A stretch of DNA of 59,606 bases from a virus. A program made the position numbers and the translations under genes. This document shows positions 1-59,606 of this stretch, one piece after another. Under the pieces are notes generated by a model. That model made no database searches. It saw only the letters and a program-made list of their open reading frames with translations, and had not been told where the DNA came from. The DNA lies in the IMG/VR virus record IMGVR_UViG_3300008262_000074, positions 1-59,606 of that record; one strand, given 5' to 3'. Position 1 is the first letter of the stretch; each line of letters starts with the position of its first letter.

Positions 1-93
1 TATATTCTATTCTATATATGTACTATATATTATTTTTTCTTTGTTACTTTCTTTTTTACCGTTAGCGGAAAACCACCTGTGGTAAAAAAATAT

Positions 94-116
94 GGGGGTA
101 CTATTAAGGCACCCCC
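94..116 (-). terminator. Rho-independent terminator after the sheath gene
   Basis: On the minus strand a GGGGGT arm, an 11-nt loop and an ACCCCC arm are followed by a run of T, just past the stop codon of the sheath gene. A second small dyad (ACCAC/GTGGT, about 71-82) lies beyond it. Nothing else is recognisable in bases 1-93. Confidence 0.75.
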
Positions 117-123
117 AGTTTTA

Positions 124-3100
124 TTATATGTTATCGAATGATACGTTTTGTGGAGTTACTGTAAATTCAAGTTCAATGAATTCCAAAGTAGGTGTTGGTT
201 TGATAAAGATTTTACCTTTTAAAGTATTTCTATCGTTATCTTCAACGTCCATTGCAACGCTAACTCTAAAGTCTGTTAAACCTCTTTCTTTTCTGATGTT
301 ATCCAAGATTGGGTTAACCAAAGACAAGAATTGATTTCTAACTGTGGTATCATTTGGATCGAATAATAATCTCTTAGATACACTCATGATCAATCTTCTC
401 GCTTGTAACAACAATCTTCTGATGTTCAATCTATCAAGAGCACTTGATTTAACCTGCAAGTTTCTGTTACCCCAGATAACAACCCCAACGTCTGAATAAG
501 TCGCTAATGGGTTAATTCTACCTGGATATAAAATATCTCTTGCTTCTTGGTCAAGAACTATACGAGCTCTATTACATTTAACTAAACCTCTATTGTAACC
601 AGCAGTTGCAAACCAAGGGAACGCTACGTTATCTGTATAAGCCATATTTCTTACTACCTCAGCAGTAGGTGGGATATACAAGTTTGCGTTATTGTCTGTA
701 TCTGTGATTTGTATCCAAGGATAGTAAACCGCAGTGTAGTTAGAATCGATGTCAGTGTTTTCTAATTCATCAACGATATCTTCAGCAAAATACCAGTTTT
801 CAGTATCTGATGGGTTGTTGTTGTTTAACAACTTGATATCAGGTAATGTTGGTAAATAAATCGCATCCAATCTCTTTTCTTCAACAACTTCAATAGCGTC
901 TCTAACCAAATCAGTGTTGTTTAACACGTCAATACCAGGAGTTGCCAAGATGTTGATAGCGGTTTCTTCTGGGTTTTGGAATGTTCTGATACCGTACATT
1001 GTTGCATAGTAGTCAGAAGTACCGAATAACTCAGCGTACTCAACATTTGTAAATGTATCGAATGTACCAGCTACGAAACCAGTTCTACCGATTTTGTACT
1101 CATCTGTGTTTGTTCTGTTAACTCTATAAGCATCCCAACCATCAAAACCACCAGCAAATAAAGCTGTGAATTTTCTTGTTCTCATGTTATTATAAGGGTG
1201 AGTTGTTGTTCCGTCAACCACAATTGGGTCAACAAATGAAGCAACACCAACCGCAAAAACTTGTTCTCCAGTAACAGAGTCAACAATGGTACTAGCATTG
1301 ATATCCATGTGGAAACCTTTTGTTTTTGTTGTATAATCATCACCAGTATTGTAGGCGTTGTCACCTAAGATACTAATTTTACCTTTAAACAATAATAGGT
1401 CTTTATCAAATCCAAATTGGCTTGAGAAACCTAAATAGTTTTTAGTTACTCTATCACCACTAGAAACTGTAGCATTAGCAAATGGTGGGTTGTAAATTGT
1501 GTCACCAGGTGCATAATATTTCAATTTGTAAGGCATTTCAGGAACAGCTGTTGCTGTGTAACCACTAGCACTATTTGTTCTAAATTCGTAACCTTCAAAA
1601 CCAGCTGGTACACCATCAGTTGGTGCGTTTACAGCCATTTCAAGAACAACATAAGCGCTCTTTAATGGGTATTTGTTATCAATTGTACCTATTTTTCTAC
1701 CAACGAAATTGTCTAATGACTCATCCATCGTACAATCAACAAATTTTTCAATTATTGATACAGCTCTATCTGTGTCGCTAAATGATCTGATGTAGATATC
1801 AAAAGTTTTCTTAGATAAATCAACATTAGCGATTGAAGCTTTGATTTCAGTGTTAGCACTTGTACCGTCAGAAATTGAAATTAATCTGAATAATCTTTGT
1901 GGTAAACCACCTCTTAACTCAGATACAAAGAAAGGTGTTACTGGTGATTGATATTGGAATCTATAGTGATCCCAGTTATTAACAGATGTTAATTCACTGT
2001 ATAAACCTTTAATTTTACCACTTAACCAACCAAATTTCAGAGAGTTATCATAAACTTCCTCAACATAGATTTGAGAATCTTTGTCAGATGGTGTAGTACC
2101 GATTACTTTTTTGATATAGTTAGATTTTGTGCTATCTAAAGAAACTGTATAAGAGAATGTACCGCCAGTTGGGTTTGCTGTTGTACCAGTTAAATCAAAA
2201 GCTAAATATGGGTCGTTAACAACACCTGTTGGAGCGACCATATCTAATGAATTAACTTTATAACCTAACACATCTGAAGTGTAAGTACCTCTACTTCTAA
2301 CGGTTGCAACGTTTTTGTTGTGACCTTCAGCGAAAGGATCAGCTGTTAACGTAACAGTGAACAATTCTAATTTACCGTTAAGTGTGTGAGCACCAGCACC
2401 TGTAAATGTATGGCAATATAAAGCAAATGATGGTCCACTGTATGTCTCGGTAGCGGTATTGTACGCTAACTCATTATTTAAAATATAAGCGTCTCTATCA
2501 CTTGTTGGAACTGTGAACGGTAATTCATATGCGTCAATATAAACTGGGGTTATACCATGTGTAGCCGCATCAACCGTTAAATCAGTATCCATATCGTCAG
2601 TCAAAAGACCCCAATATAAAGCGTTTCCGTTATAGAAATCAGCATTAATGTAACTACCAACAGTTGTAAAGAATTGGTTAAACACGGTGTCAAAGTCAGT
2701 TGTAGCAACACCAGTTAAGTTAGCGATATAATCAATAAGATCGGTGTTACCAGAGTTACCAGTAACATAAAAACTATTGTTATTCGTGTCAACTTTAAAA
2801 TTAATGGTTGTTTGTGTAATACCAGTGTGTGATAATGTTGATTCATCACATGCACCTAATGTTTTAATAACCCAAGCCATACCAGCATCATAGCCAGATA
2901 ATCCTAAAAGTCTTGTAACATACAATTGGTTTGATTGTGTTAAATACTGTTTTGCTATGTATGGTAATTCATACTTAACAATTTGTGTATTTTTAAATTT
3001 TTCTGGATTAGTACCACCAAAAGTAGTCTTAAATTCATCAAAATTTCTGATGAATATTGGTTGGAACGCTGGACCCTTTAAGGTTTCACCCACTACACCT

Positions 3101-3189
3101 AATGTTGTAACACCAACTGTCTCAGTTGTGAATGTTAAATCTTTTTCGGTTGTGTAGACACCTGGAGATGCATAAACTTTGTTTGCCAT
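124..3189 (-). CDS. gp18: Tail sheath protein (T4 gp18-like)
   Basis: Major contractile sheath subunit of a myovirus tail. The 1021-residue protein starts with the sheath signature around YASPGVYTTEKDLTF and ends with the conserved C-terminal core (a run of Arg/Leu-rich helix near LNIRRLLLQARRLIM, then a beta region near GKIFIKPTPTLEFIELEF). T4 gp18 is 659 residues, so this one carries about 350 extra residues in the middle, probably surface-exposed inserted domains. It is followed by a terminator and preceded by a TATTTATG element 36 nt upstream. It is the last gene of a minus-strand unit gp14-gp15-gp18. The family call is firm; the function of the insertions is unknown. Confidence 0.95.
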   Translation of the reverse strand: MANKVYASPGVYTTEKDLTFTTETVGVTTLGVVGETLKGPAFQPIFIRNFDEFKTTFGGTNPEKFKNTQIVKYELPYIAKQYLTQSNQLYVTRLLGLSGYDAGMAWVIKTLGACDESTLSHTGITQTTINFKVDTNNNSFYVTGNSGNTDLIDYIANLTGVATTDFDTVFNQFFTTVGSYINADFYNGNALYWGLLTDDMDTDLTVDAATHGITPVYIDAYELPFTVPTSDRDAYILNNELAYNTATETYSGPSFALYCHTFTGAGAHTLNGKLELFTVTLTADPFAEGHNKNVATVRSRGTYTSDVLGYKVNSLDMVAPTGVVNDPYLAFDLTGTTANPTGGTFSYTVSLDSTKSNYIKKVIGTTPSDKDSQIYVEEVYDNSLKFGWLSGKIKGLYSELTSVNNWDHYRFQYQSPVTPFFVSELRGGLPQRLFRLISISDGTSANTEIKASIANVDLSKKTFDIYIRSFSDTDRAVSIIEKFVDCTMDESLDNFVGRKIGTIDNKYPLKSAYVVLEMAVNAPTDGVPAGFEGYEFRTNSASGYTATAVPEMPYKLKYYAPGDTIYNPPFANATVSSGDRVTKNYLGFSSQFGFDKDLLLFKGKISILGDNAYNTGDDYTTKTKGFHMDINASTIVDSVTGEQVFAVGVASFVDPIVVDGTTTHPYNNMRTRKFTALFAGGFDGWDAYRVNRTNTDEYKIGRTGFVAGTFDTFTNVEYAELFGTSDYYATMYGIRTFQNPEETAINILATPGIDVLNNTDLVRDAIEVVEEKRLDAIYLPTLPDIKLLNNNNPSDTENWYFAEDIVDELENTDIDSNYTAVYYPWIQITDTDNNANLYIPPTAEVVRNMAYTDNVAFPWFATAGYNRGLVKCNRARIVLDQEARDILYPGRINPLATYSDVGVVIWGNRNLQVKSSALDRLNIRRLLLQARRLIMSVSKRLLFDPNDTTVRNQFLSLVNPILDNIRKERGLTDFRVSVAMDVEDNDRNTLKGKIFIKPTPTLEFIELEFTVTPQNVSFDNI

Positions 3190-3225
3190 ATTTAGTTAAT
3201 TTTATTTATTTAATTTTATCTTATT

Positions 3226-3233
3226 CATAAATA
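3226..3233 (-). promoter_or_regulatory. Candidate late promoter element TATTTATG
   Basis: TATTTATG reads towards the sheath gene, 36 nt before its start. It is one of a set of such elements upstream of virion genes; the long leader makes this a weaker member. Confidence 0.4.
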
Positions 3234-3292
3234 TCAGATTTTTTACCAAAAAACCAGAATACCTCTTCATTTTTAAAATTCTTTATTTATTT

Positions 3293-4060
3293 TTAAGTAT
3301 TTTCCGTTATTGTAAAAGTTCTACTAATCGCTGGTGTTACAATATAATCATCGGGATCTGATATAAACCCTTGTAGGTTAAAATTGTATAACTGTACGTA
3401 AAACCTTTTATTATTAAGGTCAGTAACTTGACTTTCATCTGAAGAGTCTTCTAACACAATTGGTATATAGTGTCCGTTAACTACAGTATATGCCTGCCTG
3501 CTTTGAAAATTTTTTAAAACAGTGGCGTTAAATTTGTTTAGTTCTTGCTGTCTATAAGCAAAAATTCTAACATCATAGGTAATATCAACTGGAATTGGTT
3601 GAGGTATTTTATAAACATCAACCCCCATTTTATTACCATCCCAAGTAGGTACTTCCGCATATGTATAATGTCTACCAGTTGGTATATTATAAATCAAAGA
3701 AGGGTTTGTGCCGTATTTCGTATCTGGGTTTCTAACAATATTAACAAAAGGTATTTTTAAATTTTTATACTCATCTGAAAATTTCCATGTTTGTGAAAAT
3801 TCGTTCCATTTTTGAATACCCATCATAAACACAGGGACTTTTTCACCATCAATTGAAATTGCCAATTGATTAGTTACAAAATCTTTAAAACCCCTATCCA
3901 AATCAATATGCATAACACCTTTTGGTAGGTAGGTATCGTTGTTGATGATCATATCTTTCATATTTTCAGCAGCACCGCTTTGCATTGAGTAAGGATACTC
4001 GATGTTAGCACGTTGTTGTGTTAGATTGATCTTCTTTTTAAATGAACCTGGTAAAGCCAT
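3293..4060 (-). CDS. Tail completion/terminator protein (T4 gp15-like)
   Basis: A 255-residue protein whose C-terminal half reads like T4 gp15: a beta strand around PVDITYDVRIFAYRQQELN, a central helix, IPIVLEDSS, then FYVQLYNFNLQGFISDPDD, which parallels the gp15 layout of paired strands ending in a proline-containing segment. gp15 caps the tail and joins it to the neck. The size (255 versus 272 in T4) and the position between the gp14-like and sheath genes support the call. Similarity is judged by eye and is low, so another small tail protein remains possible. Confidence 0.55.
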   Translation of the reverse strand: MALPGSFKKKINLTQQRANIEYPYSMQSGAAENMKDMIINNDTYLPKGVMHIDLDRGFKDFVTNQLAISIDGEKVPVFMMGIQKWNEFSQTWKFSDEYKNLKIPFVNIVRNPDTKYGTNPSLIYNIPTGRHYTYAEVPTWDGNKMGVDVYKIPQPIPVDITYDVRIFAYRQQELNKFNATVLKNFQSRQAYTVVNGHYIPIVLEDSSDESQVTDLNNKRFYVQLYNFNLQGFISDPDDYIVTPAISRTFTITENT

Positions 4061-4062
4061 AA

Positions 4063-4596
4063 TTATACCCCTTTAAATACGTTAGGATCAACGTTTGTAC
4101 ATTTTATTCTTCTAAAATAACCAGAATAACCAAATTGAGTACTTGGGTTATCCGTATTTACAGTATCGTCATCAAACACAGTAAAATATTTAAAATTATT
4201 TTGTCTGTCAGAATAACCGATAATATCACCGTAACTTATCTCAGCATTTTTTTCGTCAAGTTGTTTTTGTAAAACAGTAAACTCAAGATTACCATAGTCT
4301 TGGTACCTTAAATTTCCGTTTGGTGAGTATGATTTATTTTCACCGTTTTCAAGGCTAAGTATAACTTTTAATTCAACTGGTGATAAAAATCTAATATCGT
4401 TTACATTACTTTCACCGTAAACGTCATCCATTTGGGTGTTAACTCTGTCAACTCTAAATAAAACAACAGTAAAGTTCATGTCCCCCTCGATTAGTTCTGT
4501 TGCCATATCAAGCTCAAGTTGAAAATCCTCTTCATCGTAAAACCTATTCAACCTTGTATTTGGTATTCTAGTTTTTCTTTCCATTGTTCTTTTCAT
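4063..4596 (-). CDS. Probable neck protein (T4 gp14-like)
   Basis: A 177-residue protein with an acidic, beta-rich composition. The segment ISYGDIIGYSDRQNNFKYF resembles the gp14 stretch in which a GD-I/L-I turn precedes a strand pair, and the gene sits directly before the gp15-like gene as in T4. Two starts are possible: 4596 (ATG overlaps the TATTTATA element, which would make a leaderless message) or the ATG four codons later at 4584. Function would be closing the head before tail joining. The call rests mainly on gene order; a generic head-tail connector is an alternative. Confidence 0.4.
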   Translation of the reverse strand: MKRTMERKTRIPNTRLNRFYDEEDFQLELDMATELIEGDMNFTVVLFRVDRVNTQMDDVYGESNVNDIRFLSPVELKVILSLENGENKSYSPNGNLRYQDYGNLEFTVLQKQLDEKNAEISYGDIIGYSDRQNNFKYFTVFDDDTVNTDNPSTQFGYSGYFRRIKCTNVDPNVFKGV

Positions 4597-4603
4597 ATAA
4601 ATA
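4596..4603 (-). promoter_or_regulatory. Candidate late promoter element TATTTATA
   Basis: TATTTATA on the minus strand directly abuts and overlaps the first possible start codon of the gp14-like gene. If the start of transcription lies several bases downstream, translation must begin at the ATG at 4584 or the message is leaderless. Confidence 0.4.
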
Positions 4604-4626
4604 CTTTGATTTATTAATGAATTGAC

Positions 4627-4666
4627 TTTGTCAGAAAAATTTATTATTATTAGATAATAATAAATT
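4627..4666 (+). promoter_or_regulatory. Promoter-like region with a 13-bp-arm palindrome upstream of the helicase
   Basis: A TTTG box (4627-4630) is followed 20 bp later by TAGATAAT, a spacing like Bacteroidota promoters. A perfect inverted repeat covers the same DNA: arm AATTTATTATTAT (4638-4650), spacer TAG, arm ATAATAATAAATT (4654-4666). A dyad across the proposed -10 region could be an operator. A palindrome of identical arm and spacer length lies at 41113-41141. Confidence 0.45.
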
Positions 4667-4684
4667 AAAGGAAAAGGAACGTAA

Positions 4685-6463
4685 ATGCAGTTACCGATAG
4701 AAAAGAGAGCGCTGGATATATTAAAAACATATAAAGGGTCAAATGACTACATATTGGGTATACAAAAGACCTACTTTACGAGTAAAAGTTTTATACCAAC
4801 AAAAAACCAAAGTGATTACATTATTAAAAACGGTAATGTTGATCCAGTTGTTGTTAACAAATTATTCGACATTAGTAAATCTTGTAGACCTTTTATTGCT
4901 GAGCAATTAAAACTAGATTTTATACCAGACAAAATATTCATAAACAAATTACTTAGCAGAAAGGAGAACTTTTTACACATTTATGGTTGTTTTGAAGAGG
5001 GTTGTGATCAATACTACACCTTCTATATTTCAAAGGAATGTGTTAAAGTTAGCAGACCTGAACCAGAAATTGACCCAACAAAATATGAAAGGGACCCAAA
5101 ACCGCACCAAATAACAGCGATTAAAAAATTATTGACAAACGATAAATTTATCTTGGCCGATGAAATGGGCCTTGGTAAAACCACGTCAGCTATTATTGCG
5201 GCTATGGAAGGTCAATTCAAAAAAATATTGGTTGTTTGTCCAGCATCACTTAAACTTAACTGGAAAATTGAGATTTCAAACTATGATTCTCCAGATAATA
5301 TCAGTGTTGTTGACGGAAGTAATCTTACTGTAAAAAAATGGACAATTGTAAACTACGACATTCTTAAGAATTTTCACCATTTACCTAGACGTGGTGTTAA
5401 AACAGCTGATCTACCTATTTCACCGATTGACTATCATAAATTTGATTTAGTTATTGCTGATGAAGCTCATTATCTTAAAAACGCTGCATCAAATAGAACC
5501 AAAATATTTAATGATTTTGCCATGAAAATACCAGTAAGATGGTTATTGACAGGTACTCCGATCACAAATAAACCAATCGATTTCTATAATCTTTTATATT
5601 TGTGTGAATCACCTGTTGCCTCTAACTGGGTTGGTTATGTTAAAAGATATTGTGCTGGTAGACAATTTAACCGAAAAGGTACCAAACAAAAGTATTGGGT
5701 TTGTTCAGGATCATCAAACCTAGAAGAGTTGAAAGATTTTTCAGCCGATGTAATTTTAAGAAGAACTAAGAACGATTCTATTGATTTACCACAAAAGACG
5801 ATCAAACCTGTTTATTTACCACTAGAATTCTCAACTAGCTATAACGCCTATATTGATGAGTATGAAGCTTGGATTGAGGAAATGGAAGCTGCTGGTGAAA
5901 AACCAACAATTACCGATCACTTAACAAAATTGATCAAAGTTAGGCAGTTATTATCTTACGATAAGATTGCACACACAATTGAAATGGCGGAAGAAATGTT
6001 GGAGAATGGTCAGAAAGTAATTATATTTAGTTGTTTTACAAACACAATCAAAGAGTTACAAGCTCATTTTGGTAAAAAAGCTGTGACAATTGATGGGTCG
6101 GTTTCAAAAGAAAAAAGACAACAAGCTGTTGATGCATTTCAAAATGATGATAAAATAACTGTTTTCTTGGGTAATATTGTAGCCGCTGGGGTTGGTTTAA
6201 CTTTAACTGAAAGTAGCGTTGTAATATTCAATGATTTGGATTGGACACCAGCTAATCACATGCAAGCTGAGGATAGAGCACATAGAATTGGCCAACAAAA
6301 CCAGGTTCATATTATTTACCCATTATTTGCCGACACCTTAGATATGATTATGTATAAGGCGCTCCAAAGTAAAATGAAGATTATTAGTACGATTATGGGT
6401 GATAACCCATCTGAAGAGGAAATATCAGTTGGTAAAGAGGTTATTATGCACCTTAGACGTTAA
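4685..6463 (+). CDS. SNF2-family helicase/translocase
   Basis: A 592-residue ATP-driven DNA translocase of the SNF2 group (SMARCAL1-like layout). Residues 1-135 form a phage-specific N-terminal region. The first RecA-like lobe has ADEMGLGKT (158-166), DEAH (259-262) and LLTGTP (287-292); the second has the SNF2 motif V/VI region around NDLDWTPANHMQAEDRAHR and RIGQ. Such proteins remodel forks, anneal strands or displace bound proteins; T4 uses UvsW for a related role, but the motifs here are SNF2 rather than UvsW type. It is transcribed divergently from the neck genes and its stop codon overlaps the end of the convergent GP88 gene. Confidence 0.92.
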   Translation: MQLPIEKRALDILKTYKGSNDYILGIQKTYFTSKSFIPTKNQSDYIIKNGNVDPVVVNKLFDISKSCRPFIAEQLKLDFIPDKIFINKLLSRKENFLHIYGCFEEGCDQYYTFYISKECVKVSRPEPEIDPTKYERDPKPHQITAIKKLLTNDKFILADEMGLGKTTSAIIAAMEGQFKKILVVCPASLKLNWKIEISNYDSPDNISVVDGSNLTVKKWTIVNYDILKNFHHLPRRGVKTADLPISPIDYHKFDLVIADEAHYLKNAASNRTKIFNDFAMKIPVRWLLTGTPITNKPIDFYNLLYLCESPVASNWVGYVKRYCAGRQFNRKGTKQKYWVCSGSSNLEELKDFSADVILRRTKNDSIDLPQKTIKPVYLPLEFSTSYNAYIDEYEAWIEEMEAAGEKPTITDHLTKLIKVRQLLSYDKIAHTIEMAEEMLENGQKVIIFSCFTNTIKELQAHFGKKAVTIDGSVSKEKRQQAVDAFQNDDKITVFLGNIVAAGVGLTLTESSVVIFNDLDWTPANHMQAEDRAHRIGQQNQVHIIYPLFADTLDMIMYKALQSKMKIISTIMGDNPSEEEISVGKEVIMHLRR

Positions 6464-7635
6464 TGTTGTAGCAAATAGCTCCCTTTAACATCTTTTCTCT
6501 GAGCACCAACATCACTATCACCAGTTGGTAATACAATCACATTGTATTTAAGTGGTTCTCCTTGCGTTGTTGGTAGTTCATCTGTGTATACGATTGATTC
6601 GTAAGGTACGTTGTATTTAACACTTATACGGTTCTTTAAACTTTCTTTAGCCGCATCATCAATAAATGTCGCTTTACCTTTTTCATCTTTAACATAATGA
6701 GGACCCTCTTTTTTGAAAATATCTTTAAATAATTCTTTTGGTACTATTTTAGAAATTTTAGCTGTTTCTGTATCGACTTTAGCTGTTTCTTTCTTATTTG
6801 CATCATCCGAAAAATTCATAACAAAGTTTGGATCAGCAATATTAGCGATATCCCCCATTTTTGTATACGCATAAGACTCAACGTTGTAACCAGCTTCAAG
6901 TAATTGATTTGTTACACTAATTGCTATATCATAGTATCTTTTAGCAAAAAAATCACCCGCATCGTTCCATCTCAAGATTAATTTAATATCAACCTTATCT
7001 TTTTTTGATTGTCTTTTAAGACTATAAGCTAAAGGGTCTAATTCATCCATTATTATGTTTTCATAAGTTTCTGGATCGTTTAATAGTAAATTAAGTCTTT
7101 GTGTATATTTTAGGTTTTTACCATCGTTCATAATGTAGAAACCTTTTCTAGCGTAGCAATCAATCGCACAAGATCCAGCCCCAGGACAAGTATTTATTGT
7201 GTAGAATTTACCTTGGTCCTTATCGTAAAGAATACTTCTTAACGCTGGTATACCAGTATTAACAGTATATTGTAAACCACCCCTATCACTTTTTTCCATT
7301 TTAGGGTTTCTATCAAATATTTGTTTTGGTAATGCCGTAATTTGTTTAATAAAATGGTCGATATCTATTTCACCCTCGTTATCAGTTGGTATATTACCAC
7401 CACTAATAATAGGTTCATTTGCACTTATCTTACCCCTATCTTTTGACGGTTTACCTAATCTATCTAGTTGCGAATTTAACATACTAACAACAGATTCTGG
7501 GGATAAACAACTCTTTTTAACATCACTAAAATCCTTTTCCCAGTCAACCTCAGATATATTTGTAGACTCATTTAAACGAAAACTAAATAATTCTTTTGTT
7601 CTGAGTATTGCGTTATTAAATTTGTTATTGGTCAT
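6460..7635 (-). CDS. GP88-family protein
   Basis: About 391 residues from the ATG at 7635 (protein begins MTNNKFNNAI). The longer open frame to 7725 adds a hydrophobic stretch that crosses the neighbouring promoter and gene start, so I reject it. The central region carries the hallmark of the phage gene product 88 family: TCPGAGSCAIDCYARKGFY, a conserved Arg/Leu helix, then LRWNDAGDF and YAYTKMG. The three cysteines suggest metal or cluster binding, but no activity is established for the family as far as I know. It has its own candidate late promoter and converges on the helicase gene with a 4-base overlap. Confidence 0.75.
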   Translation of the reverse strand: MTNNKFNNAILRTKELFSFRLNESTNISEVDWEKDFSDVKKSCLSPESVVSMLNSQLDRLGKPSKDRGKISANEPIISGGNIPTDNEGEIDIDHFIKQITALPKQIFDRNPKMEKSDRGGLQYTVNTGIPALRSILYDKDQGKFYTINTCPGAGSCAIDCYARKGFYIMNDGKNLKYTQRLNLLLNDPETYENIIMDELDPLAYSLKRQSKKDKVDIKLILRWNDAGDFFAKRYYDIAISVTNQLLEAGYNVESYAYTKMGDIANIADPNFVMNFSDDANKKETAKVDTETAKISKIVPKELFKDIFKKEGPHYVKDEKGKATFIDDAAKESLKNRISVKYNVPYESIVYTDELPTTQGEPLKYNVIVLPTGDSDVGAQRKDVKGSYLLQH

Positions 7636-7655
7636 AATATTCCCGTATTTAAAAG

Positions 7656-7663
7656 TATTTATT
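7656..7663 (+). promoter_or_regulatory. Candidate late promoter element TATTTATT (rightward)
   Basis: TATTTATT lies 15 nt before the ATG of the gp13-like gene. Together with the overlapping leftward element it forms the dyad TATTTATTATAAATA, apparently a compact bidirectional late promoter. Confidence 0.55.
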
Positions 7664-7670
7664 ATAAATA
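7663..7670 (-). promoter_or_regulatory. Candidate late promoter element TATTTATA (leftward)
   Basis: Reads TATTTATA on the minus strand, 27 nt before the chosen start of the GP88 gene, and shares one base with the rightward element. Confidence 0.45.
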
Positions 7671-7678
7671 TTAGGAAC

Positions 7679-8770
7679 ATGAGAATAAATCCAACCGAAA
7701 AGCAAAAAATATACAAACAAGCCAAACATAGGCTTGGGGCTCCTATTAGGAAGATTCAATTAGAAGATGAACAAATGGACTCACTTCTTGAAATCGCTAC
7801 AGAAGATTATGTTGAGTTTATTAATAATTGGTTGATTGAACACCAATGGCCGAGTTTGATTGGTTTAAGCGTTAGCGAAGCTGATTTAACCAGGGCTTTT
7901 ATTTATAGAACTTTTGATTTAGTCACACAATACACATACTCCTACTCAAAAATTGTTGGTTTGGGTGCTGGTGAGGGTGGTTATGTTCTTAAAAAAGATT
8001 ACGTTGAGTTAGTTAAGGGTCAACAAATATATGAGATTCCAGCAAATAGAGAGATAAATGAAGTGTTATGGTTTACACCAGCTTCATTGGATCAATCTGT
8101 AATCGACCCATTCTTAGGTGTTTGGAACAATCAATTCGGTGCCGAATATATGGGTTTGGGTAGTTATTACATTTTACCAGCTTTTGACATTTTAATGAGA
8201 ACAACGGATAGAAACCTTAAAAATAGGATGATTCGTTCTGAGTTAATATATAAGATCACAAATGCGCCTGATGGCAAAAAATATCTTCATTTAATGAATA
8301 CGCCAGGTGGTAAATTTGACTTTAGGGGTTCAATGCTAGATCAAGGTAAATGTTGGTATTGGTATTATGATATTAACCCATTAATTAAAGATGATTGTTT
8401 GGCAAAAAACAAAGATATCATTAAATCACCAGCTGATGTTCCTCTGGATGATATATCATTTGATGACCTAAATGATCCAGCTAAAGTTTGGATTAGAAGA
8501 TATTTTATTGCTTTGTGTAAAGAAACTTTGGGTAGAGTAAGAGGTACTTTTGGTGGTAAAATACCAGTTCCAGACGCAAATATGGAAATTGAATACCAGT
8601 CACTTTTATCAGAAGGTAAGGATGAAATGGTTACACTTAAAAAAGAATTAGAGGACAGAATGTTCAAATTAAACCCATTGGAAATTCTTAAAAGAATGTC
8701 TACTGAGGCTGAAGAAATTAACAAAGCTCTTAAATACAGAGCGTTCCAAAAACCAATTAAGATTATATAA
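7679..8770 (+). CDS. Neck protein (T4 gp13-like)
   Basis: A 363-residue protein from the ATG at 7679, placed 15 nt after a late-type element; the upstream ATG at 7622 would run through the promoter. The N-terminus (AKHRLGAPIRKIQLEDEQMD) matches the T4 gp13 pattern of an Arg-Leu-Gly-Ala-Pro turn followed by a helix with DxQ/EQ and a Tyr-rich helix (EDYVEFINNW). The C-terminal region VWIRRYFIALCKETLGRVRG followed by IPVPDANMEIEY is typical of neck proteins in T4-like phages. gp13 joins the completed head to the tail. The next gene starts within the stop codon, so the genes are translationally coupled. Confidence 0.7.
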   Translation: MRINPTEKQKIYKQAKHRLGAPIRKIQLEDEQMDSLLEIATEDYVEFINNWLIEHQWPSLIGLSVSEADLTRAFIYRTFDLVTQYTYSYSKIVGLGAGEGGYVLKKDYVELVKGQQIYEIPANREINEVLWFTPASLDQSVIDPFLGVWNNQFGAEYMGLGSYYILPAFDILMRTTDRNLKNRMIRSELIYKITNAPDGKKYLHLMNTPGGKFDFRGSMLDQGKCWYWYYDINPLIKDDCLAKNKDIIKSPADVPLDDISFDDLNDPAKVWIRRYFIALCKETLGRVRGTFGGKIPVPDANMEIEYQSLLSEGKDEMVTLKKELEDRMFKLNPLEILKRMSTEAEEINKALKYRAFQKPIKII

Positions 8771-10425
8771 TGTTTTATACAGCCCTAGATAATAGTGATT
8801 ATTTTGATTTAATTGTCACAAAAGATTGTCGTGATTTTTATCGTGATTATAACGAATGTAATTTAATAAATATTAATATTACTGAAAATCTATGCTCAAT
8901 ACCTGGGAGTATTCAAACAGAAGAAGTTGAATTAAAAAACATAACGTTAACAGGTTATGATAATTTTTTTATACCCAACGGAGAGATATCAAATATCAAT
9001 AATTTCACGGGTGACACAATAGGATACACTGTGAATGAAAATATTGTTGTTGACGTTAATAAAGATTTAACATATGTTATTGAAACTGGTGATACTTTTT
9101 GTTTTCATGAAATATCTGGTTATAGCGGAAATTACTGTTATGAGATTGATCACCTAAATGTTGACAATGGTATATACTATAATAAATTAAATGGCGGTTT
9201 TTACCAGGGATTCTACAAAATTTTTGGTGAAAATGTTGAGTGGTTCCCAGCTAGAGCAAAAATGGGTTGGACCGTTGATATGGTTGTCCATTTCCCAATG
9301 GATGTACCAGGTAGTTCAGGGTCATCTGGTAGTTCAGGGTCTTCTGGATCATCTGGCAGTTCTGGTTCTTTTGGGTCTTCTGGATCATCAGGTAGTTCTG
9401 GGTCATCTGGTAGTTCAGGGTCTTCTGGATCATCTGGTAATTGCGTAACTCTAAATAAAGTATATCCAAATAATAGCGGTTTTATTTTTTATCTGGGGAC
9501 AAGAGCTGAAAATAAATTTGCTGATAAAACTGATATTGAAATTCAAAGATTTGAGGATAATTACGACATAGTACCTCTAAACACAACAAATTTATTTACC
9601 TATAATAACCTAATAACATTAAATGGTTTAACGAATTATATTGGTTATTTTAATTATTATAATGGTTTAATGTATACTGGTAGAAATTATACAGTAGACT
9701 CACAACCTTTACAATACCACCAAGAATATAGTGATCTCACGTATAATGCGTTTGGTATAAGAGTCACCAATGATGGTAGAATCGGTTACAGAACAATATA
9801 CCCAACTGATATATGTTATACAGGCGTAACCCAAGAAGTTAGTGGTATAACAAACAACTCGTTTATTATGGACCCAATTGATGACTGTGTTAATTATACA
9901 AGATCACTAATTGTTACAAAATATTTTACAATAGAGGAGTGTTATACAAAAAACCCTGTTATTGATGTAACGGAAAATAAATTCTTGAATATAACTGGTG
10001 TATTTGAAAGAGATTTTTCTTATGGGAATAACTGTCAGTTAAAATATGGTGATTATAAAAAAGGTACCTTCTCAATATACCTTAATGGGTTCTTAGTTTT
10101 TAGGAATAGGAATTTTGTTGAGGTGATACCACATGAATTAGATATTGATTCGAAATACCAGGAAGGTGTCCCCTTTAATATTTCATTTGGTGGTGGGACC
10201 CAAAGCTTAATCGACCCTGTGGTATTTGATGAAAACAAAGTACTTGGTACTGTTTTAGAAAGATTTTTTGCTGGAACATTCCTAGGTGGTGTTAAATCAA
10301 TTAAAATGTATTGTGTACCATTGTACACTGTTGAGGTTAAAAAAGAATTTAGAAATATTGCGGGTATATATAATTTGCCGATAATAAAGGGTGGTAGACA
10401 GATATTTATAAAAAATTTATTCTAA
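8770..10425 (+). CDS. Virion protein with a Gly-Ser-Ser repeat block
   Basis: A 551-residue beta-rich protein that I cannot assign to a family. Residues about 181-226 are an almost perfect tract of 15 Gly-Ser-Ser triplets with one Phe interruption, separating an N-terminal region (1-180) from a C-terminal region (227-551). The tract recalls the triplet repeats of the giant fibre at the right end of the window, so this may be a fibre, whisker or fibre-attachment protein. It overlaps the preceding neck gene by one base and the next gene starts inside its stop codon, which places it in the same late unit. Confidence 0.6.
   Translation: MFYTALDNSDYFDLIVTKDCRDFYRDYNECNLININITENLCSIPGSIQTEEVELKNITLTGYDNFFIPNGEISNINNFTGDTIGYTVNENIVVDVNKDLTYVIETGDTFCFHEISGYSGNYCYEIDHLNVDNGIYYNKLNGGFYQGFYKIFGENVEWFPARAKMGWTVDMVVHFPMDVPGSSGSSGSSGSSGSSGSSGSFGSSGSSGSSGSSGSSGSSGSSGNCVTLNKVYPNNSGFIFYLGTRAENKFADKTDIEIQRFEDNYDIVPLNTTNLFTYNNLITLNGLTNYIGYFNYYNGLMYTGRNYTVDSQPLQYHQEYSDLTYNAFGIRVTNDGRIGYRTIYPTDICYTGVTQEVSGITNNSFIMDPIDDCVNYTRSLIVTKYFTIEECYTKNPVIDVTENKFLNITGVFERDFSYGNNCQLKYGDYKKGTFSIYLNGFLVFRNRNFVEVIPHELDIDSKYQEGVPFNISFGGGTQSLIDPVVFDENKVLGTVLERFFAGTFLGGVKSIKMYCVPLYTVEVKKEFRNIAGIYNLPIIKGGRQIFIKNLF
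9310..9440 (+). repeat. Gly-Ser-Ser coding repeat tract
   Basis: Imperfect 9-bp units of the type GGTAGTTCA/GGGTCATCT encode consecutive Gly-Ser-Ser triplets. The varied codons keep the DNA units non-identical, which limits but does not remove the chance of slippage. Confidence 0.85.
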
Positions 10426-10826
10426 TGATATTCAGTATAAGACAAAATGCAACATTACCTATCTTAAAAATGAAAGTTTTTAGAGATGGACGCAACGATT
10501 TTAGACGCTTTGAGGAGTTGATTGAAAATTGTGTGGCCACATTTGCCATGAAAGATGAAAAAACTGGTATATATAAAGTTGCTAATAAAGCTGCAAATGT
10601 TGTACTTGAAAATCCTTGTGATGAAAATGGTTACAAACATTATATCATAACATACCAGTTTACAAAAGATGACACGGACAAACCTGGGGTTTTTCTTGGT
10701 GAGTTTAAATTAACGTTATTCGATCTTGCCAACCCAACAGAAGTCTATGGCGAACTAATAGCCCCTATTCAAGAGGAACTATACATACACATCTTAGATT
10801 CATTCGTAAAAACAGATATTATTTAA
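10425..10826 (+). CDS. Small virion protein, possibly baseplate/fibre adaptor
   Basis: 133 residues, beta-rich, overlapping the previous gene by one base. The pattern of an N-terminal strand, a TFAMKDEKTGIYKV hairpin, and a later GVFLGEFKLTLFD strand pair resembles immunoglobulin-like domains at the start of baseplate upper proteins (BppU-type). That resemblance is weak. It closes the late unit that begins with the neck protein. Confidence 0.45.
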   Translation: MIFSIRQNATLPILKMKVFRDGRNDFRRFEELIENCVATFAMKDEKTGIYKVANKAANVVLENPCDENGYKHYIITYQFTKDDTDKPGVFLGEFKLTLFDLANPTEVYGELIAPIQEELYIHILDSFVKTDII

Positions 10827-10831
10827 GTTTT

Positions 10832-10862
10832 TTTGTTTTTTTAGATTTTATACTTATATTTG
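10832..10862 (+). promoter_or_regulatory. Bacteroidota-type promoter for DNA polymerase
   Basis: TTTG (10832-10835), 19-bp spacer, TATATTTG (10855-10862): an exact fit to the -33/-7 consensus TTTG-N19-TAnnTTTG of Bacteroidota housekeeping promoters. The first ATG is only 10 nt further on, so the leader is very short. Confidence 0.75.
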
Positions 10863-10872
10863 TGCCAAAATA

Positions 10873-13800
10873 ATGATTATGGCCGAATACAAGATTTCCC
10901 TTGAAGAGATAGAAAAGTTTTTAAATGGGCACGATGATGAGAAATACATCGTGAATGTTGAGTACGATGCCGAAACTAATCTGATCCATAAAGTTAAACA
11001 AGATCCAGAAAGGGGTAATTATATTGAAACCGAACCATTACTCGCTTTCATGTGGATTAAAAACCTTAATAAAATTAAGGAACTAACCAATTTTTACGGT
11101 AATAGTGATGCCAAAATTAAGTCCGCTAGACAAAGATTTGGTATTGAAATCAAAGCTTTAGGTGGTGACCACCCAAAGTTAATTGACGGTTATAGGTATT
11201 TGGTTACATGTAATCAGGGTCACAAAAGAATGTTAGATTTTTTTAGAGAGGGTGGTATTTTTGTTTACGACAAAAGACATGATATTAACACTCATTTCTT
11301 AATGATATCACCTGTCGAGCAGTATTTTATACATACTGGTAAGCGTTTGTTTAAGGGATTTGAAGAATACGATGAGATTCACAAATTTATATTTGACTTA
11401 GAGACAACAGGGTTAGACCCAGCCATCAATCGTATTTTCTTGATTGGTATCTACACCAATTTAGGCGTTAGAGAAATCATACCCGTTGAAGATGATGATG
11501 AATCTGAAAGACAAGCCATTACAAAATTCTTTGAGAAAATTAATGAGATTAAACCAACCATCATTGCTGGTTATAATAGTGCAAACTTTGACTGGCCATT
11601 CTTCTTTAAAAGATGTGAAATTCTTGGTTTAAATATTCAGGATATCGCAATTACCTTAAAAGTTGGTGAATTAATCAACAACAAAGATAGTATTTTAAAG
11701 CTGGGTAACGAGGTTGAGGACTACACCCAAACTAATATGTTTGGTTATAGCGTTATCGATATCATACACTCAGCTAGACGTGCACAAGCAATTGATTCAA
11801 GCATGAAATCGGTTGGTTTGAAATATGTTTGTAAGTATAACAAGATTGCAAAAAAGAATCGTGTTTATATTGTTGGTGATAAAATTGGTAACACATGGTA
11901 CTCAAAAGATAAATTTTATTTTGATGATAGAACAGGTGCCTACTCTAAAACAAAACCAGCTTTGGAGTTCATGGATTACATTCGTAGAGAAGATGTTCAG
12001 GCTAACCCAGATAAAGTGTTTGTTTTTGGTGATAATATTTTAAGACAAGGACTTGGCGGTCAGGCAAAAGAAATGCGTGGAGAACCGAATGTCATTGGTA
12101 TCGTAACCAAGCACACCCCAGAATCAACACCAGAATCTTATTTCAATGATAAGGATTTTGAAATACTTAAAAAACACATAGATTCCGATATTAATCAAAT
12201 AATCGAAAAGATTAAAGAAGGTAAGACAATCGTTTTCCCTAAAATGGGTATCGGTACAGGTTTGGCTCAGTTAGATATGAGAGCCCCAAAAACATTCAAG
12301 TATCTAAAGGGTTTATTAAGTGCGTTACGTGATTACATTAATACTTTTCAAGAAGTTGATGGTAGATATATCGTTGAGCGTTACTTGATTGATGACTTAT
12401 GGGAAACTATGGAAGTGGACGATGTTTATAACCAGTCATCGTTCTTGTTAGCTAAATTAGTACCAACAACATATCAAAGGGTTTCTACCATGGGTACAGC
12501 TGGTCTATGGAAATTATTGATGATGACGTATTCATTTGAAAATGATTTGGCAATACCAGTATCGGATGTTAAAAGAGATTACACAGGTGGTTTATCAAGA
12601 TTATTTAAAGTTGGTTATTCAACCACTTTAAGAAAGATGGACTACAACTCACTTTACCCAGCTATTCAGTTGGCCCATGATGTATTCCCAAGTGTTGATG
12701 TTAACGGTGCGATGAAATCGATGTTAAAGTATTTCCACACCGAACGTTTTAAAGCTAAAAACTTAGCCAGCAAATACAAAAAAGAAGGTAATTACCAATT
12801 GGCTGACAAATATAAACGTAAACAATTACCACTTAAGATCTTTATTAACTCGATGTTCGGTGCCCTTGGTGCACCTATGGCTTTCCAATGGGCTGAAATT
12901 GATGTCAGTGAACGTATTACTTGTACGGCAAGACAATACTTAAGATTAATGGTTACATTCTTCCTTAAACGTGGGTACACGCCTTTAGTACTTGATACGG
13001 ATGGTGTTAACTTCATGGCACCAAAGAACGGTGAGCCATTTACCTATATCGGTAAGGGTTTAAATGATGAGGTTGAAGCTGGTAAAGAATATACTGGTGT
13101 TAAAGCTGTGGTAGCTGAATTTAATGACACCTATATGCGTGGTGAGATGGGTCTTGGTTTAGATGGTATTTGGCCAGCGACAATTAACTTATCTAGGAAA
13201 AATTACGCTTTACTAGAAGATGACGGGTCAATTAGTTTAACTGGTAACAGTATCAAATCAAAAGCTATGCCCGTTTACATTGAAGAGTTTTTGGGTAAGG
13301 GTATGAAAATGTTATTGAATGGTCATGGCTATGAGTTTGTACAATATTACTACGAATACGCTGAGAAAGTGTGTAATAGAGAAATACCTTTAGCTAAGAT
13401 TGCCACAAAAGCTAGGGTTAAGAAGTCGATAAATGCTTATATAAATCGTGGTGGTGATAAAAATGGTAAGCAGTTGGCAAAACAAGCTCACATGGAGTTG
13501 GCAATAAAACATAATCTTGATGTTAATCTTGGTGATACAATTTATTATGTTAATAATGGTAAAACAAAATCACATGGTGATGCCCAAGAAAATAAGGATG
13601 GGGAAATGTATGCAACATTGGTACCAAATGAAATTATTGAAAACCAACCAGATTATATTGGTGAATACAATGTACCTAAATATTTAGAAGCCTTAAATAA
13701 AAAGGTTGAACCTTTATTAGTTGCGTTTCCACTTGAAGTTAGAGATAAAATTTTAATTAAAAAATCTGGCGAAAGAACAATGTTCTTAAGATCTGAGTTA

Positions 13801-13977
13801 GATTTGGTAAACGACCAACCTACAGATATTGAAGACCAAGACACTTTAGAAGAATTTTTTACCCCATCTCAAATGGAAAAAGAATTCTGGGCTAAAATGA
13901 ATTATGAATCAGATTATTGGTTTTCAGATAAAATAACTTTCAAAATACCTGGTTTAGACGAAGAATTTACGGTATAG
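10873..13977 (+). CDS. gp43: Family B DNA polymerase with an inserted macro-like domain
   Basis: Replicative DNA polymerase, 1034 residues (T4 gp43 is 898). Proofreading motifs are present: Exo I FDLETTG (D175, E177), Exo II around YNSANFD (D240) and Exo III Y504-L-I-D-D508. Polymerase motifs: A at DYNSLYP (590-596), B at K655-IFINSMFGALG, C at LDTDG (D708, D710). Between Exo II and Exo III, at about residues 370-487, sits an extra domain with VFVFGDN, GLGGQA, GIVTK and VFPKMGIGTGLAQL, a signature of small macro-domain-like phage proteins. The reading frame is continuous across it and there are no intein splice residues. Translation may start at 10873 or at the ATG two codons later (10879). 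It has its own Bacteroidota-type promoter. Confidence 0.93.
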   Translation: MIMAEYKISLEEIEKFLNGHDDEKYIVNVEYDAETNLIHKVKQDPERGNYIETEPLLAFMWIKNLNKIKELTNFYGNSDAKIKSARQRFGIEIKALGGDHPKLIDGYRYLVTCNQGHKRMLDFFREGGIFVYDKRHDINTHFLMISPVEQYFIHTGKRLFKGFEEYDEIHKFIFDLETTGLDPAINRIFLIGIYTNLGVREIIPVEDDDESERQAITKFFEKINEIKPTIIAGYNSANFDWPFFFKRCEILGLNIQDIAITLKVGELINNKDSILKLGNEVEDYTQTNMFGYSVIDIIHSARRAQAIDSSMKSVGLKYVCKYNKIAKKNRVYIVGDKIGNTWYSKDKFYFDDRTGAYSKTKPALEFMDYIRREDVQANPDKVFVFGDNILRQGLGGQAKEMRGEPNVIGIVTKHTPESTPESYFNDKDFEILKKHIDSDINQIIEKIKEGKTIVFPKMGIGTGLAQLDMRAPKTFKYLKGLLSALRDYINTFQEVDGRYIVERYLIDDLWETMEVDDVYNQSSFLLAKLVPTTYQRVSTMGTAGLWKLLMMTYSFENDLAIPVSDVKRDYTGGLSRLFKVGYSTTLRKMDYNSLYPAIQLAHDVFPSVDVNGAMKSMLKYFHTERFKAKNLASKYKKEGNYQLADKYKRKQLPLKIFINSMFGALGAPMAFQWAEIDVSERITCTARQYLRLMVTFFLKRGYTPLVLDTDGVNFMAPKNGEPFTYIGKGLNDEVEAGKEYTGVKAVVAEFNDTYMRGEMGLGLDGIWPATINLSRKNYALLEDDGSISLTGNSIKSKAMPVYIEEFLGKGMKMLLNGHGYEFVQYYYEYAEKVCNREIPLAKIATKARVKKSINAYINRGGDKNGKQLAKQAHMELAIKHNLDVNLGDTIYYVNNGKTKSHGDAQENKDGEMYATLVPNEIIENQPDYIGEYNVPKYLEALNKKVEPLLVAFPLEVRDKILIKKSGERTMFLRSELDLVNDQPTDIEDQDTLEEFFTPSQMEKEFWAKMNYESDYWFSDKITFKIPGLDEEFTV

Positions 13978-14001
13978 TTGAAATATTACTTAAATTACCG
14001 A

Positions 14002-14009
14002 TATTTATA
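14002..14009 (+). promoter_or_regulatory. Candidate late promoter element TATTTATA
   Basis: TATTTATA 13 nt before the start of the 190-residue gene that opens the 14.0-16.9 kb unit. Confidence 0.55.
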
Positions 14010-14022
14010 GATAAAATATCGA

Positions 14023-14595
14023 ATGTCACAAAGTAATAATATAAAAGAATTTATTGATCAGGATGGTGATATAATCAGTGGTGACAAAAAATACATTGAT
14101 TACACTAGCACAACCCATGATACAACCGATGCTACTATTTTGAAAACAAGACAACCGTTTGTTTTTCAAAACTATAGAAGATATTACGGTGAATCTGTAC
14201 TACCTTTTAATAACGAAGCTGACTATTGTAAAGGTAACCCTAAAAAGTTTTATGAGTTTTTAGAAAAAAAGGGTATGGAGCATACTTTTGAGGACTACTT
14301 CACTGAGGTAAAACCCAAAAAAGATGTTAAACCAGTAATTGACCCAAAAGATAAGCTAAAAGAAATCGCTAAAGAAAAAGCGTTTAAAATGCTTGAAGAC
14401 CTTCTTTCAAAAAGAACTGATAGTGATTACCTTATCTCGAAAGAGATGCCAACGAGCATTGAAGAGGTTAAAGATAAAGAAAAATTACTTTTTGATAAAT
14501 TTGACAAGATAGTTGAATTTTTCAGAGACAACCTAAATGAAGGGGAGAAAAAATTATTACTTTCTTATTTTGAAAACTCATTAAAAAATGGATAA
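14023..14595 (+). CDS. Hypothetical late protein
   Basis: 190 residues, highly charged and mostly helical in its C-terminal half (Lys/Glu-rich from about residue 95). No recognisable family. It starts 13 nt after a late-type element and its end overlaps the next gene by 8 bases, making it the first gene of a late unit that runs to the terminator at 16.9 kb. Confidence 0.6.
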   Translation: MSQSNNIKEFIDQDGDIISGDKKYIDYTSTTHDTTDATILKTRQPFVFQNYRRYYGESVLPFNNEADYCKGNPKKFYEFLEKKGMEHTFEDYFTEVKPKKDVKPVIDPKDKLKEIAKEKAFKMLEDLLSKRTDSDYLISKEMPTSIEEVKDKEKLLFDKFDKIVEFFRDNLNEGEKKLLLSYFENSLKNG

Positions 14596-15076
14596 TATAC
14601 ATGAAGAAAACTCAAAACTTTTAGGTAATTTCTATGAAGTACCTGAGGAAGTGTTGGTTTACGTAAAGTACGCTTTAAATAAACATGGTGAGGATAATAA
14701 AACGGCTAAGGGTTATAAAAGAGCTAATCATATTGTTAATAACCCAAATCAACCGTTTGTTAATTTAGTTAACATTAAAAACTATTTTGACACCCTTGAT
14801 CCAAATAACATTAATAACGTTGAGTTTGATTTGCATGGTGGTAAAGTAATGAATACTTGGGTCCAGGATTTAATAAAAAGGGAGAGAGAGCGAGTTGAGG
14901 GTAATAAAGTTGCTAGAACAAACGCTGGTATGGATGGTCAATTTAGAAAAGACTCTGAGGGTGATGAATTTAACACCGATTTACCAAAAAACGTAATGGA
15001 TACACCAGACATAATGTTTAATAGTGCATTACTTGAGGATATCAATAAAATAAAAAATTTAATAAATAAAATCTAA
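14588..15076 (+). CDS. Hypothetical late protein
   Basis: 162 residues, unrecognised. The N-terminal part contains a helix around VPEEVLVYVKYALNKHGEDN followed by a Lys/Arg-rich segment (TAKGYKRANHIV) that could bind nucleic acid or an acidic partner; the rest is acidic. Overlaps the preceding gene by 8 bases and is separated by two bases from the next. Confidence 0.55.
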   Translation: MDNIHEENSKLLGNFYEVPEEVLVYVKYALNKHGEDNKTAKGYKRANHIVNNPNQPFVNLVNIKNYFDTLDPNNINNVEFDLHGGKVMNTWVQDLIKRERERVEGNKVARTNAGMDGQFRKDSEGDEFNTDLPKNVMDTPDIMFNSALLEDINKIKNLINKI

Positions 15077-15078
15077 TC

Positions 15079-15342
15079 ATGGCTGACAATATTTTAAAAG
15101 TACCAGCGTCAGAGCAATTAAGACAAGTTGCTTTTGAGGAAAGAGAGGGTAAATTAGTCCCAATCAACGAATATAAACCGAACTCTTTTGAATATAGCGC
15201 AACAAACCCTAACGCACTTAGTGGTGACGCTAAAGGAAAAGGTGACATTGGTAATACTACTGATGTTGAAGAAAGATCAAAATTAGTTGCTGTTAACAAT
15301 TATAAAGATACCAACACATATCCAGATTCATCTGTAGTTTAA
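15079..15342 (+). CDS. Hypothetical small late protein
   Basis: 87 residues, hydrophilic, no family recognised. The composition (Asn, Glu, Lys, Gly) suggests a flexible virion or assembly protein. It lies in the same tight gene string as its neighbours. Confidence 0.5.
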   Translation: MADNILKVPASEQLRQVAFEEREGKLVPINEYKPNSFEYSATNPNALSGDAKGKGDIGNTTDVEERSKLVAVNNYKDTNTYPDSSVV

Positions 15343-15354
15343 TTTTTTTTATTT

Positions 15355-15921
15355 ATGCTTATTATTGAACAAAACGAGAATGAAAAATTGTCCTTATTAC
15401 GTCAAGCAATTGAAGATAAGGTAGAAATTTCATTTTGGTATAGAGGTGTCAAAGTTAGCGACCCTAAGAATAAGAAATACACCAAACAAAACTGGAGATT
15501 TGCTCAACCAACCGATTTAGGTAAGAGTAAAGGTGAAGGTAATAGATGGATGTTAAGGGCTTATCAAAAAAGTGGAGTTAGCAACACCAATAATAGAGCG
15601 TGGAAAACATTTTTAGTGGATGAAATGAATAACATAACCCTGTTAAACGCAGATAATAAGGCATACGTTTTACAAAAATATGGCTATTTTGAAAAACCAG
15701 ACGGATCTGGTTTTAGTTTGAGTGGGGATAAAAAAATGGTTAATGATAAACCAGAAATTAAAATAGATATAAATAAAAAAAGACCAGAAAATAAACCAGA
15801 AGAAAAACCAGCTGAACCTCAAGCTCAAGTACAAAATGTGCCTGGGACCACAGATGATAAGGAAACAATAGCTGAACACAGTTCTGGATTCTTAAAATGG
15901 ATATATAATATATATGGATAA
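15355..15921 (+). CDS. WYL-like domain protein
   Basis: 188 residues. The first 105 residues follow the WYL (Sm-fold ligand-sensing) pattern: LLRQAIEDKVEISFWYRG, a strand ending in an Arg (QNWRFAQPTDLG), NRWMLRAYQKSG, then RAWKTFLVDEMNNI. WYL domains usually sense nucleotides or oligonucleotides in regulators and defence proteins. Here it has no DNA-binding helix-turn-helix, only a Lys/Pro-rich tail (about 120-165) and a hydrophobic C-terminus. It overlaps the next gene by 8 bases. A role in countering host defence or in late regulation is inference only. Confidence 0.55.
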   Translation: MLIIEQNENEKLSLLRQAIEDKVEISFWYRGVKVSDPKNKKYTKQNWRFAQPTDLGKSKGEGNRWMLRAYQKSGVSNTNNRAWKTFLVDEMNNITLLNADNKAYVLQKYGYFEKPDGSGFSLSGDKKMVNDKPEIKIDINKKRPENKPEEKPAEPQAQVQNVPGTTDDKETIAEHSSGFLKWIYNIYG

Positions 15922-16522
15922 TCAAGATAAAGCTGCACTATTAGCGCAAGGAATCGCTAAAGCAAGAATGGTGATGGAAAAAGTTGAGGCCAACACAGGC
16001 GGTAAAATGGCTCAAGATAGAGGTATGTCTGGAATCAACAGAGAAATCTATTCAGACAATTACCAAGAACGTGAACCAGAATACTTAACCGAAGAGGAAG
16101 TTGCTGCAAGAACAAGAAATGCCGCTGGTAATGTACCAAAAAACACAATGAGAAATTTAGCAACATCAAAAATGCCAAAAGAAATACTACAATCATTCAT
16201 CGACAACCCGATTGTTGATCCAACAATCCCAGTTGGGATGGATAGTTTAATGGAGCAAGTTGCTAAAACGCAACCTAAAATGAAACAAATTGAGGAAATG
16301 GCTCAACCAAGGCCTGCTGCACCAGCTCAATCGGCACCAGCTATAACAATGGATAAGGAATTAATTGAATATATCATTAAAAAGACTGTTGAGACTGTTC
16401 TTGAAGAACAAGCTAAAAAAACAAGTATTGATGAAAATTTTCAAATTAAAATAGGTGACAAAGTATTTGGTGGTAAACTAAATGTTTTGAAAGAAAATAA
16501 TAATAAAACAAATAAAAAGTAA
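15914..16522 (+). CDS. Hypothetical late protein
   Basis: 202 residues. The N-terminal half is polar and charged; a Pro/Ala-rich linker (about 133-146) leads to a helix (around DKELIEYIIKKTVETVLEEQ) and a short basic strand ending in a Lys/Asn-rich tail. This layout suggests an oligomerising virion or core protein. No family recognised. Confidence 0.5.
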   Translation: MDNQDKAALLAQGIAKARMVMEKVEANTGGKMAQDRGMSGINREIYSDNYQEREPEYLTEEEVAARTRNAAGNVPKNTMRNLATSKMPKEILQSFIDNPIVDPTIPVGMDSLMEQVAKTQPKMKQIEEMAQPRPAAPAQSAPAITMDKELIEYIIKKTVETVLEEQAKKTSIDENFQIKIGDKVFGGKLNVLKENNNKTNKK

Positions 16523-16526
16523 AACT

Positions 16527-16691
16527 ATGACAAAAGAACAAGTATTAGGAATCGTAAGACACTTATTAACATTTGTTGGTGGTGTTTTGGTCGCAAAAGG
16601 TTTAGCGACTGATGTTTTGTCTAACGAATTAATCGGTGCCGCTATGACATTAGTTGGTGGTATATGGTCAATCGTAGCAAAAAATAAATAA
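16527..16691 (+). CDS. Putative holin (Pam3-gp28 type)
   Basis: A 54-residue protein, MTKEQVLGIVRHLLTFVGG followed by a Lys-Gly turn and a second hydrophobic helix ending GGIWSIVAKNK. Two membrane segments (about 8-24 and 34-50) and the VRHLLTFVGG...TLVGGIWS pattern match my recollection of the Pam3-gp28 family of small phage holins. Holins form membrane lesions that release the endolysin at lysis. It sits 4 bases after the previous gene and before a small late gene. The endolysin candidate is far away, at 53.9 kb. Confidence 0.65.
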   Translation: MTKEQVLGIVRHLLTFVGGVLVAKGLATDVLSNELIGAAMTLVGGIWSIVAKNK

Positions 16692-16708
16692 CTAAAAAAG
16701 GTAAAAAC

Positions 16709-16897
16709 ATGCATGTAATTAAATTTTGTAAGAATAAGTGTTGCCCAGTTATCGAGGTTCAAGAAAACGCCATAGTATTAGGCGACAAAGATGGACCAGA
16801 AGGTATAACAACATGGACCAAAAACCAATTTGCTGACTTTGTTGAAGCAGCTAAAGAAGGTAAATTTGACGAGATTGTTAACGAATCTGAAAACTAA
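16709..16897 (+). CDS. Small protein with DUF397-like pattern
   Basis: 62 residues. The arrangement CCPVIEVQENAIVLGDKDG, then T-W-T-x-x-Q-F, then FVEAAKEGKFDEI follows the order of elements in DUF397 proteins (strand with VEV, an Asp/Gly turn, then a helix ending with a Lys-x-Gly-x-Phe/Asp). DUF397 is mainly known from actinobacteria, so this may be convergence. It is the last gene before a strong terminator. Confidence 0.45.
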   Translation: MHVIKFCKNKCCPVIEVQENAIVLGDKDGPEGITTWTKNQFADFVEAAKEGKFDEIVNESEN

Positions 16898-16921
16898 GAT
16901 TCTAACTAGAAAAAATAAATG

Positions 16922-16951
16922 ATGGGGGATTTGATATTCCCCATTTTTTTT
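16922..16951 (+). terminator. Rho-independent terminator
   Basis: ATGGGGGA (16922-16929) pairs with TTCCCCAT (16937-16944), followed by a run of eight or more T. Ends the 14.0-16.9 kb late unit. Confidence 0.85.
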
Positions 16952-16956
16952 GTACT

Positions 16957-16995
16957 TTTGTTTTGATTTTTCCTTAATTTTTACTATTATTATGG
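16957..16995 (+). promoter_or_regulatory. Candidate promoter with TACTATTATTATGG element
   Basis: TTTG at 16957-16960, about 21 bp spacer, then TACTATTATTATGG (16982-16995), 15 nt before the first glycosyltransferase gene. A related TACTATTATAAC element precedes the DUF4494 gene, with TTG 20 bp upstream. This may be a variant host-sigma or middle promoter. Confidence 0.4.
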
Positions 16996-17010
16996 AAACA
17001 TAGTCAACTT

Positions 17011-18231
17011 ATGAGTAAAATTAACATATTGGTACAACCAAATGACCGAGCTGGTTCGGGTAAATATAGATGCGTAGATCCTCACGTGACTTTACAAAAT
17101 AATAATCCAGATGATTTTTTTGTTGAAATTAATGAAAACGTTAATTTTAATGATGATAGCTATTTAAAAAAGTTCCAATTATTCTTTTTCCATAGGGCTC
17201 CAGGCGGTAACTATCTACAGGGTGTTGAGATTATTAAGAAGATTAAGTCATTTGGTGGTAAAGTAATCATTGACTTGGATGACCATTGGAATTTAGACCC
17301 ATCACACGGTTTATATCAAACTTCAAAAAAGAATGATATTCCGCTACACACAATTAATATTGTAAGAGAGGCTGATTTAGTAACAGTTTCAACCCACTTT
17401 TTACAGAAAGAGGTTTTAAAATATAACAAAAAATGCGTTGTATTGGCAAACGCTATAAACCCTAACGAAACACAGTTTAAACCACAACCCAGTCAGTCTG
17501 ATAAATTAAGATTTGGTTGGTTAGGTGGTTCTTCACACGTTAAGGATATCGAATTGTTAAAAGGCGTACCACAAAGATCAAATGAGTACGGTGATAAAAT
17601 GCAAATTGTTTTATGTGGGTATGACACCAGGGGTAAAGTTAAAGCAATACACCCAGAAACTGGTCAGGTTATGGAAAGAGATATGCAACCTGTTGAAACA
17701 ACTTGGTTTATGTACGAAATATTTTTAACAGACCACTTTAAAACCATCAAAGATCAAGAGTACATCAAACATTTATTAAAATTTGATCAAACCCTTAATT
17801 ATGATGATAAGAACATGCCGTATAGAAGAATATGGACTAAATCTATTGATACTTACGCAAAGGGTTATAATGAATTTGATGTGGCTTTAGCGCCATTAAA
17901 CGATAGTTCTTTTAACATGTATAAATCACAATTAAAAGTTATTGAGGCTGGTTTCCATAAAAAGGCTATTATTGCACAAAATTATGGCCCTTACACTATT
18001 GATCTAATTTCTTCAATTGAAAAAGGTGGTGGATTTAACCCAAAAGGTAACGCTTTGTTAGTTGAGCCGAGTAAAAATCACAAACAATGGAGTCAACATA
18101 TCAAAAGATTAATTGATAATCCTAATCTTGTTGAGGATCTTGGTGAAAAATTATACGAAACTGTTAAAGACAGATATGATATAAATTACGTAACAAAATT
18201 GAGAGTTGAAATTTATAAAACATTAATATAA
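17011..18231 (+). CDS. Glycosyltransferase, GT4-like (GT-B fold)
   Basis: 406 residues. The N-terminal half has Rossmann-type strands (around GGKVIIDLDDHW and ADLVTVSTHFL), the middle linker WLGGSSHVKD is typical of GT-B enzymes, and the C-terminal nucleotide-sugar site is suggested by YKSQLKVIEAGFHKKAIIAQ. It would transfer a sugar from a nucleotide donor. It opens a 10-kb sugar block and has a different promoter type from the virion genes. Acceptor unknown: phage protein, DNA or host surface glycan are all possible. Confidence 0.75.
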   Translation: MSKINILVQPNDRAGSGKYRCVDPHVTLQNNNPDDFFVEINENVNFNDDSYLKKFQLFFFHRAPGGNYLQGVEIIKKIKSFGGKVIIDLDDHWNLDPSHGLYQTSKKNDIPLHTINIVREADLVTVSTHFLQKEVLKYNKKCVVLANAINPNETQFKPQPSQSDKLRFGWLGGSSHVKDIELLKGVPQRSNEYGDKMQIVLCGYDTRGKVKAIHPETGQVMERDMQPVETTWFMYEIFLTDHFKTIKDQEYIKHLLKFDQTLNYDDKNMPYRRIWTKSIDTYAKGYNEFDVALAPLNDSSFNMYKSQLKVIEAGFHKKAIIAQNYGPYTIDLISSIEKGGGFNPKGNALLVEPSKNHKQWSQHIKRLIDNPNLVEDLGEKLYETVKDRYDINYVTKLRVEIYKTLI

Positions 18232-18232
18232 C

Positions 18233-18817
18233 ATGAACGATAGATTAGAAAATTTAAACATGGACGATCTTTTTGATGATGAAACCAAAAATGAACTGGA
18301 TAATATCCTAAAACAAACCCAACATATGATGGGTGATTGGGATTATGATCCAAATGACATGACAATTAAATTAAAGGTTTCTTTTATTAATAAATCAAAT
18401 AACCCCGATCCAACTTATGAAAAAGAGGGTGATAGTGGTTTTGATATCAGAGCGAATAATGATAAAACGATTGAAATTGAGCCTGGACACAGAGCTTTAA
18501 TACCAACAGGCTTGTATTTTGAAATACCCATGGGTTATGAATTACAAGTTAGGTCCAGAAGTGGACTTGCATTAAAAAATGGTATTATGGTTTTAAATAG
18601 CCCTGGCACCGTTGATTCTGGTTATAGGGGTGAGGTTGGTGTTATTTTACATAACTCAGATAAATCAGCACCTTTTTATGTTCACAAAGGTGATAGAATA
18701 GCACAAGGTGTTATCGCTGCTGTACAAACAATGGGTAAAACTAAATTTATAAAAACAAACGAACTATCAAGTAGCGACAGAGGTACTGGTGGTTTCGGAT
18801 CAACTGGTATTAATTAA
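18233..18817 (+). CDS. dut: dUTPase
   Basis: 194 residues; hydrolyses dUTP to dUMP and pyrophosphate, keeping uracil out of phage DNA and feeding dTMP synthesis. Five trimeric dUTPase motifs are seen: DSGFDIRAN, RSRSGLALKNG, LNSPGTVDSGYRGEV, KGDRIAQGV and RGTGGFGSTG. An acidic N-terminal extension of about 55 residues precedes the usual 140-residue core. It starts two bases after a glycosyltransferase gene and shares one base with the next. Confidence 0.95.
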   Translation: MNDRLENLNMDDLFDDETKNELDNILKQTQHMMGDWDYDPNDMTIKLKVSFINKSNNPDPTYEKEGDSGFDIRANNDKTIEIEPGHRALIPTGLYFEIPMGYELQVRSRSGLALKNGIMVLNSPGTVDSGYRGEVGVILHNSDKSAPFYVHKGDRIAQGVIAAVQTMGKTKFIKTNELSSSDRGTGGFGSTGIN

Positions 18818-19122
18818 TGGTAGTATTTAAAGATCAAATAAAAGCTTATAAAGCGATCACACAAGATATCTTAAACCAGATAGAATATAAAACTGTTTGG
18901 TCTGGTAAAAGAATTGAGGTGGGTGATAAAGTTTTGTACGCATTTGTATACCCTTTAAATTCAGAGGACTATAAATTAGCAACGTTCCTTGAACGTGAAT
19001 TAGATGAAGTTAACCAAATCTTCACCTATGTACAAACAATAAAAGGTATTATACCTGTATTAAAATATAAAAATGATAATCTTGTGAGAGATTTAATCAT
19101 AGAGGAAGAGGATGAGTCATAA
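18817..19122 (+). CDS. Hypothetical protein
   Basis: 101 residues, starting inside the dUTPase stop codon and overlapping the next gene by 11 bases. Contains a small beta-rich segment (WSGKRIEVGDKVLYAFVYPL) resembling an SH3-like barrel. No family recognised. Confidence 0.5.
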   Translation: MVVFKDQIKAYKAITQDILNQIEYKTVWSGKRIEVGDKVLYAFVYPLNSEDYKLATFLERELDEVNQIFTYVQTIKGIIPVLKYKNDNLVRDLIIEEEDES

Positions 19123-20548
19123 AATTAGTATCGTTTTCTCAACGAGAAAAATAGAAAATAGTTTCATTGAACATGTTAAAAAAACATGTATGTATAAGGG
19201 TGTTGAAGTTTTGCCTTATGAAAATAAGGGTGAATATTCTTTAACCGAAATATATAATAAGGGTTTAAACGAGGCATCAAGCGATATTGTTATTTTTTGT
19301 CATGACGATATCTTGTTTGAAACAAAAAATTGGGGTGAAAAAGTTTTAAAAGCTTTTGAAAAAAACCCTGAATATGGTATTCTTGGTGTTGCTGGTACTA
19401 ACCACATGATTAGTGGTATGTGGTGGGAAGTGCGTAATGCGATGCATGGAACTGTTAAACATACCGATGGTGTAAAAACATGGACAAACAAATACTCCGC
19501 AAATTACGGCAACCAATTAAAAGAAATGGTTGCTGTTGACGGTTTATTTATTGCTGTTAATAAGGCCAAAATAGAAAATGTTTTTGATGATAGATTTAAA
19601 GGTTTTCATTTTTATGATATATCATTTTGTTTATCAAACCATATTAACGGTGTCAATATTGGGTTAATATCAAATATAACAATATTACATAAATCTGTTG
19701 GCCAAGTTAATGAACAATGGATGGAAAATAAAACTTTGTTTGAAGAAATATATGGCGATAAATTACCTATTTGTTTAAACGAAGAAACAAAACATATTAT
19801 CTTCGATAAAGAATTACCAAAGATTGATATGCATGTTCTTTGTTGGAATGAGGAAAAGATTATACCATACTTCTTAAATCACTATGAAAATTTTGTTACA
19901 AACATTATTGTTTACGATAATAAATCAAATGATAACACCAATAAACTTTTAAAAGCGCACCCAAAGGTTACTATTATACCTTATGACACAAATGGGGAAA
20001 TAAGAGATGACGCTTATCTTCAAATAAAAAACAACGCCTGGAAAAATTCAATCGGTAAAGCTGATATTGTTATAGTTTGCGATATGGATGAATTTTTGTA
20101 TGCGGAAGATTTTAAATCAGCGATTATTGAGTTTAATAACAGCGATGCCACGATAGTTAAACCAACTGGGTATGATATGATTGTTTCTGATTTTAATTTT
20201 GATTATACAAATAAATTAACAGACCTTGTTAAAACTGGTTATAAAAACAACCTCTTTGATAAGATGGTTATGTTTAAGACAAAAAACATAACTGATATGA
20301 ATTATAACGGTGGTTGTCACGTAGCGGCACCTAGAGGTAACAAAGTTAGTCTATTTGAAAATAAATTCTTATTACTACATTATAAAAGACTTGGGTTAAA
20401 ATATTTTTTAAATAAAATGTCTGCTTACAGAAAAAGGTTAAGTGATTTTAATAAAAAATATAAGCTTGGTTATGAATATGAATTTGATAACAATAAACAT
20501 ACCGAAGATTTTAATGAGTCTTTAAATAAAATAGTTGAGGTTATTTAA
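19112..20548 (+). CDS. Two-domain glycosyltransferase (GT2-like)
   Basis: 478 residues. Domain 1 (about 1-225) starts KISIVFSTRKIENS and has a family-2-like acidic site FCHDDILF plus an aromatic acceptor loop (MISGMWWEVRNAM). Domain 2 (about 235-450) starts MHVLCWNEEKIIPYFLNHY and has the DxD-type motif VVCDMDEFLY. The fusion suggests a bifunctional enzyme adding two sugars in sequence. Acceptor not known. Overlaps the preceding gene by 11 bases. Confidence 0.75.
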   Translation: MSHKISIVFSTRKIENSFIEHVKKTCMYKGVEVLPYENKGEYSLTEIYNKGLNEASSDIVIFCHDDILFETKNWGEKVLKAFEKNPEYGILGVAGTNHMISGMWWEVRNAMHGTVKHTDGVKTWTNKYSANYGNQLKEMVAVDGLFIAVNKAKIENVFDDRFKGFHFYDISFCLSNHINGVNIGLISNITILHKSVGQVNEQWMENKTLFEEIYGDKLPICLNEETKHIIFDKELPKIDMHVLCWNEEKIIPYFLNHYENFVTNIIVYDNKSNDNTNKLLKAHPKVTIIPYDTNGEIRDDAYLQIKNNAWKNSIGKADIVIVCDMDEFLYAEDFKSAIIEFNNSDATIVKPTGYDMIVSDFNFDYTNKLTDLVKTGYKNNLFDKMVMFKTKNITDMNYNGGCHVAAPRGNKVSLFENKFLLLHYKRLGLKYFLNKMSAYRKRLSDFNKKYKLGYEYEFDNNKHTEDFNESLNKIVEVI

Positions 20549-20581
20549 GTTTAGCAACTATTTAATTTAAAAAAATATTGT

Positions 20582-21589
20582 ATGGGATTTTTTAGGATAA
20601 AAAAAAGAGTAAAGACTGATAATAATTCTGAGGTCAATACCGTTGATTTTAATAATGAAAGTGATGACATTGTGGAAGAAAGATTACCTGAAACGCAAAA
20701 ATCTTCAATCAGAAAAAAATATACAGGTGATAACACTGGTGAACCATACATGAGTAAGCAACCAAAAATTATTAAAGTAGAAACCGAAAAACCTATAAAT
20801 AAGTTTTTTAAGAAGAATGATCGTATTATAGATTATTCAATGCCAGATATAACTGAAACGTTTGGTGTTATCGATAACATTAATAAAGTAAAACCTTACC
20901 CTTTTAGACAAAGAAGATTAGCGGTCTTTATACATATGTATTACCCAGATTTATGGGATACACTAGATTCATACTTAAATAATATCAGGTGTGATTTTGA
21001 TTTATATGTTAATATTGTTATAGATAACTATGATCAAGAAACTGTGTATAAAATAATTGACAAATACCCAAATGCTAAAATAATAAAAAATATTAATAAA
21101 GGTAGGGATATCGGTGGGTTAATAACGATGTCAAAATATATTATTAAAAATCAGTATGACTCCATATATTTTATACACACAAAGAAAAGCCCGCATTTAA
21201 AAAGTGGTCATGTTTGGAGAACTGATATGTTAAACACTTTAATGGGTAGTGAAACAAAAATAACTAATTTTATAAAAGATATAAGATATAACGATGTTGG
21301 TTTAATAGCACCTGGATTATATCTGACAAAATCAATGGGTAGTAACTACAATAACCTAAAAAGACTTTTAAATTTATATGAAATCGAATATGATTTAAAT
21401 AATTTAGAGTTTTCGGCTGGAACTTTTTTCTTATGTAGTGCGGAATTAATTGAAGAAATAGGTTCATTAATGGATTTATCTTATTTTGAAGACGGTTCTG
21501 ATTTAGATGGGCAGATGGCTCATGCTTTTGAAAGATTTTTACCTATACTAATAACAAAGAAAATTAATAAAACAACAAAATATGTCTAA
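20582..21589 (+). CDS. RgpF-like polysaccharide biosynthesis protein
   Basis: 335 residues. After a polar N-terminal 95 residues, the core RLAVFIHMYYPDLWDTLDSY, KGRDIGGLITMSKY and FIHTKKSPH followed by WR matches the rhamnan-synthesis F family, a set of sugar-transfer enzymes making rhamnose-rich polysaccharides. Its end overlaps the following WbsX-like gene by 8 bases. Confidence 0.75.
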   Translation: MGFFRIKKRVKTDNNSEVNTVDFNNESDDIVEERLPETQKSSIRKKYTGDNTGEPYMSKQPKIIKVETEKPINKFFKKNDRIIDYSMPDITETFGVIDNINKVKPYPFRQRRLAVFIHMYYPDLWDTLDSYLNNIRCDFDLYVNIVIDNYDQETVYKIIDKYPNAKIIKNINKGRDIGGLITMSKYIIKNQYDSIYFIHTKKSPHLKSGHVWRTDMLNTLMGSETKITNFIKDIRYNDVGLIAPGLYLTKSMGSNYNNLKRLLNLYEIEYDLNNLEFSAGTFFLCSAELIEEIGSLMDLSYFEDGSDLDGQMAHAFERFLPILITKKINKTTKYV

Positions 21590-22664
21590 GCCAAAAATTA
21601 TTTGTTTTTATTTACCACAATTCCATCCTTTTGACGAAAACGATACTTTTTGGGGGCGTGGTTTTACCGAGTGGAATAATTTATATGATGTAAAAACATT
21701 TCACAAAGACCAAAAATTTATGAGAACATCATATGAATTTGGGGATTATGATTTAAGAAGTTATAAAGTTAGAAAAAGACATGCTGAATTAGCTAAAGAG
21801 CATGGTATTGACGGTTTTTGTCTTTACCATTATTGGTTTTATGGGCACCCAGGTAATAAAGTTATGTACGAAGTTGCGGAAAGGATGTTAGAAGACGGTG
21901 AACCAAACATAAATTTTTGTTTTGAATGGGCAAATGAACCGTGGACAAAAACATGGGATGGGATGGAGAAAAACTATCTGATTAAACAAGAGTATGGTTC
22001 TGAAAAAGACTGGACCGAACATTTTAATTATTTACTTAAGTTTTTTAAACATAAAAATTACATAAAAGTGGATAATAAACCAATGTTTCTTGTTTATAGA
22101 ATGGAGCATTTTAAAGAGTTTGATAAATTTAAAGATTTTTTTAATCAACTGGCTATAAAAGAAGGTTTTGACGGAATTATTTTTTCACAAACATTAAACC
22201 ATTTTAACCAGGATGGTAGTAATTATGGTGTTAATAAAAACGCTGATGCTTATATTGAATACCACCCAATGTTCATAAATAGGTTTTCTAAACCAGAACC
22301 AGAAAGCAATGAAAAAGCGACAATTTTTTATGCGCCAAAAAAATGGGAAAAAATTGTTAAATTTAAAAAACCAGAAGAAATTGGTGACAAGCCGTACATA
22401 CGTGGTTTTTATAGCGGTTGGGATTCTTCGCCAAGAGCTAAGAATAGATCGGCTACTATTGATCTTTACAATGACCCAAAAACCTTTGAATTTTATTTAA
22501 AACAACAAATAGAAAATGTTGTTGAAGATAACAACGAACCGTATAATTATTTATTTATTTTTGCCTGGAATGAGTGGGGTGAAGGTGCGGTAATTGAACC
22601 AAGTGATTTATACGGAAATCAATATTTACTTGCTATAAAAAATTCATTGAATGGCGTTAAATAA
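21582..22664 (+). CDS. WbsX-like glycosyltransferase/glycoside hydrolase-fold protein
   Basis: 360 residues: ICFYLPQFHPFDENDTFWG, GFTEWNNLYD, a GIDGFCLYHYWFYG loop, FCFEWANEPW and FAWNEWGEGAVIEP. This is the WbsX family found in O-antigen and rhamnan loci, with a GH99-like barrel and acidic residues in the ANEPW and NEWGEG loops. It is often a partner of RgpF-like domains, as here. It probably builds or trims a phage-specified glycan. Confidence 0.85.
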   Translation: MSKPKIICFYLPQFHPFDENDTFWGRGFTEWNNLYDVKTFHKDQKFMRTSYEFGDYDLRSYKVRKRHAELAKEHGIDGFCLYHYWFYGHPGNKVMYEVAERMLEDGEPNINFCFEWANEPWTKTWDGMEKNYLIKQEYGSEKDWTEHFNYLLKFFKHKNYIKVDNKPMFLVYRMEHFKEFDKFKDFFNQLAIKEGFDGIIFSQTLNHFNQDGSNYGVNKNADAYIEYHPMFINRFSKPEPESNEKATIFYAPKKWEKIVKFKKPEEIGDKPYIRGFYSGWDSSPRAKNRSATIDLYNDPKTFEFYLKQQIENVVEDNNEPYNYLFIFAWNEWGEGAVIEPSDLYGNQYLLAIKNSLNGVK

Positions 22665-23292
22665 AGTCTGCATAATATCATTAAAATATTTAGAACCGTA
22701 TTGGGAGTCAACGCAAAAAAATATAGTTGACTCGAAATTGCCAGTAATATACGTTGACAGGGGTGGTGTTGGCTCAATGACAACAGCTTTTAATAGTTGC
22801 ATACCAAAATTACACGAATTGTTTAATGATAATTTACCAGAATATTTGTTTTTTGTAACAAATAATAATTTTACATTAGATACTATTAATAGATTAGTTG
22901 AATCAATGGATAGTACAGGTTTTGCTGCAATACACCCAACACATGATAGTGATCACCCATCTCATGTGAATAATAAATCTGGACAAGTTATTGAAACAAA
23001 ATACATTGAGTGGACATCACCAATTGTTAGAACTGATTTGTTTTTAAAATATCCTTTAAATGAAAATTATCATTATTGGTTTTTTGATTTGGTTTGGAGT
23101 TTTGAAATCAAAAAGCTTGGTTATAAAATTGGTGTCGATCATGGCGCTTTTGTTGATCACAGGTATCTTGTGAAAGATTTATCAAACCCAATATCCAAAA
23201 AAAGAAAAGAATTAAGAGACGCTAGAAATGCTATTGAATATCAAATACTAAATAAGGATTATGGTAATAATTGGCAATTAATTCTTATGTAA
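22651..23292 (+). CDS. Small glycosyltransferase-like protein (GT2-like)
   Basis: 213 residues, overlapping the previous gene by 14 bases. N-terminal strand KVCIISLKY, a GGVGSMTTAFNSCI helix and a YLFFVTNNNF strand fit a reduced GT-A fold, but the usual DxD motif is not obvious (NNNF occupies that place). The C-terminal part has WSFEIKKLGYKIGVDHGAFV, like the acceptor region of family 2 enzymes. Possibly inactive or with an unusual metal site. Confidence 0.55.
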   Translation: MALNKVCIISLKYLEPYWESTQKNIVDSKLPVIYVDRGGVGSMTTAFNSCIPKLHELFNDNLPEYLFFVTNNNFTLDTINRLVESMDSTGFAAIHPTHDSDHPSHVNNKSGQVIETKYIEWTSPIVRTDLFLKYPLNENYHYWFFDLVWSFEIKKLGYKIGVDHGAFVDHRYLVKDLSNPISKKRKELRDARNAIEYQILNKDYGNNWQLILM

Positions 23293-23302
23293 ATAAATTT
23301 AG

Positions 23303-23740
23303 ATGGAAGTAACAAAAATATTAATTGATTTTGATGGTGTCTTAACGGATGGTAAGATATATTATACACACAATGGTGAACAGTTTAAAGGTACCAACAC
23401 ACGTGATGTTAGGGCTATTAGGGAATTAATATCATATGGATATGATGTTATTATATTAACTGCAAGTAGTTGGCCAGGTTCAGAAACTTTCGCCAAAAAA
23501 ACGGGATCGGAGATTGTTATATCAAAGGATAAAAAACTTTTTGCCGACCAGTTAAACGAAAAATTTATTGCTGTTGGTGATGATGTCTGGGATCTTGGTT
23601 TAATAGAAAAATCAGAAAGATTCTTCGCACCAAAAGATTGCGATAGGGCAATTCGTTATAGTAGTAATAAAATTGAAATACTTAACTGTAAAGGCGGTGA
23701 AGGCGTTATAGCCGAACTGGTATGGTTATTATGTAAATAA
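23303..23740 (+). CDS. HAD phosphatase, KdsC-like
   Basis: 145 residues with the C0-type HAD layout of KdsC: catalytic ILIDFDGVLTDG (D9, D11), ILTASSWPG (motif II), a Lys in SKDKKLFADQL, and the acidic loop AVGDDVWDLGL. KdsC removes phosphate from Kdo-8-phosphate; related enzymes act on sialic-acid-like 9-phosphates. In this sugar block it probably makes a free sugar precursor for the neighbouring transferases. The substrate cannot be read from the sequence. Confidence 0.8.
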   Translation: MEVTKILIDFDGVLTDGKIYYTHNGEQFKGTNTRDVRAIRELISYGYDVIILTASSWPGSETFAKKTGSEIVISKDKKLFADQLNEKFIAVGDDVWDLGLIEKSERFFAPKDCDRAIRYSSNKIEILNCKGGEGVIAELVWLLCK

Positions 23741-23759
23741 ATAAAAACAAAAAAAATCT

Positions 23760-24524
23760 ATGAACACAAACAAAACAAAAACATCTTCTAGAAGAACAAG
23801 AAAAAAATTAACACCTGAAGAGGAGTATGAAGCTTTTGAGGCTATTAACAGAGCGCATAGCGGCAACGTTCTTGATAAGATGAAAATTGACATCAAGTGT
23901 AAAACACAAAATCAAAAAAAATTAGTAACTGAAATAAAAAACAAAGAGATTGTTATTTGTTCTGGGTTACCAGGTACTGGTAAAACCTTCTTATCTTGCG
24001 CTGTAGCGCTAGAACTCCTTAAGACTGACCCTAAATACCGAAAAATTGTTATCGTTAAATCTGTAACAACTTTGAAAGATGAGGAGATTGGGTTTTTAAA
24101 AGGTACTATGAAAGAAAAGATGGAACCATTTATGTACTCATTTATGCATAATTTTGAAAAAGTGGTTGGTAGACATAATGTCGAGCTTTTAAGGGCTAAT
24201 AATATGATTGAGGAAATGCCTATTGCTTATATGAGAGGTATTAATATTGATAACTCAATCACAATTATTGACGAGGCCCAAAACATCTCAATTGATAATA
24301 TTAGAACTATTATGACCAGACTTGGTGAGAATTCTAAAATGATATTCTTGGGTGACGAGAATCAAATTGATATGAAAAAGAAGGGTGAAAGTTCTTTAAA
24401 TTTCATTATCCAAAAATTTAGCGATTTTGACGAAGTTGGTACAATTACTTTGGGTGAGGATGATGTTGTTAGAAACCCGCTAATTAAAAAAATCGAAAAA
24501 ATATTTAACGAAAGTAAAATGTAG
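23760..24524 (+). CDS. phoH: PhoH-like ATPase
   Basis: 254 residues with P-loop GLPGTGKT (69-76), the PhoH signature EEIGFLKGTMKEKMEPF, then YMRGINIDNSITIIDEAQN as Walker B, and IFLGDENQID. PhoH-like ATPases are widespread in large phages; a role in RNA or phosphate-stress metabolism is suspected but unsettled. A basic N-terminal tail of about 20 residues precedes the core. It lies between sugar genes and a HAD-like gene. Confidence 0.9.
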   Translation: MNTNKTKTSSRRTRKKLTPEEEYEAFEAINRAHSGNVLDKMKIDIKCKTQNQKKLVTEIKNKEIVICSGLPGTGKTFLSCAVALELLKTDPKYRKIVIVKSVTTLKDEEIGFLKGTMKEKMEPFMYSFMHNFEKVVGRHNVELLRANNMIEEMPIAYMRGINIDNSITIIDEAQNISIDNIRTIMTRLGENSKMIFLGDENQIDMKKKGESSLNFIIQKFSDFDEVGTITLGEDDVVRNPLIKKIEKIFNESKM

Positions 24525-24576
24525 ACTTTATTTTAGGCTGAAACCATGTTATTTTTATACAAAAATAATCCATAAT

Positions 24577-25212
24577 ATGGTAATAGGTATTACGATAAAT
24601 AACATTTTAAGAGAACACGTTAGTAAGTTAAAGGATTTATATGAATTTGAGTTTGAAAAAGAACCTATTTTACCTATAAATCCTTTTGACTTATCTAAAT
24701 CATTCCCAGATATTGAGGGTGAAACTGTTGACACAAATTTTGAAGTTGACAAAGAATTGGAGCTGTCCGAAAATAAAAAAGACACTTCTTTTAATTTAAG
24801 TAGATTCATGTATGAAGATGCGTGTTTTGAAGTATTTGGCCGTGTTGAGGAGAGCCAACCTGGGATTATTAAACAGATATCCGATTTTTCAAATAAAAAC
24901 AAAATAAAAATCGTTTTATTGAATAACGAGAGTCAAAGATCCAAATCAGCCACACTATTTTTTCTAAGTAAAAATTATTACAATCTTGAGCAAATAATCT
25001 TCCCAAGTAAGTGGAAAGATTTTTGGTCGCATTGCGATGTTTTGGTTACAGATAACCCTAAACTGTTAAAAACCAAACCAAAGGATAAAATATCGATAAA
25101 ATACAAAAATGATTTTAATGTTGACATTAAATCAGATTATACTATAATTAACATTGAAGAATTATTTAAAATCCTAAAAAAATTAAAGAAAGAACAAAAT
25201 GGAAAAAACTAA
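24577..25212 (+). CDS. HAD/5'-nucleotidase-like protein, possibly degenerate
   Basis: 211 residues. The start VIGITINNILREHVSKLKDL and the late segment WSHCDVLVTDNPKLLKTKP match the ends of a HAD-type nucleotidase fold, but the usual nucleophile pair DxD is replaced by T-I-N-N, so catalysis is doubtful. The middle is acidic. An inverted repeat (TTATTTTT/AAAAATAA, 24549-24568) lies upstream. The end overlaps the next gene by 14 bases. Confidence 0.4.
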   Translation: MVIGITINNILREHVSKLKDLYEFEFEKEPILPINPFDLSKSFPDIEGETVDTNFEVDKELELSENKKDTSFNLSRFMYEDACFEVFGRVEESQPGIIKQISDFSNKNKIKIVLLNNESQRSKSATLFFLSKNYYNLEQIIFPSKWKDFWSHCDVLVTDNPKLLKTKPKDKISIKYKNDFNVDIKSDYTIINIEELFKILKKLKKEQNGKN

Positions 25213-26281
25213 CGAAATAGTTAAAAACATTGAATCAGCTATAAGTAAGATTCAAAACAAAGAACAAAAAATTGTTTTTTTGGTCCCAGACACTAAGGGT
25301 AATGCTAAATCAAGCGTTATTCACTTATATAAGCAAGCGTTAACACTTAAAAACTTAGGTTATAACGTTAGTATGCTACACGAAAAAAATGACTACATTA
25401 AAGTTGGGTCATGGTTAACGCCAGAATGCGATGAACTAGAGCATCTATCAATCGAAGATAACAATTTGGTTGTTGGTGCGTCAGATTTTATTATTGTACC
25501 AGAGGTGTACGGTAGTGTTTTTGAACAAATAAATAAAATGCCTTTAGAGAAAGTTATTTACGTACAATCATTTGATTACATGCTTGAAGCTTTTGCTCCT
25601 GGTAAATCTTGGGTTGATTTAGGTGCTGAGGAATGTATCACAACATCAAACACACTTAAAACAATGATTGAAGATACGGTTCCAGTTGAAGATGTTCAAT
25701 TTATTGAACCAGCTATTTCAAACGAAACTTTCAATTTAAACGACAAACCGCAAAAACCTATTATTGCAATATATTGTCGTGAAGCTAGAAAAGCGGCTAA
25801 AATGATTAAGTCGTTTTACTTAAAATATCCAATCTACAGGTTTGTTTCTTTTAAAGATATGCACACAATGCCACAGGATACTTTTGCTAAGAACTTAAAG
25901 GAATGTTGTGTTTCTATATGGATTGATGATGACTCATCATTTGGTAGATACCCAGTTGAATCAATTAAATGTAATGTACCTGTTATCGGTAAAGTACCTA
26001 ATATTATCCCAGAGTGGATGACAGATGAAAATGGGGTTTGGGTTTATGACGAAAATCAAATACCTGAAATTTTATCTAGTTACATTAAAAATTGGTTAGA
26101 AGATACTTTACCAGAAAATTTATTAAATGTGGCAAAAACTGTCGATGGTAGATATACTGAAGAGACTTTTGAAAAAAGTACTAAAGAGGTTTATGAATAT
26201 CTTTTTAACAAGAAAATTTCAAAACTAGAAACAATAAAAGAAAATTTTAAAAAAGACCTAGAACAAAATGAACAAAACTAA
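25199..26281 (+). CDS. Glycosyltransferase, GT4-like
   Basis: 360 residues. N-terminal strand KIVFLVPDTKGNAKSSV with a helix and GYNVSMLHEK, a central VIYVQSFDYMLEAFAPG loop, and a C-terminal FGRYPVESIKCNVPVIGKVP segment in which the Glu sits where GT4 enzymes bind the nucleotide sugar. Overlaps its neighbours by 14 bases on each side, so all three are probably translated as a coupled set. Confidence 0.7.
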   Translation: MEKTNEIVKNIESAISKIQNKEQKIVFLVPDTKGNAKSSVIHLYKQALTLKNLGYNVSMLHEKNDYIKVGSWLTPECDELEHLSIEDNNLVVGASDFIIVPEVYGSVFEQINKMPLEKVIYVQSFDYMLEAFAPGKSWVDLGAEECITTSNTLKTMIEDTVPVEDVQFIEPAISNETFNLNDKPQKPIIAIYCREARKAAKMIKSFYLKYPIYRFVSFKDMHTMPQDTFAKNLKECCVSIWIDDDSSFGRYPVESIKCNVPVIGKVPNIIPEWMTDENGVWVYDENQIPEILSSYIKNWLEDTLPENLLNVAKTVDGRYTEETFEKSTKEVYEYLFNKKISKLETIKENFKKDLEQNEQN

Positions 26282-27098
26282 TTTAACCGTTATAATTCCC
26301 GTACACTCAGTTGCTGATATTGGGAAACAAAAATTTGATGATTTATTCGATATAGCTTTATCATCAATCAGTAGAAATGAAACCAAACCAGAAAAGGTAT
26401 TAATTGTAAGATGTAATTGCGTTGAAGTTGACGCTAAGTTAGAATCAATGGATTTTTCAAAATACGATTTGAACGTTGAAGTCATAGCAAATGATGGGGA
26501 TACCGACTATCAAAGTCAAATAAATTACGCAGCAAAGCATGTTGACACAGAATACATGTCGATCTTAGAGTTTGATGATGAGGTATCAAAAACATGGTAT
26601 GGTAACGTTAAAACACATATTGAAGCTTATCCAGAAGTTGATATGTTTTTACCTATTGTTAATGATGTTTCTGAAGATAACAGTTTTATAGGTTTATCAA
26701 ATGAAGCTGTCTGGGCCTACAACTTTACCGAATCACTTGGTAATGTTGATTTAGAATGTTTATTGGAATACCCAAACATCAGTCTTTGTGGTATGGTTAT
26801 TAAAACAGCTGTTTTTAACGAAATTAACGGGTTTAAACAAATTAAGTTAACATTTAATTATGAATTTTTGTTACGTTTTCATAAAAACGGACATAAATCA
26901 ATGGTTATTCCAAAAATTGGTTACAAACATGTTAACATGAGACAAGAATCATTGTTCTGGTTATATAAAAACAGTGAAGCTGTTGAATATAAAATGGACC
27001 CTAAACAAGCTTTATTTTGGATGGAAACCGCTAAAAAAGAATATTTGTTTAACGATGATAGGTATATAATATATGAGGAAAATGAAGTTAGTGAATAA
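26268..27098 (+). CDS. Glycosyltransferase, GT2-like (GT-A fold)
   Basis: 276 residues with the family 2 start NLTVIIPVHSVAD, the DYQSQINYAAKHV helix, and the metal site region YMSILEFDDEVSKTWY. The C-terminal part has FNYEFLLRFHKNGHKSMVI typical of the acceptor side. It ends the first sugar block; its stop overlaps the late sigma gene by one base. Confidence 0.8.
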   Translation: MNKTNLTVIIPVHSVADIGKQKFDDLFDIALSSISRNETKPEKVLIVRCNCVEVDAKLESMDFSKYDLNVEVIANDGDTDYQSQINYAAKHVDTEYMSILEFDDEVSKTWYGNVKTHIEAYPEVDMFLPIVNDVSEDNSFIGLSNEAVWAYNFTESLGNVDLECLLEYPNISLCGMVIKTAVFNEINGFKQIKLTFNYEFLLRFHKNGHKSMVIPKIGYKHVNMRQESLFWLYKNSEAVEYKMDPKQALFWMETAKKEYLFNDDRYIIYEENEVSE

Positions 27099-27811
27099 TG
27101 GCAAGACAGAAAAAAGATCGCAACTACTATGGTGTAGACCAGGAAAAAGCGGTGATCATGTTTCTGGAAGCTAAAACGGTTGGTGAAAGAGAAAAAATTT
27201 ATAGAGAATACTTACAAGAACCTATCAATACCATGATAGAAAGTATTATCAGAACTTATAAATTATATAGACAATCATACGAATTCCACGATTTACATGC
27301 TGACACGCTGTCATTCTTGATGACAAAATTTGATAAATTTAAACCTGAAAAGGGTAAAAGATCATTTTCGTACTTCGGTACAATATGTAAAAATTACCTT
27401 TTTGGTGAAATGGTCAAAGAATATAAGAAAAATACATCTATCGTTGACATTGATCAATCAGAGGGTGATATTTTAAAAAGAGATGAATTATTATATCGTA
27501 TTGATAATGAAGATCTTGACCTAACACTTTTTATTGAAACTTTAGCCAGCAATATAAAAGATGAATTGAAATCGGATGATTTAAGTGAGAACGAATTTAA
27601 AGTCGGCCATTCACTGGTTAAAATACTTGAGGAGTGGCGTGAGCTATTTTCACAAGTTAATGACGGTAAAAACTCACCAAAATTCAATAAAAACCTAATA
27701 TTATTATACATTCGTAATATGACTGGCCTAAATACTAAGGAAATTAGGAACAGTATGAAAAGATTTAAGTCATTATACCGTATTTTTAAGGATAATTATT
27801 TAGATGGTTGA
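27098..27811 (+). CDS. gp55: Late-transcription sigma factor (T4 gp55-like)
   Basis: 237 residues. Residues about 62-112 match sigma region 2 as kept in gp55-like phage factors: YEFHDLHADTLSFLMTKFDK, FKPEKGKRSFSYFGTICKNY, a core-binding and promoter-melting helix pair. The C-terminal half is divergent, with a final basic helix (RNSMKRFKSLYRIFK). In T4, gp55 directs host RNA polymerase to the late element TATAAATA together with gp33 and the gp45 clamp; neither partner is evident in this window. The matching DNA element here is probably TATTTATA. It is translationally coupled to the glycosyltransferase before it. Confidence 0.8.
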   Translation: MARQKKDRNYYGVDQEKAVIMFLEAKTVGEREKIYREYLQEPINTMIESIIRTYKLYRQSYEFHDLHADTLSFLMTKFDKFKPEKGKRSFSYFGTICKNYLFGEMVKEYKKNTSIVDIDQSEGDILKRDELLYRIDNEDLDLTLFIETLASNIKDELKSDDLSENEFKVGHSLVKILEEWRELFSQVNDGKNSPKFNKNLILLYIRNMTGLNTKEIRNSMKRFKSLYRIFKDNYLDG

Positions 27812-27819
27812 TATTTATA
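27812..27819 (+). promoter_or_regulatory. Candidate late promoter element TATTTATA
   Basis: TATTTATA 16 nt before the 128-residue gene, directly after the late sigma factor gene. Confidence 0.55.
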
Positions 27820-27835
27820 TGAAATAACATTTATT

Positions 27836-28222
27836 ATGGTACCAAAAAAGAAAAAAGTTGACGTTTCAGAGGATAGCATGAAAGAGCTCATGCAAGAGAC
27901 TTATAATGAAATTGTTGACGAAAGAAATAGAGCCTTAACAGCTTACAAAAAGTTTACAAAGGATATCAATGAAAATTCTGATATTGCTTTAGTTGGTAAA
28001 ATTACGAATGATTTATTAAAAATAATCGATTCATCAATTGAAAAAAAACTAAGGTTAATCAAAATCCAAGGTGACATACTTTATAAATCTGGTAAACCAT
28101 CCGATGCCGCTGGTGTTGGAAATATGACAATTACCGATGAGGATAGGAAATGGGCTGAGGATTTTATCAAAAAACAAGCAACTACAAGTGAATCGGATAC
28201 GAACGAAAAAGAGTATGAATAA
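27836..28222 (+). CDS. Hypothetical helical protein, possible small terminase (gp16-like)
   Basis: 128 residues, almost entirely helical: EDSMKELMQETYNEIVDERN, ALTAYKKFTKDINENSDIAL, then a long helix ending KLRLIKIQGDIL. A central helical hairpin of this kind is what T4 gp16 uses to form its ring, and no other small terminase candidate is visible. The terminase large subunit is 8 kb away, and the sequence itself is not diagnostic. Two bases separate it from the next gene. Confidence 0.35.
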   Translation: MVPKKKKVDVSEDSMKELMQETYNEIVDERNRALTAYKKFTKDINENSDIALVGKITNDLLKIIDSSIEKKLRLIKIQGDILYKSGKPSDAAGVGNMTITDEDRKWAEDFIKKQATTSESDTNEKEYE

Positions 28223-28224
28223 TA

Positions 28225-30129
28225 ATGGGTTCACAAAGCGAAATATTCTCAAGATATAGATCATTAGTGGTTTCTAATAAACAGAAACCATACGCTACCG
28301 ATGCGCAAAAAAAATTAGATAAATTAGAATTTGTTGATTTTTTAATTGAACTAATCAAATCAACCAGGGGTCAAAAAGAATTTAAAAGTTTAATTCTAAA
28401 AGGTAGTTTATCCCAATTAAAAAAATTTGATGAAATCAACAAGGTTATTGTTGATAGTTTTATAGCAGCATTTGGTTGTGACAGTAATTTAATTATACCG
28501 CAAAAATATACAACATTAGCGGTTGGTGGTATAGAAATAACCAAACAAGAAATTGATTCTTTTGGTTTATTAAATATTGATCCTGACACAAAAACAGGTA
28601 AATTAATGTATGAGGGTAATGATATTACCAAACATGCAAATTACTTTTTCAGTAAAGCACAAAATGCTATAAGTGACGCACCTTTAGTTTTAAAAAAGGG
28701 TAGTAGGGTTTTATTCACACTATACGCAAAAGATTCATCAACGTTTGTTTTTAAATTTGGTGAATTTTACTCTAAAAAACAATTTTCAATTTTTTTAGAA
28801 GATTATTTATCCGTTGCAACACCAGTTTTTAATTTCCCTAATTTTATGGCCATATTAATGGACATATTAACTGGTTCATTATCAGTTAAAGCTAAACTAA
28901 ATAAAAAAATAATAGTTAAACAAAGTGCTTTAATTAAAGGTTTAAAAAAAATGTTTGGGTTCTGTAATGAGGATGATAATGAAAATCCTGATTCCTCAAA
29001 CAAATCTTTTTTAGATAAAGAGTTTAATCCAGCTGACGCACAAAAAAATGGCGAAGATGGCGGTGTTTTAAATAATGACGCTGATTTTGATAACGTATTT
29101 AACTTTAATAAAAAGGAGTTAGACGATATAGAGAATACTGGTAATCTTAGAGCCAATGGGTTTTTAAGATTTTCATCTTGTGGTAATCTTGATATTGCTA
29201 TAAACCCAGATGACATTATAAACTCATTAGAGGAGTTATTTAATAATAGTCAGGGTAATAAACTATTATTTCCTGATGAAAACCCACAAAATGTTGTACC
29301 GCAAGAAAATAATCCTTTAATTGATAACTCAAAAAAAATACCAAATTTAGATCAAGCATCCGATGTTTTGGACAAAGCTTTAAAAAATGGTATCAATGAT
29401 GTTGTTAATTCTGGTGAAATAGGTGCGTCACTTAATTTACCTAATATAAATGCCGAGATTCAATTAAATATATTAAAAGCAATACCATATGCGTTAATGC
29501 AAATGATTGCAACACCTAAATTACTGCTGGTGCCTAAACTATTTTTAGTTTTAAAAGGTGATAACACGAAAAAAACACCAGAAGAAATGATTTCTTTTAT
29601 AAAACCATTAATTAAAAAAATTGGTAGCTTTATAACAGATTTATTAATTAAGAATATATTTAATTTAATAAAAAAGGATTTAATTGGTTTAGCTAAAAAA
29701 ATCAGCGCTGATTTCTTAAAACAAAGAGGTCTTGATTATATATCATCACTAAAAAGTTTATTATCATTATTAAAAGCTTTAAAAGGTTTTAAAGTTGGTG
29801 GTTGCCAATCAATAATAGAACAAATACTTCGTTTGTTAAAATTATTAAATGTGGCACCAATGCCACCAATGCCACCACCATTGGTATTATTGGGTGGTGC
29901 ACTAAAACCTGGTTTAAATCAAATTGCTATGATTAATGATCTTAAATCTAATTTAAGTGAAAAAGGTATTGAAACAGCCGCAACTTTTCCAGACGGAACA
30001 CCAAACCATCTTATGATTGCTTTGGAAGAAAGTATGAAAGTTATGATTGGACATATAAAAACAAACGCAAAAATTGAAGTAACTACAGTTGGTGCTGGTT
30101 TTACAACAGGATTCGGACAAATACAGTAA
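28225..30129 (+). CDS. Large structural protein, baseplate or tail-interior candidate
   Basis: 634 residues, unrecognised. Residues 1-255 are mixed alpha/beta; 255-395 are Asn/Asp-rich and probably disordered; 410-575 hold hydrophobic helices (around LNILKAIPYALMQMIATPKL and KKIGSFITDLLIKNIF) and a Pro-rich stretch of Met-Pro-Pro repeats near 555-565. The end is a glycine-rich tail. The hydrophobic helices could suit a tape-measure or hub protein. Placement in the late unit with the OB-fold protein downstream favours baseplate. Confidence 0.45.
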   Translation: MGSQSEIFSRYRSLVVSNKQKPYATDAQKKLDKLEFVDFLIELIKSTRGQKEFKSLILKGSLSQLKKFDEINKVIVDSFIAAFGCDSNLIIPQKYTTLAVGGIEITKQEIDSFGLLNIDPDTKTGKLMYEGNDITKHANYFFSKAQNAISDAPLVLKKGSRVLFTLYAKDSSTFVFKFGEFYSKKQFSIFLEDYLSVATPVFNFPNFMAILMDILTGSLSVKAKLNKKIIVKQSALIKGLKKMFGFCNEDDNENPDSSNKSFLDKEFNPADAQKNGEDGGVLNNDADFDNVFNFNKKELDDIENTGNLRANGFLRFSSCGNLDIAINPDDIINSLEELFNNSQGNKLLFPDENPQNVVPQENNPLIDNSKKIPNLDQASDVLDKALKNGINDVVNSGEIGASLNLPNINAEIQLNILKAIPYALMQMIATPKLLLVPKLFLVLKGDNTKKTPEEMISFIKPLIKKIGSFITDLLIKNIFNLIKKDLIGLAKKISADFLKQRGLDYISSLKSLLSLLKALKGFKVGGCQSIIEQILRLLKLLNVAPMPPMPPPLVLLGGALKPGLNQIAMINDLKSNLSEKGIETAATFPDGTPNHLMIALEESMKVMIGHIKTNAKIEVTTVGAGFTTGFGQIQ

Positions 30130-30132
30130 TAT

Positions 30133-30351
30133 ATGAATAACCCAAAACTAAAAGAAATTTTTGAAAACGTTGATAAAAAATCAAATAAAGATTTAGCAAC
30201 ATTATTAGTTGCCTTAAAAAATGATTTTGAGGACGTTAAAGAAACTGTTTTAAAATTAACAGCAACCATGGAAGAACTTGAGATTACATATGACAAAGTT
30301 TACAATGAATTAAAACAAAGATTAAAATTCGAAGATAAAAATGAAGGGTGA
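30133..30351 (+). CDS. Small coiled-coil protein
   Basis: 72 residues, helical throughout with heptad-like spacing (LATLLVALKNDFEDVKETVL, then LTATMEELEITYDKVYNELK). Overlaps the next gene by 11 bases. Perhaps a small assembly chaperone or baseplate clip; function unknown. Confidence 0.5.
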   Translation: MNNPKLKEIFENVDKKSNKDLATLLVALKNDFEDVKETVLKLTATMEELEITYDKVYNELKQRLKFEDKNEG

Positions 30352-32014
30352 ATTTAGTTTAGGTATTTGTTTTAACAACAACGATCCATTGAATCATGGT
30401 AGAATTCTTGTGGCTCCGTATGAAGAATACAAGGGGCAAGTCTCGTACACGTCTATTGAGAATGCTATTGATCGTTTAAACATAGGGTCAACCAAATATA
30501 CAAAATGGTCCGATAGGGGTTCAGCTAACAATAAAACAGCCGATCCTTATATCGCCACCCCATTTTTACCTAACCAAATATCAGTAATACCAAAACCTGG
30601 TCAAGTTGTTAGATTAATTAAATACGATGACGGTACTTTAAATTATATTGGGCCAGTAACGCAAAACCCAGTAACATTAAACACAACTTATTTCGAAGAA
30701 AATAGTAGACGAAAATTCCCAGTATCGGATGACATATCAAATAGTGTCAATGACGCTGTTTTTTCTGGTTACAATAATGAACAACTTTCTTTAGGTAACA
30801 ATAGAATTTTATTAAGGTTAGACCATTTATCAAATCGTTCTAGAAAAAAAACTTACCCAATATTTCAAATATCAAAATTTACAAAAACCATAAACTATTC
30901 TGTTAAAGATGTTACTGAAACTGTTAAACCAGACGTTTTTTTGGATTATATAGTAGAAATAACCTTTGATTATAAAAGAAAAGATGATTTTAATAGTAAA
31001 AACATTGTTTGTAGTATTAATTTATACAATACTTTAGAAATTGTAACTAGTAAGCAAAGTAATCAATCGACAGTTGTTAGAGGTTTAATGAAAAAAGATT
31101 ATAACAGATTCCAAGATTACACATCAGGTTTAAATTATAACCAATATACTGTTAGTCATACATTAGAATTCAATGATATCGAATCAATGGATAAAGCTAT
31201 CGAAGATATAATATCTTCGTACAAGACAAAAAAAATTAAATATTACAACCCACAATTAGTTGGTACTCAAAAAATTGAAACCGCAGCTAATACAATTGTT
31301 TTAAGTAATAGAATACCATCTAAAGCCAATAATTCTGGTGCTAATCACGACACACCAGATGAGGTTGCTGATTTAAAAAACTTTGTTATTAGAATAAACC
31401 CAACGAGCAGGGATTTATACACTAATCCAAGCGCTGACTTACAGAATAAACTTAACATACCAGCAACTCAGCCAGTTGATACAACATCATTGAATTATAT
31501 TAGGTTTAATGAATTTAACAATTTTATACGTAAAATTAAAAAATATAACAATGAAAGATTTTTGGGTGATCAGGAACTACAAACACCTATTACAACAACA
31601 AGCAAAAAAACTCAACAAAATTTAAATGATAAAGAAGTTACTGTAAATGTTAACTATTCCGATAAATTTTTGTTTTTAAGCAGTATTAACTCAGTAGATT
31701 ATCTTGAAAATGCCAGGGAAGGGATGAGTAATGAAACCGTTTCAAAATTTTTATCAAATTTAACTGTAGATGATTCAGGTAGAAGTTACCAAACATATGG
31801 CTTCATTAGGGGAGAAAAAGTTCTCGAGCTTTTAGACCAGATACTGTCTATTTTCTTGTCTCACGGACATTCTATTGGGCAATCTGAGGGTTCTTTAAGT
31901 AAAAACGCTGTTGAATTAATCAAAAATTTGAGGGGTGATATTGCTCAAGAAATAAACGGAAATACAACAAATTCAACAACAAAGATAATTAATCATAACT
32001 TACGTCTTAATTAA
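30341..32014 (+). CDS. Baseplate protein with gp5-like OB fold
   Basis: 557 residues. The N-terminal 110 residues follow the OB-fold start of phage spike/hub proteins: LNHGRILVAPYEEYKGQ, then TPFLPNQISVIPKPGQVVRL and YIGPVTQNP. In T4 gp5 this domain seats the spike on the hub. The remainder is beta-rich and ends with a helix (SLSKNAVELIKNLRGDIAQE). No lysozyme motif is seen. It precedes a second beta-rich virion protein. The family call for the first domain is moderate; the rest is unassigned. Confidence 0.5.
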   Translation: MKGEFSLGICFNNNDPLNHGRILVAPYEEYKGQVSYTSIENAIDRLNIGSTKYTKWSDRGSANNKTADPYIATPFLPNQISVIPKPGQVVRLIKYDDGTLNYIGPVTQNPVTLNTTYFEENSRRKFPVSDDISNSVNDAVFSGYNNEQLSLGNNRILLRLDHLSNRSRKKTYPIFQISKFTKTINYSVKDVTETVKPDVFLDYIVEITFDYKRKDDFNSKNIVCSINLYNTLEIVTSKQSNQSTVVRGLMKKDYNRFQDYTSGLNYNQYTVSHTLEFNDIESMDKAIEDIISSYKTKKIKYYNPQLVGTQKIETAANTIVLSNRIPSKANNSGANHDTPDEVADLKNFVIRINPTSRDLYTNPSADLQNKLNIPATQPVDTTSLNYIRFNEFNNFIRKIKKYNNERFLGDQELQTPITTTSKKTQQNLNDKEVTVNVNYSDKFLFLSSINSVDYLENAREGMSNETVSKFLSNLTVDDSGRSYQTYGFIRGEKVLELLDQILSIFLSHGHSIGQSEGSLSKNAVELIKNLRGDIAQEINGNTTNSTTKIINHNLRLN

Positions 32015-32016
32015 AA

Positions 32017-32024
32017 TATTTATT
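32017..32024 (+). promoter_or_regulatory. Late-promoter-like TATTTATT abutting a start codon
   Basis: TATTTATT ends only 3 nt before the ATG at 32028. If it is a promoter, the message would be leaderless or start inside the gene; it may be a chance match. Confidence 0.25.
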
Positions 32025-32027
32025 ACT

Positions 32028-33401
32028 ATGGGCATATACAGAACATATTTTGATAAAAACAACACTATTGTTAGAGATAGTGATGTTAATACTGGCAGAA
32101 ACCAAGTGTCAGAGCTATATTTTGGTAATCTCATCAGTAGATTTTTGTTCTATTGCTCATTTGATGAGATTAGAAACCTTGTAAATTCTGGTGTTATAAA
32201 TCCAAGCGGTAATATAAAACATATCTTAACGATTAAAAATACAAGTAATTTTAATATTAAGGATATATTGAGTATCGATAATAATTTAATGTTTGGTGAT
32301 TATTTCAGACCAACCTCATTTGACCTTGAATTACACGGAGTCAACCAATTTTGGGATGAGGGTAATGGGTATGATTTTGCCACTGGAATTCAATCATTTC
32401 CACAAAATATTGAATATGTTTTAGGGCCATCAAACTGGACTAAAGCAACAAATACGACAAATTTTTCAACACCTGGTGTTGTCCCTAATAATTCAATACC
32501 AATTGCAACCCAACATTTGGATCTAGGTAATGAAGATATTAAAATGGACATAACCAATTTTGTTAATGCTATTATAACTGGAACCACAAATGGTACGCAC
32601 AATGGATTTTGTTTAAAATATTCAAACGCCATTGAATCTTTGACATTTCCAGATAGTAGAGTTTGTGCACTTGGTTTGTTCACAAGACACACACAAACCT
32701 TTTTTGAACCGTATATTGAAACAGTATATGATGATCATATTGATGATGAGAGAGTTACTTTTTATTTAGGTAAAGACAATAAAATTTTCTTTTACTCAGT
32801 AATTAATGGTAAGCTAGAAAATTTAGATCAATTACCAACATGCACAATTAATGGTACTGGATATACTGTCAACCAAAAAACAAAGGGTGTTTATTATGTA
32901 ACGGTTAATGGTGACGAATCAAATTTTGTGAGTTATACAGAGTATAATGACATTTGGAGTGATATTGTTTATAATGGTAATACTAGACCAGACGTAAAAT
33001 TAAGATTTGTTCCAATTGATGCTGATAAGTATTATAATTTTAACATAGATGCTTTGGATGATACGAGATATGGTTTATCTTTGAGCGGTATTAAAGTTGG
33101 TGAGGGTTTGCAACAAGGTGAACAAAGAAAGGTTAACATTCTTTTAAGAAAGCCTTACACCGTATCAGAATACTATGTAAGTAATAGTGTTTATTATAAA
33201 CTTTACGTTAAACAAGGGCCAGCTATTATTGATATTTTTGATTGGCAGCCAGCTAATAAAGCCTTAAATAATAACTATTTTACAATAGATACAACTTGGA
33301 TGGTACCACAAAGATATTTTGTTGACATCAAGATCGAAACCAACGGTGAAACAACATTACATAGTAATGAATTGCATTTTGACGTTGTAAATAAAGCTTA
33401 A
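32028..33401 (+). CDS. Beta-rich virion protein
   Basis: 457 residues, unrecognised. The start has FGNLISRFLFYCSFDEIRNL, then a long Asn/Thr/Asp-rich beta region (about 60-300), and a C-terminal domain (300-457) in which strands alternate with KVNILLRKPYTVSEYYV and YFVDIKIETNGETTLHS, an arrangement like an Ig-type or appendage domain. It lies 4 bases before the next gene. A tail or baseplate appendage role is likely from context. Confidence 0.5.
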   Translation: MGIYRTYFDKNNTIVRDSDVNTGRNQVSELYFGNLISRFLFYCSFDEIRNLVNSGVINPSGNIKHILTIKNTSNFNIKDILSIDNNLMFGDYFRPTSFDLELHGVNQFWDEGNGYDFATGIQSFPQNIEYVLGPSNWTKATNTTNFSTPGVVPNNSIPIATQHLDLGNEDIKMDITNFVNAIITGTTNGTHNGFCLKYSNAIESLTFPDSRVCALGLFTRHTQTFFEPYIETVYDDHIDDERVTFYLGKDNKIFFYSVINGKLENLDQLPTCTINGTGYTVNQKTKGVYYVTVNGDESNFVSYTEYNDIWSDIVYNGNTRPDVKLRFVPIDADKYYNFNIDALDDTRYGLSLSGIKVGEGLQQGEQRKVNILLRKPYTVSEYYVSNSVYYKLYVKQGPAIIDIFDWQPANKALNNNYFTIDTTWMVPQRYFVDIKIETNGETTLHSNELHFDVVNKA

Positions 33402-33405
33402 CAAC

Positions 33406-33810
33406 ATGTATTTAATTTATATAAACCCACTTAATAAGAATTTTAAAGGTCAATACACCTACGAGTTTATCTTTACAAAGCGTTTAGATAATGTCGAGTA
33501 TGGTGATGATTGGGATGTTCAACCAGCTTCAAGCGGAACACCAACACCACCAAGTGTTAGACAGATCGAATCAATTGGTATGTTAAAATCAGATGATATT
33601 GAATTGGATCTCGCAATGAATTCGGACACATTTTCAATGTATGACTGTGTTGAAGGTATTATCGCACTTGGTTGGGAATCAGAATCACCTGAAATCGAAG
33701 ATAGACTAGTGTTCAGATATGGGGAAACCATTGAATCGATAAAAGAAAAAATATATAGTAGAGATAAGCTACTAACAATAATAAATAAAGAAGAAATAGA
33801 TAAATTCTAA
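33406..33810 (+). CDS. Conserved-looking virion-cluster protein
   Basis: 134 residues: YTYEFIFTKRLDNVEYGDDW, then a Pro-rich turn, MLKSDDIELDLAMNSDTFSM and YDCVEGIIALGWE, followed by a Glu-rich helix. The sharp motifs suggest a conserved family in related T4-like phages, which I cannot name with confidence. Located between baseplate-type genes. Confidence 0.5.
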   Translation: MYLIYINPLNKNFKGQYTYEFIFTKRLDNVEYGDDWDVQPASSGTPTPPSVRQIESIGMLKSDDIELDLAMNSDTFSMYDCVEGIIALGWESESPEIEDRLVFRYGETIESIKEKIYSRDKLLTIINKEEIDKF

Positions 33811-33818
33811 CGGAAAAT

Positions 33819-34655
33819 ATGGAAACAAATAACAATGATGATGTAATGGGTAAAGCAGCTGCCTCAGCAATTGAAAACCCAGAGGGTATGGCGCAAAGTT
33901 TGGATAATTTAAAAAATACATTACAACAACTTGCGGATAAAGCTAAAGAAGTAAAAGCTACTGCTGGTGTACAAGATACAAACACTGGGGTACAAACAGA
34001 AGGTGAATCGGGAAGTCCTTGGACTGAAGAGGATACTATAGATGAGTTAATGTCTAAAGTTTTAGGTTATACCTATTACGACTCACCATGGAACCAAAGA
34101 AATAGATTAAAATCTAGCAGTGAAAGGTATAATATTAATGATGAATCTGGTAAGACAGTTAAAGCAAACGCTTCCGAAGAAGACGTTATTGAATACGCTA
34201 ACACCGTTTATCATTACGATATGGTTGATAACGATGGCGAGGAAATTAAAAGCTTTGAGGACGCTAAAAACGCTTTAGAGAATGAAGGTAGTTTTAAACT
34301 TGTTAATGTTAAAGACACTAAACAAATGAGTTTGTTCCCAGCAGAGAAAAAACAAGAAGTGGAAAAACCAAATACCGTTATTAGTAAAATGGACGATGCT
34401 TCATACCAACGCTTTCTTGATGGTATTAGTAATGCTTTTGTACGTAACAGAGTTAGTGAAGTGATTGAAATGTTAAAAGCTGGGGATAAAAAAGGTGCCT
34501 ACGTTAAATTAAGAAGTTTGGTTGATTCATTAAAAGAATCAAAAGAAAATTTGGTTAATTCAGAAACATTTCGTATTATTGCAGAGTCAGAAAGACCAAA
34601 ATTGACAAAATCAGATATTTTGGAATTTGTTAAACAACGTAAAAATACACTATAA
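33819..34655 (+). CDS. Hypothetical protein, possible assembly factor
   Basis: 278 residues, acidic and helical. Residues 1-70 are low-complexity; the middle contains KVLGYTYYDSPWNQRNRLKS; residues about 165-172 read KQMSLFPAE, which contains a QMSLF stretch close to the consensus beta-clamp-binding motif QL(S/D)LF. If real, this would link the protein to the phage sliding clamp. The C-terminal third is a helical bundle ending in a basic tail. No family recognised. Confidence 0.5.
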   Translation: METNNNDDVMGKAAASAIENPEGMAQSLDNLKNTLQQLADKAKEVKATAGVQDTNTGVQTEGESGSPWTEEDTIDELMSKVLGYTYYDSPWNQRNRLKSSSERYNINDESGKTVKANASEEDVIEYANTVYHYDMVDNDGEEIKSFEDAKNALENEGSFKLVNVKDTKQMSLFPAEKKQEVEKPNTVISKMDDASYQRFLDGISNAFVRNRVSEVIEMLKAGDKKGAYVKLRSLVDSLKESKENLVNSETFRIIAESERPKLTKSDILEFVKQRKNTL

Positions 34656-34656
34656 A

Positions 34657-34788
34657 ATGAAAAATAATCAAATGCCACTACCGACAGAAACGCCTGTTGA
34701 AACACCAGTAAAAACACCTAACCCAGTTAAGGACCCGTCAAAAATTGACATACCAAAACCAAAAGCTGATCCGAAACCAAAAGCATAA
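34657..34788 (+). CDS. Very small Pro/Lys-rich protein
   Basis: A 43-residue frame, MKNNQMPLPTETPVETPV..., with Pro at every second or third residue and a Lys-Pro tail. It starts one base after the preceding stop codon and fills the gap exactly before the next promoter, so it may be a real disordered protein; it could also be a fortuitous frame. Confidence 0.4.
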   Translation: MKNNQMPLPTETPVETPVKTPNPVKDPSKIDIPKPKADPKPKA

Positions 34789-34791
34789 AAA

Positions 34792-34823
34792 TTTGGTTAT
34801 TTAAAAAGTTTTACTTATATTTG
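34792..34823 (+). promoter_or_regulatory. Bacteroidota-type promoter
   Basis: TTTG (34792-34795), 20-bp spacer, TATATTTG (34816-34823). The G of TATATTTG is also the first base of the inverted repeat at 34823-34845. Confidence 0.7.
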
Positions 34824-34854
34824 CCTTGTTAATAATAAACAAGGCATTTTTTTT
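34823..34854 (+). terminator. Hairpin with U tract between promoter and start codon
   Basis: GCCTTGTT (34823-34830), 7-nt loop, AACAAGGC (34838-34845), then ATTTTTTTT directly before the ATG at 34855. It looks like an intrinsic terminator for read-through from upstream, but it overlaps the start region of the promoter just before it, so it could also act as an operator or attenuator. Confidence 0.6.
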
Positions 34855-35991
34855 ATGAGAAAATCAGGACTACAATTGGGTGATTACCCAAACTACATCG
34901 CTAAATCAACGGTTGATAAACTATCTAAGCGAACTCACCCATTGGCTAAAATGCCATACTATGACCAATCTACTCATCCAGAAACGTGGAGAGAAGAAGT
35001 TATTGCATCAGATCGTTATAAAGAATTGGTTGATTCTTATTGTAACACATTTGGTATGGACAAATCCCAGTTAAACCCAATGGATGTTATGATGTCCGCT
35101 GGCTCAGCTAATTATATTGCTGTTAGTAAAGAAAATGGTAAGAGACCAGCGCTTTGCAATTTAGCCGAAAAAATCATTAGAGATGAATGGTTTATTGGTA
35201 AAGATGAGGTTATTTTTGACCTTGAGATACTAGAACCAGGTAAAATTAAACTACCTGAAAACATGAGTATGGAATCACCTTTAAACGAAGAAGAGAAAGA
35301 GGAGATTGAAAATGAGATGGGTGATGAGGTTGTGAAAAGAAGAACAATTAATGCGCTTGCACAAGGTGCTTCATTAAGGGGTCATTACTTATTCCATTTA
35401 TATCGTACTGAAATTGAAGAAATTGTACCCGATATTACAAGCTATTACCAAAAAGCTTTAATTGCAAATGATTTATTTTATTACTTGATTAGTGACGAAA
35501 TGTTCCAAAAGCAAATTGAGGCTGACGATTCAAATAACGCTGGTTACGTTAAGCTTGACTTTAGCGGAGAAATACCTAAAATTATAGCAAAAGCGATTAA
35601 TTTGCCGATATTAATCCATGAAATGATAAAAGGTATTATCTCTTTGTTATCTGTAGCTGGTTTACCAGAAGAAGATGCGGATAAAGTGATTGAATATACT
35701 GATACTATCATTGCTGAATTGTGGGATATTCGTTTATTTCCTGTTGTATGGGCTAATTTTCACGCTTTAATTGATGACGAAGATTATGACATTAAAAAAT
35801 TAATCTTAATTGATCTCTTTAAACGAGATGCTGAAGATTTTATTGATTTTATGTCATTGTTGGAACATCGACCTGATTATGCAAGAAAAGAGATAAAAGA
35901 TATTGTTAAGGAAAAAAGAATGGAAATTATGGAATATAATTTTATTAAAGATGACCTTGATAATCTTGATTTAAGCGATTTAGGACTATAA
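34855..35991 (+). CDS. Hypothetical protein upstream of the terminase
   Basis: 378 residues, acidic and mostly helical. Notable segments: GKRPALCNLAEKIIRDEWFI, a Glu-rich insert (about 140-160), GASLRGHYLFHLYRTEIEEI, a hydrophobic stretch LPILIHEMIKGIISLLSVAG and an Asp-rich C-terminus. No family recognised. It has its own Bacteroidota-type promoter, and a late element lies between it and the terminase, so it may be expressed earlier than the packaging genes. Confidence 0.55.
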   Translation: MRKSGLQLGDYPNYIAKSTVDKLSKRTHPLAKMPYYDQSTHPETWREEVIASDRYKELVDSYCNTFGMDKSQLNPMDVMMSAGSANYIAVSKENGKRPALCNLAEKIIRDEWFIGKDEVIFDLEILEPGKIKLPENMSMESPLNEEEKEEIENEMGDEVVKRRTINALAQGASLRGHYLFHLYRTEIEEIVPDITSYYQKALIANDLFYYLISDEMFQKQIEADDSNNAGYVKLDFSGEIPKIIAKAINLPILIHEMIKGIISLLSVAGLPEEDADKVIEYTDTIIAELWDIRLFPVVWANFHALIDDEDYDIKKLILIDLFKRDAEDFIDFMSLLEHRPDYARKEIKDIVKEKRMEIMEYNFIKDDLDNLDLSDLGL

Positions 35992-35996
35992 TAAAC

Positions 35997-36004
35997 TATT
36001 TATA
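35997..36004 (+). promoter_or_regulatory. Candidate late promoter element TATTTATA
   Basis: TATTTATA 15 nt before the TTG start of the terminase gene. Confidence 0.55.
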
Positions 36005-36042
36005 TGGAAACAATAGGCCTTGGCAAAACAAATTACCGATAA
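36004..36042 (+). other. 12-codon upstream ORF overlapping the terminase start
   Basis: ATG at 36004 opens METIGLGKTNYR and stops at 36042, in a different frame from the terminase and overlapping its first codons. It may tune terminase translation, or may be chance. Confidence 0.25.
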
Positions 36043-37828
36043 AAAAGAATTACTTTTAGAGTTCGCAAAATGTTCTCAAGACCCTTGCTATGTCATAGAA
36101 AGTTATTTTGAAACTTTTGATAAGACTAGAGAGGGTTATGTACCTTTCGAACTTTTTGATGGTCAAAAAAAGCTTGTTTCCAATTATAGAAAACATAGGT
36201 TTAACCTAGTTCTAAAATATCGCCAGGCTGGTATCTCAACAGTAACAGCGGCATATTCTGCTGTACTTACAGCTTTTGCTAGCCCAGATCGACCTGAAAA
36301 AGTTTTGATCTTAGCAAACAAGCAGGAAACAGCAATTGAATTCCAAAACAAAATCATTAACTTTATTAAACAATTACCTGACTGGGTAAATGTTTCGTTT
36401 GATAAATCATCACAAAAACACGTTAGATTATCTAACGGTTCAGAAATTAAAGCCGTTGCAACATCACAAGATGCTTTGCGTGGTTATACACCTACTGTCC
36501 TATTAATTGATGAGGCTGCCTTCGTTGAAGGTGGACAAGAACTATGGACAGCGTGTTTGGCTTCAATTGGTACTGGTGGTAAAGCTGTATTAATTTCAAC
36601 ACCTAACGGTTTAGATCCTATCTACTACGCCTCATATGAAGGTGCTATTAAAGGTGATAATAGTTTCTGTGTAACACACTTAAAATGGTGGCAAGATCCA
36701 CGATTCAACAAAGATTTACGTTTAATTAAAACTAAAGATATTGTAGACTGGATTCAAAAACCAAATACAGAAAAACACGAAGAGGTTGTTGAATCTGTAA
36801 TCGATCTACACCCTGATGTTATAGCTAAATTTATTAGCGATGGCTATAAACCACACTCTACATGGTATGAAAACATGTGTAGAGACATGAACTTTAACAA
36901 ACGTATGATCAACCAGGAGTTGGAATGTGCGTTTATTGGTTCTGGTGATAACGTTATTGAGGGTGAGGTAATTAGAAAACAAGAACAAGAGAATGTTATT
37001 GACCCAATTGTTAAAGACAAAGCTTGGGATAGTAATTTATGGATATGGAAACTACCTGAAAAGGGTCATAGGTATATCTTAGCACTTGACGTATCTCGTG
37101 GTGACTCTGAGGATGCCACTGGTATGTGTATTATTGATTATGATACATTCGAACAGGTTTTAGAGTATCATGGTAAAGTTCCACCAGACGTTGCAGCGCT
37201 AATAGTTGATCAGTATGGAAGAATGTACGATGCGTTATCAACTTTTGATATCACTGGTGGTATGGGCATAGCGTCAACACAAAAACTTAAAGAACTAGGG
37301 TTCCCTAAAAAACTATTACACTATGATAATGATGGTGATAGTAACAGCATGTATTACATGCCAGATGAAAATGCTATACCAGGTATAAATTTTGCGTCTA
37401 AAAATAGAAGAAGTCAAATTGTGGCGGCTTTAGAAGAAGCTGTTGCTAGAGGTGGCTTTAAAATACGTAGCGAAAGATTGACAGCTGAGCTAAAAAAATT
37501 CGTTTATAAAAACGGTAAACCAGACCACATGAAGGGCTCACATGATGACCTTATCATGGCTCTTGGTATGTGTTTGTTTGTTGCCAATACATCATTTAAA
37601 AGATTACAAGAATCTGATAATATGACTAGGGCTATGTTAGATAGTTGGAAAATAACAACTAGTAACACAAAAACAGATGCAGACTATTTATTAAAAGACG
37701 TGACTAGTTCACCAAATCCAGATAAATCATATTATAATTCGGATGAATTTGCCACCAATAATAATATGATGAACACAAAAGAATTTGGTTGGCTATTTGG
37801 CGTAACTAAACCTAAACCTAATAATTAA
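36020..37828 (+). CDS. gp17: Terminase large subunit (T4 gp17-like)
   Basis: 602-residue packaging motor. ATPase domain: Walker A-like KYRQAGIST (66-74), Walker B LLIDEAAF (161-168), coupling motif STPNG (193-197). RNase-H-like nuclease: ALDVSRGD (D357, D362) and HDDLIMALG (D509, D510). The start appears to be TTG at 36020, since no in-frame ATG fits before the conserved N-terminus. It converts ATP energy into DNA translocation into the prohead and cuts the concatemer. Followed by a 79-residue gene and the portal. Confidence 0.95.
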   Translation: MAKQITDKKELLLEFAKCSQDPCYVIESYFETFDKTREGYVPFELFDGQKKLVSNYRKHRFNLVLKYRQAGISTVTAAYSAVLTAFASPDRPEKVLILANKQETAIEFQNKIINFIKQLPDWVNVSFDKSSQKHVRLSNGSEIKAVATSQDALRGYTPTVLLIDEAAFVEGGQELWTACLASIGTGGKAVLISTPNGLDPIYYASYEGAIKGDNSFCVTHLKWWQDPRFNKDLRLIKTKDIVDWIQKPNTEKHEEVVESVIDLHPDVIAKFISDGYKPHSTWYENMCRDMNFNKRMINQELECAFIGSGDNVIEGEVIRKQEQENVIDPIVKDKAWDSNLWIWKLPEKGHRYILALDVSRGDSEDATGMCIIDYDTFEQVLEYHGKVPPDVAALIVDQYGRMYDALSTFDITGGMGIASTQKLKELGFPKKLLHYDNDGDSNSMYYMPDENAIPGINFASKNRRSQIVAALEEAVARGGFKIRSERLTAELKKFVYKNGKPDHMKGSHDDLIMALGMCLFVANTSFKRLQESDNMTRAMLDSWKITTSNTKTDADYLLKDVTSSPNPDKSYYNSDEFATNNNMMNTKEFGWLFGVTKPKPNN

Positions 37829-37843
37829 AAACAATTAAACAAA

Positions 37844-38083
37844 ATGGCAAACATAATTAAACAAGGTAGAAGCACTGGTCCTGGATCAACATCAATCGTT
37901 AGAGGTATTGACCCAAAAAATTTAGATAAAAGAGATGGTAGAGCGTTGCAAAGAAATGTTGACGCTATCAAATGTTCTATAGAATCTGATGGTACAACAA
38001 CTTATGTGCAAAAAAAAGAATGGGATGAAGCTGTAGAAAACTACAAGTTTCCACCATATGTAGAATGTGAATACGTAAATTAA
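37844..38083 (+). CDS. Small hypothetical protein between terminase and portal
   Basis: 79 residues: a basic N-terminus (IIKQGRSTGPGSTSIVRGID), RDGRALQRNVDAIKCSIESD and an acidic/aromatic end (KFPPYVECEY). Two cysteines. In T4-like genomes small prohead proteins often lie near the portal gene, but no specific match is seen. Confidence 0.5.
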   Translation: MANIIKQGRSTGPGSTSIVRGIDPKNLDKRDGRALQRNVDAIKCSIESDGTTTYVQKKEWDEAVENYKFPPYVECEYVN

Positions 38084-38089
38084 AAATAT

Positions 38090-39898
38090 ATGGCAGATAA
38101 TAGATTAACAATATTCCAAAGGTTAAATAAGGTTCTTGGCAATGAAGTCGATGGGCCAAAATATGTCATTGACCCTAGTTCGTTTAATGGGTTAAGTGGT
38201 GACGATTTGGAACAAAAAAAGTTAGAGGCGCAACAAACGCTATATCTACAAAATCAATGGAAAAAAATTGATAATGAGCTTTATCAAAAAGCTGTTTATT
38301 ACGAACCAACAAGAATTGCATCGTATTATGATTACGAAGCTATGGAATATACGCCAGAAATTTCTGTTGCATTGGATATTTTTGCTGAAGAGGCTACAAC
38401 AGCAAATGAAAACGGTAAAGTTTTAACAATTTATTCTGATAGTACCAGAATAAAAAAAGAATTAACAGATTTATTTGAAAATGTGTTAGATATTAACGCT
38501 AACCTAACATCTTGGGCTAGAAACGTATGTAAATATGGTGATAACTTTGTTTACAACAAGATTGTACCTAACCAAGGTATCGTGGGTGTTACCCAATTAC
38601 CAAATATTGAAATGACAAGATCTGAACCTGGTTTTTCAAAGATTACCAGTTTAGATGATCAACAAAAAGAAAAGAACATTAAGTTTTTCTGGAAAGATAA
38701 AAACGTTGAATTTAATTCATTTGAAATTTCTCACTTTAGATTACTTGGTGATGATAGAAGATTACCTTACGGTACATCAATGCTTGAAAAAGTAAGAAGA
38801 ATTTGGAAACAATTGTTGTTATCTGAAGATGCGATGTTAGTTTATCGTGTTACCAGAGCACCAGAAAGACGTGTTTACAAAGTATTCGTTGGTAACATGG
38901 ATGATAAAGATGTTGATGCTTATGTTGACAAAATCGCAAATAACTTTAAAAGAGTTAATATGGTTGATAAGAGCAACGGACAACAAGACACACGTTATAA
39001 CGCACTAGCTGTTGACCAAGACTACTTTATACCTGTTAGAGACCCAAGCCTTGCAATGCCAATTGAAACGCTTCCTGGGGCTCAAAACCTATCAGAAATA
39101 GCCGATATCGAATATATCCAAAAGAAAATGCTTGCCGCACTTAGAGTACCTAAAGCTTTTATTGGTTTTGAAGAAACTACTGGTGACGGTAAAAACTTGG
39201 CCATTCTTGATGTTCGTTTTGCAAGAGCGGTACATAGGATACAAAAAGCTCTTATCCAAGAGTTAAATAAAATGGCTATTATCCATTTATACACCAAAGG
39301 ATTTACTGATGATTTGGAAAACTTTACATTAACGTTAACAAGCCCATCAACACAGGCTGAAATGCTTAAGATCCAAAACTGGAAAGAGAAAGTTACTTTA
39401 TATCGTGATGCGGTTTCTGACGCTGGTAACGGATTCTCAGCTATGTCAATGACTTATGCTAAGAAAGAAATCTTAAATATGAGCGATGATGAGATTAAAC
39501 TTGATATCCAAAGACAAGCTGTTGAAAAAGCTGGTGGTGAGGAAATTAAAGCTCTTGGTGAAACGATTAAACAAACTGGTATATTCAGAGACATTTATAA
39601 GATTTATAAAATTGACCCTAACAACATGACGCTTGGTGCTTCTGGAACTGGTAGTGATATGGGTGCTGCTGGTGGTGGCGGTGGTGGTAGTATGTCTGAC
39701 ATGGGTGGTGGTGATACCGCTGGTGGAACCGATTTTACAGCACCATTGGAAGTTCCTGGGGCTGAAGCTGGAGCTGAAATACCTGGTACTGAGGAACCTT
39801 TGGCTGAAATAACCAAAAGAAAATTAGAGGCTAAAAATAGATTAATCAACGAAGCTCTTAAAAAAACAATTGACGAAATTGATGATTTATTAGTATAA
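38090..39898 (+). CDS. gp20: Portal protein (T4 gp20-like)
   Basis: 602 residues forming the dodecameric DNA channel at the head vertex. Recognised by IASYYDYEAMEYTPEISVAL, DIFAEEATT, WARNVCKYGDNFVYN, the stem region VRRIWKQLLLSEDAMLVYRV and TRAPERRVYKVFVGNM, then YIQKKMLAALRVPKAFIGFE. The C-terminal 80 residues are a Gly/Met/Ala-rich linker followed by a helix. It lacks its own late element and is probably read from the terminase promoter. Confidence 0.95.
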   Translation: MADNRLTIFQRLNKVLGNEVDGPKYVIDPSSFNGLSGDDLEQKKLEAQQTLYLQNQWKKIDNELYQKAVYYEPTRIASYYDYEAMEYTPEISVALDIFAEEATTANENGKVLTIYSDSTRIKKELTDLFENVLDINANLTSWARNVCKYGDNFVYNKIVPNQGIVGVTQLPNIEMTRSEPGFSKITSLDDQQKEKNIKFFWKDKNVEFNSFEISHFRLLGDDRRLPYGTSMLEKVRRIWKQLLLSEDAMLVYRVTRAPERRVYKVFVGNMDDKDVDAYVDKIANNFKRVNMVDKSNGQQDTRYNALAVDQDYFIPVRDPSLAMPIETLPGAQNLSEIADIEYIQKKMLAALRVPKAFIGFEETTGDGKNLAILDVRFARAVHRIQKALIQELNKMAIIHLYTKGFTDDLENFTLTLTSPSTQAEMLKIQNWKEKVTLYRDAVSDAGNGFSAMSMTYAKKEILNMSDDEIKLDIQRQAVEKAGGEEIKALGETIKQTGIFRDIYKIYKIDPNNMTLGASGTGSDMGAAGGGGGGSMSDMGGGDTAGGTDFTAPLEVPGAEAGAEIPGTEEPLAEITKRKLEAKNRLINEALKKTIDEIDDLLV

Positions 39899-39913
39899 TA
39901 AAAAAATAACGGA

Positions 39914-39921
39914 TATTTATA
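39914..39921 (+). promoter_or_regulatory. Candidate late promoter element TATTTATA
   Basis: TATTTATA 16 nt before the start of the 237-residue helical gene. Confidence 0.55.
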
Positions 39922-39937
39922 TAAAAATATTAAACAA

Positions 39938-40651
39938 ATGTTTGGACAATTAAAAGAAAGTATTCTTTCAGATTTAGAAAAAACTTACCAAGAAAAGGGT
40001 GAAAAAGATTTTAAAAAATCTTTTGCTAAGTATGTTAAAGTATTAAAAGAAAATAATGTGTTGAGAGAATTTAATGAGGTTTACAACTTATTAAATACAA
40101 TGAGATTTGAAAACGAAGATATAGCAAAAGAGTTTGTTGAAGAATCAATTGCACACTTAAAATCTTTTGATTTAACAAAAGTTGATGCGTTAAAAACTTT
40201 AACCGAAAATATTACCATTGTTAATAATGTTGTTAATGAGAGCATCGACCAATTAATCTTTAATAAAAAATTATCGCTTATTGATAAGGTTAAATATAAA
40301 ACAAACTTAATTAAGCATTTAACTAGAGTTGATGAGAATATTGTTTCAATAAAAGAATCAATTGACAAGATCAATGAAAGTTTATCTGATAAAATTTCAA
40401 AATTAAATGAGGAGCAAGTTAAAGTTTTAAATTTATTCGCTGAAAACGATGAATCGGCTATTAATAGCTATTACGCAACATTGATCGAAAGCACACAAAA
40501 CGTGGTTGAGGAAACAATAAATAAATCTGATGATATTATTGTTGTTAAAAAACTGTTAGAAGTCAGATCAAAGTTAAATGAGATGAAAAATCAAAAACCA
40601 TCTTTAGATGTTATTGATAATGTTCTTGATTTAAAGAAAAGTTTCGAATAA
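39938..40651 (+). CDS. Helical protein, possible prohead core component
   Basis: 237 residues, almost entirely helical with heptad patterns throughout (for example KKSFAKYVKVLKENNVLREF and ESIDKINESLSDKISKLNEE). Low in aromatic residues and rich in Lys/Glu/Asn, like scaffold or core proteins. It sits between the portal and the protease/scaffold cluster and ends at a strong terminator. No family match is recognised. Confidence 0.5.
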   Translation: MFGQLKESILSDLEKTYQEKGEKDFKKSFAKYVKVLKENNVLREFNEVYNLLNTMRFENEDIAKEFVEESIAHLKSFDLTKVDALKTLTENITIVNNVVNESIDQLIFNKKLSLIDKVKYKTNLIKHLTRVDENIVSIKESIDKINESLSDKISKLNEEQVKVLNLFAENDESAINSYYATLIESTQNVVEETINKSDDIIVVKKLLEVRSKLNEMKNQKPSLDVIDNVLDLKKSFE

Positions 40652-40675
40652 AAAACACATTTTACCATAAAAAGT

Positions 40676-40706
40676 AAAGCCAGGGTAGCGAATCCTGGCT
40701 TTTTTT
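40676..40706. terminator. Bidirectional rho-independent terminator
   Basis: AAAGCCAGG (40676-40684), 9-nt loop, CCTGGCTTT (40694-40702), then T residues; the leftward strand also reads into a T-rich stretch. Two further small dyads follow (GTTCC/GGAAC at 40707-40722; CCGC/GCGG at 40735-40747) between the convergent genes. Confidence 0.85.
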
Positions 40707-40753
40707 GTTCCATAACTGGAACGGTCCTAAAACACCGCTTATAGCGGAATATC

Positions 40754-41065
40754 TTATTTGGTTTCCTCAACCGTAGTATCAACCTCATTAGCCGAAGCTT
40801 CAGCATTTGATTTTGCTATTGATACTTTGTGACCCGTATAGTTTTTATAACCGATTAAAGCAGCGCCAATCATGGTAAAAGCCACCGCTTGGTTAATTAC
40901 GTCCATACTTTTGTCAATGAACATTTTATCAATCACCCCCAATAAGAATGATAAGCAGCCAATCATAACGATGATAAAGCCTGATGTTGATGTTACAGAT
41001 GTTTTTCCGTCTGGGTTCGATGTCATTTCACCGAAAGACCATTTTTTGATGTCTCCTATTTTCAT
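40754..41065 (-). CDS. Small membrane protein
   Basis: 103 residues with two predicted membrane helices (around GFIIVMIGCLSFLLGVI and INQAVAFTMIGAALIGY), a polar N-terminus and an acidic C-terminal tail. It could be a holin/antiholin or a superinfection-related protein; nothing specific is recognised. It is the only minus-strand gene in the head cluster and has its own late-type element 16 nt upstream, so it is probably made late, which suits lysis timing. Confidence 0.55.
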   Translation of the reverse strand: MKIGDIKKWSFGEMTSNPDGKTSVTSTSGFIIVMIGCLSFLLGVIDKMFIDKSMDVINQAVAFTMIGAALIGYKNYTGHKVSIAKSNAEASANEVDTTVEETK

Positions 41066-41081
41066 AATATGTGTGTTTAAT

Positions 41082-41089
41082 TATAAATA
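41082..41089 (-). promoter_or_regulatory. Candidate late promoter element TATTTATA
   Basis: Reads TATTTATA on the minus strand, 16 nt before the start of the small membrane protein gene. Confidence 0.55.
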
Positions 41090-41112
41090 TCTGAAATTTG
41101 CTTTAATGAACA

Positions 41113-41141
41113 TTTTTTCTTATTATTATAATAAGAAAAAA
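41113..41141. repeat. Perfect palindrome, 13-bp arms, 3-bp spacer
   Basis: Arm TTTTTTCTTATTA (41113-41125), spacer TTA, arm TAATAAGAAAAAA (41129-41141), between divergent genes. It has the same arm and spacer lengths as the palindrome at 4638-4666, and both share a TTATTA/TAATAA core. Candidate operator or cruciform; it could also act as a hairpin in RNA. Confidence 0.6.
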
Positions 41142-41171
41142 ATAAAATATACTAAAACATGAAGAAACAAA

Positions 41172-41621
41172 ATGCAATGCAAATTTGGGAAAGAAAAGAA
41201 ACTCTTTACAGACGAGAGATTTCGAGTTAAATACGGTACAATTGATGCTGTTAAATTAAACGCTGTGTATCTAAATGTTGAATCATGGGTCCAACCCAAA
41301 GAGATAGACAACTACGATTCATACATTAGAATAATGAGAAGACAGATTATTGTCAAAATAAAGGATAATATTGACGTAACAACGTTTAACGAAAATTTTA
41401 TTGTTGATCTAGACTTAAGAGCATCTGGTATGTCATCAGATAAAAAAAGTTTTATGTTCATTGAATTAACAGTATACCCTAAAGAAAAATTAAAATTTAA
41501 TTCTACTTTAATGTTTAAAAAAATGCAAGAACTATCTAATCTTATAGTGGAATCTTTAGAACAGAATAAACTAAATTACTTTTCAAAAAAATCAAATGCT
41601 AGATCAAGAAGAATTATATGA
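41172..41621 (+). CDS. Hypothetical protein
   Basis: 149 residues, alpha/beta, with an N-terminal basic segment, a strand-rich middle (YIRIMRRQIIVKIKDNIDVT, FIVDLDLRASGM) and a helical end rich in Lys/Asn. No family recognised. Its last 26 bases overlap the AAA+ gene, so the two are probably translated together and may act together. Confidence 0.5.
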   Translation: MQCKFGKEKKLFTDERFRVKYGTIDAVKLNAVYLNVESWVQPKEIDNYDSYIRIMRRQIIVKIKDNIDVTTFNENFIVDLDLRASGMSSDKKSFMFIELTVYPKEKLKFNSTLMFKKMQELSNLIVESLEQNKLNYFSKKSNARSRRII

Positions 41622-42519
41622 GATGTCACCAGAAGAGGGACAAGAAATGCTTAAAGACCACTTAGAGAAGATATACCCATCAATCGAATCGTGGTACACA
41701 ATAAACAATACTGATTTCTTTTTTAATTTTAAGACAGTCGCTACTGTTGAATCTGGGTTATATAGCATGATATATAACGATGGTAATGGTTTTGGTGTTT
41801 CTAAACTAAGTTATAAGAGTGATGAATTCTTTCACCTACCTTCTTTACCACACAATGAGATCATTAATGATTTAATTAATTTTTGGGACAATGTTGATAG
41901 GTTTAAAAAATATAACTTAACACCAAAGAGAGGTATTATCTTACACGGTGATCCAGGTTGTGGTAAAACATCATTAATTTACCTTTTGGTCGATAAATTA
42001 AAAGAATATAATGGTTTATCGATTTATTTTGATAACCCTTTTAATTGGGTTGAATTGGCTAAATTGGTTAGGAAAGTTGAAAAAACCAGACCGTTACTTT
42101 GTATTATTGAAGATATTGATCTTGTGATCGAAAAGTTTGGTGAAGAAGTTTTCTTAAACTTTCTTGACGGTTTAAACTCAATTGATAATGTTGTTTATGT
42201 GGCAACCACAAACAATCTGGAAAAAATACCAGCTAGGATTAAAGATAGACCATCTAGATTTGATAAGAAATATAAAATAGAAAAACCAACAACTGAGGAT
42301 AGAAAGATTTACTTTACTGGGATATTAGATAAAGAGGATCAAAAGCTTTATGATATTGATAAATTAGTTAAAGACACCAATGGTTATACTATGGCCCATC
42401 TTAAAGAAACTTTTATTTCGTTGTATATCCTTAAAAATCCATATGATGAAACCATTAAGCGATTAAAAAACAAAAAAATTGCTGATGAAAGAATGGGATT
42501 TAATCTTTCTGAGGATTAA
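41596..42519 (+). CDS. AAA+ ATPase, BCS1-like
   Basis: 307 residues. AAA+ core from about 107: Walker A GDPGCGKT (118-125), Walker B LCIIEDID (168-175), sensor 1 ATTNN (203-207), arginine-containing PSRFDKKY (219-226) and a small C-terminal lid. The N-terminal 100 residues are unique, which is where AAA+ proteins recognise their clients. The BCS1/proteasome-type core suggests a protein-remodelling machine. Position between the portal region and the prohead protease hints at a role in head assembly, though it may instead act on host proteins. Confidence 0.85.
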   Translation: MLDQEELYEMSPEEGQEMLKDHLEKIYPSIESWYTINNTDFFFNFKTVATVESGLYSMIYNDGNGFGVSKLSYKSDEFFHLPSLPHNEIINDLINFWDNVDRFKKYNLTPKRGIILHGDPGCGKTSLIYLLVDKLKEYNGLSIYFDNPFNWVELAKLVRKVEKTRPLLCIIEDIDLVIEKFGEEVFLNFLDGLNSIDNVVYVATTNNLEKIPARIKDRPSRFDKKYKIEKPTTEDRKIYFTGILDKEDQKLYDIDKLVKDTNGYTMAHLKETFISLYILKNPYDETIKRLKNKKIADERMGFNLSED

Positions 42520-42544
42520 GTCGACACTTAACTTGTTTTCATTA

Positions 42545-42552
42545 TATTTATG
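42545..42552 (+). promoter_or_regulatory. Candidate late promoter element TATTTATG
   Basis: TATTTATG 17 nt before the prohead protease start. Confidence 0.5.
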
Positions 42553-42569
42553 TAATATAATCTATTAAA

Positions 42570-43283
42570 ATGGGTATAAAAATATTAAAAGAAAACGAAG
42601 AAGGTTTTGGTATCTTAATTGAAGGTGATGCTGGTTCAGTATCTGAGGTATTACAAGGACAAATTATAAATGAAGAAATTAGTAGGGGTCCAATAGATTT
42701 ATCTGGACCCATATACTATTACGCTACATTACAAAAATATGGTGTTGAGAATAGAAATGGCCGAGTGTATCCAGAAGACATTTTGAGAAGAGAAGTTGAA
42801 AGATATAGAGAAGTTATTGCTCGCAATTCTAGTTTTCATGAATTGGATCACCCACAAGAATCTGTTATTTCGTTAAAAGGTGGTTCGCCACACAGAATAG
42901 TTGATATGTTCTGGAAAGATAATGTTCTTATTGGTAAACTAGAGATATTAGTATCTGAAGGCTTTAGGAGAGGTGGTATTATATCTTGTAATGGTGATTT
43001 AGTCGCACATTACCTAAGTTATGGTATGACATTAGGCATCTCTTCAAGAGGTGTTGGTAGTCTTAAAAAAGTTGGTGGTAAAAATGTTGTACAAAGTGAC
43101 TTCGAATTAATCTGTTGGGATATCGTTTCATCCCCATCTACACCAGGCTCCTATCTTTATAAAGATCCACAAGACTTTAAAAAATATGATGAGGTTTTAA
43201 ATGAGCCAAAGGAAATTGAGGAGAGTACCGCACCAGAAGAGAACGATTTTTTGGCAAATCTTAATAAATTTTTGAAATTTTAA
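42570..43283 (+). CDS. gp21: Prohead protease (T4 gp21-like)
   Basis: 237 residues. Family S78/T4 gp21 signature: NRNGRVYP (61-68), SSFHELDHP (His90/His94 region), VDMFWKDNVLIGKLEIL, and GMTLGISSRGVGS with the catalytic serine near 158-159, then DFELICWDIVSSPS. The enzyme cleaves scaffold and capsid precursors before expansion and then digests itself. Its place directly before the scaffold and capsid genes matches T4. Confidence 0.92.
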   Translation: MGIKILKENEEGFGILIEGDAGSVSEVLQGQIINEEISRGPIDLSGPIYYYATLQKYGVENRNGRVYPEDILRREVERYREVIARNSSFHELDHPQESVISLKGGSPHRIVDMFWKDNVLIGKLEILVSEGFRRGGIISCNGDLVAHYLSYGMTLGISSRGVGSLKKVGGKNVVQSDFELICWDIVSSPSTPGSYLYKDPQDFKKYDEVLNEPKEIEESTAPEENDFLANLNKFLKF

Positions 43284-43319
43284 GTTGCTTTTATAAAAAA
43301 TTTTTACTACTATTATAAC
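43284..43319 (+). promoter_or_regulatory. Candidate promoter with TACTATTATAAC element
   Basis: TTG at 43285-43287, 20-bp spacer, then TACTATTATAAC (43308-43319), before the DUF4494 gene. Similar to the element at 16982-16995, suggesting a shared non-late promoter class. Confidence 0.4.
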
Positions 43320-43337
43320 AGTTAAAAAATATTTTTT

Positions 43338-43577
43338 ATGAAAACTTACTATTGGTACACAGTTACAATTCAATTCGTTGTTGAAGACGAGCAAACGGGT
43401 AAAATCAAAAAGATTAAAGAAAATTATCTTACCAAAGCAATCTCAGTTACTGATGCAGAAGCCTCTGTAATCAAGGATCTTGAGGGAACAATGGGTGATT
43501 TTAGAATCTTAAAAATCGATGAATCTAAAATTGTTAGAGTTATCCTTCCACAAGGAGTTGACATCAACGCTGAATAA
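43338..43577 (+). CDS. DUF4494-family protein
   Basis: 79 residues: TYYWYTVTIQFVVEDEQTGK, KIKENYLTKAISVTDAEASV, then GDFRILKIDESKIVRVI. The order of a strand pair, Glu-x-Tyr-Leu, Ala-x-Ser-x-Thr-Asp/Glu-Ala-Glu and a final strand matches DUF4494, a small family I associate with Bacteroidota chromosomes and their phages. Function unknown. It has its own promoter and terminator, interrupting the protease-scaffold order, so it may be a moron-type gene. Confidence 0.6.
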   Translation: MKTYYWYTVTIQFVVEDEQTGKIKKIKENYLTKAISVTDAEASVIKDLEGTMGDFRILKIDESKIVRVILPQGVDINAE

Positions 43578-43600
43578 AAACTAAGAAAAAAAGACGTTAA

Positions 43601-43628
43601 AAACCATCCATATCGGGTGGTTTTTTTT
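43601..43628 (+). terminator. Rho-independent terminator
   Basis: ACCATCC (43603-43609), loop ATATC, GGGTGGT (43615-43621) with one G-T pair, then eight T. Ends the DUF4494 transcript. Confidence 0.85.
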
Positions 43629-43701
43629 GTTTAGGCCCAGTACAATATAGCGTATTGGGAATATTTTTTTAAATTTTTTTGCTCTTTCGATATTTTCATA
43701 G

Positions 43702-43709
43702 TATTTATT
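43702..43709 (+). promoter_or_regulatory. Candidate late promoter element TATTTATT
   Basis: TATTTATT 42 nt before the scaffold gene. It probably drives the scaffold-capsid pair; the leader is longer than at most other sites. Confidence 0.45.
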
Positions 43710-43751
43710 ACTAAGATAATATATCATAATAATTTTTTAATAAATTAAAAC

Positions 43752-45074
43752 ATGAGCAAAACAAATATTTTAGCAGAAACTCTAGCTGAAATTCAAGAAC
43801 TAAGAGAAGCCGTTTCTAAAAACGCTAATCATGCGTTGAAAAGCACTCTTAAAGAAGAATTAGAAGAAATTGTCAAAAACAACCTAGAGGAAGTTAATGA
43901 CGAAGAGTTAACAGATGACATGCCTGGTGATAATCTACCAGGTGATCAAACAGCAAATAATGATGCAGACGGTATGGGTGATATGCCTACTGAGCCACAA
44001 GATGGTGAAGAGGTTATCGACTTAACCGACAAGTCAGATGAGGACGTTATTAAACATTTCGACCTTATGGAACCTGCTGACGAGATCGAAATCGTACAAA
44101 CCCCAGAAGGCGGAGTACAAATCAACATTCAACCAGCTAAAGGTGAAGAAGGTTCTGAGGAAAATCCAGAAGAAACACCAGCAGCTACTGAAATTGATGA
44201 GTATAAAGACGAGCAGCCTATTACAACTAGTGCTGCACTTGACAAACAATTTGGGAAAGTTGTCGATGAAATGGTTGACTTAGAAGAAGAGCCAGTGTAT
44301 GAGGTTGAAATCTCAGAAGAGGATCTTAACGAAGTTGCTAAGGAAGCTACAGCTCACATCGTAAACAAAGGTGGATCAGTTCCAACAGGTGAAAGTAAAC
44401 TCGAAGAACCCGCTAAAGAAAATGGTGTGATTAAAAATGCGGCTACCAAACACATGTCTACTAAAGGTGGATCAGTTCCAACAGGTGAGAAAAAACTTGA
44501 GGAACCAGCTAAAGAAAACGGTGTTATTAAAAATGCGGCTACGAAAGATATCCACGAAAGTACACAAGATACGGCTGGAAACAAAAACAAAGAAAAAGAG
44601 TTACATGAAAGCTTGGTGGTAATGAGAAAAAAATACCAAGAAGCAGTGGCTGAAAATAATAAAAAGACAAAAGAGTTGGATAGCTTCAAAACTTTAGCAG
44701 AAGAATTTAAAGGTTCTGAAACTGAATATAAATCAGCTATTAAAAATCTTAAGTCGCAATTACAAGAAGTTGCTTTGTTCTCATCAAACTTAACTTATGC
44801 AATCAAATTGATTACTGAAAACTCTACAACTAAGGACGAGAAATTAAACATCCTTAAAAGATTCGATTCAGCTAAAAACTTAAACGAATCAAGAGAAATC
44901 TTTAACAGTTTGCAAGATCAGTTAGTTTCTGGCAAAACAGCAACAAAACAGGTGATTGAAGACAAAATTATGGAAACACCAAAAGCGAGTGGTTCTTCAA
45001 AATTAAATGAATCAACCGCTTATCAGAATCCACAATTATCAAGAATGTTGGATATCATCGGAAAAATTAAATAA
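43752..45074 (+). CDS. gp22: Prohead scaffold/core protein (T4 gp22-like)
   Basis: 440 residues, highly acidic (about 40-160 is Asp/Glu-rich), with a long coiled-coil region at about 280-335 and helices to the end. It lies between the protease and the capsid gene, exactly where T4 gp22 lies. Residues about 206-265 contain two copies of a 32-residue unit with KGGSVPTGE, KLEEPAKENGVI and KNAATK. The scaffold fills the prohead and is then degraded by the protease. The sequence is divergent, so the call leans on context and composition. Confidence 0.75.
   Translation: MSKTNILAETLAEIQELREAVSKNANHALKSTLKEELEEIVKNNLEEVNDEELTDDMPGDNLPGDQTANNDADGMGDMPTEPQDGEEVIDLTDKSDEDVIKHFDLMEPADEIEIVQTPEGGVQINIQPAKGEEGSEENPEETPAATEIDEYKDEQPITTSAALDKQFGKVVDEMVDLEEEPVYEVEISEEDLNEVAKEATAHIVNKGGSVPTGESKLEEPAKENGVIKNAATKHMSTKGGSVPTGEKKLEEPAKENGVIKNAATKDIHESTQDTAGNKNKEKELHESLVVMRKKYQEAVAENNKKTKELDSFKTLAEEFKGSETEYKSAIKNLKSQLQEVALFSSNLTYAIKLITENSTTKDEKLNILKRFDSAKNLNESREIFNSLQDQLVSGKTATKQVIEDKIMETPKASGSSKLNESTAYQNPQLSRMLDIIGKIK
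44367..44546 (+). repeat. Two 84-bp direct repeats in the scaffold gene
   Basis: Copy 1 44367-44450, copy 2 44463-44546 (offset 96 bp), differing at scattered, mainly silent positions. The offset is a multiple of three, so copies could be gained or lost in frame. Confidence 0.85.
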
Positions 45075-45106
45075 TAAAATTAAAAACAAACTTAAAAAAT
45101 ACTAAA

Positions 45107-46690
45107 ATGGGAGCATTATTAGAATCAGGAAAAGTTGGTAACGTAAGCTTAAATCACTTAAAGGCTGTACGTACTGACGTAATTAACAGATGGGACAGCT
45201 TAGGACTATTAGAAGGTCTTGCTGGTCACAGAAAAGAGAATATCGCACAATTATTTGAAAACCAAGCATCACACATGCTTAACGAATCAGTTGCTTTAGG
45301 TAACGAAGGTTCTTTCGAAACTGTGGTATTCCCAATCGTGAGAAGAGTATTCTCAAAATTATTAGCTAACGAAATCGTTTCGGTTCAAGCATTAAACTTA
45401 CCTATTGGTAAATTGTTCTATTTCATTCCGAAATTGGATAATTCAGCGTTTGACGCTACTTATGCGGGTATTCCAAAAACCGCTCAAAGTAACGTAAGTG
45501 CTAACCTTTATGATTCTTTCTACGGAGAGAACGGTCTTTATGACAAATCTAAAGGTGCTGCTACTACTTTAACTGGAGCTACAACTACAGCTAACTTGTA
45601 TCAATTTGACTCAGCTTCTGCTAGTGGTTACGCTACTTTGGCTGGTACATCTTGTGCAACTGGCGCAACTTCAATCATCAAGGTTGATTTCGCTGCATCA
45701 ATCACTAACTGGGAAAATGCTGAAGAAGTTATGTCTACATTGGCAATCGCTTCAGTTACTTCTGGTGCTGATTTCGATTTCTATTTACCAGCTCAAAAAT
45801 ATGGTAAATCAATCATGGATTCAAGTGGTGTTGTTTACATTGCCGTTGTTAACAACAGTGCAACAGTAGCATTACCTTTGACTGGTTTAACCGTAACAGC
45901 TAAAGAATACGAATCTTTAGAGTACAATGATCAAATGGGTGAAGTAAGCTTCGAACTTCAATCTGTAACAGTTTCTGTTATTGAAAGAAAGTTAAGAGCT
46001 CAATGGTCTCCAGAATTAGCTCAAGACGTATCAGCGTTCCATAACATTGATGCAGAAGCTGAATTGACAGCTTTATTGTCTGAGCAAGTTGCTGCTGAGA
46101 TTGACCGTGAAATTTTACGTGACTTACGTAGAGGTGCTGCATGGAGAATGACTTGGGATTACTCTGGTTCAAGAGTTAACACAGGTGGTTTATCTGCAAC
46201 AAACGGTTTCTATACTCAAAAAGATTGGAACCAAACTTTGATCACTGCGATCAACCAAGTTTCTGCACAAATCCACAAAGCTACTTTAAGAGGTGGTGCT
46301 AACTGGATCGTAGTTTCTGCTGAGGTTTCAGCTATCTTGGACGACTTAGAATACTTCCACGTATCTAACGCTGCTCCAGAGCAAGACAAATATAACATGG
46401 GTATTGAAAGAATCGGTTCATTGGGTGGAAGATACCAAGTTTACCGTGATCCTTACTTCCCAGCTGATACAATCTTGATGGGTCACAAAGGTACATCTTT
46501 GTTGGATACAGGTTACATCTACGCACCATACGTGCCAATGCAATTAACTCCTACAATGTACAACCCATTCACCTTTGCACCAGTTAAAGGTATCATGACT
46601 CGTTACGCTAAGAAAATGGTTAACAACCGTTTCTATGGTGTAATCAAGTGTCAGAATATCGTTAGCTTCGGTATCACAGGTTTAAGATAA
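45107..46690 (+). CDS. gp23: Major capsid protein (T4 gp23-like)
   Basis: 527 residues (T4 gp23 is 521). Recognised by INRWDSLGLLEGLAGHRKEN, IAQLFENQASHMLNE, FETVVFPIVRRVFSKLLANE, then VIERKLRAQWSPELAQD and the C-terminal TPTMYNPFTFAPVKGIMTRY and AKKMVNNRFYGVIKC. A Thr/Ala/Ser-rich stretch around 145-175 probably forms a surface loop. The first residues would be removed by the prohead protease. A strong terminator follows immediately. Codon use is more restrained than in neighbours (more C-ending codons), as expected for the most abundant protein. Confidence 0.97.
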   Translation: MGALLESGKVGNVSLNHLKAVRTDVINRWDSLGLLEGLAGHRKENIAQLFENQASHMLNESVALGNEGSFETVVFPIVRRVFSKLLANEIVSVQALNLPIGKLFYFIPKLDNSAFDATYAGIPKTAQSNVSANLYDSFYGENGLYDKSKGAATTLTGATTTANLYQFDSASASGYATLAGTSCATGATSIIKVDFAASITNWENAEEVMSTLAIASVTSGADFDFYLPAQKYGKSIMDSSGVVYIAVVNNSATVALPLTGLTVTAKEYESLEYNDQMGEVSFELQSVTVSVIERKLRAQWSPELAQDVSAFHNIDAEAELTALLSEQVAAEIDREILRDLRRGAAWRMTWDYSGSRVNTGGLSATNGFYTQKDWNQTLITAINQVSAQIHKATLRGGANWIVVSAEVSAILDDLEYFHVSNAAPEQDKYNMGIERIGSLGGRYQVYRDPYFPADTILMGHKGTSLLDTGYIYAPYVPMQLTPTMYNPFTFAPVKGIMTRYAKKMVNNRFYGVIKCQNIVSFGITGLR

Positions 46691-46712
46691 TCTTAGGGTT
46701 ACATTAAAAATT

Positions 46713-46742
46713 AAAAGGGTGGATTTTTTCCACCCTTTTTTT
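46713..46742 (+). terminator. Strong rho-independent terminator after the capsid gene
   Basis: AAAAGGGTGG (46713-46722) pairs with CCACCCTTTT (46730-46739), followed by further T. It separates capsid expression from the second sugar block. Confidence 0.9.
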
Positions 46743-46745
46743 GTT

Positions 46746-46774
46746 TATATTTGTTTGTTTTTTTACTATATTTG
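46746..46774 (+). promoter_or_regulatory. TAnnTTTG promoter element(s) for the second sugar block
   Basis: TATATTTG occurs at 46746-46753 and again at 46767-46774, 21 nt before the next start. The -33 box is not at the ideal distance for either copy. Confidence 0.5.
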
Positions 46775-46795
46775 TATGGTTAATTAGAAACATTT

Positions 46796-49549
46796 ATGAA
46801 AAAATTATTATACATCGCCCCACACCTTTCCACAGGCGGTTTACCACAGTACTTAACTAAAAAAATTGAATTACTTAGAGATTCATTTGACATTTATGTT
46901 GTTGAATGGTCTAACCACACTGGTGGTGTGTTGGTTGTACAAAGAGATAAAATAACTTCAATGGTCGCCCCAGATAAATTTTTTACTCTGGAAGAAAATA
47001 AAATTCAACTAATTGATATTATTAATAGGGTATCACCAGATATTGTACACTTAGAAGAAATTCCTGAATATTTCATGGATTTTGAGGTTGCAAAAGAAAT
47101 TTACAAAAAAGATCGTAACTATGTTATTGTAGAAACTTCTCACGATTCATCATACGATGCCACACAAAAGAAATTTTTCCCAGATAAATTTATGTTTGTA
47201 TCTGATTGGCAAATTAAATTATTTGAATCAATCGATATCCCAAAAGTTTTGGTTGAATACCCTATTGAATATAAACAAAGGCCAAATAGAGAAGATGCAT
47301 TAAAAGACCTTGGTTTAGATCCTAGTAAAAAACACGTATTACACGTTGGTTTATTTACACCAAGAAAAAATCAAAAAGAATTTTTTGATTACGCAAGATC
47401 TTTACCTGAATATGTTTTCCATTCTGTTGGTAATCAAGCTGGCAACTTTGCTCATTACTGGGAACCTTTGATGAAAGATAAACCAGAAAATGTTGTTTGG
47501 CATGGTGAAAGAAAAGATGTTGACAGGTTTTATCAGGCGATGGATTTATTCCTATTCACATCTAGAGGTACAGATAATGATAAGGAAACAATGCCTTTGG
47601 TTATCCGTGAAGCGATTTCCTGGAATTTACCAATTTTAATTTACAACCTTGGCGTTTATCTTAATTATTTCGATAAGTTTGATAATATCAAGTACTTAGA
47701 TTTTTCTGATTTTAACAAAAATTGTTCTTTAATCAAAGAAGTTTTAGAAAATGGTATTGAATTTCAACCAAAAGTTAAAGAAATTAACAAAGAAAAAGAA
47801 GCTATCATTATTTCAACATATCCAACAACAAAAAGTGTTTTTGATACAACAGTTGAATGTATTTTAGCGGCTAAAAGAACGGGTAGAAAAGTTATTTTAA
47901 CATCACATTTACCAGTTTCACCAGATTTACAAAATTTGGTAGATTATTATATCTACGATAAAAACAATATTTTAACAAAACATACATTCTACTCCCAAAG
48001 TAGATATAGTGAAGCTGATTTCTTTGCTTTTGTTAACTTAAGAGGTGAAGGTAACGATGTTTATCACGGCCCAACTTGCTACACAAATTATTATAATGGC
48101 GCTGCGTTGGCAAACGAATTGGGTATGGAAAAAGTTTATTTCCTTAACTACGATTATGTTCTAAAAAATGATGCGTATCTAGATAACATTTCAAATATAT
48201 TAGATACAAAATCCGCTTATTTTGGTGATATGCCAAACAATCCAGAAGGTCATTCAGTTACCACATTTTTTATGGGTATTAGACCGTCTTTTTATTTAAA
48301 TTCCGTAGAGCCAATATCTTGCGCACAAGATTATGAAAATTTAAGAACAAAATGGGGTTCATTTAGTAATGGGTACGAAAATATGATGTTTTTTGCCTTC
48401 AAAGATAAAATGAACCAAATCGAATTGGTTGGTGAAGAACAGTTTAAAAATGAAGTGGCGACTAATTTCCACCATAGAGATTATTCTAGGGTTGAATATT
48501 TCACAGTTTTGCCAACAACAGTACCTAACTCGTTTGCTGTTTATTTCCAGGTATCAAATTCAATTGACAGTAGAATTGTTAATATTAAAATTAATAAGAA
48601 TGGGTCTTTACTTAAAGAGGAACAAATTACTGTAACAGGTAGAGGTGCTTGGTATAACATGGTTGGTTATAATTTAGATGAAAACGCTGAATATACCGTT
48701 GATTATCAGTCCTTTGATAAGGATACCCAACAATTTATTGAAAGTAAGTTTTTAAGAATTAACAATGATTATATCACAAATGTCTTACCGAATAACGGAA
48801 TGTTTGAATATAAAGGTGATATTAACGGCATCAATTTATTGAGTGATAATGATAGTTCAAAACCTAAAATTAGAATTGTACATTTAGTTACTGAACCATC
48901 AACCAACCCTAAAGAGTTACGTTCAGCTTTTTCTTTAAAAGATTTTGCTAGTAACTTCGACAATGTTGAATACTATGAAAAAATCAACGAGATCTACAAA
49001 GAGTTACCACCAGTTGATACGTGTAATAGACCACATGATGTTGCACCTGAACCAGGGTACTTCAAACTATCCCCAGGGCATTACGGCTGTTTCTTGGCAC
49101 ATAAAAACGGTATAACTTTACCAGATAACAACAAATATGATTTCATCTTAGTGTTTGAGGGTGATGTCATAATTGATGCACCTTACCAGGAATTGTATGA
49201 TAATTTAATTAGATGGTCACAACTGGCTAAAGAAGAAAATGTTGATATGGTCGGTTTTGGTAACTACTGCGCTGAGAGATATAGTGGTGAGCGTGAGGAT
49301 TTAATGCTTAATTTAAGTATTTTTGCACCAGCGCAATCTTACTTGATTAATAGAGAAAAATTACCTACTTTTGTAGAAAGATTTGAAACGTGTAAATGGG
49401 ATGCGTTTGACTTGTGGATGACCAAAGTTGCCAAACTACACGGTGCAATGGCAAACAAGATTTATACTAAACATTTACCAGGATATTCTATTGTAGATAG
49501 AAAAGATAAAAATAAAGACAACGACTACGCAGCAATTTTCACTAATTAA
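46796..49549 (+). CDS. Multidomain glycosyltransferase (GT4 + GT-A-like + beta domain + GT25-like)
   Basis: 917 residues. Domain 1 (about 1-320) is GT4-like: LLYIAPHLSTGGLPQYLTK, a VLHVGLFTPRKNQKEFFDY linker and MPLVIREAISWNLPILIYN. Domain 2 (about 335-540) is a reduced GT-A-like region (AIIISTYPTTKSVFDTTVEC). A beta-sandwich follows (about 565-660). Domain 4 (about 695-917) is GT25-like, with LSPGHYGCFLAHKNGI and FILVFEGDVIID, the type that adds sugars to lipopolysaccharide or to collagen hydroxylysine. Such a fusion may build a short oligosaccharide processively. It heads the second sugar block. Confidence 0.8.
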   Translation: MKKLLYIAPHLSTGGLPQYLTKKIELLRDSFDIYVVEWSNHTGGVLVVQRDKITSMVAPDKFFTLEENKIQLIDIINRVSPDIVHLEEIPEYFMDFEVAKEIYKKDRNYVIVETSHDSSYDATQKKFFPDKFMFVSDWQIKLFESIDIPKVLVEYPIEYKQRPNREDALKDLGLDPSKKHVLHVGLFTPRKNQKEFFDYARSLPEYVFHSVGNQAGNFAHYWEPLMKDKPENVVWHGERKDVDRFYQAMDLFLFTSRGTDNDKETMPLVIREAISWNLPILIYNLGVYLNYFDKFDNIKYLDFSDFNKNCSLIKEVLENGIEFQPKVKEINKEKEAIIISTYPTTKSVFDTTVECILAAKRTGRKVILTSHLPVSPDLQNLVDYYIYDKNNILTKHTFYSQSRYSEADFFAFVNLRGEGNDVYHGPTCYTNYYNGAALANELGMEKVYFLNYDYVLKNDAYLDNISNILDTKSAYFGDMPNNPEGHSVTTFFMGIRPSFYLNSVEPISCAQDYENLRTKWGSFSNGYENMMFFAFKDKMNQIELVGEEQFKNEVATNFHHRDYSRVEYFTVLPTTVPNSFAVYFQVSNSIDSRIVNIKINKNGSLLKEEQITVTGRGAWYNMVGYNLDENAEYTVDYQSFDKDTQQFIESKFLRINNDYITNVLPNNGMFEYKGDINGINLLSDNDSSKPKIRIVHLVTEPSTNPKELRSAFSLKDFASNFDNVEYYEKINEIYKELPPVDTCNRPHDVAPEPGYFKLSPGHYGCFLAHKNGITLPDNNKYDFILVFEGDVIIDAPYQELYDNLIRWSQLAKEENVDMVGFGNYCAERYSGEREDLMLNLSIFAPAQSYLINREKLPTFVERFETCKWDAFDLWMTKVAKLHGAMANKIYTKHLPGYSIVDRKDKNKDNDYAAIFTN

Positions 49550-50142
49550 TGTATTTACACGGGCATAAATTAAACACTAAACACCCAGATTTTAGTCTTG
49601 GGTGGTGTGAATCGGTATTTAAAGAAATTTGGTTAGATCACGAATACTCAAGATATGGTGTTGAAGTTGAAAAAGGGGATATTGTTGTTGACTGTGGTGC
49701 TAATGTTGGTTTTTTTACTAACTACGCACTAAATTATCGTAAAGCAAAACATGTTTACTCATTTGAGTGTGATGAAACTTATGTGGAATGTTTAAGACAA
49801 AATACAAATGAAAATGTTACCATAACACAAGCATTTGTTTCGGATAGAGATGAAATTGGTCACTATAACATAGAGAGAATGTTACATGATTTTGGTTTAA
49901 CCCACATCGATTTTATTAAAGTTGACATTGAGTGGTGGGAATACCCATTATTAATTAACATGTCAAATGATACGATGAAAAGAGCGAACAAATGGGTAGT
50001 AGAACTACATAGTATATATGATAATTATGATAAAATATTAGATATAATTGAAAAATTTACATTAAATGGGTTTGATGTAAATTATGAACAAGTACACAAA
50101 GAAACAAACCTAGCATTATTATACGCAAAAAAGAGAATATGA
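49549..50142 (+). CDS. FkbM-family methyltransferase
   Basis: 197 residues: SAM-binding DIVVDCGANVGFFTNYAL, acidic YSFECDETYVECL, and FIKVDIEWWEYPLLINM, the FkbM signature of methyltransferases that act on sugar hydroxyls. The start overlaps the previous stop by one base; the end overlaps the next gene by four (ATGA). It probably caps or decorates the glycan built by its neighbours. Confidence 0.88.
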   Translation: MYLHGHKLNTKHPDFSLGWCESVFKEIWLDHEYSRYGVEVEKGDIVVDCGANVGFFTNYALNYRKAKHVYSFECDETYVECLRQNTNENVTITQAFVSDRDEIGHYNIERMLHDFGLTHIDFIKVDIEWWEYPLLINMSNDTMKRANKWVVELHSIYDNYDKILDIIEKFTLNGFDVNYEQVHKETNLALLYAKKRI

Positions 50143-51089
50143 AAATTTGTCAAGTACATCCTGGATGTGGAATACCAGTGCCACCACCTAATTGGGGTGC
50201 TGTAGAAAAAATAGTATGGGAATTTACCCAGAATTTAAGATTATTAGGGCATGAGGTTGACATCAAATATGCAAATGAAATTCAACCAGGTGAATATGAT
50301 GTTGTTCACGTGCACATGGCCAATTTATGCCATTTTTTACACGATAGAGGTATACCATACATTTATCAATTACATGATCACCACGCTTATTACTATGGTA
50401 AGGGGTCTTATGTGTTCAACCAAAATAATAGGGCTATTCTCGAGTCACAGGTTTCATTAATGCCAGGTAGATTTTTAGTACCTTACTTTGAAACAGAAAA
50501 AGCTATTTATTTTTCACATGGTGTGAATACCGATTTTTATCACCCTTCAGACATCAGACCTAAAGAGCATAAACTATTATGTTTAGCTAATAACGGATTA
50601 GCTGGTATGGATGGGTACGATAGAAAAGGTTTTGGCTTTGCAATTCAAGCCGCAATGGCAAGAAATCTACCGATCACAATTGCTGGTCCAAGAAATAACC
50701 AAAATTTCTTTAATGAGAATCCGTGGGTTAATGGGTACGCAAAATTATCAATTGAGTGGGAACCTAATCAAGATGAATTAGTTAATCTATACCATAGACA
50801 TACAATTTTTATGCACCCTTCTGAATTAGAAGCTGGCCACCCTAATTTAACTATATTAGAGGCCGCTGCATGTGGCTTACCAATTAACGGTGCCATTGAG
50901 ATGGAAACTGATTTTAACGGTATGTGGAGAGCACCTAGAAAGGTTACAGATATTGTACGTGGGTTAGATGATATTATAGCTAATTACGATTCATACCGTG
51001 AAAGAGCTATTCAACACGCTGAGTCTTTATCATGGTACAATAGATCAAAAGAATTATTAGAAGTTTATAAACAATACGCACAACAATGA
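50139..51089 (+). CDS. Glycosyltransferase, GT4 family
   Basis: 316 residues: start ICQVHPGCGIPVPPPNWGAV with EKIVWEFTQNLRLLGHEV, VVHVHMANLCHFL and the C-terminal donor site SELEAGHPNLTILEAAACGL with PINGAIEMET. The first strand and Pro-rich loop are typical of GT4 enzymes that use NDP-sugars. Overlaps both neighbours by four bases. Confidence 0.88.
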   Translation: MKICQVHPGCGIPVPPPNWGAVEKIVWEFTQNLRLLGHEVDIKYANEIQPGEYDVVHVHMANLCHFLHDRGIPYIYQLHDHHAYYYGKGSYVFNQNNRAILESQVSLMPGRFLVPYFETEKAIYFSHGVNTDFYHPSDIRPKEHKLLCLANNGLAGMDGYDRKGFGFAIQAAMARNLPITIAGPRNNQNFFNENPWVNGYAKLSIEWEPNQDELVNLYHRHTIFMHPSELEAGHPNLTILEAAACGLPINGAIEMETDFNGMWRAPRKVTDIVRGLDDIIANYDSYRERAIQHAESLSWYNRSKELLEVYKQYAQQ

Positions 51090-52642
51090 GGATATTAGGG
51101 CTTTCAGCTGGATCACATTCTTGTGGTATAAGCTTAATAGAGAACGGTAAGATAATCTTTTCTTTAGAAGAAGAAAGGCATACAAGAATAAAAGTTTACA
51201 AAGATTTTTATGGCGGTTATTTTAGATACCCACAGTTATCAATGTATGAAGCGGTTAAAAGATTTAACCTAGATCCAAACTCAGTTGATTATATAACGAG
51301 TTATTACCCCAAACATGAGGTTAAAGTATTTTGGGAAAGCTTAGGGTTAGGTCTATTCCCTGAACAGAAATTCATATTCATTGATCATCATGATTCACAT
51401 GCTGGGACCGCTTATTATATGAGCGGTTTTGATGATGACACACTTGTTGTTACCATGGATGCCAGCGGTGGACAGTATAGTGCAAAATATTTCGTAGGTT
51501 CTAATGGTGATTTAGATTATATCGATGGTTTGGATTTAACAAGAAAATCTTTTGGTCATTATTATGCCATGTTAACAGAATTTTTAGGTTTTAGAAGACT
51601 TAAAGATGAAGGTAAAGTTGTTGGTATGGCCGCACACGGTAGACATGATAGCCTATCATACCAAGCCTTTAATGAGTGTATTAAAATTGAGGGTATACAC
51701 ACCGATAAAGACCAATCAGACGTACTATTAGGTCAAATTTATGTTGATTTTTATACCAGATATTATAAATCATTAGGTTCTAAAGTGTTTTTTGGGACAA
51801 AAGCTGACTTAGCATATACAGGGCAATTTGTTTTTGAGGAAAAAATATTACAAGTTTTTAATAACTTACATAACATGTACCCAAACATTAAAAAAGTTGC
51901 TGTAGCTGGTGGAGTTTTTGCTAATGTAAAATTAAATAAACGCATCAATGAATTATATTGGGTTAATGAAATGTTTGTCGCACCCCCAATGGGTGATGAA
52001 GGTTGTCCGCTTGGTTGTGCTTTATTGGTACATAAAATGTTTACACCAGGGTTCAAACCATTTAGATTAGAAAACATGTTTATGGGTACGGAGTATACTG
52101 ATGCTGAAGTTGGTGAACATTTTTGGGACCAAAATAAGTTCAACGGAAGGTATGAGCACGGCCCAAGGGCTTTAGGTAATCGTAGTATTATTGGTGAGGT
52201 AACTAACCCAGATACATATGATAAAATTAATAACAAACTACAAAGAAATGATTTCATGCCATTTGCGCCAGCTGTAATGGAAGAACATGCTGATACAATT
52301 TTTAATGTCACAAAATCAAGATATACAGCTGAGTTTATGACGATGTTATATGATACAAGACCTGAGTGGGCCAATAGAATACCAACAGTTGTTCATCCTA
52401 AGGATAAAACGGCTAGGATACAAATAGTAACTAAAACAAGCAATCCAACATTCTATAAAGTTTTGGATGAATATAATAAAATAACTGGCGTACCTGTTCT
52501 TTTAAATACATCATTTAATGTACACGAAGAACCAATCGTATGTCACCCAAACGAAGCGTTTAATCATTTACAGAATGACGTTGTTGACTTATTAATAATA
52601 AATAATTTTATCTACAAAAAATATGAAGGACATCTTAATTAA
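51086..52642 (+). CDS. Carbamoyltransferase (NodU/CmcH family)
   Basis: 518 residues. N-terminal Kae1-like ATPase part: ILGLSAGSHSCGISLIENG, FIDHHDSHAGTAYYMSGF (metal-binding histidines), TMDASGG, LKDEGKVVGMAAHG and VAVAGGVFANVKLNKRI. C-terminal YrdC-like part: YEHGPRALGNRSIIGE and MPFAPAVMEEHA. These enzymes transfer carbamoyl groups from carbamoyl phosphate, with ATP, to sugar hydroxyls (as in Nod factors) or antibiotics. Some phages use one for modified thymine, but the glycan setting here favours sugar carbamoylation. All key motifs look intact. Confidence 0.9.
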   Translation: MRILGLSAGSHSCGISLIENGKIIFSLEEERHTRIKVYKDFYGGYFRYPQLSMYEAVKRFNLDPNSVDYITSYYPKHEVKVFWESLGLGLFPEQKFIFIDHHDSHAGTAYYMSGFDDDTLVVTMDASGGQYSAKYFVGSNGDLDYIDGLDLTRKSFGHYYAMLTEFLGFRRLKDEGKVVGMAAHGRHDSLSYQAFNECIKIEGIHTDKDQSDVLLGQIYVDFYTRYYKSLGSKVFFGTKADLAYTGQFVFEEKILQVFNNLHNMYPNIKKVAVAGGVFANVKLNKRINELYWVNEMFVAPPMGDEGCPLGCALLVHKMFTPGFKPFRLENMFMGTEYTDAEVGEHFWDQNKFNGRYEHGPRALGNRSIIGEVTNPDTYDKINNKLQRNDFMPFAPAVMEEHADTIFNVTKSRYTAEFMTMLYDTRPEWANRIPTVVHPKDKTARIQIVTKTSNPTFYKVLDEYNKITGVPVLLNTSFNVHEEPIVCHPNEAFNHLQNDVVDLLIINNFIYKKYEGHLN

Positions 52643-53894
52643 CGAATACAATAATACTGAAATCTTAGCAAAAGATTACAAACAACCAGCAAACTCATTT
52701 ATAGTACATTTTGTAAATGGTGCTTTATGTGAAATTAAAGGACCGATATCAAAAAAATACAAGGTTGTTTTTTCTGATAATAAAACTGGGCACGTTCATC
52801 ACGTATCTGAGATTACAAATAACATGTGGACTAAAAGTGCCATTGAATATTTTATCGAATGGAATATTAAAGTATATGAGTTAGAAACGGAAGAGTTAGT
52901 TTTTGAACACACATACGATTGTAAAGATAAAAGGGTTTACATCCATTTAGATAGCTCTGCTGTTGGTGATACAATGGCTTGGTTTCCGTATGCGGATGAG
53001 TTCAGAAAAAAACACGGGTGTAAAGTTTTGTGCTCAACATTCCATAATGAATGGTTTGAGGGTATGTATCCAGAAATTGAATTTGTTAAACCTGGTACAC
53101 CTGTTATTGATTTATACGCAATGTATAAGATTGGTTGGTTTTACGATAATAAAGAAGTTGTTAAAACCAAAATCCCGATTGATTTTAAACAGCACCCTTT
53201 ACAAGAAACTAGTTCATGTATTCTAGGGTTGGATTATGAAGAGGTTAAACCAAAGGTTTTTGTACCAGAAGAGCCTAGTAGAATTGAAGGTAAATATGTT
53301 ATTATTGCACCTCACGCATCTGCACACGCTAAATATTGGAATCATCCAGGCGGATGGCAAGGTGTTATTGATCACTTAAATGCTAGTGGTTATAAGGTTG
53401 TTATGATTACATCAGAAAAACTGGGTGATGCTTGGCATGATTCAAAACTTGGTGGTACATTAAGAAATGTTATTGATAAAACTGGTGGTCATATTGATCT
53501 GGTTGACAGAATGATTGACATTAAACACGCATCGGCTTTTATTGGTTTAGGTAGTGGTTTAAGTTGGTTATCTTGGGCTATCGGAACACCTACAGTTCTT
53601 ATCTCTGGATTTAGTTACCCTTTATCTGAGTTTGCTGACTGTGAAAGGATTTTTAACCCAAATGTTTGTAACGGATGTTTTAATAGACATTGGTTAAACC
53701 CAGGGGATTGGGAATGGTGCCCAGATCACAAAGATACACCAAGACACTTTGAATGTTCTAAAACTATTGAAACTCAAACTGTTATAGACGCTGTTAATAG
53801 ACTTTTAACCAAAAAAGAAGAGCCAGTTCAAGAGGTCATTGAAGAAAATTTAGAAAAAAAAGATAAAAAAAGTTTTTTTGGTAAGTTTTTTTAG
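52623..53894 (+). CDS. TibC-type O-heptosyltransferase (autotransporter heptosyltransferase family)
   Basis: 423 residues. A small beta domain (1-100) precedes a GT9-like fold: YIHLDSSAVGDTMAWFPYAD, CSTFHNEWFEGMYPEIEFV, YVIIAPHASAHAKYWNHPGG and FIGLGSGLSWLSWAIGTPTV. The C-terminal CNGC...DWEWC...FEC cluster (C349, C352, C366, C378) matches the iron-binding cysteine finger of the bacterial autotransporter heptosyltransferases TibC/AAH, which add heptose from ADP-heptose to serines of strand-loop-strand repeats and assemble as dodecamers. A Lys-rich tail follows. Presence in a phage, two genes before a Ser/Thr-rich fibre, suggests the fibre or another virion protein as substrate; that is inference. 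Confidence 0.85.
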   Translation: MKDILINEYNNTEILAKDYKQPANSFIVHFVNGALCEIKGPISKKYKVVFSDNKTGHVHHVSEITNNMWTKSAIEYFIEWNIKVYELETEELVFEHTYDCKDKRVYIHLDSSAVGDTMAWFPYADEFRKKHGCKVLCSTFHNEWFEGMYPEIEFVKPGTPVIDLYAMYKIGWFYDNKEVVKTKIPIDFKQHPLQETSSCILGLDYEEVKPKVFVPEEPSRIEGKYVIIAPHASAHAKYWNHPGGWQGVIDHLNASGYKVVMITSEKLGDAWHDSKLGGTLRNVIDKTGGHIDLVDRMIDIKHASAFIGLGSGLSWLSWAIGTPTVLISGFSYPLSEFADCERIFNPNVCNGCFNRHWLNPGDWEWCPDHKDTPRHFECSKTIETQTVIDAVNRLLTKKEEPVQEVIEENLEKKDKKSFFGKFF

Positions 53895-53895
53895 G

Positions 53896-53926
53896 TATAT
53901 TTGTTGCTATAACATATAATAGCAAC
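53896..53926 (+). promoter_or_regulatory. TAnnTTTG element with overlapping inverted repeat
   Basis: TATATTTG (53896-53903) is followed at once by GTTGCTAT (53903-53910), 8-nt loop, ATAGCAAC (53919-53926), then the ATG at 53931. As at 34823, the final G of the promoter element is the first base of the repeat. There is no U tract, so this looks more like an operator or leader hairpin than a terminator. The -33 box is poorly spaced. Confidence 0.5.
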
Positions 53927-53930
53927 AACT

Positions 53931-54506
53931 ATGTTTTATAAATATGACGAAAAACAACTCAAATTTGTTAAGAACAAATTGGGTATAAGGATAGCATTAG
54001 GAACCACCATTTTATTGATGGTTGGTTCCTTTTTTATTGGTAGGTATACCAGCGGTACACTCACTAAATATGAAAAAGAGTATATTCATATTAATTGGGA
54101 AAAAGAACGTAACGCTATTAATAAAGAAAAACTAGCTAAAGAACTAAAAGAATCTGGTATTAAATTCCCACACATTATAATGGCCCAGGCTATTATTGAA
54201 TCTGGTAATTTTAAGAGCGAACTTTATAAATCAAATAATAATCTATTTGGTATGACAATACCTGGTTCAAGAAATACCACCAATATTGCTGTTGATGGTA
54301 AATATGCTAAATATAACACATGGCAAAGGTGTGTGCTTGATATGGCTTATCTGCAACAATATAATTTAAAGGGTATTAGATTAGGTAATGATGAGGATTA
54401 CTTTATATATTTGAAAAATAGTAATTACGCTGAAGCTCCGAATTATATAGCCGCTTTAAAAAACGTAATAGATAAAGAAAATTTAAAATCTTATTTTAAT
54501 GAGTAA
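53931..54506 (+). CDS. Membrane-anchored glucosaminidase (endolysin candidate)
   Basis: 191 residues. Residues about 18-37 form one membrane helix after a basic N-terminus (a signal-anchor arrangement). The rest is a glucosaminidase domain of the FlgJ/LytD type: PHIIMAQAIIESGNFKSELY with the catalytic Glu at 90, NNLFGMTIPG, KYAKYNTWQRCVLDMAYLQQ. It cleaves the peptidoglycan glycan strand. The anchor suggests export by the host machinery and holin-triggered release, or a virion-linked role. It is coupled to the metallopeptidase gene by an 8-base overlap. Confidence 0.85.
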   Translation: MFYKYDEKQLKFVKNKLGIRIALGTTILLMVGSFFIGRYTSGTLTKYEKEYIHINWEKERNAINKEKLAKELKESGIKFPHIIMAQAIIESGNFKSELYKSNNNLFGMTIPGSRNTTNIAVDGKYAKYNTWQRCVLDMAYLQQYNLKGIRLGNDEDYFIYLKNSNYAEAPNYIAALKNVIDKENLKSYFNE

Positions 54507-55332
54507 AGAAAAATTAAAAGATATTCTTTCAACACCAACTTATTGTGGGCAAGAACAATATCTTATAGCAAAAATAACCAAATATCTTAGTGAAAGTAAT
54601 CTGGATTATGTTATTGATGAACACGGTAATATCTTCGTAACAAAGGGTATTGCCGAACATTATCCATGTGTTGTTGCACACACTGATTCTGTGCATAGAA
54701 TTGTTGATATGGATATCTTACATCACCCAGATGAAGAAGACATTATATATGCGGTTGAAAAAGGCACAAATAAGCCCACTGGCTGCGGTGGGGATAATAA
54801 AGCGGGTGTTTATGTATGTTTGGAGTTACTTGAGCGTGTAGAGGTCTTAAAAGCGGCTTTTTTCGTATCTGAGGAATATGGTTGTTTCGGGTCAACACTA
54901 GCAGATGAAGTTTTTTTTCAGGATGTTGGTTATGCTTTACAATTTGATGCACCTGAAAACGATTGGGTTACACACTATTGTAATGGTGTTAAGTTATTTG
55001 ACGAAAATGGTGATTTTTATAAAACAATAAAGCCAATATTGGAAGATTACATGGGTGATTATTCTTTAGGTAGACACCCATATACTGATGTTAGTATTCT
55101 TGGTGCGTTTTATGATTTTTCATGCATCAACTATTCAGTAGGTTATTATAACATGCATTCAAAGATGGAGTATGTTAGTATTAGTTTTGCACAACAAGCC
55201 AGAAATATCGCTTTAGAGATCATTACATCCCTGGGTAATATAAAGTACACATTTGTTGATGAAAACGTCAGAATTGATAAGGAAAAGGCTAAAGAAAGGG
55301 CTTTAAAATCACTTAACGGTTTAAGGAAATAA
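54499..55332 (+). CDS. M20/M28-like zinc metallopeptidase
   Basis: 277 residues. The complete two-zinc site of the M20/M28/M42 clan is visible: VVAHTDSVH (H61, D63), GGDNKAG (D99), FVSEEYGCFGS (E125, E126), LQFDAPE (D150) and a late NMHSKMEY His. These enzymes remove residues from peptides or deacylate amino acids. No signal peptide is seen, so it probably acts in the cytoplasm. Coupling to the glucosaminidase suggests action on peptidoglycan stem peptides, or recycling of amino acids, but the substrate is unknown. Confidence 0.82.
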   Translation: MSKEKLKDILSTPTYCGQEQYLIAKITKYLSESNLDYVIDEHGNIFVTKGIAEHYPCVVAHTDSVHRIVDMDILHHPDEEDIIYAVEKGTNKPTGCGGDNKAGVYVCLELLERVEVLKAAFFVSEEYGCFGSTLADEVFFQDVGYALQFDAPENDWVTHYCNGVKLFDENGDFYKTIKPILEDYMGDYSLGRHPYTDVSILGAFYDFSCINYSVGYYNMHSKMEYVSISFAQQARNIALEIITSLGNIKYTFVDENVRIDKEKAKERALKSLNGLRK

Positions 55333-55334
55333 AA

Positions 55335-55355
55335 AAAGGGGCGCTAGGCCCCTTT
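55335..55355. terminator. Bidirectional terminator between convergent genes
   Basis: AAAGGGGC (55335-55342), loop GCTAG, GCCCCTTT (55348-55355), followed by T-rich DNA on one strand and A-rich on the other. Confidence 0.88.
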
Positions 55356-55364
55356 CTTATTTTA

Positions 55365-58300
55365 TTATTTCTTTAAATCTTGGATCTCTTTATCAAGATC
55401 TTTTATCGCCTCGATAAGTAAACCAACCAAGTTTGAGTAAGCTACCGCTAAGTGTCCATCGGATTCCCTTGTCGAGATAACTTCTGGGACAACTTTTTGA
55501 ACTTCCTGTGCAATAACACCCATTTTCAAAGATTTATCTTCAATATCATTTCTTGTATAGTTAACACCTCTCATATTTCTTACTTTATTTAAGGCATCAC
55601 TAATTGTAACAACATTGTCCTTAACTCTTTGATCTGAGTATGCAATAACATCAGCAGATGCGTAGATAGTACCAGTAACATCTAATGTATATGCTGGAGT
55701 AGCGTTGTTAATACCTAATCTTGTATTAGCTATATCCGCTTTCAAGAAGCTAACGCTTTGTACTTGTGTTGTACTCACAGTTCTAACTAAGTAGTCAGGT
55801 TGGTTTGTGAATGAACCACCGCTGATACCTGATGTACCGCTAATTGATTGTCCACTTGTTCCAGCAACACCTGATGTACCGTTTGAACCATTAATACCTG
55901 AAGTACCACCAGCTCCATTTGCACCTGAGTTACCAGCAGCTCCAGCGGTACCATTTGTACCATTTGCACCAGATGTACCATTTGTACCAGATGTACCTGA
56001 AGAAGCTGACAATCTACCAGTACCAGCCGTACCGCCAGCACCTGAAGTACCAGATGTACCTGAAGTACCAGAAGATCCGTTAGCACCCGAAGTACCGTTA
56101 GCACCAACACCTGATGTACCAGCACCTGATGTACCTGAAGTACCAGCTGTTGCTGAAGTACCAGAAGAACCAGCTGTACGAGAAAGACCCGATACACCAC
56201 CAGTACCAGTTGTACCACCTGTTGCAGAAGAACCTGATAAACCACTAATACCTGAGTTACCGTTGTTACCAGACGTACCGTTTGTACCAGTTGATCCTGA
56301 AGAACCAGAAGTACGAGATAAACCACTAGCCCCAGCGTTACCATTATTACCAACAGTACCGTTTGTACCAGTTGATCCTGAACTACCTGATGTACCACTT
56401 GCCTGTGTTACGCCAAAACCTGCGCTTAATGCATTAGCACCCACAGTACCATTTGTACCGCTTGATCCTGAAGAACCAGAAGAGCCAGAGTTTGCAGAAG
56501 CACCAATGTTACCAGCATTACCTGAAGTACCATTTGTACCAGTTGATCCAGATGAGCCACTTAATGCTGACGCACCTATGTTACCCGCAGCACCGTTTGT
56601 ACCATTAGACCCTGAAGAACCAGATGAACCAGAGGCTCCTGAGTTAGCAACTAAACCTATTGTACCGCTTGTACCTGAAGAACCACTTGATCCTGAAGCA
56701 CCTGATATTCTATCATTACCACTTGTACCCTGAGTACCAGTTGATCCAGAAGATCCAGATGAACCAGAGTTTGCCGATAATCCGTTAGCACCAGCATTAC
56801 CTGAGGTACCGTTTGTACCTGTAGATCCAGACGAACCACTCAATGCTGATGCACCAATGTTACCCGCAGCACCATTTGTACCATTTGTTCCCGAAGAACC
56901 AGATGTACCTGAAAGTGTACTTGTACCAGAAGGAACAACCAAACCAGTTGTACCAGCCGTACCTGTAGATCCAGATGAACCACTATTACCTGACCTGAGT
57001 TACCGTTAGCGCCATTGTTACCGTTAGTACCAGTAGAACCATTTGTACCACTTAAGCCAGAGTTACCGCTGTTACCATTCACACCGATAGTACCATTTGT
57101 TCCTGAAGAACCACTTGATCCAGAAGAACCAGATAATCTTGATAAACCTGAAACACCATCTGTACCTGAAGTACCAGTTGATCCAGCTGAACCTGAAGAA
57201 CCTGAGCTTCTGCTTAAACCCGATTGACCATCTGTACCTGAGGTACCTGATGTTCCAGCTGTTGCAGAAGAACCAGCTAATCTACTTAAACCTGATGTAC
57301 CAACCGTACCGTTTGTTCCTGAAGAACCACTTGATCCAGACGAACCTGAAGCACCTGAGTTAGCCATTAAACCGACTGTACCGTTTGTACCGTTTGAACC
57401 ACTTGAACCAGATGCACCACTTACAGCGTTGTTACCATTGTTACCTGAGGTACCGTTTGTACCTGTAGATCCAGACGAACCACTCAATGCTGATGCACCA
57501 TTACCACCGTTTATACCGTTTGTACCAGTTGACCCTGAAGAACCGCTAGAGCCAGAGTTAGCACTCAATCCGTTGTTACCCGCAGCACCATTTGTACCAA
57601 ACGTACCTGATGATCCTGAAGAACCTGAAAGTGTACTTGTGCCAGAAGGAACGGCTAAACCATTTGTACCAGCCGTACCTGTAGATCCAGATGAACCAGA
57701 AGATGCTGAAGAACCACTTAATTGTGATAAACCTGAGTTACCAGTTGTACCTGAAGTACCAGTTGAACCACTGGTACCTGAAGAACCAGAGTTTCTTGAT
57801 AACCCTGACGCACCATCAGTACCCGCAGTACCAGTTGTACCAGAAGAACCTGAAGTTGCAGAAGAACCAGCTAATCTACTTAAACCTGATGTACCATTTG
57901 TACCATTTGTTCCTGAAGAACCAGATGACCCTGAGGAACCAGAAGCACCTGAGTTAGCCATTAAACCAACAGTACCGTTTGTACCATTAGATCCTGAAGA
58001 GCCTGAAGCGCCACTTACCGCATTGTTACCATTATTACCGTTAGTACCGTTTGTACCTGTAGATCCAGACGAACCTGAGTTTGCAGAGGCACCACTATTA
58101 CCAGCAGCTCCAGCAGTACCATTTGTACCAGTTGTTCCTGAAGAACCTGAAGAACCCGACAATTGTGATAAACCACTATTACCAGCAACACCCGCAGTAC
58201 CAGTTGTACCAGAAGTTCCTGAAGAACCACTTATCGCAGAAAAAGTACTTTGACCTGAAGTTGCGTTAAGACCGTTTGTACCAGACGTACCTGATGAACC

Positions 58301-59606
58301 AGCTGTTGCTGAAGAACCAGACAACCTACTTAAACCAGAAACACCATCTGTACCTGAAGTACCTGTTGAACCAGCTGATCCAGAAGAACCTGATGTATCA
58401 CTTGCAGCGGATATACCATCTGTACCTGAAGTACCTGATGTACCAGCTGTTGCTGAAGAACCAGACAATCTTGATAAACCTGATGTACCAACTGTACCAT
58501 TTGTTCCTGAAGAACCAGATGAAGCAGATGAGCCACTTAATGCGCTTAAACCGTTATTACCAGCATTACCTGAAGTACCATTTGTACCAGTTGATCCAGA
58601 TGAACCACTTAATGCTGACGCACCTATGTTACCTGCCACACCATTTGTACCATTTGAACCTGAGGTTGCAGATGAACCACTTAATTGTGATAAACCTGAA
58701 GCGCCAGCTGTACCTGAAGTACCAGTTGTACCTGATGTCGCTGATGAACCGCTATTTAAGCTTAATCCTGAAGCACCCGCAGTACCATTTGTTCCTGAAG
58801 AACCTGAAGTTGCTGAAGAACCAGAACTACCACTTAAACCACTATTACCTGAATTACCCGCAGTACCATTTGTACCTGTTGATCCTGAAGAACCTGAGGT
58901 CCCTGAAGATCTACTCAATGCCGATGCACCGTCTGTACCAGCGGTACCAGTTGTTCCAGAAGTACCTGAAGTACCAGCAGAGCCAGATAATCTTGACAAT
59001 CCTGATGTACCAACTGTACCGTTTGTTCCTGAAGAACCTGAAGAAGCGCTTGATCCGCTTAATTGAGACAATCCTGAATTACCAGCTGTTCCGTTTGATC
59101 CGCTCGTACCTGAAGTTGCGGATGAACCAGATGAACCTGCGCTACCACTTAATTGTGATAAACCGTTTGTACCCGCAGTACCTGTTGATCCAGAAGATGC
59201 TGAAGAACCAGCTGTTGCACTCAATCCTGAGTTACCAGCCGCACCTGAAGTACCGTTTGAACCTGTACTACCTGAGCTACCAGATGTACCAGAAGATCTA
59301 CTCAAACCAGATTGGCCATTAGTACCTGAAGTACCAGTTGAACCAGCTGAACCTGAGCTACCACTTAATTGTGATAGACCATTTGTACCTGCTGTACCTG
59401 AAGTAGCTGAAGTACCAGCTGATCCTGAAGAACCGCTATTTGCACTAGCACCATTTGTACCGTTTGTACCAGTTGATCCACTTGACCCCGAAGTTCCAGA
59501 GGATGCTGAAGCACCTGATACACCCGCAGTACCGTCAGTACCTTTAGAACCACTAGAACCAGAAGTTCCTGAAGTTCCTGAAGTTACACTTAAACCACTA
59601 TTTGCA
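55365..59606 (-). CDS. Giant collagen-like tail fibre with S74 chaperone, partial and frame-disrupted
   Basis: The gene runs off the right edge on its 5' side, giving over 1400 codons. From 59606 down to about 57000 one frame encodes Gly-X-Y triplets rich in Ser, Thr, Asn and Ala with essentially no Pro. At 56989-56998 the frame is broken by a tandem CCTGA duplication; the next frame continues the same triplets from the 56.9-kb region to about 55810. A head-binding-like linker (NNATPAYTLDVTGTIYASAD) then leads to the S74 intramolecular chaperone (AYSDQRVKDNVVTISDAL, GVIAQEVQKVVPEV), which self-cleaves before the Ser of Ser-Asp-x-Arg-x-Lys after trimer folding. Removing one CCTGA copy would restore a single frame. 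Ser/Thr density makes it a good glycosylation target. Confidence 0.85.
55830..59606 (-). repeat. Collagen-like triplet coding repeats with larger modules
   Basis: 9-bp Gly-X-Y units are organised in larger modules that begin with GLS-QLS, GLS-RLS or ASALS and continue with GSSGSSGTNGT-type triplets. A long module recurs about 0.6 kb apart (for example near 57363-57443 and 57959-58040), and another near 56.9 and 57.6 kb (PSGTSTLSG). This points to growth by internal duplication and makes assembly error or recombination likely here. Confidence 0.85.
56989..56998 (-). repeat. 5-bp tandem duplication breaking the fibre frame
   Basis: CCTGACCTGA on the plus strand (TCAGGTCAGG on the coding strand). 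With one copy the coding strand reads GGT AAC TCA GGT AAT AGT GGT, an uninterrupted Gly-Asn-Ser-Gly-Asn-Ser-Gly run that joins the two frames. Confidence 0.9.

Follow-up and report, generated by a model that had tools for sequence, protein, structure and literature searches.

A DUF7831 domain of probable macro-like fold inside the exonuclease module of a T4-like phage DNA polymerase

A complete DUF7831 domain between Exo II and Exo III

The polymerase gene of a T4-like phage raises the question of what an entire additional domain, inserted into the proofreading module of a replicative enzyme, could be doing there. The window, by which we mean the whole 59.6-kb IMG/VR virus record analysed here (59,606 nucleotides), carries T4-like myovirus genes, as a profile scan of 44 window proteins returned gp20-type portal, gp23-type capsid, prohead protease, tail sheath and terminase families among the matches listed. 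The polymerase is encoded by a 1034-residue frame that stays open from end to end, insert included, and an identical protein (100% identity) is present in a 206-kb contig (L001). An earlier sequence-only reading had proposed that a discrete domain separates Exo II from Exo III without breaking the frame, and a profile search of the insert bears this out by recovering a complete DUF7831 domain (PF25176; profile positions 2–116 of 118, 150 bits against a cut-off of 27) flanked on either side by the Pfam DNA_pol_B_exo1 and DNA_pol_B profiles (Table 1). PHROG 2072 likewise matches polymerase residues 364–477. The limits first assigned to the domain, residues 370–487 (11980–12340), place it correctly and are slightly narrow relative to the sequence that is extra in comparison with insert-lacking polymerases. 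Elsewhere in the window, several glycosyltransferase, carbamoyltransferase and FkbM methyltransferase profiles are among the matches listed and suggest sugar-modification genes, and a Ser-Ser-Gly repeat run (9310–9435) lies within a 551-residue protein (8770–10425).

Table 1. Coordinates of the polymerase, its motifs and the inserted domain in the window
Feature	Position	Strand	Basis
Family B DNA polymerase (gp43 type), 1034 aa	10873..13977	+	ORF; PHROG 262 E 3.1e-43
Exo I motif FIFDLETTG, residues 172–180	11386..11412	+	D175, E177 invariant, 54-polymerase alignment
Exo II motif, residues 232–244	11566..11604	+	N235, D240 invariant, 54-polymerase alignment
Extra segment relative to insert-lacking polymerases, about residues 361–492	11953..12348	+	Polymerase alignments
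DUF7831 domain (PF25176), macro-like, residues 365–479	11965..12309	+	Pfam E 2.6e-44
First loop motif FGDN-x2-R-x-G-x-GGQA-x2-MR, residues 385–402	12025..12078	+	Near-invariant in 52 non-polymerase DUF7831 sequences; degraded in 9/35 fused contigs
T412-K413	12106..12111	+	K413 at TARG1 Lys84 position, in a low-posterior part of the hhalign alignment
Second loop motif P-x2-GIGTGLA, residues 456–465	12238..12267	+	Aligns with TARG1-class P-x-I-G-C-G-L loop
Exo III motif, residues 500–511, directly after insert	12370..12405	+	Y504, D508 invariant, 54-polymerase alignment
Polymerase motifs A (DYNSLYP), B (KIFINSMFG), C (DTDG)	12634..13008	+	Catalytic residues invariant

The enzyme that surrounds the insert is a family B polymerase in both sequence and predicted fold. 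The segments that we take to be Exo I–III and motifs A–C are all present with their catalytic residues, which in the polymerase module (motif A D590, motif B K655 and N659, motif C D708 and D710) are invariant in 54/54 aligned polymerases, so that the proofreading and polymerase motifs do lie intact around the insertion, as initially supposed. In agreement with this, the whole-polymerase model (pLDDT 86.9, pTM 0.77) fits RB69 gp43 with Z 22.9 and an engineered PolB of archaeal type with Z 26.6. The exonuclease and polymerase motifs are common to the window enzyme, T4/RB69 gp43 and archaeal family B polymerases, and Exo III, immediately after the insert, lines up with the sequence VAKYSMEDAK of an archaeal PolB of known structure. 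In the two archaeal PolB chains with listed alignments, Exo II and the Exo III side are separated by only about 54 residues, too few for a DUF7831 domain.

Across the 54 aligned polymerases the insert is present in 16 rows, and in the other 38 the two flanks are connected by a short loop; insert-lacking relatives can thus be aligned directly across the site, and an ordinary exonuclease subdomain shared by gp43 relatives is ruled out. BLAST alignments of insert-lacking relatives stop at window residues 341–375 (400 in L166) and resume at 463–497, and the length of the insertion loop differs among these relatives. A targeted scan returned 61 loci, and the match spans both the insert and Exo III in 35 of them, each on an IMG/VR contig, with Exo III in the same frame as the insert in every one of them. 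Because these are separate contigs, the fusion is not an assembly artefact, and a chance match is likewise ruled out by the DUF7831 E-value of 2.6e-44. The architecture itself, a DUF7831 domain inside a polymerase, is a near certainty.

Several polymerase genes in the collection are interrupted at other positions. In L052 (2843–6186; on the same contig as L275) the fused polymerase ORF is split downstream of the insert into slightly overlapping frames of 797 and 339 residues, possibly through a frameshift or a sequencing error. Among insert-lacking relatives, the motif C site of L027 (4956–9362) is interrupted by extra in-frame sequence that matches a LAGLIDADG profile, the frame of L028 (5004–9604) is split at that site with another ORF in between, in an intein-like arrangement, and the polymerase of L029 (3686–9818) is split at the same point. 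No intein profile was found in the window polymerase or in that of the fused relative L055.

The signature had also been said to occur in small stand-alone phage proteins, and DUF7831 is indeed otherwise seen as a separate protein. A tblastn search with the insert matched 99 of 50,697 phage records, all at less than 60% identity; among eight records that we fetched, the domain is a separate annotated gene in seven and lies in an unannotated open frame of 405 residues in the eighth. The stand-alone copies, for example in Rhodobacter phage RcXuper, Sinorhizobium phage phiM9 and Caulobacter phage phiCbK, correspond to the insert end to end with about 40–50% identity and the same conserved residues, but are free proteins (about 125–150 residues in the seven annotated records) that are not joined to a polymerase. 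The window insert in turn has all conserved residues of the family (FGDN, GGQA-x2-MR-x-E-x-N, TK and GIGTGL).

Among the closest described systems are the jumbo-phage fusions reported by Iyer, Aravind and colleagues, in which ADP-ribose-network domains (DUF4326, Macro, NADAR, SLOG) are attached to replication or restriction components (PMC7824862, in part); these involve other domains, and the available portions of PMC7824862 and PMC9503650 describe no insertion into a polymerase exonuclease. No such domain is mentioned in the available part of a review of PolB diversity (PMC7544198). Within the literature searched we found no paper on DUF7831 and, in keeping with the original claim, no described family B polymerase with such a domain, so that the fusion appears undescribed there, the enzyme being of a familiar kind and the module built into it new.

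Fold of the insert and its relation to TARG1-class macro domains

The original description of the insert as macro-like has fared less evenly. Modelled alone from 69 sequences, residues 360–496 are predicted with a mean pLDDT of 94.9, and a Foldseek search against the PDB yields no match at E ≤ 0.001, the best hit (0.069) not being a macro domain. When Foldseek's 1000 best chains, and only the folds on that list, were realigned with VIA-align, rows 1–16 were all macro domains, although redundantly so, as they represent six proteins and ten of the rows are alphavirus entries. TARG1 (2l8r) heads the list with 108 residues aligned at rmsd 3.6, and its Z of 7.2 falls short of 8, the level that the tool treats as comfortable. 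It is followed among the macro rows by BT1257 (Z 6.7), the Getah and chikungunya domains (about 6), DarG (5.6) and IBV (5.4), and the first non-macro row scores 5.2. A sequence search with TARG1 finds DarG as well as BT1257, so that the latter (2fg1, row 3) counts as a macro domain and three of the six proteins belong together. Against viral models, Foldseek gives nine matches at 0.001 from phages and giant viruses such as Tupanvirus, and six of these carry the name DUF7831.

Profile comparisons point in the same direction over part of the domain. The Pfam Macro profile (PF01661) does not match the insert, for which DUF7831 alone is listed at E values up to 1, and a PDB sequence search with the DUF7831 profile gives chance-level matches only. 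However, hhalign aligns DUF7831 with ten phage TARG1-class macro domains at E 1.5e-4 (score 31.3) over 45 columns, that is over one half of the domain, and at E 2.3e-4 (score 30.3) over 44 columns once TARG1 is added, with match probabilities of 44–51%. These scores exceed the maximum reached by 200 column-shuffled controls (23.3) and by reversed controls (14.2), whereas two accepted macro groups score 38.5 against each other. A second macro profile of six sequences, presumably in part of MacroD type, scores 21.6 against DUF7831, inside the null distribution.

In the order of their elements the insert model and the TARG1 and DarG structures agree, with a glycine loop, a strand ending in T-K, a helix, a further strand and a P-x2-G loop. 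In a longer alignment forced in local mode, K413 falls on TARG1 K84 with low posterior, and TARG1 Asp125 is replaced by Ala or Ser at the aligned place in DUF7831. The predicted insert has four strands, fewer than we take TARG1 to possess, which together with the missing TARG1-type aspartate and the weak sequence match over one half sets it apart from its best structural matches and leaves any hydrolase activity putative. A compact fold of macro type, closest among solved structures to the TARG1-class ADP-ribose hydrolases, is supported by the macro-only block of VIA rows and by a profile match above shuffled controls, but is not settled, given the lack of a significant Foldseek match and Z-scores below 8.

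The same evidence bears on an improbable alternative, in which the domain performs a different nucleotide or nucleic-acid chemistry on a fold only distantly related to macro domains. The Foldseek and Pfam Macro results would fit this view, as would the retention of R402, E404 and N406 even in inserts with an otherwise degraded pocket; it sits poorly with the block of macro domains at the top of the VIA list and with the TARG1-class profile match.

Inheritance and selection of the fused domain

A quick maximum-likelihood tree of 59 polymerases, computed with the insert columns excluded, places 20 of 21 insert-bearing rows in one clade (100% SH-aLRT). The exception is L055: its insert sits where the other fused polymerases have theirs, and its backbone falls among insert-lacking rows; a clade of all 21 is rejected (AU p 0.0006) on a tree with long branches, L055 included, and an earlier FastTree analysis put L055 elsewhere among the insert-lacking rows with low support (0.41). 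In a tree of the insert itself (69 sequences, 17 from polymerases), all polymerase inserts group together, L055 included (support 0.963). As the backbone and insert trees disagree on L055, the presence and absence of the insert need two changes, and one early gain with one loss fits as well as two gains. Recent transfer of the insert between polymerase lineages is ruled out, because the L055 insert is as diverged from that of the window (pN 0.341) as are its flanks (pN 0.342). The DUF7831 insert is shown to be inherited together with the polymerase.

The insert is under purifying selection, yet changes faster than its flanks in most pairs. Nei-Gojobori dN/dS ratios, which are rough because in many pairs dS approaches or exceeds 1, range from 0.037 to 0.204 in the insert and from 0.027 to 0.063 in the flanks over 15 pairs of the group with intact pocket motifs, and one further pair, L119/L120, gives 0.235 and 0.098, respectively.

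Within 24 records of the polymerase group, possibly fragments, DUF7831 occurs only as the fused copy, namely in 9/9 records with a fused polymerase and in 0/15 with an insert-lacking one, and no second, independent DUF7831 gene is present in the nine fused records. Nor do Pfam Macro or NADAR genes compensate for the missing insert in any of the 15, so that phages of this kind seemingly do without these domains. The sole NADAR match among the 24 records belongs to a fused-polymerase phage, that of L052 (G007:C1:11848-12279), and the Pfam Macro domain is found in none of 16 phage records (eight other DUF7831 carriers, seven fused and one insert-lacking).

Candidate roles of the replicase-borne domain

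We propose, with a probability of roughly 35%, that the replicase carries a reader or eraser of ADP-ribose-type DNA marks, perhaps countering a DarT-like defence, a reading assembled from sequence, predicted structure and analogy. A complete DUF7831 domain has entered the length-variable Exo II–Exo III loop of a T4-like replicase with the catalytic motifs spared. In members with an intact pocket, the domain would bind ADP-ribose-type marks carried by the copied DNA or close to it and would probably remove them, K413 taking the part that Lys84 plays in TARG1 and Lys80 in DarG. The replicase would thereby bring along its own means of erasing what host defences that ADP-ribosylate DNA, such as DarT, have added; where the pocket is degraded, the domain would probably have been retained as a structural or binding element. 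The more specific scenario, in which the replicase strips ADP-ribose from the copied strand, confers resistance to DarT-type defence and has later become inactive in some lineages that keep the domain, follows by analogy and is rather doubtful. If true, a macro-like domain in the proofreading module would be a direct enzymatic answer to DNA-ADP-ribosylating defence.

The proposal draws on reports that thymidine-linked DNA ADP-ribosylation is reversed by TARG1, DarG and SCO6735, with Lys84 and Lys80 as the catalytic lysines of TARG1 and DarG (PMC9411070, in part). Host DNA-ADP-ribosylating systems are reported to stop phage replication, and phages to escape DarTG through mutations in their DNA polymerase (PMC11348598, PMC10684548 and PMC11481870, each in part). 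The lysine is a weak marker, since SCO6735 works although lysine and aspartate are both absent, and Asp125 defines TARG1 rather than the whole class, since DarG too is without the Lys/Asp dyad (PMC9411070, in part). A DNA eraser is disfavoured by the absence of Asp125, by the contigs with a degraded pocket, by the failure to find a DarT partner and by a survey that argues for mostly soluble derivatives as the targets of phage ADP-ribose-acting domains (PMC9503650, in part). As to the partner, a DarT profile search found two partial matches in one of 13 DUF7831-bearing bacterial genomes and none in five fused phage records, and a DarG-like pairing of DUF7831 as antitoxin of a bacterial DarT is unsupported.

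Decay of the pocket provides an argument for a possible, though unlikely, alternative in which the domain is a structural or binding module that contributes stability, DNA contacts or protein-protein contacts and in which the old pocket is irrelevant. Most pocket motifs are degraded in 9/35 fused contigs, although the TK pair is present in 34/35 with TR in the remaining one; this makes a single catalytic role for all members unlikely, and the domain is nevertheless kept: three pairs of the degraded group give dN/dS ratios of 0.067–0.090 in the insert and 0.038–0.059 in the flanks, with saturated dS. The variable length of the insertion loop in insert-lacking relatives fits this view as well. 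On the other hand, 26/35 fused contigs pass all four of our (loose) motif tests, and 13 of 17 distinct polymerase inserts, the other four having been set apart by eye beforehand, retain almost every position that is conserved across 52 non-polymerase copies; the absence of the domain from 38/54 aligned polymerases likewise speaks against a structural role.

Elsewhere, too, DUF7831 is found in contexts connected with the handling of DNA or with signalling by nucleotides, as judged from profile matches. The domain was matched at 50 bacterial loci, at 17 of which an SSB ORF ends no more than 250 nt upstream of it. In very large frames of virus contigs it occurs together with an N4 virion RNA polymerase profile (L058), beside a cpYpsA SLOG domain (L078), with a 2OG-Fe(II) oxygenase of an AlkB-containing profile (L293; L089 is below that cut-off) or with helicase profiles (L296), and it is the sole profile match in L054, L115, L295 and L118.

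In a further alternative, which we hold to be just as unlikely as a structural role, the domain could sense or scavenge a soluble ADP-ribose- or NAD-derived molecule, either a nucleotide made by a host defence or a reporter of NAD state, and alter polymerization or proofreading without acting on DNA. The Macro and NADAR domains of phages have been suggested to favour soluble derivatives of ADP-ribose (PMC9503650, in part), the SLOG association in L078 is accompanied by SLOG genes at 7/50 bacterial and 4/71 virus DUF7831 loci searched, and the stand-alone copies need no polymerase. Sensing of a soluble molecule leaves unexplained, however, why the domain is located inside a replicase or, in bacterial elements, beside SSB. 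Least probable of all is self-protection, in which the domain removes ADP-ribose from the polymerase's own side chains against host ADP-ribosylation, as TARG1 acts on protein-linked ADP-ribose besides DNA (PMC9411070, in part) but the SSB and other DUF7831 contexts point to nucleic acid, and the consulted portions of the literature mention no host enzyme acting on a phage replicase in this way.

With DUF7831 present in phages, giant viruses and bacterial loci, the polymerase fusion offers a first experimental handle on the family. The 17 SSB-linked loci (L190, L193, L202 and L212 among them) all come from MAGs titled Acidobacteria or Pyrinomonadaceae and are not 17 independent events; this common origin, together with RNase H and relaxase genes nearby in the group, makes a shared mobile element likely. 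The gene order in L190 is SSB, DUF7831, second SSB, RNase H and MobL relaxase, and a SLOG gene lies upstream in L202.
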